A DNA stretch of 32,670 nucleotides from Actinomyces sp. ZJ308 (GTDB lineage: Bacteria; Actinomycetota; Actinomycetes; Actinomycetales; Actinomycetaceae). The translations under genes and the position numbers were made by a program. Each line of letters begins with the position of its first letter. Positions within the stretch are counted from its first letter, which is position 1. The stretch lies in contig NZ_JAAIJY010000035.1 in assembly GCF_011752065.1 (NCBI RefSeq), positions 1 through 32,670 on the forward strand. Direction: 5' to 3'. Shown here one piece after another: positions 1 through 32,670 of this stretch. The notes beneath the pieces were generated by a model. The model had not been told where the DNA came from and did no database searches. It saw nothing but the letters and a program-made list of their open reading frames with translations.

Positions 1-1958
1 CGGTGGGTCCGGGCCCCGGCACCGGCGGTGGTCTCGATGAGGTCGGCGCCCAGGCGTCCCAGCACCCCGCTGGGCAGACCCGCCAGGGCCCGCGCCCGCC
101 ACGACCCCCACCAACCACCACCATCCCGGTCCGCGACCCGGCCTACGCCCGGGCCGGTGTGCGGACCCGCGACCGGGCCGGTGTTCGGGCCGGTGCCCTG
201 TCCCTGGAGTGCGCGTGAGTAGTAGCCGCCCAGGCGGGTGACCCGGGCGTCCAGGATGATCGCGATGACCAGCGCCGCCAGGAGCATCGCGCCGCGTCCG
301 TGGCCGGTGCCGGTCAGGGTGCTGGTGGTACCCACGACCGGCCACGGCGCCTGACCGTTGGTGGCGCCCCAGGCCTTGATGACGGGCTCCTTGGACAACC
401 AGCTGATGCCGGTGGTGGTGGCGTTGGTGGCCATGTGGTCGACCATCGCCACCCACAGCGTCCCGGCGGGCAGTCCCAGGGCCGCCGTGCGCAGGGCCAC
501 CCCAATGGCGGGGTGATGGCTCCCGGCGCGCCACCACAGGTGACGCGCCAGACCGATGCTCACGGCCACCAGGCCGGTGACGATGGCGTGCCCTGCATAG
601 GCCACCGGGCCGGGGAAGACGTCGGACAGCGGCCAGGGGCCGAAGGTGCGCAGGTGCAGGCAGTCGATGAGTCCTTGCGGGTCCTGCGGGCACAGGGCCT
701 TGTTCAGCTGCATCGCCGGGGTGCTGCCGACGATCTGCGTCAGGCGTCGGATGGTCTCCTCGACCGCCATGAAGCCGGCCCCGCAGGCGACTCCCAGCAC
801 GAGCCAGTCCTGGACCAGCAGCCGGCGCACCCGCCCCGGGGCCAGGAGGGCCAGCAGGCACACGGGAGCGAGCTTGGCCGGCTCCTCGACCACCGCCGCG
901 ATCACCACCTGCGAGGCCGTACGCCCCACCGGCACGCCCGCGGCGGCCGCCACTTGGAAGGACAACCACCCCACGACCCCGGCCCAGGGCATCGAGGCGC
1001 CGAAGACGCCCGAGACCATCGACCACGACACCGTCCTGGAACGCGCCAGCCAGAAGCAGACCACCACGACCCACAAGCAACCGATCCAGGCCCCCAGCAC
1101 CGCTCGGGCCAGCGGGGAGAGCACCAGCGCCGCCCCCACCACCACAAGACTCACCCAGGTCAGCACCATCCGCACCCTCATCAAGGCACGCAGGGCCCCA
1201 GACCTCAGCAGTACCCCACCAAGGCGCTCCCACCACTCCAGACGCACCGGCGCTCCGTCCGGATTCGGCCATGACCCGGCTGCCCCGGAAGTAGACGAGC
1301 CCGCCGAGGCAGCCGGCGCGCCGCCCGTCGCGGCAACTGGGGTGGCGACCGGGACGGGTCCGGTCGCCGAAACAGCCGGCGCCACCCGCGCAGGCACCCA
1401 CCCGTAGCCCGACGACACCGCACCGGCCGTCGAGCCGACTGGAGCTTCGTCCGGCGGCACTACCTGGCCCCCATACCCCGACACCTCAGCCGGGACACCA
1501 CCCGACACCGACGCCGGCCCGGCCGGATCAGCCGCCCCAGCGCCGCCGGAGCCCGGCATCCGGCCGTAGGACCCATAGGAGGAGGACGACGCCGGATCAC
1601 CCGGCCCGTAGGCGGCCGCGCGCCCCTGATCCACCGACGAGACCGCAGAGGACGCAGGCGCCGACGAGGCGGGCGCCGACGGCATGACCCCGTACGAGCC
1701 CTGCGGTACGTCACCGTCGCCCCGTCCTGGCCCCTGCGGTGCCGGCGCCACCGGGCCGGGCCCACCCGAGGCGGGAGGCTCCTGCCCGTCTATCGGGCTC
1801 GGGGCCGCGTGCCGTCCCCGCCTGGGCCGCTGCGGGGCCGCGTGCCGTCCCCGCGCCGGCCGCGCCTGCTCAGGCCCCCGCCCGTACGGACCCGACATGT
1901 ACTCCTGGCCGTCACTGTCCAACGCCGGCCCCTCTCCGTCGTGCATCATCCACACCAT
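1..1958 (-). CDS. PrsW-family intramembrane protease, 3' end outside window
   Basis: Reading the minus strand from an ATG at 1958 there is no stop before the left edge (652 codons seen, C-terminus missing). Residues 1-215 are a Pro/Gly/Ala/Ser-rich, probably disordered cytoplasmic tail that contains a short RGRHAAP repeat. From about residue 245 the chain is strongly hydrophobic with several membrane segments. Three PrsW hallmarks are visible in order: EExxK (E358, E359, K362), an F-x-x-x-E-E segment (E400, E401) and an H in GHAIVTG (H457). PrsW proteins are membrane-embedded proteases; in Bacillus PrsW starts anti-sigma-factor cleavage. The target here is unknown and no sigma/anti-sigma pair is in the window. 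Starts at 1958, 1949 and 1946 are all in frame; GGATGG precedes 1949, so 1949 is as likely. It is divergent from the MFS gene at 2182. The family call is confident, the role is inferred. Confidence 0.85.
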   Translation of the reverse strand, partial: MVWMMHDGEGPALDSDGQEYMSGPYGRGPEQARPARGRHAAPQRPRRGRHAAPSPIDGQEPPASGGPGPVAPAPQGPGRGDGDVPQGSYGVMPSAPASSAPASSAVSSVDQGRAAAYGPGDPASSSSYGSYGRMPGSGGAGAADPAGPASVSGGVPAEVSGYGGQVVPPDEAPVGSTAGAVSSGYGWVPARVAPAVSATGPVPVATPVAATGGAPAASAGSSTSGAAGSWPNPDGAPVRLEWWERLGGVLLRSGALRALMRVRMVLTWVSLVVVGAALVLSPLARAVLGAWIGCLWVVVVCFWLARSRTVSWSMVSGVFGASMPWAGVVGWLSFQVAAAAGVPVGRTASQVVIAAVVEEPAKLAPVCLLALLAPGRVRRLLVQDWLVLGVACGAGFMAVEETIRRLTQIVGSTPAMQLNKALCPQDPQGLIDCLHLRTFGPWPLSDVFPGPVAYAGHAIVTGLVAVSIGLARHLWWRAGSHHPAIGVALRTAALGLPAGTLWVAMVDHMATNATTTGISWLSKEPVIKAWGATNGQAPWPVVGTTSTLTGTGHGRGAMLLAALVIAIILDARVTRLGGYYSRALQGQGTGPNTGPVAGPHTGPGVGRVADRDGGGWWGSWRARALAGLPSGVLGRLGADLIETTAGAGARTH

Positions 1959-2181
1959 CCAGTGGCGTGACCAGTTTGTGACCAACCCGCACGATCGGGG
2001 GCCGCTTTGCCGTTTTCTCCTCGCACCCGCCCACACCGGGCGAGCCGGGCCGGCCGGTAAGAATCGTTGGCGCCTCACGGGCTACCCTTCACAGGGCGGG
2101 GCGCCCGCCGCCCGCACAGCCGTCACCGGCACCACCCCTGACAATCGTCAACCCACCCCCACCTCTTCGACGCCCCAGGAC

Positions 2182-3516
2182 ATGACCCGCACGACCTCAG
2201 CGCACCAGCCCAGCGGCGGCATCTTCGCCTCCCTGCGATTCCACAACTACCGGATCTGGTTCCTGTCCGCCCTCGTGGCCAACACCGGGACCTGGATGCA
2301 GCGTGTGGCCCAGGACTGGCTGGTGCTGCGCGTCCTGACCAACGACTCCGCCTCCGCCACCGGCCTGACCACGGCCCTGCAGTTCCTCCCCATGCTCCTG
2401 CTGTCCGCGCACGCCGGGCTCGTCGCCGACCGGGTCGACCAGCGCAGGTTCCTCATCATCACCCAGAGCGCCATGGGGCTGGTCTCCGCCGTCCTCGCCA
2501 TCGATGTCCTGGCCGGCTCGGCCCGCCTGTGGCACGTCTACCTGGCCGCCTTCCTCACAGGCGTCGCCGCCGCCTACGACGCCCCGGCCCGCCAGACCTT
2601 CGTGGCCCGGATGGTGCCCGCCGAGCACCTGTCCAACGCCGTCGGCCTCAACTCGGCCTCCTTCAACGCCGCCAGGCTCCTGGGGCCGGCGCTCGCCGGC
2701 GTCGTCATCACCTGGGTCGGCGCCGGCTGGGTCTTCGCCGTCAACGCCGCCACCTTCCTCTTCCCGGCCGCGGCCCTGGCCGCCATGCGCGTGAGCGAGC
2801 TCGTGGACATGCCCCGCGCCAGCCGCGCCGCCGGCCAGCTCCGCGAGGGCCTGACCTACCTGCGCGGCCGCACCGACCTGGTCGTCATCATCGCCGTGGT
2901 GGCGGTCGTCTCCATGCTCACCCTCAACTTCCAGGTCACCATGGCCGCCACCGTGCGCACCGTCTTCCACCTGGAGTCCGACGCCTACGGCACCGTCTCC
3001 TCGGTCTTCGCCGTCGGGTCCCTGTCAGGGGCCCTGTGGGCGGCCCGACGTCGCAACCCCAGCCCGCGCACCGTCGTCCTGGCGGCCTTCGCCCTGGGAG
3101 TCTCCTCCCTCCTGCTGGCCGCCATGCCCACCTACCTGACCTTCACGATCATGACGATCCCGGTGGGCCTGTGCGTGCTCACGCTCCTGACCAGCGCCAA
3201 CCAGACCGTGCAGATGACCACCGAGCCGGCCATGCGCGGCCGGGTCTTAAGCATCTACATGATGTTCTTCCTGGGCTCGACGCCGGTGGGCGCCCCACTC
3301 ATCGGGTGGGTCGCCGACGCCTGGGGGCCGCGTACCGCCATCGCGGTCGGCGGCCTGAGCGCTGTCCTCGCCGCCCTGGTCGCCGCCGCCTGGAGCTACA
3401 GGCACTGGAACCTGTCCCTGCACTACTCCTCGACCCGTCCCTACCTCAGGGCCGCCCCGAAGGCGCCGCCGCAGGCCCCGGGGCCGGTCAGCCGGAGCGT
3501 CGACGACGCCGACTGA
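2182..3516 (+). CDS. MFS transporter (MFS_3 / EntS-like exporter)
   Basis: 444 residues. The first segment FRFHNYRIWF-like (here LRFHNYRIWFLSALVANTG) followed by WMQRVAQDWLVL is typical of the MFS_3 group of drug and siderophore exporters. Twelve hydrophobic helices can be traced. The loop between helices 2 and 3 carries a motif-A-like ADRVDQRR stretch. A final basic tail ends in a Pro/Ala-rich segment. The frame is open well upstream to 1684, but that part is Pro/Arg-rich and overlaps the divergent PrsW gene, so ATG 2182 at the start of recognisable sequence is chosen; an AGGA sits only one base upstream, too close for a normal ribosome binding site. The next gene, a DtxR-type metal regulator, lies 212 nt downstream with its own promoter-like sequence. 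Substrate is unknown; an EntS-like siderophore role is possible but not shown. Confidence 0.85.
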   Translation: MTRTTSAHQPSGGIFASLRFHNYRIWFLSALVANTGTWMQRVAQDWLVLRVLTNDSASATGLTTALQFLPMLLLSAHAGLVADRVDQRRFLIITQSAMGLVSAVLAIDVLAGSARLWHVYLAAFLTGVAAAYDAPARQTFVARMVPAEHLSNAVGLNSASFNAARLLGPALAGVVITWVGAGWVFAVNAATFLFPAAALAAMRVSELVDMPRASRAAGQLREGLTYLRGRTDLVVIIAVVAVVSMLTLNFQVTMAATVRTVFHLESDAYGTVSSVFAVGSLSGALWAARRRNPSPRTVVLAAFALGVSSLLLAAMPTYLTFTIMTIPVGLCVLTLLTSANQTVQMTTEPAMRGRVLSIYMMFFLGSTPVGAPLIGWVADAWGPRTAIAVGGLSAVLAALVAAAWSYRHWNLSLHYSSTRPYLRAAPKAPPQAPGPVSRSVDDAD

Positions 3517-3609
3517 CCGATCGGGACGAAGTAATACGCACGCTACCCGTCGCGCATCTCCGAGGCACTGGGGAGTCCTCCCCAGCCGCGAATCGGCGCA
3601 TTCTCAGGC

Positions 3610-3644
3610 GATATTGGCCCATATCTCAGAGTGCTGCTTATCCT
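3610..3644 (+). promoter_or_regulatory. Candidate promoter and palindrome upstream of dtxR
   Basis: A 16-bp near-palindrome, GATATTGGCCCATATC (3610-3625, one mismatched pair), overlaps a TTGGCC -35-like hexamer (3614-3619). TATCCT (3639-3644) follows at a 19-nt spacing as a -10 candidate. The stretch is AT-rich against its surroundings. It does not match the classical 19-bp DtxR box, so auto-regulation is only a possibility. Confidence 0.4.
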
Positions 3645-3728
3645 TTCAAGGAACGCGACCCAGCGGATTCGCCCTCCTGGAGGGGCCCGAGCGGCCGCGG
3701 TAACCCACCTCAAGCAGGAGCCCACCTC

Positions 3729-4400
3729 ATGAGCGAGCTGATCGACACCACCGAGATGTACCTCAAGACCGTCTACGAGCTTGAGGAGGACGGTGTTCCG
3801 CCGCTGCGCGCCCGCATCGTCGAGCGCCTCGACCACTCCGGCCCCACGGTCTCCCAGACGGTGGCGCGCATGGAGCGCGACGGCCTCATCAGGGTCGCCG
3901 ACGACCGCTCCCTCGAGCTCACCGACGAGGGGCGCAGGCGGGCCACCGAGGTGATCCGCAAGCACCGGCTTGCCGAAAGGCTGCTGCTGGACGTCATCGG
4001 CATGGATCGACGGCTCGTCCACGAGGAGGCCTGCCGCTGGGAGCACGTGATGAGTGAGCAGGTCGAGGAGCGCCTCGCCGTCATCCTCGACGACGTCTCG
4101 GCCGACCCCTTCGGCAACCCCATCCCGCCGCAGGTCGCCGAGCACCCCCGCCCCTCCGCCGACGAGGTCAGCATCGACCGTCTTGCCGGTCGCGAGACCA
4201 CCACCGCCGTCATCAGCCGGATAGGAGAACCGATCCAGGCGGACGCCGATCTCATCGCCACCCTCGAGGACGCGGCGATCACGGCCGGGGCCCAGGTGGA
4301 GCTGCGCGTCAGCGCCGGCGGGGTGCGGCTCGTCGGCGCCTCCGGCGACCCTGTCGTCCTGGCCGACGACGTCGCCCGTCACCTCTTCGTCCAGCGCTGA
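3729..4400 (+). CDS. dtxR: DtxR/IdeR-family metal-dependent transcriptional regulator
   Basis: 223 residues, the usual length of DtxR/IdeR. It would bind Fe(II) (or Mn(II)) and repress metal-uptake genes. Residues 1-72 form the winged helix-turn-helix (SGPTVSQTV recognition helix at 37-45), 73-140 the dimerisation/metal domain, and 150-223 an SH3-like tail. The metal ligands known from corynebacterial DtxR fall at the same numbers: M10, H79, E83, H98, C102, E105, H106. Cys102 argues for the iron-type DtxR/IdeR rather than the manganese-type MntR. The start ATG 3729 is preceded by AGCAGGAG at good spacing; the open frame upstream is non-coding read-through. No siderophore or iron-uptake genes flank it, apart from the preceding MFS exporter. 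A DtxR homologue named AmdR has been described in Actinomyces naeslundii; this is probably its counterpart (from memory, not checked). Confidence 0.93.
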   Translation: MSELIDTTEMYLKTVYELEEDGVPPLRARIVERLDHSGPTVSQTVARMERDGLIRVADDRSLELTDEGRRRATEVIRKHRLAERLLLDVIGMDRRLVHEEACRWEHVMSEQVEERLAVILDDVSADPFGNPIPPQVAEHPRPSADEVSIDRLAGRETTTAVISRIGEPIQADADLIATLEDAAITAGAQVELRVSAGGVRLVGASGDPVVLADDVARHLFVQR

Positions 4401-4477
4401 GCGACATCCAAAGACCTCTCTGTCAGGACTCTTTTAAAAGCCTGAAGAATACCTGTGCAGGAGAGGGTTCCGGCTCG

Positions 4478-4510
4478 CACCTCACGTCCCGATATGTGGG
4501 ATGTGAGGTG
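4478..4510 (+). terminator. Hairpin downstream of dtxR
   Basis: CACCTCACGTCCC (4478-4490) pairs along its whole length with GGGATGTGAGGTG (4498-4510), counting one G-U pair, around a 7-nt loop. There is no T-tract, so it may be a terminator of the GC-rich actinobacterial kind or part of a structured RNA. Confidence 0.5.
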
Positions 4511-4588
4511 CTGTCGTGTGGTCCGGGTCGCGGCCGAGCGACCTCCCTCACTGTAGGGCTCCGCCGAGCCGAGGCGGAGGTGCTGTCG
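4505..4588 (+). repeat. 12-bp direct repeat attached to two hairpins
   Basis: GAGGTGCTGTCG occurs at 4505-4516 and again at 4577-4588. Each copy forms the 3' arm and tail of a hairpin: the first of the 13-bp stem 4478-4510, the second of a 7-bp stem CTCCGCC/GGCGGAG (4559-4565 with 4573-4579). Confidence 0.55.
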
Positions 4589-4747
4589 CGCCGACCCCGA
4601 CAGGCATACCCGATCTTTCCGCAGAATGTCGCCATTTCCACGATTAGGTCCGTGGGCTGCGATGGACTGAGGTCCCTGGAGCTATATGGAGGAAAACGAA
4701 AATCGGCACATAGTGTCCCGGCTCACAACAGTGTGTGACACCTGGCC

Positions 4748-4777
4748 GTGACGAAGCGCAGGTCTGTCATGTAGCGT
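4748..4777 (+). promoter_or_regulatory. Candidate promoter for the riboswitch-NlpC/P60 transcript
   Basis: GTGACG (4748-4753, four of six matches to the -35 consensus), an 18-nt spacer and TAGCGT (4772-4777, a TAnnnT -10 box). A transcript would begin near 4784, just before the riboswitch, which fits its expected layout. Confidence 0.45.
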
Positions 4778-4814
4778 TCAGGTCGTTGCCGCAGACAACC
4801 GTCTCGGTGGCGTC

Positions 4815-5000
4815 TCGGATCGGGGCTTAGTCCTGCCACTCGGTCTGAGGCAAGTGGAACCAACAACTCAAGTGGCAGGAACGGGGGAACCAACTACCGG
4901 TCGCCCAGGCGGACAGCCCGAGCGACCTTGGGGTGAAGCCCGCACCCGCGGGCCGGACGTCTCCAGTCCGAACCCGACAGCTCACCTCGTCGGCTCAACA
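4815..5000 (+). promoter_or_regulatory. ydaO/yuaA-type c-di-AMP riboswitch
   Basis: The 5' leader of the NlpC/P60 gene contains the conserved pieces of this class in order: GGGGCTTAG (4822-4830), CGGGGGAACCAACTA (4882-4896), GGGGTGAAGCC (4930-4940), and the signature TCCGAACCCGACAGCTCACC (4967-4986). A perfect 10-bp stem, TCCTGCCACT (4831-4840) with AGTGGCAGGA (4871-4880), builds one arm. In actinobacteria this riboswitch usually precedes cell-wall hydrolase genes and turns them off at high c-di-AMP. It ends about 14 nt before the start codon, next to the AGGAGA ribosome binding site, so control could act on termination or on translation. The outer limits are approximate. Confidence 0.88.
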
Positions 5001-5013
5001 GGAGAAAGCATTC

Positions 5014-5826
5014 ATGTCCTCACGCACCATCGCACGTCACCGCAAAGCCACCCGCGCCCTTACCCCACTGGATGACTTTGCTCCCACCGCGCGCCGGGGT
5101 CTGGCGGTCGCCGCATCGTCCGGTCTGGCCCTGACCATGATCGCCTCGGGCGCCAACGCCGCTGGCCGCGCCGAGGTCACGTCCTCCTCCGGAACCATTG
5201 AGGCTTCCGGCGTGACCCCCGGAGTCGGCGTCCTCGCCGCGAACGCTCGCGAGGCACTGGCCGCGCATCAGCAGATCACCATCGCTCAGGCCAGCTGGGT
5301 CACCGAGGCCGCTCCGCAGGTTGAGGCTGTTGCCCCTGCGGCTCCCGAGGCCCCTGCCGCCCCTGAGGCCCCCGCTGCCCCTGAGGCCCCCGCCGAGCAG
5401 AGCACTGAAAGCGCCGGCACCGCTACTGCCGACTACAGCAGCGACTCCGCCGCCACCGAGACCCAGACGACCCAGGCCTCCGCGCCGGCCGTCAGCTCCG
5501 ACGCCTCGGTCGTGGCCATCGCCATGCAGTACGTGGGTGCTCCCTACGTGTGGGGCGCCTCCGGTCCGAGCGCCTTCGACTGCTCCGGCTTCACCTCCTA
5601 CGTGTACGCCCAGGTCGGCATCAACCTGCCCCGTACCTCCGGCGCCCAGGCCGCGGCCGGCACCCCGGTGTCCGCCTCCGAGGCTCAGCCCGGCGACCTG
5701 GTCACCTGGCCCGGCCACGTCGGCATCTACGCCGGCAACGGCATGGTGATCGACGCTGGTAACGAGTCCACCGGTGTGGTCTACCGCGAGCTGTGGGGCT
5801 CCCCGAGCTTCGTCCGCGTCGGCTGA
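5014..5826 (+). CDS. Secreted NlpC/P60 (C40) peptidoglycan endopeptidase
   Basis: 270 residues. A long basic N-terminus (1-30) and a hydrophobic stretch ending near GANAAG (about 46-51) form a secretion signal. A region of about 90 residues follows, with a PEAPAA repeat (five units, about 105-130) and a Ser/Thr-rich linker that probably spans the wall. The C-terminal NlpC/P60 domain covers about 165-270: catalytic C190 in FDCSGF, H235 in GHVGIY, and D247 at the third active-site position (Glu in mycobacterial RipA). Such enzymes cut the D-Glu to diamino-acid bond in stem peptides and act in division or wall turnover. ATG 5014 is chosen because AGGAGA (5000-5005) lies 8 nt upstream; the longer GTG 4933 start would lie inside the riboswitch. 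It forms its own unit, controlled by the c-di-AMP riboswitch and ended by the 17-bp hairpin at 5848. Confidence 0.93.
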   Translation: MSSRTIARHRKATRALTPLDDFAPTARRGLAVAASSGLALTMIASGANAAGRAEVTSSSGTIEASGVTPGVGVLAANAREALAAHQQITIAQASWVTEAAPQVEAVAPAAPEAPAAPEAPAAPEAPAEQSTESAGTATADYSSDSAATETQTTQASAPAVSSDASVVAIAMQYVGAPYVWGASGPSAFDCSGFTSYVYAQVGINLPRTSGAQAAAGTPVSASEAQPGDLVTWPGHVGIYAGNGMVIDAGNESTGVVYRELWGSPSFVRVG

Positions 5827-5847
5827 TTCCGCACGCTGAAATCCTCC

Positions 5848-5885
5848 CGTGAGGGGCGGGTGCCTGATGGCACCCGCCCCTCACG
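5848..5885 (+). terminator. Strong terminator after the NlpC/P60 gene
   Basis: CGTGAGGGGCGGGTGCC (5848-5864) pairs perfectly with 5869-5885 over 17 bp with a TGAT loop, 22 nt after the stop. No long T-run follows. Confidence 0.8.
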
Positions 5886-6029
5886 GCGTTGTCGCGAGTT
5901 CTGAAGGGTGCGGAGGGGTTTGGATGAGGAAAACAGACAACAACCTCGTCATGTGGTGGTCCCCACACCCCTTTTCGGGGCAGAATGTTCCTTGGGTCGC
6001 AGACCGTATCTCGAGAAAGGGCAGATCCC

Positions 6030-6968
6030 ATGACTGATGGCAACGTCATCCTCGTCGGAGTCGATGGTTCACCCGAGTCCCTGGCAGCAGTGGACTGGGC
6101 CGTTGCGCGCGCCGGGCGCCAGGGCTGGCGCGTTCACATCTTGTGTGCCTACTCCCTGCCCTCCTTCACCACCGCCTCCCTCGACGGCGGTTACGCAGCA
6201 CTTGATGACTCCGCCATCAGGTCCGGTGCCCAGGCCGTCATCGACGAGGCCGTCGAGCGCGTCAAGAAGTCCGGCGTCACCGTCACCTCCTCCCTGGAGA
6301 CCGGCGACCCGGCCGGCGTCCTCGTCGACCTCTCCGAGGAGGCGACGCTGGCCGTCGTCGGTACCCGCGGAGGCGGCGGCTTCGCAGACCGCCTCCTGGG
6401 AACCGTCTCCTCCGCACTGCCGGCGCACAGTCACTGCCCGGCCGTCGTCGTGCCCCAGCGCACCGAGGGGGCCGACTACACGCCGGTGCGTCGTATCGTC
6501 GTCGGCGTGGACGGGTCCTCCTCGGCCCGCAAGGCTCTCAAGTGGGCCGTGGCGGAGGCGGAGGCGTGGGACGCCGAGCTCACGGCCATCGCCGCCGTGC
6601 CGATGGCCTCCGGGGCCGGTGCCCTCGCCTGGCTGCCGGCCGCCGTCGACCGCGAGCAGGTCCTGGCCGATGTCCGCTCCGGGCTCGACCGGGCCATCAG
6701 TGAGGCCCTCGAGGGCCACGAGGGCGTCACGGTGCGCCGTCACGCCCTGGACGGCAACCCGGCCGAGCTCCTGGCCGAGTTCTCCACCGCCGTGGACCTC
6801 GTCGTCGTCGGCTCGCGTGGCCGCGGGGGCTTCTCCGGGCTCCTGCTGGGCTCCACCAGCCAGGCCGTCCTGTCCCACGCCTCGTGCCCGGTCCTGGTGG
6901 CGCCCTCGCACCACCTCAAGGGCGAGCGGCGCACCTCGCGCACCTCCACCCCCTGGGGGCGTGCCTGA
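6030..6968 (+). CDS. Tandem-domain universal stress protein
   Basis: 312 residues made of two UspA domains, about 1-150 and 155-300. Each starts with a V-G-V-D-G-S strand (VILVGVDGSPES; IVVGVDGSSSAR) and ends with the ATP-binding loop G-x2-G-x9-G-[S/T] (GTRGGGGFADRLLGTVSS from G111; GSRGRGGFSGLLLGSTSQ from G261). It is therefore of the nucleotide-binding class common in actinobacteria, where such proteins are tied to dormancy, hypoxia or general stress. ATG 6030 follows AAAGGG at good spacing; the in-frame extension to 5985 has no ribosome site. It stands alone, between two hairpin terminators, so it is probably monocistronic. Binding partner and signal cannot be read from sequence. Confidence 0.92.
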   Translation: MTDGNVILVGVDGSPESLAAVDWAVARAGRQGWRVHILCAYSLPSFTTASLDGGYAALDDSAIRSGAQAVIDEAVERVKKSGVTVTSSLETGDPAGVLVDLSEEATLAVVGTRGGGGFADRLLGTVSSALPAHSHCPAVVVPQRTEGADYTPVRRIVVGVDGSSSARKALKWAVAEAEAWDAELTAIAAVPMASGAGALAWLPAAVDREQVLADVRSGLDRAISEALEGHEGVTVRRHALDGNPAELLAEFSTAVDLVVVGSRGRGGFSGLLLGSTSQAVLSHASCPVLVAPSHHLKGERRTSRTSTPWGRA

Positions 6969-6986
6969 GACCGCCCGTCAATGAGC

Positions 6987-7025
6987 CCGCCGTGCCGACC
7001 GATCTCGTGACGGTCGGCACGGCGG
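6987..7025 (+). terminator. Terminator after the universal stress gene
   Basis: CCGCCGTGCCGACCG (6987-7001) pairs perfectly over 15 bp with 7011-7025, 9-nt loop, starting 18 nt after the stop. No T-tract. Confidence 0.75.
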
Positions 7026-7098
7026 ACTCGTCGTTGCGGCGCCACCCCGGTGCCGGCTGGTCATGGACGGGCCGAAGCACTGGTAGTCTTCCGCTCAG

Positions 7099-7171
7099 GC
7101 CCTCGTAGCTCAGGGGATAGAGCACCGCTCTCCTAAAGCGGGTGTCGTTGGTTCGAATCCAATCGAGGGCA
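7099..7171 (+). tRNA. tRNA-Arg (anticodon CCU)
   Basis: A 73-nt cloverleaf: acceptor GCCCTCG (7099-7105) with CGAGGGC (7164-7170), anticodon stem CCGCT/AGCGG (7125-7129, 7137-7141) around loop CTCCTAA with anticodon CCT at 7132-7134, and T-loop GTTCGAATC. Discriminator A7171; CCA is not encoded. A TAGTCT -10 box (7084-7089) lies 10 nt upstream. It would read the AGG codon. Confidence 0.95.
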
Positions 7172-7350
7172 CTGACACCGGCCGGTTCCTGTCGGCCTCC
7201 GTCGATATCGAGCCGTTCCGGTCATCCCGGAACGGCATCCGGTAGACGTTAGTCGACGGCGCAGTCGTCGCCGGACGACGTCAGCCGTTCCCGGGCCCAC
7301 GGGCGAGCCACGCCCCGGTGCGTCTCCACGCCCAAGGGCCCATCGGCCTA

Positions 7351-7356
7351 TATCTT
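7351..7356 (+). promoter_or_regulatory. -10 box of a leaderless promoter
   Basis: TATCTT, part of TATATCTT (7349-7356), ends 6 nt before ATG 7363. Transcription would start at or next to the start codon, and no ribosome binding site is present. Confidence 0.5.
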
Positions 7357-7362
7357 GACCGT

Positions 7363-10300
7363 ATGACGCCTTCGTTCTTCTCCTTCGGCCGCAAGCGGCG
7401 CGATGCTGCCCTCCGGGAGGATGAGCGCAAGGGTGCCGGAGCCTCGGCCGGATCGGATCAAACCGCGAGCCGACGGCGTTTCGCCGCGGACCTGGGGGCC
7501 CTGGCCGCGGCTCCGAGCGCGCCCGAGCCCACCCCCGAACCGGCGCCTCCCGCCCCCGTGCGCCCCGCGCCCGCACCGCCGCTGAGTGAGGCGGACGTTG
7601 AGCGGCGCGAGCGCATCGACGCGGCCCTGTCCACCTGGCGCGGCCAGCTCGTGGACCTGGGAGGCGTGGCGAGCCTGGACGACATCACCCTGCTCGACGG
7701 CGTCGTCGACCTCACCGCCGCGCACCCCTCGGGCCTGGCCCAGCTCTACGCCGGTCGCCCCACCCACCTGTCCAGCATCGTGCGCGAGCGCAACGCCCTG
7801 GGTGAGGCCCGGCAGTCCCTGCGGGAGGTCTCCGCCCGCACCGACGTCCTCGCCCGCCAGTTCGGTGTCGCACCGGTCTACCTGGCCATCGGGGTCGCCA
7901 CCTGGAACGAGACCGTCCCCGAGGACGGGGAGGACGACGGCGCCGTGCACCTGGTCGACGGCGCCTCGCCGGAGGCCGACCTGACCGCCCAGATCCCACA
8001 CGTCGAGCGCATCGCCGCCGAGCACGCCGCTCGCAACGCCCTGGCGGCCGCCGGCCTGACCGTCCCCGAGGTCCCCTCGGGCCCGCGCGTGCGCACCGTC
8101 AACGCCCCCGTCCTGCTGCGCCCGGTCCGCCTGACCAGCGCCACCGCGGACGCCACCCTCACCCTCGACCCCACGATCGAGGTGAACCCGGTCCTCACCC
8201 GCGCCCTGCGCCGCTACCAGTGCACCACCGACATCGGCGACATCGCCCGCGCCGCCCTGTCCTCGGCGGGCTTCACGCCCCGCTCGGCCCTGGCCCGCAT
8301 CGGTGCCCTGGGACGCCAGTACCTGCCCGGCTTCGAGATCCACGAGCGCCTCGTCGTCGGCGCCTTCGTCCACCCCGGGCAGGCGCTGGTCGAGGACTTC
8401 GACGCCGTCCTGGAGCGCTCGCGCACCTCCGCCCTGGTCGCGGCCATCGCCGGGGACGAGGGCGCCCGCGAGGCCCTCAGCATCGAGCTGCCCCCGCCGG
8501 TGCCCACCGACCGGGTCCCCGGAGCCGAGCGCGGCGTGGGCGACCTGGAGCCGGCTCAGCTCGACGTCATCGAGTCCGTGGGTACCGGAGCGAGCTTCCT
8601 CATCGACGCGCCCCCCGGCTCCGACGTCGCCGGCACCCTGGCCGCCGTCTTCGCCGACGCCGCCGCCTCCGGGCGCACCGTGCTGCACGTGCCCGCCACC
8701 AGTGCCGACGGCCACGCCGTCGCGGCCGCTCTGCGCGAGGAGGGCCTGGGGTCCATGGTTCTGGACCTCACCGAGGACGCCGCCTGGCGCCAGCACGCCT
8801 CCGAGGGCATCCGCGAGAGCCTGGGCGTCCAGCCGCCCCAGCTCGACGTCGCCGAGATCATCTCCCAGCGCGACCGTCTCACCACCGTCCGCTCCCGCCT
8901 GGACCGCTACGTGCGGGCCCTGCACCGGCCCCGCGAGCCCTGGTCGGTCTCCGCCTACGAGGCCCTCCAGAAGCTCGCCGAGCTCACCAGCCGCCGCGAC
9001 CGGGCGACCACCCGGGCCCGCATCGATGCCGAGCACCTGGGCCGCCTCGACGAGGACGGCAGGGACGGGGCCCTGGCCCTCCTGCACCGCGGGCACGCCC
9101 TGGGCCTGTTCACCCCCGAGGTCTCCTCCAGCGCCTGGAACGGGATCCCGGTGGCGGACATGGATGAGGCCACCGACGCGCTCGTCCACCTGCGCGCCCT
9201 GGCCAACGACCTGCTGCCCACCATCGAGGAGCACACGGCCACGGTGGCCCGCACCACCGGCCTGAGCCGGGCCCGCAACCTCGGCCAGTGGATCGAGCAG
9301 CTCGACATGTTCGACGGCGTGCGCGAGTCCCTGGACGTCTTCCTGCCGGAGGTCTTCGAGCGCTCCGCCGCCGACATGGTCATCGCCACCGCCTCCAAGC
9401 GCTGGCGCGACGACCGGGGCATCCACATGGACGGCTCGCGGCGCCGCCGCTTCACCCGCCAGGCGGGCGACCTCGTGCGGCCGGGGCGCGTCGTCGACGA
9501 CCTGCACGCAGAGCTGGTCAAGGTCCAGCGCCGCCGCGAGGTGTGGCGCCGCCACGACCCCGACGGAGGCTGGCCCCGCCTGCCCCAGGGCCTGGACGAG
9601 ATGCGTCGCACCGCCGGCCGGGCGCGCGGCGCCGTCGCCGAGGTCCAGCCGCTCCTGGGGAGGGCCCCGGACTCCCCGGTGCTCATGGAGATGCCCTTGG
9701 AGGACCTCCTGGAGCTCGCCGGCTCGCTGGCCGCCGATGACCTCACCGCCCAGAAGCTCCCGGAGGTCAACCGCATCCGCACCGATCTCGAGGCTCTGGG
9801 ACTGAGCGACTTCGTGGCCGACATGGCCGCCCGGAGCATCGAGGACGAGCAGCTCGAGCCCGAGCTCACCTACTGCTGGTGGTCCTCCCTGCTGGCCCAG
9901 ACCCTCGCGGCCGACCCCGACCTCGGCGGGCTCGACGCGCGCGCCCTGTCCCAGATGGCCGTCTCGCTGCGCGAGCTCGACGCCGCCCACACGCGCTCCC
10001 TGTCCGGCCCCGTGGCCCAGGCCTGCGCCCGCCGGGTGCGCGCCGCCGTCGAGCAGGACAAGGCCGACGCCCGGGCCCTGTACATCGCGCTGGCCCGCGA
10101 GGACGGCGTCCCGCTGCGCGAGATCATCGACGCCCACCCCATGGCCCTCCTCGCCCGGCCGATCTGGATCGTCCCGCCCACGCTCGTGCCCCAGATCTTC
10201 TCACCGACCGCGGTGGTGGACCTGGCGGTCCTGGACGCCTCCACGCCCATGCCGGTCCCGCAGGTGCTGCCCGCCTTCGTGCGCGCCGAGCAGGTGCTCG

Positions 10301-11676
10301 TCGTCGGCGACTCCCGGCGGGCGACGACGGGCCTGGCCACCGAGCTCGGCCCGCTCCTGCCCGCCCGCACCCTGCCGACGGCCCGCAACAGCCTCGACGC
10401 GGGCATCGCCTCCTTCCTGGCGGCCAACGGCTACGAGGGCGTCGTCGAGGCGGTGCCCTCCCCGCCGGGGGAGGCCCACCTGTCCCTGGAGCTCGTGGAC
10501 GGGCGGGGCATGCCGGCCCCCGGGCAGACCGCGGTCGAGACCGTGGAGGCCGAGGTCTCCCGCGTCGTCGACATGGTCATCGACCGGGCCCTGACCCGGC
10601 CCGAGGAGTCCCTGGGCGTCATCGCCCTCAACCGCCTGCACGCCGACGCCCTGCGCTCGGCCATCACCCGGGCGGCCGCCGGCGCCCCGGCCCTGGAGGA
10701 GTTCTTCGCCCCCGGCGCCGCCGAGCCCTTCACCGTCGTTGAGCTGGCCGAGGCTCGTGCCCTGCGGCGCGACCACATCATCATCTCGGTGGGCTACGCC
10801 AAGACCCCGCACGGGCGCACCATCCACAACTTCGGTCCCGTCTCCGACCACAGCGGCATGGTGGGGCTGGTCGAGGCCCTGTGCGCCTCGCGGGGAAGCA
10901 CCCAGGTGGTCTCCTGCCTGGCTGCCGGCGACATCGACCGCGACCGCCTGCGCGCCCCCGGGGCGCGCCTGCTGCGCGAGGTGCTGGCCCGCGCCGAGGA
11001 CGCCTCCCAGACCGGCAACTCGGCCGGCAAGGTGCCCGACCGGCTCCTGGTGGACCTGGCCGAGCACCTGTGGCGCAAGGGCCTGTCCGTCGTCCCCCGC
11101 TACGGGACCGACGGCGGCGTACGCATCCCGCTGGCCATCGGCCACCCCGACTACCCCGACGAGCTGCTGGTGGCGGTCCTGACCGACGACGTCGACTACA
11201 TTTCCGAGCCCAGCCTGCGCCGGCGTGACCGCCACCGCGTCGAGCGCCTTGAACGGCGCGGCTGGCGCGTCCACATGGCCTTCTCCGCCGGGGTCTTCGT
11301 GGACCCGGAGGCCGAGGCCAAGGCCGTCGAGGAGCTCGTCCTGGCCGTCCTCGTGGAGCGCCAGGGAGATGCCGCCCCACCCATGGAGGCCGTTCCCGAC
11401 CGCGTTGACGACTCGGCGCGCGCCGTCCCGGAGGCGCCCGAGCCCGAGCCCGGTGAGGCGCCCGAGCGTACCGAGCGCCCCCGCATCGCCCAGGGGCTGC
11501 CGCTGCAGGCCTATTCCGATGACCAGCTCGACGACCTCATGGCCTGGATCCGCTCCGACGGCGTGGGGCGTTCCGAGGCTCGGGAGGTCGAGGAGCTGAG
11601 GTCCGCCCTGGCCCTGCGTCGTCGCGGCTCGGGGATTGACGCCGTCCTGGCCAACGCCGTGCGGCGCACCCGCTGA
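7363..11676 (+). CDS. Large helicase/nuclease-like protein with degenerate catalytic motifs
   Basis: 1437 residues. After a charged Pro-rich start (1-80), about 85-330 resembles the DUF4011-type N-terminal domain of large COG1112 helicases. The superfamily-1 helicase order then follows, with key residues changed. The Walker A position reads DAPPGSDVAGT (415-425), with V422 where Lys is needed. Walker B reads LAVLDAST (954-961), with A959 replacing the catalytic Glu. Motif III reads GDSRR (982-986) instead of GDxxQ. A motif-VI-like FGPVSDHSG block lies at 1157. The C-terminal part (about 1215-1330) has the layout of the Vsr-like MTES_1575 nuclease, but RIDLAV has become RIPLAI (P1256), IECDG has become VLTDD (L1273), and the YHS His is I1280. 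Helix 525-1000 region is divergent. The ATG 7363 start is supported by a leaderless-type promoter. The gene is intact and long, so a binding, non-enzymatic role is likely. The fold assignment is by motif spacing only. Confidence 0.8.
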   Translation: MTPSFFSFGRKRRDAALREDERKGAGASAGSDQTASRRRFAADLGALAAAPSAPEPTPEPAPPAPVRPAPAPPLSEADVERRERIDAALSTWRGQLVDLGGVASLDDITLLDGVVDLTAAHPSGLAQLYAGRPTHLSSIVRERNALGEARQSLREVSARTDVLARQFGVAPVYLAIGVATWNETVPEDGEDDGAVHLVDGASPEADLTAQIPHVERIAAEHAARNALAAAGLTVPEVPSGPRVRTVNAPVLLRPVRLTSATADATLTLDPTIEVNPVLTRALRRYQCTTDIGDIARAALSSAGFTPRSALARIGALGRQYLPGFEIHERLVVGAFVHPGQALVEDFDAVLERSRTSALVAAIAGDEGAREALSIELPPPVPTDRVPGAERGVGDLEPAQLDVIESVGTGASFLIDAPPGSDVAGTLAAVFADAAASGRTVLHVPATSADGHAVAAALREEGLGSMVLDLTEDAAWRQHASEGIRESLGVQPPQLDVAEIISQRDRLTTVRSRLDRYVRALHRPREPWSVSAYEALQKLAELTSRRDRATTRARIDAEHLGRLDEDGRDGALALLHRGHALGLFTPEVSSSAWNGIPVADMDEATDALVHLRALANDLLPTIEEHTATVARTTGLSRARNLGQWIEQLDMFDGVRESLDVFLPEVFERSAADMVIATASKRWRDDRGIHMDGSRRRRFTRQAGDLVRPGRVVDDLHAELVKVQRRREVWRRHDPDGGWPRLPQGLDEMRRTAGRARGAVAEVQPLLGRAPDSPVLMEMPLEDLLELAGSLAADDLTAQKLPEVNRIRTDLEALGLSDFVADMAARSIEDEQLEPELTYCWWSSLLAQTLAADPDLGGLDARALSQMAVSLRELDAAHTRSLSGPVAQACARRVRAAVEQDKADARALYIALAREDGVPLREIIDAHPMALLARPIWIVPPTLVPQIFSPTAVVDLAVLDASTPMPVPQVLPAFVRAEQVLVVGDSRRATTGLATELGPLLPARTLPTARNSLDAGIASFLAANGYEGVVEAVPSPPGEAHLSLELVDGRGMPAPGQTAVETVEAEVSRVVDMVIDRALTRPEESLGVIALNRLHADALRSAITRAAAGAPALEEFFAPGAAEPFTVVELAEARALRRDHIIISVGYAKTPHGRTIHNFGPVSDHSGMVGLVEALCASRGSTQVVSCLAAGDIDRDRLRAPGARLLREVLARAEDASQTGNSAGKVPDRLLVDLAEHLWRKGLSVVPRYGTDGGVRIPLAIGHPDYPDELLVAVLTDDVDYISEPSLRRRDRHRVERLERRGWRVHMAFSAGVFVDPEAEAKAVEELVLAVLVERQGDAAPPMEAVPDRVDDSARAVPEAPEPEPGEAPERTERPRIAQGLPLQAYSDDQLDDLMAWIRSDGVGRSEAREVEELRSALALRRRGSGIDAVLANAVRRTR

Positions 11677-11704
11677 GCCTCCTGAGACAGACGCCGGGCG
11701 AACA

Positions 11705-12001
11705 ATGATGACAGGTGGCTCAGGTCGTGGTCGGGTCCCGGGCTCGCAGACGGGCCCCGCACCGGCCGACGAGGGAGCGGTCGTGCGCGGCGAGGCGCGG
11801 CGCCGTCGCCGGGTGGTGGCCCTGTCCGCCAGGGACCAGGAGCGAGTGGCTCGCGGCGAGGATCCTGAGGACCTGGCTCGGGCCGACTACGAGCACGACG
11901 CCCTCAGCGGCGCCGGGGGAGGACTCGACGCGCCCGAGACGGGCGGCGCCGGCTCCAATGACTCCCGCCTCAGGCTCGACGTCCCCCCGCACTGGGGCTG
12001 A
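11705..12001 (+). CDS. Small hypothetical protein downstream of the helicase-like gene
   Basis: 98 residues from ATG 11705 (a second ATG follows at once). It starts 28 nt after the helicase-like gene and probably shares its transcript. The codons have the G/C third-position bias of real genes here. The sequence is hydrophilic: a Gly/Pro-rich start, a basic cluster RRRRRVVALSARDQERVARG at about 36-55, an acidic DPEDLARADYEHD segment, and an end in LDVPPHWG. No domain or signal peptide is recognised and no function is proposed. No clear ribosome binding site precedes either ATG; a GTG further in is possible. Confidence 0.6.
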   Translation: MMTGGSGRGRVPGSQTGPAPADEGAVVRGEARRRRRVVALSARDQERVARGEDPEDLARADYEHDALSGAGGGLDAPETGGAGSNDSRLRLDVPPHWG

Positions 12002-12123
12002 TACCGGCTGACCCGCGGATGCGGGCCTGCGCCACTGACGTTAGGAGGTCAAGGTGCGTCCCGAATTGCCTGGTAGTACGGCGCAGAAACGGAATACGTC
12101 GAGCAGCGCTCGAAGACATGCGG

Positions 12124-12158
12124 AAGGCCCCGCCGATCATGAGGATCGGCGGGGCCTT
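12124..12158. terminator. Bidirectional hairpin between converging genes
   Basis: AAGGCCCCGCCGATC (12124-12138) pairs perfectly over 15 bp with GATCGGCGGGGCCTT (12144-12158) around ATGAG. It sits between the plus-strand helicase unit and the minus-strand mscL. Its GGATCGGCGGGG core also recurs in the tRNA-Ala terminator at 18668. The 12002-12123 stretch before it holds no gene I can support. Confidence 0.8.
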
Positions 12159-12190
12159 GAGGCGATGCGATGATCGGATCGCTGAGGGAC

Positions 12191-12592
12191 TCAGTTCCTG
12201 GCGGAGTTGGCCGAGAGCAGGTCGCGGATCTCGGTGAGGAGCTCGACGTCGGTGACCTCCTTGGCCTCCTCCTCGGCCTTCTCCTTGGCCAGACGCTCCT
12301 TGAGCTTGTTCATCGGCAGAACGATGGCGAAGTAGACGGCGGCGGCCACGAGCAGGAAGTTCACCACTGCAGTAATGATCGTACCGGGCTGGACGAACTC
12401 GGTGGCGCTCGCGGTGAGCTTGAACTGACCGACGGAGTCGAAGTTCGGCTGGCCGACCACCTGGCTGATCATGGCCATGATGACATCGGTGATGGCCTTG
12501 ACGATCGGTGAGAAGGCGGCACCGATGATGACGGCGACGGCGAGCTCGAGGGCGTTGCCCTGCGAAATGAACTCCTTGAATCCCTTGAACAT
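12191..12592 (-). CDS. mscL: Large-conductance mechanosensitive channel MscL
   Basis: 133 residues, close to the usual 130-150. The start MFKGFKEFISQGNALELAVA is the conserved amphipathic helix and first transmembrane segment (about 15-45, with the gate-lining GNALELAVAVIIGAAF). A periplasmic loop follows (about 50-70), then the second transmembrane segment (about 72-95, TIITAVVNFLLVAAAVYFAI). A charged cytoplasmic helix begins LPMNKLKERLAKEKAEEE. The homopentamer opens under membrane tension to release solutes on hypo-osmotic shock. ATG 12592 is chosen over the upstream in-frame ATGs because GAAAGGA lies just before it and it matches family N-termini. It lies downstream of, and in the same direction as, the SAF-domain gene, with its own palindrome-rich upstream region. 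Confidence 0.95.
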   Translation of the reverse strand: MFKGFKEFISQGNALELAVAVIIGAAFSPIVKAITDVIMAMISQVVGQPNFDSVGQFKLTASATEFVQPGTIITAVVNFLLVAAAVYFAIVLPMNKLKERLAKEKAEEEAKEVTDVELLTEIRDLLSANSARN

Positions 12593-12616
12593 GGCGGTCC
12601 TTTCGTAGCGGCGCGG

Positions 12617-12673
12617 GCAGACGTCTGCCATTGGGTGCGCCATCGGGGGACTGAAAGTGATAGCGCCTTATCA
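12617..12673 (-). promoter_or_regulatory. Palindromes upstream of mscL
   Basis: Two symmetric sequences lie in the 105-nt gap before mscL: GCAGACGTCTGC (12617-12628, perfect) and TGATAGCGCCTTATCA (12658-12673, symmetric except the centre). They could be operator sites; no binding protein is indicated. Confidence 0.3.
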
Positions 12674-12697
12674 TCCGTGTAAGACGCCGCAGCGGCA

Positions 12698-13663
12698 TTA
12701 CGGGCTCAGCGCAATGCCGAGCGTGCTATTCGTAGCCGCGCCAACTACCAGAATAGCGCTACCTGCAGGAATAGCCAGTGTGATAAGCGTTACTTTCTTG
12801 TTGCCTGTCCATCGACTCTCCTCTCCGGCCTGTTGAGTCATGATGACTCGCGCCTCGGAGCAGAGCACTGTGCTGCGGGTTCCAAATGCCCCAACAGGCA
12901 TTCCTTGAGAAAGACTTTGAGAAGACTTCTGAAATCCTGGTGATTCCTGGTTGGGTGATGAAGAAGGTATCCCGGGGGCGGAAGAGGGTTCATTTGTCGA
13001 GCTGTTTTCCGCACCGGTGCGGGCTGGGGGATCCGCACTCCGCCCGTCGGATTCGTGTGCCGTTGCGCCGTCCTGTGCCTGGGGTGCCTCCGGTGGCGCT
13101 GCTTGCGGTGACCATTCCTCCGACGCCTGGCCGATGATGTCGACCCGGGCCCCGGGGCGGGCGAGCTCGGCTCCGACGTCGACCGGCACCTGGACCAGTC
13201 GCTCGTCAGGTCCCAGCTGCTGGGCCATGTTTCCGCTGGTCATCGAGGCGGTCAGCACGGTTCCCGGCTCCAGGGCGATGGCCGCCCGGGTTCCCGCGAC
13301 CTGCTCCTGGGAGATCAGTCCCGCCTGGGGGAGGGCCGACGCTGGAAGCCTGCTCGTTGAGACGTCCTGCTCTGTGATGAGTGCCCCGGCACTGATCCGG
13401 TGGGCCGCGACGAGTACCTGCTGGCCCCGTTCGGGACCGGGACGCAGCACGCTGAGGGCCACCAGGACCGCTGTTCCCAGGCAGAGTGCCACCACCAGGT
13501 GACGATGCCGCCACAGCAGGAGAGAGGGGCGCGGTGCGGCTGGTCGTCCTCCGCGGTAGGAGGTCTGGGCGGAGGGCTCGTCTGAGTGGGGCGATCGTGA
13601 GGATGAGCGGTGGGTTCCCCGACGGGAGTCGTGACGGCGGGACAGGCGGTGATGAAGTCTCAT
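12698..13663 (-). CDS. SAF-domain membrane protein (CpaB/RcpC-like)
   Basis: 321 residues. A basic Ser/Arg-rich cytoplasmic start (1-48) leads into one transmembrane helix (about 53-72, HLVVALCLGTAVLVALSVL). A SAF domain follows (about 80-145, VLVAAHRISAGALITEQDV ... IALEPGTVLTASM). In Flp-pilus CpaB/RcpC proteins this domain faces outward and helps build the secretin channel. The CpaB-like part continues with DERLVQVPVDVGAELARPGARVDI. Then comes a Ser/Pro/Glu-rich disordered stretch (about 180-260) and a CpaB-like end (VTLITLAIPAGSAILVVGAA). No other Flp genes are near, so pilus work is doubtful. The second half of the gene (12698 to about 13000) is clearly lower in GC than its surroundings. 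ATG 13663 has only a weak GGTGG upstream. Confidence 0.8.
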   Translation of the reverse strand: MRLHHRLSRRHDSRRGTHRSSSRSPHSDEPSAQTSYRGGRPAAPRPSLLLWRHRHLVVALCLGTAVLVALSVLRPGPERGQQVLVAAHRISAGALITEQDVSTSRLPASALPQAGLISQEQVAGTRAAIALEPGTVLTASMTSGNMAQQLGPDERLVQVPVDVGAELARPGARVDIIGQASEEWSPQAAPPEAPQAQDGATAHESDGRSADPPARTGAENSSTNEPSSAPGIPSSSPNQESPGFQKSSQSLSQGMPVGAFGTRSTVLCSEARVIMTQQAGEESRWTGNKKVTLITLAIPAGSAILVVGAATNSTLGIALSP

Positions 13664-13799
13664 GCCACCAGGGTCAAGGGAATGCCGTGGCTCGGCACGC
13701 CGTCGCCGTCAGCCCTGTGGACGGGGACTGCACCTGCGCCCCTGTGGCCCCCGGCGCGGGCGGTGCTGTCCTCCAGGCTGCCCTCCAGGCGCCGGACTC

Positions 13800-14462
13800 T
13801 CAGGACTCCGGTGACCTGGCGTGCGCCGGTGAGCCAGTGGCGAGCAGGAACCACTCCTGGGCGGTGATGACGGCGTCCACCGGCTCGTCGTGCTCCTCCA
13901 CGGGCAAGGACTCCGCCAGCAGCTCCTCGGGGTGGATGATCGCGAAGGTGTGGGTTCCTGGAGCCCGTAGCGGCAGCATCCGGTCGTACCATCCGCCGCC
14001 CTGCCCCAGCCGCCGGCCGTTGTGGTCCACGGCGAGCGCCGGAATGAGAAGGACCTCGACCTCGCCGACCGCTTCGGCCGGCAGTGCGGGGCCGCTGGGC
14101 TCCGGGGGGCGCCTCGGCGCCCGTTCCGCGAGGTCCGCGGCTCCCTGGAACCGCCCCCAGCAGCGCGCCAGGTGCGGTCCGAGCACCGGGAGCAGCACCT
14201 CGACCCCGGCCTCATGAAGCCTCTCCAGCAGCAAGCGGGTGCAGGGCTCGGCCCCCGTTGACACGAATGTCGCCACGCTCGCCGCGCCGGCCACCGCCTC
14301 CAGGGCGTGCTCGGTCAGTGCCTCACAGGCCGGCGTGTGCCCGAAGGAGGGGTGGCGGTGATGGGCGCGCCGGTGCGCCCGCAGTACCTTGCGCAGCTCG
14401 TCCTTGGCGTCGTCGACCTCGAGTCGGCTCGTATCGGGAAGGTCCAGCGCGCCGGTCGTCAT
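13800..14462 (-). CDS. 5-formyltetrahydrofolate cyclo-ligase family protein
   Basis: 220 residues from ATG 14462; an ATG at 14504 would add 14 residues and cannot be excluded. The enzyme converts 5-formyl-THF to 5,10-methenyl-THF with ATP, recycling an inhibitory folate in the cytoplasm. Diagnostic features are the N-terminal KDELRKVLRAHRR helix, and PALAVDHNGRRLGQGGGWYD (residues 141-160), the conserved nucleotide/folate loop with the GQGGGWYD signature. The protein ends in a variable Ser/Pro/Arg tail. It is divergent from the MoeA-like gene across a 95-nt gap. In mycobacteria the same order is 5-FCL, galU, moeA1, rimJ; galU is missing between them here. Confidence 0.9.
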   Translation of the reverse strand: MTTGALDLPDTSRLEVDDAKDELRKVLRAHRRAHHRHPSFGHTPACEALTEHALEAVAGAASVATFVSTGAEPCTRLLLERLHEAGVEVLLPVLGPHLARCWGRFQGAADLAERAPRRPPEPSGPALPAEAVGEVEVLLIPALAVDHNGRRLGQGGGWYDRMLPLRAPGTHTFAIIHPEELLAESLPVEEHDEPVDAVITAQEWFLLATGSPAHARSPES

Positions 14463-14544
14463 AAGGCCATCTTCGCAGGTGATGACGCCTCGTGTCTGAT
14501 CCATTCGTCCCGGCGGGGCACAGCGCGTGTCGACAACCTGACGG

Positions 14545-14550
14545 TAACCT
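14545..14550 (+). promoter_or_regulatory. -10 box before the MoeA-like gene
   Basis: TAACCT (TAnnnT) ends 7 nt before ATG 14558 and no ribosome binding site is seen, so a leaderless transcript is likely. Confidence 0.4.
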
Positions 14551-14557
14551 GAGTGCC

Positions 14558-15769
14558 ATGAGAACAGTGGCCGAACACCTGGCCGCCTGCCTGGAGATCG
14601 CCCAGGCGGCAGCGCCCCTCGACGTGGTCCTCCCCGACGCCGTCGGATGCGTCCTGGCCCAGGACGTCGTCGCCGGAATCGATCTGCCCGCCGTGGACCT
14701 GGCCGGCCAGGACGGCTACGCCGTCATCGCCAAGGACGTCGCCGAGGCCGCCCAGAACAATCCGCTCGTGCTCGACGTCGTCGATGCGGTACGCGCCGGG
14801 GACATGCGCCCCTGCCACCTCGTGCCCGGGGCCGCGGTCCTCATCGATTCCGGCGCCCCCATGCCGCTGGGAGCCGACGCCGTCATCCCCTGGACGGACA
14901 CCGACCGCGGTGAGTCCCGCGTCAGCGTCCACCGCGCCGTCGCAGCCGGAGCCAATGTGCGCCGGCGCGCCGAGGACGTGAGCTCCGGAACCACCGTCCT
15001 CAAACGGGGGTCGCGCGTCAGCGCCCGCCAGGTCGCGCTCCTGGCCGGCCTCGGGCTGCACCGGGTGCGCGTCCACCCCGCCCCGCGCGTCGTCGTGGTC
15101 TCCATCGGTGACGAGCTGGTCGAGCCCGGACAGTCCCGCGAGGCCGGCGACGTCTTCGACGCCAACGGTCACGCCCTGGCCTGCGCGGTCACTGACGCCG
15201 GCGGCCAGGCCTTCCGCGTGGCCGCCGTCCCCGATGAGCTGCGCGCCCTGGCCGAGACCGTCGAGGACCAGCTCGTGCGCGCCGACGTCCTCATCACCAC
15301 CGGGGGCCTGAGCGTCGGCCAGGGCGACACGGTCAAGGAGGTCCTGGCCCCCCTGGGCTCGGTGCGGTTCGACGCCGTCGCCATGTCCCCGGGCCGCCAG
15401 CTCGGCGTGGGGACGGTCGAGGGCACCCCGATCTTCTGCCTGCCCGGTGACCCGGTCAGCGCCCAGATCGCCTTCGAGACCTTCGTGCGTCCGGTCCTGC
15501 GTCAGATCGCCGGGAGGACCTCCCTGCACCGCTCCAGCCTGCCCGCCACCATCTCCGAGGGCTGGCACTCTCCGGTGGGCAAGCGCGAGTTCGTCCCCGT
15601 GCACGTCAGCGGCTCGCCGACCCGCGGCTACCGCGCCGAGCCGACGACACCGCCCGGCACCGTCCGCCTGCACGGCCTGTCCGAGGCCAACGCCATCGCC
15701 GTCGTCCCCGAGGACACGAGCACCGTGGTGGCCGGCGACACCCTCCACTGCCTCCTGCTGGACGCCTGA
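14558..15769 (+). CDS. moeA: MoeA/gephyrin-like protein (Glp-type)
   Basis: 403 residues with the full MoeA domain order: domain I/II (about 1-165), the MoCF_biosynth domain III (about 170-320) and the small domain IV (about 330-403). Enzymatic MoeA puts molybdate into adenylated molybdopterin. Some active-site residues remain: D52 in QDGYAV, E186 in GDEL, D257 in SVGQGD. Others differ from the enzyme consensus: TGA is SGA (S98), NSAMDGYA reads LAGQDGYA, PGKP is PGRQ (278-281), GLPGNP is CLPGDP (294-299). These changes, and the conserved link to rimJ and the membrane gene at 16830, recall the Glp protein of Corynebacterium glutamicum, a gephyrin-like FtsZ partner. No other molybdenum-cofactor genes are in the window. 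It overlaps rimJ by TGATG. The family is certain; the Glp role is an inference. Confidence 0.9.
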   Translation: MRTVAEHLAACLEIAQAAAPLDVVLPDAVGCVLAQDVVAGIDLPAVDLAGQDGYAVIAKDVAEAAQNNPLVLDVVDAVRAGDMRPCHLVPGAAVLIDSGAPMPLGADAVIPWTDTDRGESRVSVHRAVAAGANVRRRAEDVSSGTTVLKRGSRVSARQVALLAGLGLHRVRVHPAPRVVVVSIGDELVEPGQSREAGDVFDANGHALACAVTDAGGQAFRVAAVPDELRALAETVEDQLVRADVLITTGGLSVGQGDTVKEVLAPLGSVRFDAVAMSPGRQLGVGTVEGTPIFCLPGDPVSAQIAFETFVRPVLRQIAGRTSLHRSSLPATISEGWHSPVGKREFVPVHVSGSPTRGYRAEPTTPPGTVRLHGLSEANAIAVVPEDTSTVVAGDTLHCLLLDA

Positions 15770-16557
15770 TGCCCGCCTCGGCCCCGCAGCAGGAGCCCCG
15801 CGACGGCGTCGAGCGGCAGGCCCCGAGCCCCGGGGCCCGGGGCTCCCTGGGCCGGGGGCTGCGGCGGACGGTCGCCGGTCTGCTTCTTGGGGCGGGCTCG
15901 TCCGAGCGCTTCGCCTGGCCGGTGCGCCTTGTGCCCGAACCGGCCCGGGAGGGCCCGACCCTCGGAGCACCGGCAGGCCCCGATCGCCCGTCCGTCGTCG
16001 TACGTGAGCTCCGAGCCGACGACGAGGAGGACTGGAGGGCGCTGCGGCTGGCGGAGAATGACCGGCTCGCCCCCTGGGAGGCCACCCTGCCGGTGGGCGG
16101 CGGAGAGACCCTGAGCGCCTTCCCCGACTTCGTGCGCCGCCAGAAGCGCCGGGCCAGGCTGGGGGAGGCGATGCCCTTCGTCGTCGAGGTCGACGGTGCC
16201 TTCGCCGGCCAGGTCGCCGTCGACCCGATCACCTGGGGCGCCACGCGCAGCGCCCAGGTGGGCTACTGGATCGGAGGTGCGTGGCAGGGGCGCGGGATCA
16301 TGCGTCTGTCGGTGGCCATGGTCCTCGACCACCTCCTGGGGCCGGTCGGGCTGCACCGCGTGGAGATCAATGTGCGCCCCGACAACGAGCGGAGCCTGGC
16401 GCTGTGCCGTGGGCTCGGACTGCGTGAGGAGGGGCTGCGCCGCGGCTACATGCACATCAACGGCGCATGGGCCGATCACGTCTCCTTCGCGGCCCTCGCC
16501 GAGGAGGTCCACGGACCCGACGGCGTCGGCTTCCAGCAGAGGCTCGCCCGAGGGTGA
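15769..16557 (+). CDS. rimJ: RimJ/RimL-type GNAT N-acetyltransferase
   Basis: 262 residues. Residues 1-80 are a variable Pro/Arg/Gly-rich N-terminus, longer than usual for the family (about 180-220). The GNAT domain runs from about 80 to 245: VVVRELRADDEEDWRALRLAEN at its start, FVVEVDGAFAGQVAVDPI for strands 2-4, GYWIGGAWQGRGIM with the acetyl-CoA loop (QGRGI), and LHRVEINVRPDNERSLALCR, typical of RimJ/RimL enzymes that acetylate protein N-termini or small amines. The start codon overlaps the moeA-like stop (TGATG), so translation is probably coupled. The moeA-rimJ-membrane-protein order is conserved in many actinobacteria. The true substrate is unknown. Confidence 0.9.
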   Translation: MPASAPQQEPRDGVERQAPSPGARGSLGRGLRRTVAGLLLGAGSSERFAWPVRLVPEPAREGPTLGAPAGPDRPSVVVRELRADDEEDWRALRLAENDRLAPWEATLPVGGGETLSAFPDFVRRQKRRARLGEAMPFVVEVDGAFAGQVAVDPITWGATRSAQVGYWIGGAWQGRGIMRLSVAMVLDHLLGPVGLHRVEINVRPDNERSLALCRGLGLREEGLRRGYMHINGAWADHVSFAALAEEVHGPDGVGFQQRLARG

Positions 16558-16817
16558 CGATTTCTCACGGCTCGCGCGGGGTGGGGGAGCCGTGCCCGCA
16601 GAGGTGCTCGTGGAGCGGCCGGGCGCATCCGAGTGCGTCCGGGTGCATCGCGGTGGCGCGATCGGCCGGCTGGATGAGGCGAGGGAATCGATGCGGAAGA
16701 AACGTGTGTGACTGGTGTGATAACAGAGGTGCATTACTGACAGTGTGACGTCTTGAATCCCAGGTATTTCGCAGGAAAACCGGAGTGTTCCTGCGCGGGG
16801 AGAAGCCTCTGCGCGCC

Positions 16818-16823
16818 TACGGT
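16818..16823 (+). promoter_or_regulatory. -10 box of a possible leaderless promoter
   Basis: TACGGT (TAnnnT) ends 6 nt before GTG 16830. Upstream, the 16558-16785 gap has no gene and holds three GTGTGA repeats (about 16704-16748) of unknown meaning. Confidence 0.35.
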
Positions 16824-16829
16824 TACGGT

Positions 16830-18461
16830 GTGGGAATCGAGATCTGGGCCGTCATCGCCCTCTTCACGATTCTCTCCGTGTACCTCCTTCCGTATTTGGT
16901 GGGGCGCCGTGAGATGGCACGGCGCTCCAACGTCCAGGACCGCTACTCGGCCGAGCTGCGTGTCCTGGCCACGGGAGCCGCCGCCGTCGAGCGCGACGAC
17001 ACCTGTGCGAGCAGTGGGCATGCGGAGCTCTTTCGACGTCGACCGGAGGTGAGGGTGATGAACAGGCCCGCCGTGAGGAATGTGCGTGCCCTGCGCACCG
17101 AGCGCGAGCTCGACCATGCTCGTCAGGTTCACGCCCAGGGGCGTGAGCGCCGCCGGGTCGCCGCCTCGCACCGCGGGGTCGTCGCCAGTGTCCTGCTCGG
17201 GGTCTCGCTGGGCGCCTGGGTGCTGGGCTTCGTCACGGCCCTGCCCTGGTGGCCGGCCCTGCTGCCCACTGCGCTGCTGGGGGCATCGATGGTGGCCGGA
17301 CGTCGGGCCGCCCTGGCCTCCGCCGCGGCGGACCGCCGTGAGCGCCGCCGCATCGCCGAGCTCGAGCACACCCTGGTGACCCTGACCGGCCGACGCTCGT
17401 CGGCCTCCGTCGTGGCCGCGCCCCGCTCCGTCGTCGACGGCGCGCGCAGCGCCTCCAGTGCTTCCGGCAGTGCCGGCAGCGCCTTCGGCGTCAGTGCCGC
17501 CTCGCCCGCCGCGCCCGCCAGTGAGGCGAGTGCGGCGCAGGATCCCTTCATGGAGCGACTCTCCAGGGAGAGCGCCCAGCGGGCCTCGGCCGGCTCGGCG
17601 ACATCGGCCCAGGAGGCCGCAGGTACGACGTCCGCCGACGCCGCCACCGAGACCGCCACCGAGGCGGCTGTCCCAGCGGCTCCGGCCGCTGCGCCGGCCG
17701 CTGAGACCACCGCGGCGGCCTCCGTGACAGGCACTCAGCCCTCCCGTACCGCCGACTCCGAGGCGGATCGCCTCGCTCGGCTCGATGCCGATCTCGACGC
17801 CGAGACCGCCGCGGCCGTGGCCGCCGAGCGCGAGGCGACCCGACGCGCCTCGGTGTACGTGCCCTCGCGCCACGCCGGCAGGGTCTCCCACGACATGCGC
17901 GACGCCGTCTCCCGCGACGGCGACGAGGGAAGCTCACCGCGCACCAAGGACTTCGTCGCCTCCCTGTCGACGTCGACCTCCCGGCGCCTGACCGGCTGGG
18001 GCAAGCTCTTCGCCGAGGCGAGCGCCATCGAGCAGGAGGCGCAGGCCCAGGAGGCCGCGGCGTCTGCCCCCGCGGCTCCCCCGCGCGCGCGGCAGGCCAC
18101 TGCTCCGGTCTCTCCGGCGCCCTCCGAACCGGCTCGACCGGCCTCTCGCCCGCAGGCCCCCGCGGCCAGTGCCCCCGTCGAGGCGGAGGAGGTCACCAAG
18201 GAGGAGACGACGACGTCAACCCCGCCCCAGGGCTGGCGGCCGGTCCATGTCCCCGCCCCGACCTACACGCTGGCGGCTCGGGCGCCCCGGCGCTCCTACT
18301 CCGACCCGGTGGTCGAGCCGGGTGCCTCGGCGCCGGTGCCCGCGCGTCCGCAGACGGCCCGTGCCTACGTTCCCGCTCCGGTGGAGGATGATGAGGAGGA
18401 GCTCTTCCACCCCATCGACCTCGATGCCATCCTCGAGGGGCGGCGGGCGGCCGGCGAGTAG
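16830..18461 (+). CDS. Membrane protein with long disordered tail (GlpR-like)
   Basis: 543 residues from GTG 16830. One transmembrane helix begins almost at once (about 5-24, WAVIALFTILSVYLLPYLVG). Then come a basic RREMARRSNVQDRYSAELR segment and a conserved-looking domain to about 110. Two further helices (about 117-158, VVASVLLGVSLGAWVLGFV ... LLPTALLGASMVAG) follow, then a tail of nearly 380 residues rich in Ala, Ser, Pro and Glu, including a region cut by acidic and Thr/Ser runs. The last residues are acidic (EDDEEELFHPIDLDAILEG). Its place after moeA-rimJ and the short N-terminus before the first helix match the GlpR/Rv0996-type proteins; in Corynebacterium GlpR is the membrane receptor for the gephyrin-like Glp at the division site. 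GTG 16785 with an AGGA 8 nt upstream is an alternative start. The function is inferred from context. Confidence 0.8.
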   Translation: MGIEIWAVIALFTILSVYLLPYLVGRREMARRSNVQDRYSAELRVLATGAAAVERDDTCASSGHAELFRRRPEVRVMNRPAVRNVRALRTERELDHARQVHAQGRERRRVAASHRGVVASVLLGVSLGAWVLGFVTALPWWPALLPTALLGASMVAGRRAALASAAADRRERRRIAELEHTLVTLTGRRSSASVVAAPRSVVDGARSASSASGSAGSAFGVSAASPAAPASEASAAQDPFMERLSRESAQRASAGSATSAQEAAGTTSADAATETATEAAVPAAPAAAPAAETTAAASVTGTQPSRTADSEADRLARLDADLDAETAAAVAAEREATRRASVYVPSRHAGRVSHDMRDAVSRDGDEGSSPRTKDFVASLSTSTSRRLTGWGKLFAEASAIEQEAQAQEAAASAPAAPPRARQATAPVSPAPSEPARPASRPQAPAASAPVEAEEVTKEETTTSTPPQGWRPVHVPAPTYTLAARAPRRSYSDPVVEPGASAPVPARPQTARAYVPAPVEDDEEELFHPIDLDAILEGRRAAGE

Positions 18462-18544
18462 TCCTGCCGCGGGGAGCGGGAGACTCCCTCAGGCTGTTGC
18501 GGGGCAGGTTCTGGTGCCGGTGGGCGGGTTCACCGCCATCGAAC

Positions 18545-18575
18545 TTGCCAGCACGCCCCGCGGCGATGCTAGGAT
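18545..18575 (+). promoter_or_regulatory. Promoter of tRNA-Ala
   Basis: TTGCCA (18545-18550), 19-nt spacer, TAGGAT (18570-18575), 12 nt before the mature tRNA. Confidence 0.55.
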
Positions 18576-18587
18576 CAACCCGCACCT

Positions 18588-18660
18588 GGGGCTATGGCGC
18601 AGTTGGTAGCGCGTCTCGTTCGCAATGAGAAGGTCGGGGGTTCGAATCCCCCTAGCTCCA
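18588..18660 (+). tRNA. tRNA-Ala (anticodon CGC)
   Basis: 73-nt cloverleaf: acceptor GGGGCTA (18588-18594) with TAGCTCC (18653-18659), which includes the G3-U70 pair that marks tRNA-Ala. The anticodon loop is TTCGCAA with anticodon CGC, and the T-arm is GGGGGTTCGAATCCCCC. Discriminator A18660 is followed by CCA (18661-18663), which may be encoded. A terminator follows at once. Confidence 0.96.
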
Positions 18661-18667
18661 CCACATG

Positions 18668-18706
18668 AGGGTCTGCCCCGCCGAGAGGATCGGCGGGGCA
18701 GACCCT
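18668..18706 (+). terminator. Terminator after tRNA-Ala
   Basis: AGGGTCTGCCCCGCCGA (18668-18684) pairs perfectly over 17 bp with 18690-18706; the loop is GAGGA and TTTCC follows the stem. Confidence 0.88.
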
Positions 18707-18797
18707 TTCCCGTTCCGGGCCGGAGACGTACGAGTCGGTTCCGGGTCCACCGATAGGATCCCGTCACATCGTGGGGTGATGAGTTAAGAGAGGCGAA

Positions 18798-18908
18798 GTG
18801 GCGAGGAGCCGCCGGACGGCGCGCAGTGCCGAGTTGACCGACCTGGTGCACGTTCACCGCGCCGTCGAGTCCGGCCGCAGCACCGGCAAGGTCGTCCTGC
18901 TCCCGTGA
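18798..18908 (+). pseudogene. Remnant of a zinc-type alcohol dehydrogenase/quinone reductase C-terminus
   Basis: A 36-codon frame (GTG 18798, stop 18906-18908) ends ELTDLVHVHRAVESGRSTGK followed by VVLLP. This is the usual last stretch of medium-chain zinc-dependent dehydrogenases (aeAHraLEsG...GKvVL.p). An in-frame stop lies just upstream (18780-18782) and the rest of the enzyme is absent, so it is read as a decayed fragment, not a working gene. It marks the 18661-19106 gap, otherwise non-coding, as a rearrangement point between tRNA-Ala and the polysaccharide operon. Confidence 0.6.
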
Positions 18909-18914
18909 CGACGC

Positions 18915-18950
18915 AGTGATTTCAATCACTCGAAATCGACGTTGGTCGAT
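18915..18950. promoter_or_regulatory. Two adjacent inverted repeats upstream of the polysaccharide operon
   Basis: AGTGATTTCAATCACT (18915-18930, 7-bp arms, 2-nt centre) is followed 4 nt later by ATCGAC-GTTG-GTCGAT (18935-18950). They lie about 155-190 nt before the first gene of the operon and could be regulator sites. A TATCCT -10-like box (19058-19063) lies between them and the start. Confidence 0.35.
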
Positions 18951-19106
18951 GGAAGTGCGCGGATTTGCGCGGACTCCCATGGCCGTCGGCGTGTTGTGGC
19001 AACCGGCCGGGATGGGGATGTTGCCCCTAACGCGATCGGTGCCGGCCGTCCGGTGCGTATCCTGGAACAGAAACCAACCAAGTGGACTGTTAACTGGAGA
19101 AGCACC

Positions 19107-20414
19107 GTGCTGCAGCATGATCGGATGGGCCGTCGTAATTTTCTGATGGGCGGTCTCGCCTTGGCTGCCTCGAGCACACTTTTACCCGAGGCAATGCAGC
19201 TCACGGCCCATGCCTCTCCCGTCCTCCCAGCAGCGCCGGCCGCCGGCCCTCCCATACGGCAGCCGCAGGCGGTGCTCTCCGACATGCAGGACCCGCGCGC
19301 CTGGGTCCTCTCCTCCGACGACGGCTCCATACGGCCCGACACCTCCACCTACTCCCACGGGACCCAGTCGCTGGAGATCACCACCACTGACGATCCCGAC
19401 CGACCCACCAGCGCCGACCTCGCCCTGGTGGGCGTCGACATGACCGACTGCCAGTGGGACCTGTGGCTTCGCGCTGAGGACTACCGGCAGATCGGAAGCA
19501 TCCTGCTCGAGCTCGGCGGGGACGGCGAGGACTGCCTGCGCCTCGACGTCGCTCCCGACATGCGCACGCTGCGCACCGGGACCTGGTGCCGGGTCACTGT
19601 CAACCGCGCCGCGACGCGCTCCGTCGTCGGCAGCCCACTGCTGGAGCGGGTGACGAGGGTGAGGCTGAAGGTCGTCCCCGAATCCGACTCGTCCCCGAGC
19701 CGGATCTGGCTCGGGTACCTGGCCACCCTGCCCTCGGCCGACAGCGGCATCGTCTCCATCTCCTTCGACGACGGCTACGACAGCGACTACGACACGGCCC
19801 GGGGCATCATGCAGCGCTACGGCATCCCCGCGGGAACCTCCTACGTCATCGCCGACAAGGTCGGGTTGCCGGGCCGTATGAGCAACGACCAGCTTGCCGA
19901 GATGCGAGAGGTCCATGGCTGGGACATCGCCGCTCACGCCTCGGCAGATCTCACCACGCTCGACGAGCCGGGGGTGCGCAAGGAGTTCGGGACCATCAGG
20001 GCCTTCCTCCTGGACCACGGGTATCGCGACGGCGCCGCCCACTTCGCCCTGCCCATGGGCCGTTACAACGAGCTCGTCCTGCGCGTGTCCCAGGACTACT
20101 TCAACTCGCTGCGCACCATCGACGTCGCCCCGGAGACCCTCGCGCCGGGGGACCCGTACCGGCTGCGCGTCTTCTACTGCGGTGCCTACACCACCGAGGA
20201 ACAGGTGGAACGGACCCTGGCCAAGTGCCGGGAGCACCGTTGCTGGACCCACATGGTCTTCCACCGGGTCGATAAGGACCCCGACGACGCACCCGAGTCG
20301 GTGGGGGCCGCCAGCTTCAAGCGGTTCATGAAACGCGTGGCTGAGTCCGGCCTGCCCGTCAAGACGGTTTCGGAGGTCATGCGCAGTCAGGCGCCCGCCC
20401 CCGCCCCGGACTGA
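19107..20414 (+). CDS. Tat-exported polysaccharide deacetylase-like (CE4/NodB) protein
   Basis: 435 residues from GTG 19107, which has GGAGA 6 nt upstream. The N-terminus carries a twin-arginine signal (GRRNFLMGGLALAASS, about 8-23), so it is probably exported folded. Residues about 50-215 look like a beta-sandwich, possibly carbohydrate-binding, domain (HGTQSLEITTTDD ... WLRAEDYRQIGSILLELGGD). The NodB-like domain follows (about 216-425): motif 1 is SFDDGYD (219-225, D221 D222). Motif 2, normally H-[ST]-x-x-H, reads HASAD (H277, D281), so the second metal-binding His is missing. Motif 3-like ALPMGRYN follows. CE4 enzymes remove N-acetyl groups from GlcNAc in polymers. It is the first of a three-gene operon with ugd and a hyaluronan-synthase-like gene, which suggests that product as its substrate. 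Activity is uncertain because of the altered motif. Confidence 0.85.
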   Translation: MLQHDRMGRRNFLMGGLALAASSTLLPEAMQLTAHASPVLPAAPAAGPPIRQPQAVLSDMQDPRAWVLSSDDGSIRPDTSTYSHGTQSLEITTTDDPDRPTSADLALVGVDMTDCQWDLWLRAEDYRQIGSILLELGGDGEDCLRLDVAPDMRTLRTGTWCRVTVNRAATRSVVGSPLLERVTRVRLKVVPESDSSPSRIWLGYLATLPSADSGIVSISFDDGYDSDYDTARGIMQRYGIPAGTSYVIADKVGLPGRMSNDQLAEMREVHGWDIAAHASADLTTLDEPGVRKEFGTIRAFLLDHGYRDGAAHFALPMGRYNELVLRVSQDYFNSLRTIDVAPETLAPGDPYRLRVFYCGAYTTEEQVERTLAKCREHRCWTHMVFHRVDKDPDDAPESVGAASFKRFMKRVAESGLPVKTVSEVMRSQAPAPAPD

Positions 20415-20501
20415 GGCCGACGTCGCGCGCCGCCCCGGGCACCCATCCCCAGTCCTCCCTTCCGACCTTCCCGAATCGCCTGATACGGATGGATTGACTG
20501 C

Positions 20502-21824
20502 ATGAACATCACTGTCATCGGTTGCGGCTACCTTGGAGCCGTCCACGCCTGTGCCATGGCCGAGCTGGGTCACCGCGTCGTCGGTGTCGACGTCGACCAG
20601 GACAAGGTCGACGCCCTCGCCCAAGGGCGGGCCCCCTTCCATGAGCCGGGATTCACCGAGATCCTGCGACGACGGATCGAGGCAGGCGGACTGATGTTCA
20701 CGACCGACTTCTCGGCGATCTCCGGGGCGCAGGCCCACTTCATCGCCGTCGGTACGCCGCAGGGCCCCGATGGGGCCGCGGACCTGACCTACGTTGACGC
20801 CGCCGTTGAGGCGATGAGGCCGTACCTGGGGGCGTGCCTCGACGGCGACGAGGTCGTCGTGGGCAAGTCGACCGTCCCCGTGGGCACGGCCGCCCGTCTG
20901 GCCCCGACCATCGCCGCCTCAGGAGCCCTCCTGGTCTGGAACCCCGAGTTCCTGCGTGAGGGGTTCGCCGTCGAGGACACCTTGAACCCCGACCGCATGG
21001 TCTACGGTCTGCCGGAGGAGCCGGCCGGCGCCGAGCGCGCCACGGCCGTGCTGGACGAGCTCTACGCTCCCATCATCGAGTCGGGAACGCCCCGACTCGT
21101 CATGGACTACGCCACCGCCGAGCTGGTCAAGATCAGTGCCAACGCCTTCCTGGCCACGAAGATCTCCTTCATCAACGCCATGGCCAGCGTGTGCGACGCC
21201 GCCGGTGGGGACGTCACCGCGCTGGCCCGGAGCATCGGGATGGACGCTCGGATCGGCGGTCGTTTCCTGCGGGCGGGGATCGGCTTCGGCGGCGGCTGCC
21301 TGCCCAAGGACATCCGCGCCTTCCGGGCCCGGGCCGATGAGCTCGGCGTCGGCGAGGCGCTGAACTTCCTCGCCGAGGTGGACCAGATCAACGAGGACGC
21401 CCGCCACCAGACCCTGGACAAGGCCAGGAGCATGCTCGGCGGTTCGGTGAACCGGGCGCGCGTGGCGGTGCTCGGCACGACCTTCAAACCCAACAGCGAT
21501 GACATGCGGTGCTCGCCCGGCCTGGCCATCGCCGCCGAGCTGGCTGACGAGGGCGCCCGGGTGGTTGTGACCGACCCCGCTGCCGCACCGATCCTCGCCC
21601 ATGACGACGATCTGCCCTACGACGTCGCGGCCGATCTTGAGGAGGCGCTGACCGCGGCTGACCTGGTCCTCCTGGCGACCGAGTGGGACCAGTACACCCG
21701 GTGCGACCCCTCCTGGGCGGCTGCCCTCGTCGACAGGCGCAACGTCGTCGACGGACGTAACGCCTTGGACCCCGAGGCGTGGCGGAGGGCGGGCTTCGCC
21801 TACGCCGCTGTCGGCTCTCGGTAG
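20502..21824 (+). CDS. ugd: UDP-glucose 6-dehydrogenase
   Basis: 440 residues. It oxidises UDP-glucose to UDP-glucuronate with 2 NAD+. The N-terminal Rossmann fold is plain (VIGCGYLGAVHACAMAELGH, residues 4-23), the acidic residue for the NAD ribose lies in GVDVDQDKV, the substrate loop in FLREGFAVEDTLNPDR, and the catalytic Cys is C266 in GFGGGCLPKD. The C-terminal domain holds LGTTFKPNSDDMRCSP, the conserved UDP-binding stretch. Length is normal. ATG 20502 has GGATGG upstream at about 10 nt. It lies 87 nt after the deacetylase-like gene and 42 nt before the glycosyltransferase, so a single transcript is likely; its product would be one of the two sugar donors if that transferase makes hyaluronan. 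Confidence 0.96.
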   Translation: MNITVIGCGYLGAVHACAMAELGHRVVGVDVDQDKVDALAQGRAPFHEPGFTEILRRRIEAGGLMFTTDFSAISGAQAHFIAVGTPQGPDGAADLTYVDAAVEAMRPYLGACLDGDEVVVGKSTVPVGTAARLAPTIAASGALLVWNPEFLREGFAVEDTLNPDRMVYGLPEEPAGAERATAVLDELYAPIIESGTPRLVMDYATAELVKISANAFLATKISFINAMASVCDAAGGDVTALARSIGMDARIGGRFLRAGIGFGGGCLPKDIRAFRARADELGVGEALNFLAEVDQINEDARHQTLDKARSMLGGSVNRARVAVLGTTFKPNSDDMRCSPGLAIAAELADEGARVVVTDPAAAPILAHDDDLPYDVAADLEEALTAADLVLLATEWDQYTRCDPSWAAALVDRRNVVDGRNALDPEAWRRAGFAYAAVGSR

Positions 21825-21866
21825 CCGCTGCGGCCATCAATCCCTTCGACACGGAAGGACTGGCGC

Positions 21867-23381
21867 ATGCCCTGGTCATTCGGATTCTTCGTCATGCTCG
21901 GCTGCCTTCTCATCCTTCTGGCCTGCCTCGCGGTCAAGACGCTGTTCAAGCGCGGGATGGACCTTAAAGCAGTGCGGGTCCGCAGCGCGGGAGGCCGTCG
22001 GGTGGTCACTGTGCGAACGCCTGTGGCGACGCGGGCCGAGGCGCAGCGCTGCGCGGACGACACCGGGATGCCGCGGGCGCTCATGGGGATCAGTCGTCCC
22101 TCGCCCGCCATCATGGTCACTGTGGGCCTGGCCGGCTGGCTGTCCTGGCGAGTGCTGGTCAGCCGGCACCACGTCCTGGACCCGTGGGCCGTGTGGACCT
22201 TCGACCTCCTCTTCCTCCTCGTCGCCGTCCAGCTGGTGCTGGCCTGCTTCGAGGGGCGCGTGGTCGGCGGGGGTGAGGCGTATCGGGTCGCCGTGCTCAT
22301 CCCGCTCTACAACGAGGACCCCGACGTCGTGGTGCGGATGCTCTCCGCCCTGCTGAACCAGAGCTTCCCGCCGGCCGAGATCCACGTCGTCGACGACGGC
22401 TCCACCCAGGGCTCCTACCTGGAGCAGCGGGACTGGTTCATCGAGCAGGCCGCGGTCAGCGGCATCTACGCCACCTGGCAACGGACTGCCAACGAGGGCA
22501 AGCGTCACGCTCAGGTCCATGGCTTCAGGAAGATCCGCGACGCCGACCTGTTCGTGACCGTCGACTCCGACTCCATGCTCGACGCCGAGGCCCTGCGCGA
22601 GATCGTCCAGCCCTTCAGTGACCCCCGGGTCATGTCGGTTGCCGGCGTCATCCTGGCGATCAACAACCGGGAGAACCTCCTGGCACGGGTGACCGACGTG
22701 ATCTTCGTGGGGCAGCAGCTCGTCGACCGCGCCTTCATGTCTCAGCTCGGGTCGGTGATGGTCAACTCCGGTGGTCTGGCCGCCTACCGGTGCAGCATCC
22801 TGGCTGAGAACATCGACGTCTACATGAACGAGAGGTACCTGGGGCGGCACGTGGAGTTCTCCGACGACTCCATGCTGACGCTCTTCGCCCTGCTCCACGG
22901 CAGGACCGTCCAGCAGCCCTCGGCCTTCGCCTTCGCGTGGATGCCCGACCGGTGGAGCCACCACTACCGCCAGCAGGAGCGCTGGTTCCGCGGCTCCTTC
23001 ATCCGCGGACTCTGGCGCATCCGCTTCCTGCCGCTCCTCTCATGGGGGTGGTGGAGGCAGGCCACCGGCTGGATGCAGATCTGGGCGGTGTCCTCGGTGT
23101 TCGTCTACCTGGTGCTCTGGCGTCCGCTCGCCACCGGCAACGGCGTTCCTCTCGCGGTGGCGCTGGTGCCCCTCATGATCGGGCTGGCCCAGAACTCGAG
23201 GTACCTCAACGTGTGGCGGTCGGACACCACCGGCTTTCAGAGGCGCGTGAGCCTCATCCTGTCTCCGGCGGCGACGCTCTGGTCGGCGCTCATCCTGCGA
23301 CCCCTGCGGGTGTGGGGCATGGTCACCAGCTGGAAGATGGGGTGGAACACCCGTCAGCAGGTCGAGGTCACCTCTCGGTGA
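21867..23381 (+). CDS. Membrane glycosyltransferase family 2, hyaluronan-synthase-like
   Basis: 504 residues. Three N-terminal membrane helices (about 5-22, 74-93, 108-127) precede a cytoplasmic GT-A domain (about 130-350), and three or four C-terminal helices follow. Every processive-synthase motif of hyaluronan synthase is present: VVDDGS, NEGKRHAQ (209-216, matching streptococcal HasA NxGKRHAQ), DSDS (233-236), SGGLAAYR (301-308; SGPLSIYR in HasA), SDDSMLT (332-338; GDDRCLT in HasA), and the polymer-channel motif QQERW (369-373). Chitin synthase/NodC relatives share some of these, so the polymer could be hyaluronan, another GlcA/GlcNAc polymer or a homopolymer; the adjacent ugd favours a glucuronate-containing one. 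ATG 21867 follows GGAAGGA. It is longer than streptococcal HasA (about 420) because of the extra N-terminal membrane region. Confidence 0.88.
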   Translation: MPWSFGFFVMLGCLLILLACLAVKTLFKRGMDLKAVRVRSAGGRRVVTVRTPVATRAEAQRCADDTGMPRALMGISRPSPAIMVTVGLAGWLSWRVLVSRHHVLDPWAVWTFDLLFLLVAVQLVLACFEGRVVGGGEAYRVAVLIPLYNEDPDVVVRMLSALLNQSFPPAEIHVVDDGSTQGSYLEQRDWFIEQAAVSGIYATWQRTANEGKRHAQVHGFRKIRDADLFVTVDSDSMLDAEALREIVQPFSDPRVMSVAGVILAINNRENLLARVTDVIFVGQQLVDRAFMSQLGSVMVNSGGLAAYRCSILAENIDVYMNERYLGRHVEFSDDSMLTLFALLHGRTVQQPSAFAFAWMPDRWSHHYRQQERWFRGSFIRGLWRIRFLPLLSWGWWRQATGWMQIWAVSSVFVYLVLWRPLATGNGVPLAVALVPLMIGLAQNSRYLNVWRSDTTGFQRRVSLILSPAATLWSALILRPLRVWGMVTSWKMGWNTRQQVEVTSR

Positions 23382-23523
23382 GCCGGCAGTCGGCCGCGTG
23401 TCCCGGAAGGGCCTGCCTGGCGACATCCGATCGCTTGGCCGCGTCGGGCCGGGTGCCCCGCGTCGTCGGCGGATGATCGTATCGGTGTACTGCCGGTTCC
23501 TCAGAAGGTCGTGGTCGTGGGGC

Positions 23524-23529
23524 TACTGT
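23524..23529 (+). promoter_or_regulatory. -10 box of a leaderless promoter
   Basis: TACTGT (TAnnnT) ends 6 nt before ATG 23536; no ribosome binding site is present. Confidence 0.45.
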
Positions 23530-23535
23530 GTTGCG

Positions 23536-24369
23536 ATGAGCTATCGGATGGAGATGGAGGCCGCCGAGTTCCTGCGCACGCGTAGGGACCGCATCGCCCC
23601 GGGGCAGGTGGGGCTGGCCGGCGGTGGGCGCCGTCGGGTTCCCGGACTGCGCCGCGAGGAGGTCGCCATGCTCGCGGGCATCAGCGTCGAGTACTACTCC
23701 CGGATGGAGAGGGGTGACCTCGACGGCGTGTCCCTGGAGGTGCTCGATGCCCTCGCCCGCGCCCTGAGGCTCGATGAGGCCGAGACGGACCATCTCCACG
23801 ACCTCGCCCGTACCGCCGGGCCGCTGCCGCGGTGGCGCCAGCCTCAGGAGCGGACGGTCAGGCCCAGCCTGCAACGGTTCCTCGACTCGGTGACGGAGAC
23901 ACCCATGTGGGTGCGGGACCGGCGCCTGGACTTCGTCACGGCCAACCCCATGGGGCGCGCGCTGTTCGCGTCCATGCTGGACGATCCCGTCAGCCGGGGC
24001 AACACGGCCCGGTTCACCTTCCTCAACCCCGCCTCACGGGAGTTCTTCCCGGACTGGGAGGACAGTGCCGACGGCGTCGTGGCCACGATGCGCACCTACC
24101 TCGGCCAGAACCCGCAGGATAAGAGGCTGAGCGACTTGATCGACGAGCTGGTCGCGCGCAGTGAGGCGTTCCGACGCCGGTGGGTCGAGCACAATGTGCG
24201 CCACCACCGCACCGGCATCAAGCGGATGCACCACCCGGTGGTCGGCGACCTGGAGCTGACCTACGAGGCGATGGACTTTCCGGCCAACCCGGACTGGTTC
24301 CTGTTCGCCCTGACTGCGGAGCCGGACTCACCGACCGAGCAGAGGCTCAGGGCCCTGGTCGGTCGGTGA
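23536..24369 (+). CDS. XRE-family regulator with MmyB-like ligand domain
   Basis: 277 residues. The helix-turn-helix (about 9-80) contains RRRVPGLRREEVAMLAGISV and YYSRMERGDLDGVSLEVLDA, the standard start of MmyB-like XRE regulators. The rest (about 105-270) matches the MmyB-type ligand-binding domain, with TPMWVRDRRLDFVTANPMGRA, RFTFLNPASREFFPDWED and a close in PANPDWFLFALTAEP. These regulators often control a neighbouring oxidoreductase or hydrolase, so the converging hydrolase (24435-25460) or the reductase beyond it are candidate targets. ATG 23536 is chosen because the HTH starts there and a leaderless-type -10 box precedes it. The last codons and stop lie inside a 20-bp hairpin (24317-24380). 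Confidence 0.92.
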   Translation: MSYRMEMEAAEFLRTRRDRIAPGQVGLAGGGRRRVPGLRREEVAMLAGISVEYYSRMERGDLDGVSLEVLDALARALRLDEAETDHLHDLARTAGPLPRWRQPQERTVRPSLQRFLDSVTETPMWVRDRRLDFVTANPMGRALFASMLDDPVSRGNTARFTFLNPASREFFPDWEDSADGVVATMRTYLGQNPQDKRLSDLIDELVARSEAFRRRWVEHNVRHHRTGIKRMHHPVVGDLELTYEAMDFPANPDWFLFALTAEPDSPTEQRLRALVGR

Positions 24370-24380
24370 GTCCGGCTCCG
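24317..24380. terminator. 20-bp hairpin overlapping the XRE gene stop codon
   Basis: The arm 24317-24336 (CGGAGCCGGACTCACCGACC) is perfectly complementary to 24361-24380. The 24-nt loop is itself partly symmetric. The XRE stop (24367-24369) is inside the right arm, and the converging hydrolase ends 55 nt away, so it could terminate both genes. Confidence 0.65.
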
Positions 24381-24434
24381 ATCGATGCCTCGTCGTCGAG
24401 ACGAGTCCGCTGAGAACCGCTGATAACCTCGCGG

Positions 24435-25460
24435 TCAGACGGTCCGGCCGTAGAACTCGACCAGCTTGCCGACGGCGGCGTTCACGTACTCGTCGACCCA
24501 GTAGGTCTCGATGTGCTGGGCGCCCTCGATGAGGAACAGCTCCTTGTCCTCGGTCCCGGTCGCCTTCGCGATCGCGTCCTCGCTCATGTAGCGGGTGTCG
24601 GCGACGCTTCCCGCGATCATCAGCAGCGGCACGTCGATGAGGTCGATCTGATCCGTGGCGTCCCACGTCATCAGGTCCAGCAGGCTGCTCGCCGTGTAGC
24701 GGGGGTTGGCGCTGGGGCACACGTGCGTCTTGCCGTAGTACTCGAAGCCCTGACGGTAGAGGGGGAAGGGCAGGGCGGCGATCTGCTCGTCGGTGAGAAC
24801 CGCGTCCCCGAGGTAGGTGATCTCCCCGCCGGCGGCCTCCTGGGCGCGTGCCTGGGAGGCCTGGCGGAGCCGCTCCTGGACGGTGTCCAGCTGCGAGTCC
24901 TGCAGCCCGTTGCGGCGCACCAGGCCGGAGTTGAACATGCTCACCGTGGCCACGGAGCGGAAGCGCTTGTCCGACTTGACGGCGTTGATGGTGTATCCGC
25001 CTCCGCCGCAGATGCCCAGGGCGCTCAGCCGCTCGGCGTCGACGCCGGGGAAGGTGGCGATGAAGTCGGCCATGCCGTGGATGTCGTCGGTGCGGTAGAA
25101 GGGCTTGTCCGTGTTGCGCGGCTCGCCCCCGCTACTGCCCTGGTAGGCGGCGTCCGCGGTGATCGTGATGTAGCCCTGCTCGGCCAGGCGCTGCGCGTAG
25201 CGGCCGGCGACCTGCTCCTTGGTGCCGCCGTTGGGGTGCGCCACCGTGATCGCCGGGTAGCTGCCGGCAGGGTCGTATCCGGCAGGGGTGTACACGTTCG
25301 CGGCGATCTCCAGCCCGCGCAACGTGTAGGTGACCGGGTGGATGGCGACCCGACCCGGCTCGTTCGCGGTGATCGCGTCCTCGTAGACCAGGCCGAAGGG
25401 GTTGTCCCGGTAGTCCAGTACCGGTGCCTGGCGGCCTGCGTCCGATCGAGTGCTGCTCAA
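24435..25460 (-). CDS. Alpha/beta hydrolase with Cys nucleophile
   Basis: 341 residues from TTG 25460. The alpha/beta-hydrolase fold is visible: VTYTLRGLEIAANVYTPAGYDP at the start, AITVAHPNGGTKEQV for the oxyanion region, GICGGGGYTINA as the nucleophile elbow, where Cys replaces the usual Ser as in dienelactone hydrolases, then LLMIAGSVADTRY with the likely Asp and GAQHIETYW with the likely His. The substrate is unknown. The start was set by AAGGAG with TTG 7-8 nt downstream; the ATG lying between them (25467) is out of frame and opens only a short shadow frame. Longer in-frame starts up to 25793 would run through an inverted-repeat region with poor codon bias. It lies on the same strand as the reductase and TetR genes but is separated by 354 nt. 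Confidence 0.85.
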   Translation of the reverse strand: MSSTRSDAGRQAPVLDYRDNPFGLVYEDAITANEPGRVAIHPVTYTLRGLEIAANVYTPAGYDPAGSYPAITVAHPNGGTKEQVAGRYAQRLAEQGYITITADAAYQGSSGGEPRNTDKPFYRTDDIHGMADFIATFPGVDAERLSALGICGGGGYTINAVKSDKRFRSVATVSMFNSGLVRRNGLQDSQLDTVQERLRQASQARAQEAAGGEITYLGDAVLTDEQIAALPFPLYRQGFEYYGKTHVCPSANPRYTASSLLDLMTWDATDQIDLIDVPLLMIAGSVADTRYMSEDAIAKATGTEDKELFLIEGAQHIETYWVDEYVNAAVGKLVEFYGRTV

Positions 25461-25614
25461 CTGACATCTCCTTGGCTCATCGACTCCTGTGGACCTTGAG
25501 GCCCCGGGCCACCCTACTGCCGTTCGCGCAGTGGAAGGGGGAACTGCTGTTACACCCCTGGCTTGCAGGGCAATTCCGTCAAGAGCGGTATTCAGGGCAT
25601 GAGCCAGCGCCGGG

Positions 25615-25736
25615 GTGTCCATAGGAATGACATTGGACCCCCAGCCCACAAATTCGATCCGGCGGATCGGCGTGATTCCAACGATCTTCCCGCCCTTCGC
25701 GAGCCGGGACCCTTCTAATGTCATTTCTGTGGACAC
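25615..25736. repeat. Inverted-repeat element between hydrolase and reductase genes
   Basis: The 23 bp at 25615-25637 and the reverse complement of 25714-25736 agree at 20 positions; the shared core is AATGACATT flanked by GTGTCCA and GA. Between them lies a perfect small palindrome CGATCCGGCGGATCG (25655-25669). The whole is about 122 bp and lies in the 25461-25814 gap, which has no supported gene and is lower in GC than its neighbours. It could be a small mobile-element remnant or a paired operator upstream of the hydrolase. Confidence 0.5.
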
Positions 25737-25814
25737 TGAAGGACTGACGCGCTCGCCGCAGACCGAGGAATACAGCGACCATGCAGCGGACACTCCAATG
25801 AATAGGCCTTCGTC

Positions 25815-26672
25815 TCACATGAATCTCGCGTAGAAGTCCGCCAGGTGGTGGGTGCCCGTTGTCGGGGCCACGCAGTCGTGCAGCATGTTCCAGGTCGTGA
25901 ACCGGGCGGTGTCGGCCAGGCGGGGGCTGAACAGCGCCATCAGTCTCAGCGTCGGCGGAAGCACCCACGTCGGGACGGTGAGGATGCGCGGCCGCTTCCC
26001 GACGGCGTCGAAGGCCAGGTGCGCCAGCTCGCGCCAGGTGAGGACGTCCGGCCCGCCGACGTCCCACGCGCCGGGCCGTCCCTCCTCCATCCGGTCGACG
26101 ACGTAGGCCGCCAGGTCCGCCCCGTGGATCGGGTTGATCCGCACCTCCGGGCGGAAGATCGTCACCACTCCTCGCCTGGCCATGGCCGGCACCTCCATCA
26201 TGTCGGAGAAGTAGGCCGACGGGTTGATGACCTGAGAGCTGATTGCCGCATCCGTCAGTGTCTGCACGAAGGCGGACTTCGCCCGCGTCAGCTGGGCGGG
26301 GCAGTGCTCCCCGCCCAGGACGTTGATATAGGTGAAGGAGCTCGCCTCGTGGCGCAGTGCTGATTTCAGGATGGCCAGGTTCGCGAGGTTGTCGATCCTC
26401 CACGGATCGGCCTTCTGGTGCGTCACCCCCAGGGCGGAGACGGCGTGCTCGACGTCGGCCGCGAGATCCCGGGTGAATGCGGGGTCGGTGACGTCCCCGA
26501 CGACCCACTCGTCCACCAGGCCATCCAGAGATGGCGAGTCCCACGGCCCTTCCCGGCGGGCGCGCGCCCGATCCCGCACCGCGGCCCGTACCGAGTGTCC
26601 GCGGTCGTGAAGCTCCGAGACGATGTACCGGCCGAGGTATCCGGTCGCCCCGGCGACAAGAGCACTCCCCAT
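25815..26672 (-). CDS. NAD(P)-binding atypical SDR-family reductase
   Basis: 285 residues. The Rossmann start ALVAGATGYLGRYIVSELHD (4-23, GxxGxxG) marks an atypical short-chain dehydrogenase of the NmrA/SDR_a5 type. R37 and nearby Arg residues (AAVRDRARARR) fit NADP(H) binding. Further hallmarks are VVGDVTDPAF, VEHAVSALG, and VINPSAYFSDMM, in the usual place of the substrate loop; the classical YxxxK pair is not evident, as is common in this group. ATG 26672 has AGGAGGAG at ideal spacing. The promoter lies upstream inside a 28-bp operator, with a TetR gene just before it in the same direction, so it is very probably under TetR control. Substrate unknown. Confidence 0.9.
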   Translation of the reverse strand: MGSALVAGATGYLGRYIVSELHDRGHSVRAAVRDRARARREGPWDSPSLDGLVDEWVVGDVTDPAFTRDLAADVEHAVSALGVTHQKADPWRIDNLANLAILKSALRHEASSFTYINVLGGEHCPAQLTRAKSAFVQTLTDAAISSQVINPSAYFSDMMEVPAMARRGVVTIFRPEVRINPIHGADLAAYVVDRMEEGRPGAWDVGGPDVLTWRELAHLAFDAVGKRPRILTVPTWVLPPTLRLMALFSPRLADTARFTTWNMLHDCVAPTTGTHHLADFYARFM

Positions 26673-26722
26673 CTCGCACTCCTCCTGGACCTCGATGTCA
26701 CCCTGAACAGTGGGGATGAAAC

Positions 26723-26758
26723 ATGATAGGCATTTATGGACAATGTTGTCTATAAATG
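26723..26758 (-). promoter_or_regulatory. Promoter and TetR operator of the reductase gene
   Basis: CATTTATGGACAAT (26731-26744) and GTTGTCTATAAATG (26745-26758) form a 28-bp inverted repeat with only one mismatched pair outside the centre. On the minus strand, TAGACA (26752-26747), an 18-nt spacer and TATCAT (26728-26723) make a good promoter that overlaps it, so a bound repressor would block RNA polymerase. The AT-rich site stands out in the GC-rich surroundings. It lies 50 nt beyond the tetR stop. Confidence 0.75.
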
Positions 26759-26808
26759 AGGAGCGGGTTGGGTTCTGCGGCGGTCGCCTGGACGGTGCCG
26801 TCCGGGTG

Positions 26809-27405
26809 CTACGGCGCCCCGAACAGGCGCGTCAGAAGGATGTGCGTCAGCTCGCGCGCATCCGCTCCTTCGCCGGAGTGCGAGGCCAGCCATCTGTCGA
26901 GTGTGGCGGCGACGCTCCATACGAGCTCAACGTGCAGATCCTCGGGGAGGTCGTCGTCGAGCACTCCCAGATCGCGACCCTTGTGGACGACCTGTGTGCA
27001 CCATGCTCGGGCGGATCTCTCGAATCCTGCTCGTGAGGCGCATGGCGGGGCGTCCTGCATGTGAAAGAGCGTCGCGATCGTCGCCAGGTCCTCATCGTGG
27101 CCGGCCGCCGCCAGCTCGTCGAAGAGGGTGAGGATTTCGGGCCAGAAGGACTTGGCGGTCAGTGTCTCGGGATTGGGCGGATGTACCTGCTCGGCGAGCA
27201 GGGTCAGTCCGTCGGCGAAGGCCGCGTCGAACAGGGCGGTCTTGTCCGAGAAGAAGTAGTAGAAGGAGCTGCGGGGGAACTCGGCTGCCGAGAGGACCTC
27301 GCTCAGCGAGGCTCCGGTGTACCCGTGGTGAGCAAAAGCCCTACGAGCCGCTTGCATGAGCCGGCGCCGTCGGGTCGGGTTGATCGGCTTACGGGGTCTG
27401 GCCAT
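26809..27405 (-). CDS. TetR/AcrR-family transcriptional regulator
   Basis: 198 residues, the family's normal length. The N-terminal helix-turn-helix (about 10-57) reads RRRLMQAARRAFAHHGYTGA, SLSEVLSAAEFPRSSFYYFF, then SDKTALFDAAF, the standard TetR layout. The C-terminal ligand and dimer domain (about 75-195) is all-helical, with LATIATLFHMQ and LVWSVAATLDRWLA. It probably represses the reductase gene that follows on the same strand, through the 28-bp operator at 26731-26758. A small palindrome (27435-27449) upstream might serve for autoregulation. ATG 27405 has only a weak GAGAG before it. The inducer is unknown. Confidence 0.93.
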   Translation of the reverse strand: MARPRKPINPTRRRRLMQAARRAFAHHGYTGASLSEVLSAAEFPRSSFYYFFSDKTALFDAAFADGLTLLAEQVHPPNPETLTAKSFWPEILTLFDELAAAGHDEDLATIATLFHMQDAPPCASRAGFERSARAWCTQVVHKGRDLGVLDDDLPEDLHVELVWSVAATLDRWLASHSGEGADARELTHILLTRLFGAP

Positions 27406-27434
27406 CTCTCGTCTCGCAGGTTGCCGCGGTTCGT

Positions 27435-27449
27435 CCTGACGTCGTCAGG
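27435..27449. promoter_or_regulatory. Palindrome between arsR and tetR genes
   Basis: CCTGACGTCGTCAGG: 6-bp arms around GTC. It is 18 nt past the arsR-type stop and 30 nt before the tetR start, so it may be a weak terminator or an operator. Confidence 0.3.
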
Positions 27450-27466
27450 CTACTCGCCCGGGCGGC

Positions 27467-27793
27467 TCAGTCCGGCCACTGGCCCTTGCCCGCGGGAAGG
27501 CCGACGGCGGCCAGCAGTCCCGGGAAGCGCTGCTCAATGACTCCGTCGCGCCGGGTGATGCGCCGGTGCTTGCCCTCTCTCTCGGTGTGCATGAGCCCGG
27601 ACTCGCGCAGCACCCGGAAGTGATGAGACATCGTGGACTTGACGACGTCGTAGCTCAGGTCCCCGCAGTACAGGGGGCCGTCGGCCGCGATCCGCCGCAG
27701 GACGTCGCGGCGGATGGGGTCCGATAGCGCCCCCAGGACGACGTCCAGGGAGATCTCGCCCGCCTCGGGGTGGAAGAGTTCCCTGTCCTTCAC
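27467..27793 (-). CDS. ArsR-family winged-helix regulator
   Basis: 108 residues from GTG 27793, which has GGGAG 4 nt upstream; an ATG at 27898 in the same frame would add 35 residues but would run through the operator and lacks the family's pattern. The HTH domain (about 15-90) reads VVLGALSDPIRRDVLRRIAA, then KSTMSHHFRVLRESGLM, the recognition helix and wing of ArsR-type proteins. No Cys pair for metal sensing is present (the single Cys in LYCGDLS lies before the recognition helix), so the signal is probably not an arsenic-type metal. It is divergent from the MFS gene at 27918 with an inverted repeat between, which suggests direct control of that exporter. Confidence 0.88.
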   Translation of the reverse strand: MKDRELFHPEAGEISLDVVLGALSDPIRRDVLRRIAADGPLYCGDLSYDVVKSTMSHHFRVLRESGLMHTEREGKHRRITRRDGVIEQRFPGLLAAVGLPAGKGQWPD

Positions 27794-27854
27794 TGCGCTC
27801 CCGTCCGCCTTGCCGCTTGCCTTGTCACTGCTGTCCCGGCGCCTGTGACCGGAC

Positions 27855-27911
27855 TTGACACGGCCAGCATCTCCTACGATTCTTAGTACGTCAAACATCG
27901 AACTAAGGAGG
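27855..27911 (+). promoter_or_regulatory. Promoter, inverted-repeat operator and ribosome site of the MFS gene
   Basis: TTGACA (27855-27860) is followed after 17 nt by GATTCT (27878-27883). Directly after comes an inverted repeat, CTTAGTACG (27882-27890) and CGAACTAAG (27899-27907), 8 of 9 positions matching. Its right arm merges with the ribosome site AAGGAGG (27905-27911). A bound ArsR-type dimer would cover the start of transcription and the leader of the exporter gene. Confidence 0.65.
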
Positions 27912-27917
27912 TTGGAG

Positions 27918-29165
27918 ATGACAGGGACGAGAGAGACGGCTGAGACACCCGGTGAAGCGCCGCGTGCGCCCGAGGGCGGTGAGGCGCCGCCCCCGGCAGG
28001 CACCCGCGTCTCCACCATGGGCTGGTTGTCCTTCTTCACCATGTTCGTCATCGGGACCGACACCTTCCTCGTCGCTCCGCTGCTGCCCCTGCTTCAGCGC
28101 GAGCTCGACGTTCCGCTGTCCCGAACGGGCTGGTTGGTCTCCGCCTACGCCCTGGGGTACGCGCTGTTCGCCCTCGTGGCCGGTCCCGTCTCGGACCGCC
28201 ACGACCGACGTCGGGTCATCCTCTCGGGCCTGGCGGCCTTCGCCGTCCTGACCTGCGCGTGCGGCCTGGCCTGGAGCTTCTGGAGCATGGTCGCCGCCCG
28301 GTTCTTGGCCGGAGTGAGCGCGGCCTTCGTCAGCTCCCAGATCTGGGCCTCCATCCCGATGACGGTGCCTCGGCCCTCGATCATCAGGGTGATGGGTTAC
28401 GCGACCGCGGGGCTGGCGGTTGCCCAGGTCGCCGGCGTGCCGATCGGCTCCTACCTGTCGGTCAGAGGATGGCAGCTGCCGTTCTTCATCGTCGCGGCGG
28501 CCGGTGTCATCCTGTGGGGACTCCTCTGCGCCGCCTTCCCCCACGTGAGGCCGGCGGGGGACCCGCCCGACGTCGTCGGCTCCTACCGCAGGGTCTTCGG
28601 CTCGCGGGTACTGTCCTGGTCCCTGCTGGCCTACCTCGTCTTCCAGGCGGGCAACTACGTCTCCTTCTCCTTCATCGGCTCCTGGCTGGCCAAGGACTTC
28701 GGCGCCTCGCAGACCGCCATCGGAAAGGCCATGATGGTGATCGGACTGGGAACGGCGCTGGGGTCGTTGCTCGGCCCGCGGCTCGTTGCGAGGATAGGCG
28801 AGAGACGGTCGCTGTGGGCGGGCATCATCACCCAGGGCGCCTTCTACCTCTTGGCGGCCACGATGCCCGTCATCGTGCCCACCATGTGGGGCGCCGTCGC
28901 CGCCTTCACCGCCGCCCTGGTCGTGGCCGGCTTCCTCCTGCCCATCCTCATGGGGCAGCTTCAGGCGCACGCCGGCCAGGCGCGCGGAACCGTCTCCTCA
29001 CTGTCCAACACCGCGATGTACCTGGGCGCCACCATCGCCGGCGCGATCGGCGGCGGGCTTCTCTCCCGAGTCCCCGGCTTCTGGGGCCCGGGCGCCGTCA
29101 CCGCCGCAGCGTTCCTCCTGGCCATCGCCGTTTACGGGATCGCCGGCGCCCTGGCGTCCGAGTGA
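27918..29165 (+). CDS. MFS transporter (DHA1-type drug/arabinose-efflux-like)
   Basis: 415 residues with twelve predicted membrane helices after a Pro/Glu-rich cytoplasmic start (1-35). Motif A is clear: GPVSDRHDRRRVILSG in the loop between helices 2 and 3. GTDTFLVAPLLPLLQRELDV in the first helix region and AGVSAAFVSSQIWASI in helices 4-5 are typical of the Cmx/AraJ group of efflux proteins. ATG 27918 has a near-perfect AAGGAGG 6 nt upstream. It is divergent from an ArsR-type regulator, and the shared gap carries an inverted repeat over the promoter region, so induction by its substrate is likely. The substrate is unknown; a small-molecule or drug efflux role is inferred. Confidence 0.9.
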   Translation: MTGTRETAETPGEAPRAPEGGEAPPPAGTRVSTMGWLSFFTMFVIGTDTFLVAPLLPLLQRELDVPLSRTGWLVSAYALGYALFALVAGPVSDRHDRRRVILSGLAAFAVLTCACGLAWSFWSMVAARFLAGVSAAFVSSQIWASIPMTVPRPSIIRVMGYATAGLAVAQVAGVPIGSYLSVRGWQLPFFIVAAAGVILWGLLCAAFPHVRPAGDPPDVVGSYRRVFGSRVLSWSLLAYLVFQAGNYVSFSFIGSWLAKDFGASQTAIGKAMMVIGLGTALGSLLGPRLVARIGERRSLWAGIITQGAFYLLAATMPVIVPTMWGAVAAFTAALVVAGFLLPILMGQLQAHAGQARGTVSSLSNTAMYLGATIAGAIGGGLLSRVPGFWGPGAVTAAAFLLAIAVYGIAGALASE

Positions 29166-29294
29166 GGCGAGCGCCTATCGTCGTCGGTAAGGACGGCGGC
29201 GGGCCCACCCCTGCGTGCCGACGCGCACCCGGGCCGGCCTCCGATTGACCCGTGGGTCAGGACAGGACGATCAGAGACGATCAAAGGGAGAAGC

Positions 29295-30182
29295 ATGTCT
29301 CAGCTGACGGTGGCCGTACTCGGCACGGGAATCATGGGCTCGGCGATGGCCCGCAACATCGCGGGCGCCGGCCACGCCGTGCGCGCCTGGAACCGCACGA
29401 TCTCGCGTGCCGAGCCCCTGGCCGAGGACGGCATCGAGGTCGCCCCCACCGCCGCCGCCGCGGTGGACGGCGCCGACGTCGTCATCACCATGCTCTTCGA
29501 CGGCGCCGCCGTCGCCGAGGTCATGCGTGAGACCGCCCCCGCCATGCGGCCCGGCGCCGCCTGGCTGCAGATGACCACGGTCGGCCCCGACGACGTCACC
29601 GCCCTGGCCGCCATCGCCGAGTCCGCCGGGGTCCTCTTCTACGACTCGCCCGTCTCCGGCACCCGCCAGCCCGCCGAGTCCGGCACCCTCGTCATCATGA
29701 CCGCCGGCCCCGCCACGGGACGCGACCTCGTCACCCCGGTCCTGGACGCCGTCGGGTCGCGCACCGTGTGGACCGGCGACGACGGCGGCGCCGCCACCTC
29801 CACCCGCCTCAAGCTGGTCGTCAACTCCTGGGTCATCGCCGTGTCCAACGCCGCCGGCGAGATCGTCACCCTGGCCCAGGCGATCGGCGTGCCCCCGGCC
29901 CAGTTCTTCGAGGTGCTCGACGGCGGCCCCCTGGATCTGCCCTTCCTGCGCATCAAGGCCGACCTCGTCGAGCGCAGCGCCCTGAGCCCGGCCAACTTCG
30001 CCGTCGACACCTCCGGTAAGGACGCCCATCTCATCCTCGACCTCGCCCGCGATGCGGACCTGCGCCTCGACGGCATGGAGGCCTTCTCCGCCCGGCTCGA
30101 CCGCGTCGCGGCCGCCGGCCACGCCCACGAGGACATGGCCGCCTCCTACCTGGCCGGACTCAAGGACAGTGAGCCGGCGTAG
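29295..30182 (+). CDS. Beta-hydroxyacid dehydrogenase family NAD(P) oxidoreductase
   Basis: 295 residues. The Rossmann motif AVLGTGIMGSAMARNI (7-22) and NRT (Asn-Arg start of the NADP-preferring group) open the chain. The substrate loop DSPVSGTRQPAESGTL matches the family's D-x-P-V-S-G. The catalytic Lys lies at K173 in TRLKLVVNSW, with the paired Asn N177. Such enzymes oxidise 3-hydroxyisobutyrate, tartronate semialdehyde and similar acids, or act as imine or succinic-semialdehyde reductases; the exact substrate cannot be read. ATG 29295 follows GGGAGAAGC. It has no operon partner: the upstream gap from the MFS gene is 129 nt, and the hairpin 50 nt past the stop probably ends the transcript. 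Confidence 0.9.
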   Translation: MSQLTVAVLGTGIMGSAMARNIAGAGHAVRAWNRTISRAEPLAEDGIEVAPTAAAAVDGADVVITMLFDGAAVAEVMRETAPAMRPGAAWLQMTTVGPDDVTALAAIAESAGVLFYDSPVSGTRQPAESGTLVIMTAGPATGRDLVTPVLDAVGSRTVWTGDDGGAATSTRLKLVVNSWVIAVSNAAGEIVTLAQAIGVPPAQFFEVLDGGPLDLPFLRIKADLVERSALSPANFAVDTSGKDAHLILDLARDADLRLDGMEAFSARLDRVAAAGHAHEDMAASYLAGLKDSEPA

Positions 30183-30231
30183 CCCCGCCTCCGACCCGCC
30201 TGCGGCAGGCGCCTCGGTCTCACCGATCTCG

Positions 30232-30281
30232 ACAAAAACTTCATAGAAGACACGGCTCCGCGTCATCTATGAAGTTTTTGT
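30232..30281. terminator. Long AT-rich hairpin after the dehydrogenase gene
   Basis: ACAAAAACTTCATAGA (30232-30247) is perfectly complementary to TCTATGAAGTTTTTGT (30266-30281). The 18-nt loop can continue pairing (GAC with GTC, CGG with CCG) with two mismatches. The T-rich right arm and TTGTTCTC after it fit a terminator, in mirrored form on both strands. The AT-rich arms are unusual in this genome, so it may also be a mobile repeat. Confidence 0.65.
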
Positions 30282-30406
30282 TGTTCTCGAGCTCAGGTGA
30301 GTCCTGGGACAAAGATCCGGCAGTGCGAGCCCTCGTTCGGCTGAATGCCAGGCCTGATCTGACCTGCACGGAACGGACCGCTTCCGGTCGATTTCGATAG
30401 TGGTGC

Positions 30407-30412
30407 TACTCT
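30407..30412 (+). promoter_or_regulatory. Candidate -10 box for the OPT transporter gene
   Basis: TACTCT (TAnnnT) lies 36 nt before ATG 30449. The surrounding TAGTGGTGCTA is a small imperfect palindrome. No convincing -35 is seen. Confidence 0.35.
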
Positions 30413-30448
30413 CCCCCCGGAATCATCCCGACATCGAGAGATCTCACC

Positions 30449-32443
30449 ATGTCCACAACCTCCACAACCGGCTCCGCGCCGGCCGAACCGTCCAGCACCG
30501 GTTCCAGCCCGGTCAAGGAGCTGACGATCCGCGGCATCGTCATCGGCGGCGTCATCACGCTCGTCTTCACCGCCGCGAACGTCTACCTCGGCCTCAAGGT
30601 GGGGCTCACCTTCGCCACCTCCATCCCGGCCGCGGTCATCTCCATGGCGATCCTGCGCCGTTTCTCCGATCACACGATCCAGGAGAACAACATCGTCCAG
30701 ACGATCGCCTCGGCGGCCGGGACACTGTCCGCCATCATCTTCGTCCTGCCCGGGCTCATCATCGTGGGCTGGTGGACCGGCTTCCCCTACCTCCAGACGG
30801 TCCTGGTCATCATCCTGGGCGGCATCCTCGGCGTCACCTACTCGATCCCGCTGCGGCGCGCGCTCGTGACCAACTCCGACCTGCCCTATCCCGAGGGCGT
30901 GGCCGGCGCCGAGGTGCTCCGCGTGGGCGACACCAGCGAGGGCGCCGAGGAGTCCAGCCGCGGACTGGGCATCATCGTGCGTGGCTCCATCGCCTCGGCC
31001 GCTCTCTACTTCCTCAACGCCCTCAAGGCCATCAGCGTCGAGATCTCCGGGGTCTTCCGGGTCGGCTCCGGCGCCACCATGATGGGCACCTCCCTGTCCC
31101 TGGCCCTGGCCGGCGTGGGCCACCTGGTCGGCATCGGCGTCGGCATCGCCATGATCGTCGGACTGCTCATCTCCTACGGCGTGCTGCTGCCGGTGCGCAC
31201 CTGGGGCGGCGCCGCCTCCGCCCCCGACCTCGCGGACTTCGTGAGCACCACCTTCGCCAGCGAGGTGCGCATCGTGGGTGCCGGCACCATCGCCATCGCC
31301 GCCATCTGGACCTTCCTGAAGATCCTCGGCCCCATCGTCTCCGGCATCCGCGAGTCCCTGGCCTCCAGCGCCAGGCGCGACGCCGGCCAGGAGATCCCGC
31401 TGACCGAGCGCGACCTGTCGATGAAGACGGTCATCGGCGTCACCGTGGGCTCCATGCTGCCCATCGGCGTGCTCCTGTGGCTGTTCCTGCACGGGACCTC
31501 CATGGCCCACCACACGGCGGGGCTCATCATCGCCTCCATCCTGTTCATCCTGCTGACCGGCCTGGTCGTGGCCTCGGTGTGCGGCTACATGGCGGGCCTC
31601 ATCGGCTCCTCCAACTCGCCGATCTCCGGGGTGGGCATCCTCGTGGCCGTCTCCGCGGCGGCGCTCGTGCGCACCATCGCCACGTCCTCCTCGCCTGACG
31701 ACGTGCGCACCCTGGTGGCCTACACCCTGTTCGTCACCGCGGTCGTCTTCGGCGTGGCCACCATCTCCAACGACAACCTCCAGGACCTCAAGACCGGCCA
31801 GCTCGTCGACTCCACCCCCTGGAAGCAGCAGGTGGCCCTCGTCATCGGCGTCGTCTTCGGCGCCATCGTCATCCCGCCGGTGCTCAGCCTCATGCAGGGG
31901 GCCTTCGGCTTCGCCGGCGCCCCCGACGCCGGCCCCGACGCCCTGGCCGCGCCCCAGGCCAACCTCATCAAGCACCTCGTCCAGGGCGTCCTCGGCGGCG
32001 ACCTCAACTGGAGCCTGCTGGGGCTGGGCGCCCTCATCGGCGCCGTCGTCATCGCCATCGACGAGATCCTGCGCCGTACCAGCAAGTACTCCCTGCCGCC
32101 GCTCGCCGTCGGCATGGGCATGTACCTGCCCACCGCTGTCACTGTCATGATCCCGATCGGTGCGGCCCTCGGTCACTTCTACGACCGCTGGGCCCAGCGC
32201 ACCGCCAACCCCGAGCGGGCCAAGCGCATGGGCACGCTCATGGCCACCGGCCTCATCGTCGGTGAGAGCCTGGCCGGTGTCATCTACGCCGGCATCGTCG
32301 TGGCCTTCGGCGGCAAGGAGGACCCGCTGGCCATCATGCCCGAGGGCTTCGCCGGCGTCGCTCCCTGGGTTGGCGTGGTGCTGTTCATCGGCACCCTGTG
32401 GTACCTCTACCGGGGTGCCCGACAGGAGAGCACCCGCGACTGA
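30449..32443 (+). CDS. OPT-family oligopeptide transporter
   Basis: 664 residues, normal for bacterial OPT proteins. After a Ser/Thr/Pro-rich start (1-25) there are about 14-16 membrane helices. Family landmarks are TAANVYLGLKVGLTFATSIP in the first helix pair, ENNIVQTIASAAGTL, LPYPEGVAGAEVLRVGD (the OPT PEG/AEVL signature), and NSPISGVGIL in the second half. OPT carriers import small peptides, or metal chelates in the YSL branch, driven by the proton gradient; the substrate here is not clear. ATG 30449 has GAGAG about 8 nt upstream. It is followed by about 88 nt without features and then an insertion-sequence end. Confidence 0.93.
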   Translation: MSTTSTTGSAPAEPSSTGSSPVKELTIRGIVIGGVITLVFTAANVYLGLKVGLTFATSIPAAVISMAILRRFSDHTIQENNIVQTIASAAGTLSAIIFVLPGLIIVGWWTGFPYLQTVLVIILGGILGVTYSIPLRRALVTNSDLPYPEGVAGAEVLRVGDTSEGAEESSRGLGIIVRGSIASAALYFLNALKAISVEISGVFRVGSGATMMGTSLSLALAGVGHLVGIGVGIAMIVGLLISYGVLLPVRTWGGAASAPDLADFVSTTFASEVRIVGAGTIAIAAIWTFLKILGPIVSGIRESLASSARRDAGQEIPLTERDLSMKTVIGVTVGSMLPIGVLLWLFLHGTSMAHHTAGLIIASILFILLTGLVVASVCGYMAGLIGSSNSPISGVGILVAVSAAALVRTIATSSSPDDVRTLVAYTLFVTAVVFGVATISNDNLQDLKTGQLVDSTPWKQQVALVIGVVFGAIVIPPVLSLMQGAFGFAGAPDAGPDALAAPQANLIKHLVQGVLGGDLNWSLLGLGALIGAVVIAIDEILRRTSKYSLPPLAVGMGMYLPTAVTVMIPIGAALGHFYDRWAQRTANPERAKRMGTLMATGLIVGESLAGVIYAGIVVAFGGKEDPLAIMPEGFAGVAPWVGVVLFIGTLWYLYRGARQESTRD

Positions 32444-32531
32444 GACCCTGTCCGGCTCCATCCGGATCCGCCTGATCGGCTTCTCATCGCCGTCGATCCT
32501 CCCGACCGTCCTCGCGGCCGCCGTCCCTGCA

Positions 32532-32670
32532 CTAGATGTACTTCCCTGTGAGGTTGTGAACGCGGCTGGCGGGGGTTTGGCCGTTCAGGGCGGTGTGGGG
32601 TCGGTGGTGATTGTAGTGGTGGAGCCAGGTCTGGTAGGCGGCCTCGCGCTGGGTCTGGCTGGTGTAGGTG
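32532..32670 (-). mobile_element. IS481-family transposase, C-terminal fragment at window edge
   Basis: Minus-strand frame entering from the right edge and stopping at TAG (32534-32532). The 45 codons read WLHHYNHHRPHTALNGQTP followed by ASRVHNLTGKYI, the usual end of IS481-type DDE transposases (W...YN..RPH.AL.G.TP). The rest, including the catalytic domain, is beyond the window, so it cannot be said whether it is intact. The element's outer end should lie between the OPT stop (32443) and 32531, but no clear terminal repeat can be defined without its partner. Confidence 0.85.

Follow-up and report, generated by a model that had tools for sequence, protein, structure and literature searches.

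The window, a stretch of 32,670 nucleotides from Actinomyces sp. ZJ308, represents an entire contig of a 3.28-Mb genome assembled in 80 contigs. It contains three open reading frames, all on the + strand, in the order CE4-like protein, UDP-glucose 6-dehydrogenase-type gene (UGD) and GT2 membrane synthase (Table 1). The gaps between them are 87 and 42 bases long, confirming the co-directional genes with short gaps of the preliminary description. The interval between the neighbouring tRNA-Ala and the CE4 gene differs in length among relatives, and a scan for sigma-70 promoters and terminators found none and was uninformative. Against close relatives, dN/dS is 0.12 for UGD (a single close comparison), 0.22-0.34 for CE4 and 0.23-0.27 for GT2, rising to as much as 0.47 for locus genes against more distant loci; judged by these ratios, the three genes are under purifying selection. 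Because of the low dN/dS and the presence of GT2 orthologues in 13 further Actinomyces genomes, the locus is not a chance arrangement.

Table 1. Features of the locus and its left neighbour, in window coordinates
Feature	Position	Strand	Basis
tRNA-Ala(CGC), left neighbour of the locus	18588..18663	+	
CE4-like protein	19125..20414 (ATG 19125; GTG 19107 is the start in the preliminary description)	+	ORF, Polysacc_deac_1, NodB fold
Leader of UGD, GATACGGATGGATTGACTGC	20482..20501	+	Near-repeat of the GT2 leader, immediately 5' of UGD
UDP-glucose 6-dehydrogenase-type gene (UGD)	20502..21824	+	Family domains; optional, 4/14 GT2-bearing genomes
Leader of GT2, GACACGGAAGGACTGGCGC	21848..21866	+	Compared across the loci of relatives
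Processive-type GT2 membrane synthase, 504 aa	21867..23381	+	Families, predicted structure, residue alignment

The GT2 protein matches Glyco_tranf_2_3 (E 2.7e-18). Its top NCBIfam model is NodC, at 133 bits against a cut-off of 550, and the PgaC/IcaA model gives 61 bits against 422, a score on which identity as a PNAG synthase was rejected. The family comparison proposed in the preliminary description thus assigns the protein to neither model. An N-terminal transmembrane (TM) segment (5-26) with a small extra segment is followed by TM 79-99 and TM 106-127, the GT2 domain (about 137-390) and a C-terminal TM region with W-N-T-R at 493-496. All motifs quoted earlier are present, namely NEGKRHAQ (209-216), DSDS (233-236), SGGLAAYR (301-308), SDDSMLT (332-338) and QQERW (369-373), and they include GKR (K212), DxD (D233/D235) and QxxRW (Q369, R372, W373). 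The predicted model (pLDDT 85.8, pTM 0.89) has hyaluronan synthase (HAS) as its nearest solved fold, with cellulose and chitin synthases scoring lower, and, as in class I HAS, combines one GT2 domain and a TM channel in the same protein. The locus of this mouth bacterium thus encodes a membrane machine that probably builds and exports a sugar polymer, together with an enzyme that may trim it.

The CE4 protein matches Polysacc_deac_1 (E 1.3e-8) and, read from the ATG at 19125, begins with MGRRNFLMGG, a twin-arginine start. A CBM11/galactose-binding-like beta-sandwich (about 46-204) precedes a CE4/NodB domain (about 205-424). HxxxH is the standard CE4 metal-histidine rule. The NodB fold is present here and the D-H-H metal triad is incomplete: D215-D216 and H271 are found, and D275 replaces the second metal His. 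With this residue lost (HxxxD), the protein may therefore not be a standard deacetylase; Asp occupies the i+4 metal position in 13 of 15 aligned CE4 rows. In three relatives (G016, G020 and G028), no Tat or other signal was seen by eye at the likely CE4 start, and the stop inside their CE4 match simply marks where a shorter gene ends. Within the genus, GT2 occurs in 14 of 37 genomes (own included), the copy of G003 (A. oris) being broken. Eleven of the 14 also have CE4, reduced in one to a remnant, and none of the 23 genomes without GT2 has it (Fisher p 4e-7, relatedness ignored). It adjoins GT2 and is missing from three GT2-bearing genomes (G023, G031 and G034).

The UGD protein contains three UDPG_MGDP_dh domains (E 6e-51, 3e-30 and 4e-26), reaches 387 bits with NDP-sugDHase (cut-off 189.8) and carries GGGCLPKD, an instance of the GGxCxxKD motif that we take to hold the catalytic Cys of UGD, so that both the three domains and this motif are in place. 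Its best named models are TuaD/AglM, every one under its own equivalog cut-off, and therefore we infer its substrate. The family matches, the twin-arginine start and the fold together support the earlier identification, in Actinomyces, of the CE4-like protein as Tat-type, of the UGD and of the membrane GT2 as HAS-like. The constant three-gene operon that it had envisaged did not survive the survey of the genus: UGD adjoins GT2 in only four genomes (the window's own, G011, G028 and G031) and is absent from 10 of the 14 loci, those of A. oris and A. naeslundii among them.

In-locus UGDs of the window, G011 and G028 group as a single clade (100/100), in agreement with the GT2 tree. UGD was therefore in the locus before these three split and was lost at least in the clade of G001, G026, G025, G010 and G007 (support 99). 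Since G020, G016, G023 and G034 likewise have no in-locus UGD and that of G031 is unplaced, further gains or losses are needed. The window, G011 (with UGD) and five UGD-less loci (L035-L038, L040) have similar GT2 leaders, and those of G028 and G031 differ; recombination between the similar UGD and GT2 leaders, removing UGD exactly, could be a route of loss. No GT2 residue is common to the four UGD-plus copies and absent from the nine UGD-minus ones (second G031 copy left out). On the other hand, every one of the 14 GT2-bearing genomes encodes one or more UGDs at 55% identity or above somewhere. A closer type A (64% identity or more) is found in 12 of the 14, in the locus in four and elsewhere in eight, never both (Fisher p 0.015, relatedness ignored), and in 8 of the 23 other genomes (p 0.0055 for 12/14 against 8/23, relatedness ignored). 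A need for UDP-GlcA would be expected to produce such complementarity. Four of the elsewhere copies were checked (G007, G020, G025 and G034; 10 neighbour proteins scanned) and sit among other surface-polysaccharide genes, including a flippase gene, ABC-2 transporters, glycosyltransferases and Mur ligase-like genes, and in G034 also a second UGD-type gene.

The residues of the HAS active site were compared in an alignment of 79 rows, in which the intact copies of 13 genomes supply 14 Actinomyces rows (G031 contributes two; the broken G003 copy is excluded) and HAS is represented by CvHAS and XlHAS1. According to excerpts of PMC11750622, GDDR is invariant in HAS (CvHAS 300-303), the GlcA in the channel lies close to XlHAS1 R287 and R296, C307 adjoins the acceptor and its replacement leaves little, uneven product, C337 is replaceable, and the QxxRW Arg lies near the donor carboxylate. 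The first of these motifs reads SDDS in 51 rows (all 14 Actinomyces copies, 19 database proteins, 17 of 18 phage rows and L171), NDDS in 5, GDDR in 16 (CvHAS, XlHAS1, L139, L142, L176-L179 and eight more), GEDR in 3 (NodC), SDDR in 2, GDDT in 1 and another sequence in 1 (PgaC). At the channel entrance, the position of R287 is Ile279 in 14/14 Actinomyces copies, and the second Arg is kept in all of them (R288, equivalent to XlHAS1 R296). Arg occupies the R287 position in nine rows, namely CvHAS, XlHAS1, L139, L142, L176-L179 and the odd phage row L128 (GDDT); all but L128 also have GDDR and Cys at the C307 site. The same position is Glu in NodC, PgaC, L140, L141 and L182-L185, and Ile, Leu, Trp or Met across the 56 SDDS/NDDS rows. 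Both HAS cysteines are missing from the 14 Actinomyces copies, which have Val299 and Val329 instead. The C307 site is Val or Ile in 56/56 SDDS/NDDS rows and Cys in CvHAS, XlHAS1, L139, L142, L176-L179 and also NodC; the C337 site, among the HAS-residue rows and NodC, is Cys only in CvHAS, XlHAS1 and L142.

The gating loop W-G-T-R is retained as WNTR (G to N) in 14/14 Actinomyces copies, the corresponding sequences being WGTR in CvHAS, WGTS in XlHAS1 and WLSR in NodC; W-G/N-T-R occurs in 69 of the 79 rows, and the motif is therefore broader than HAS. GKR, DxD and QxxRW are found in NodC as well and are therefore not diagnostic of HAS, so that a hyaluronan product cannot be assigned by motif match alone. 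The "full set of hyaluronan-synthase motifs" claimed in the preliminary description comes down to these shared motifs, as GDDR, the channel Arg and both cysteines fail in every intact copy. The enzyme is shaped like a HAS but has lost residues that mark the known ones. Judged on the aligned residues, every intact Actinomyces copy examined fails the HAS test, whereas six other actinobacterial proteins (L139, L142 and L176-L179), with the Arg, the switch-loop Cys and GDDR, pass it. By the same alignment, the Actinomyces GT2 is HAS-like in build and belongs by its residues to a third branch, defined here by a hydrophobic channel residue, absence of the switch-loop Cys, SDDS and W-x-T-R, and seen in the window as I279, V299 and SDDS 332-335. 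In the tree, L142 alone of the six falls with HAS; L139 and L176-L179 lie inside a 71-row group with the third branch, whose ancestor may therefore have been HAS-like, and the HAS residues may be old there.

Beyond the genus, the family is sparse, occurring in 12 of 396 genomes in an even sample of the phylum (E <=1e-40, own included) and in 16 of 394 in an even sample of the class (E <=1e-60, own included). A genome-contig scan gave eight named GT2 loci, all from Actinomyces (johnsonii, naeslundii, three oris strains, oral taxa 170 and 448, and a MAG). Among 23 bacterial loci outside Actinomyces, the fetched stretch includes an NDP-sugar dehydrogenase in three (L179 and L185, from one genome, and L184) and CE4 in one, L179. 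This locus of another actinobacterium combines a HAS-residue GT2, a CE4 and a dehydrogenase that scores closer to UDP-ManNAc than to UDP-Glc dehydrogenases. Neither UGD nor CE4 is found in 31 viral GT2 loci (fetched flanks, up to about 8-10 kb); a GH26-like gene lies 3' of GT2 in four of the nine viral loci whose neighbour was scanned, and in L171. A Haloferax CE4-GT2 neighbour pair was discarded as a parallel, its GT2 being of another type (27% over 131 aa). In a 52-row tree, nine Actinomyces GT2s fall inside a 31-row clade (97/92) together with all five named Saccharibacteria proteins, one from Corynebacterium cystitidis and 16 of unstated source; Streptomyces, Pseudonocardia, Carbonactinospora and phage GT2s lie outside. 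Saccharibacteria are epibionts living on Actinomyces. Literature searches found no paper on Saccharibacteria with a hyaluronan synthase, none on an Actinomyces hyaluronan synthase by title or abstract start, and, for a deacetylase paired with a glycosyltransferase in Actinomyces, only mangrove-virus work.

The chemistry of Actinomyces slime bears on the product. As summarised in a passage of PMC8927782 (2022), the extracellular polysaccharide of A. viscosus comprised 62% GlcNAc, 7% galactose, 4% glucose and 3% uronic acid (Rosan and Hammond 1974), or 39% galactose, 37% GlcNAc, 19% glucose and 5% mannose, a list without uronate (Imai and Kuramitsu 1983). As cited there, for strains other than the window's, these compositions agree better with a polymer rich in GlcNAc than with hyaluronan. 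Searches of the open-licence literature yielded no synthase linked to the GlcNAc-rich slime that plaque Actinomyces produce. PgaC/IcaA matches over cut-off number 0 in the 36 genomes searched (24 of them Actinomyces), and the GT2 locus is therefore a fair candidate for this slime.

A synthase-plus-CE4 module with an optional UGD is real and conserved. The reading that best joins these observations, and which has about an even chance of being right, is that GT2 and CE4 form a two-gene module for a GlcNAc-containing, largely neutral polymer that is partly deacetylated. GT2, by its predicted fold, would be a single-chain processive synthase polymerising a UDP-sugar at the cytoplasmic face and passing the nascent chain through its own membrane channel. 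The CE4 protein, to judge from its N-terminus, would be exported folded by Tat in the window species, bind the polymer as it emerges through its N-terminal sugar-binding-like domain and de-N-acetylate it. The polymer would most likely contain GlcNAc, be largely neutral before deacetylation and serve as biofilm or capsule slime, resembling chitosan-type (NodC/NodB) or PNAG-type (IcaA/IcaB) products in logic, not in linkage. UGD would be an optional cassette that here may supply UDP-GlcA as a minor part of the polymer or for other surface glycans. Because a hydrophobic residue sits where HAS would meet GlcA, it is simpler to suppose that the chain is mostly neutral. Counted for the two-gene module were the GT2 fold, the co-occurrence and adjacency of CE4 and GT2, the 10 loci without UGD, the lack of any GT2 residue tracking UGD, the missing HAS residues near GlcA and acceptor, and the A. 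viscosus slime. Counted against it were a UGD in all 14 genomes, with type A never both in the locus and elsewhere; the HAS-residue rows within the 71-row group; the retained QxxRW Arg (also in NodC); HxxxD in CE4, the signal-less CE4 of G016, G020 and G028 and the CE4-less G023, G031 and G034; and the origin of the slime chemistry in other strains.

A HAS-like heteropolymer is a rather unlikely alternative, in which GT2 would alternate GlcNAc (or Glc) with GlcA from UGD to give hyaluronan, a type-3-capsule-like chain or a partly de-N-acetylated GlcA/GlcN polymer. The nearest fold, the W-x-T-R gating motif, the retained IFH1 and QxxRW arginines, in-locus UGD in two distinct lineages of Actinomyces (window/G011/G028, and G031), its complementarity with copies elsewhere, and the gene company of L179 all argue for it. 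They are set against the HAS residues lost from all intact Actinomyces copies, the 10 UGD-less loci whose GT2 shows no matching change, the UGD-free flanks of the 31 viral loci, the little uronate in the slime reports cited, and the UDP-ManNAc leaning of the L179 dehydrogenase. Equally tentative is a broader proposal, that the third HAS/NodC-type branch makes an undescribed polymer and has been exchanged among oral Actinomyces, Saccharibacteria and actinophages. One surface glycan might then be shared, built and cut by host, epibiont and phage alike, the CBM+CE4 proteins acting both in host trimming and as virion tail or turret enzymes. Distinctly improbable is a module of phage or epibiont origin that changes the surface, for phage adsorption or epibiont attachment, instead of producing bulk slime. 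No integrase is found among the 15 window proteins scanned. The 3' end of tRNA-Ala is not repeated anywhere in the window, and a prophage or island with att sites at this tRNA was rejected on that ground. Window flanking DNA adjoins the locus in six of nine relatives compared (L035, L036, L038, L040, L042 and L103), the genes are under purifying selection by the ratios given above, and the Actinomyces GT2s form one clade separate from the phage rows. The strict hyaluronan capsule first proposed, a subset of the heteropolymer reading, retains the HAS fold and the UGD neighbour but is highly improbable, as the diagnostic residues fail throughout the Actinomyces copies and are carried by six other actinobacterial GT2s. 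By its residues, hyaluronan is not the likeliest product of this GT2; the gene identities and HAS-like fold of the preliminary description stand, and its HAS-identifying motifs and constant operon do not.

The locus gives a concrete candidate gene pair for the GlcNAc-rich slime of plaque Actinomyces, in a group whose related species naturally differ in having or lacking UGD. Three residues sort HAS-type, NodC-type and third-branch synthases, and the name "hyaluronan synthase" that one source gives to family members is therefore open to question. The relationship to Saccharibacteria and phage proteins is also relevant to the way epibionts and phages handle the host surface.

Among known systems, class I HAS (CvHAS, Xenopus HAS1) is the best fold match, sharing one GT2 domain with a channel-forming TM region as well as GKR, DxD, IFH1 ER, QxxRW and W-G/N-T-R. 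The Actinomyces enzyme differs in SDDS versus GDDR, in Ile for the channel Arg (Leu/Trp/Met in its kin), in Val for both cysteines and in an extra N-terminal TM and segment. NodC, with its NodB deacetylase, is about 30% identical to the window GT2 and offers the same pairing of a synthase with a CE4 neighbour, but has WLSR, Glu at the channel position, GEDR and Cys at the switch loop. In a tree with long branches, it groups with HAS (6 rows, 87), outside the 71-row group (98) of the Actinomyces GT2. The protein is thus neither over the NodC cut-off nor grouped with NodC, and the clear grouping with chitin/NodC or PNAG synthases that the preliminary description had named as telling against hyaluronan is not seen. 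The GT2 plus CE4 logic also recalls PgaC/IcaA with PgaB/IcaB and Streptomyces MatB, MatAB being associated in an excerpt of PMC5972031 with a GlcNAc polymer that has a biofilm role; the window GT2 lies far under the PgaC/IcaA cut-off, and the single PgaC row aligned is without the W-x-T-R gating motif. Finally, the HFTV1 turret protein and phage glucosaminyl deacetylases share with the Actinomyces CE4 protein a sugar-binding-like sandwich followed by CE4, the alignment spanning nearly the whole protein for HFTV1 and up to 87% for the phage genes listed. Identity to HFTV1 is 16%, and, unlike these viral proteins, that of Actinomyces carries a Tat N-terminus and adjoins a synthase instead of belonging to a virion gene set.

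At the left edge of the locus, the stretch separating tRNA-Ala from the CE4-like gene ranges in length from ~0.4 kb in the window (18664-19100) up to ~7 kb in A. oris WVU627, where it contains an AbiH gene (L103, 170-7470). It is possible that an insertion hot spot lies between tRNA-Ala and CE4. At the right edge, the nucleotide match to the window ends at or shortly past the end of GT2 in the nine relatives compared, and the MmyB-like regulator that follows is therefore no constant member of the locus. The synthase-CE4 module is naturally lost in one strain, A. oris WE8B-23, in which GT2 persists in broken pieces and CE4 as a 3' remnant (L042, 5762-6962). In addition, genome G031 carries GT2 genes in tandem. 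The second, called at 821 aa, has a long N-terminal extension.

Coordinates of features in the window and in fetched loci
Feature	Location	Remark
c-di-AMP (ydaO/yuaA) riboswitch	window 4855-5010	59.8 bits
1452-aa protein	window 7318-11676	REase_MTES_1575 domain at C-terminal end
MmyB-like (MLTR) regulator	window 23398-24369	same strand as GT2, just 3' of it
GT2 relative, Streptomyces phage Kromp	L102 9743-11254	
Tandem GT2 genes, G031	L146 7330-11476	
GT2, NDP-sugar dehydrogenase and CE4 genes	L179 (G754:C1:6796329-6813534), positions 6499-11161	adjoining
CE4 relative, TM7 phage DolZOral124_53_65	L208 2147-3682	

Elsewhere in the window, the riboswitch falls at the start of a called ORF (4933-5826), and the gene of the 1452-aa protein adjoins tRNA-Arg.

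Relatives of the locus proteins are also encountered in viruses. Ranked by E-value, the phage protein nearest to the Actinomyces CE4 in the 20 matches listed, out of 63, is encoded in a tail gene set of a phage whose host is an oral TM7 bacterium. For GT2, 31 viral records were found, comprising phage Kromp (47-49% identity to the window protein) and 30 contigs (L104-L133; 38-50%), and neither UGD nor CE4 is present in the fetched flanks of these 31 records. A GH26-like hydrolase gene lies immediately 3' of GT2 in viral loci L119, L121, L130 and L133 and in chromosomal locus L171.

Among other actinobacteria, the GT2 of L179 displays all of the HAS-type Arg, the switch-loop Cys, GDDR and the WGTR gating motif. 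Arg, Cys and GDDR are likewise found in loci L139, L142 (whose GT2 reads WGTQ) and L176-L178, the GT2s of which may be candidate actinobacterial hyaluronan synthases.
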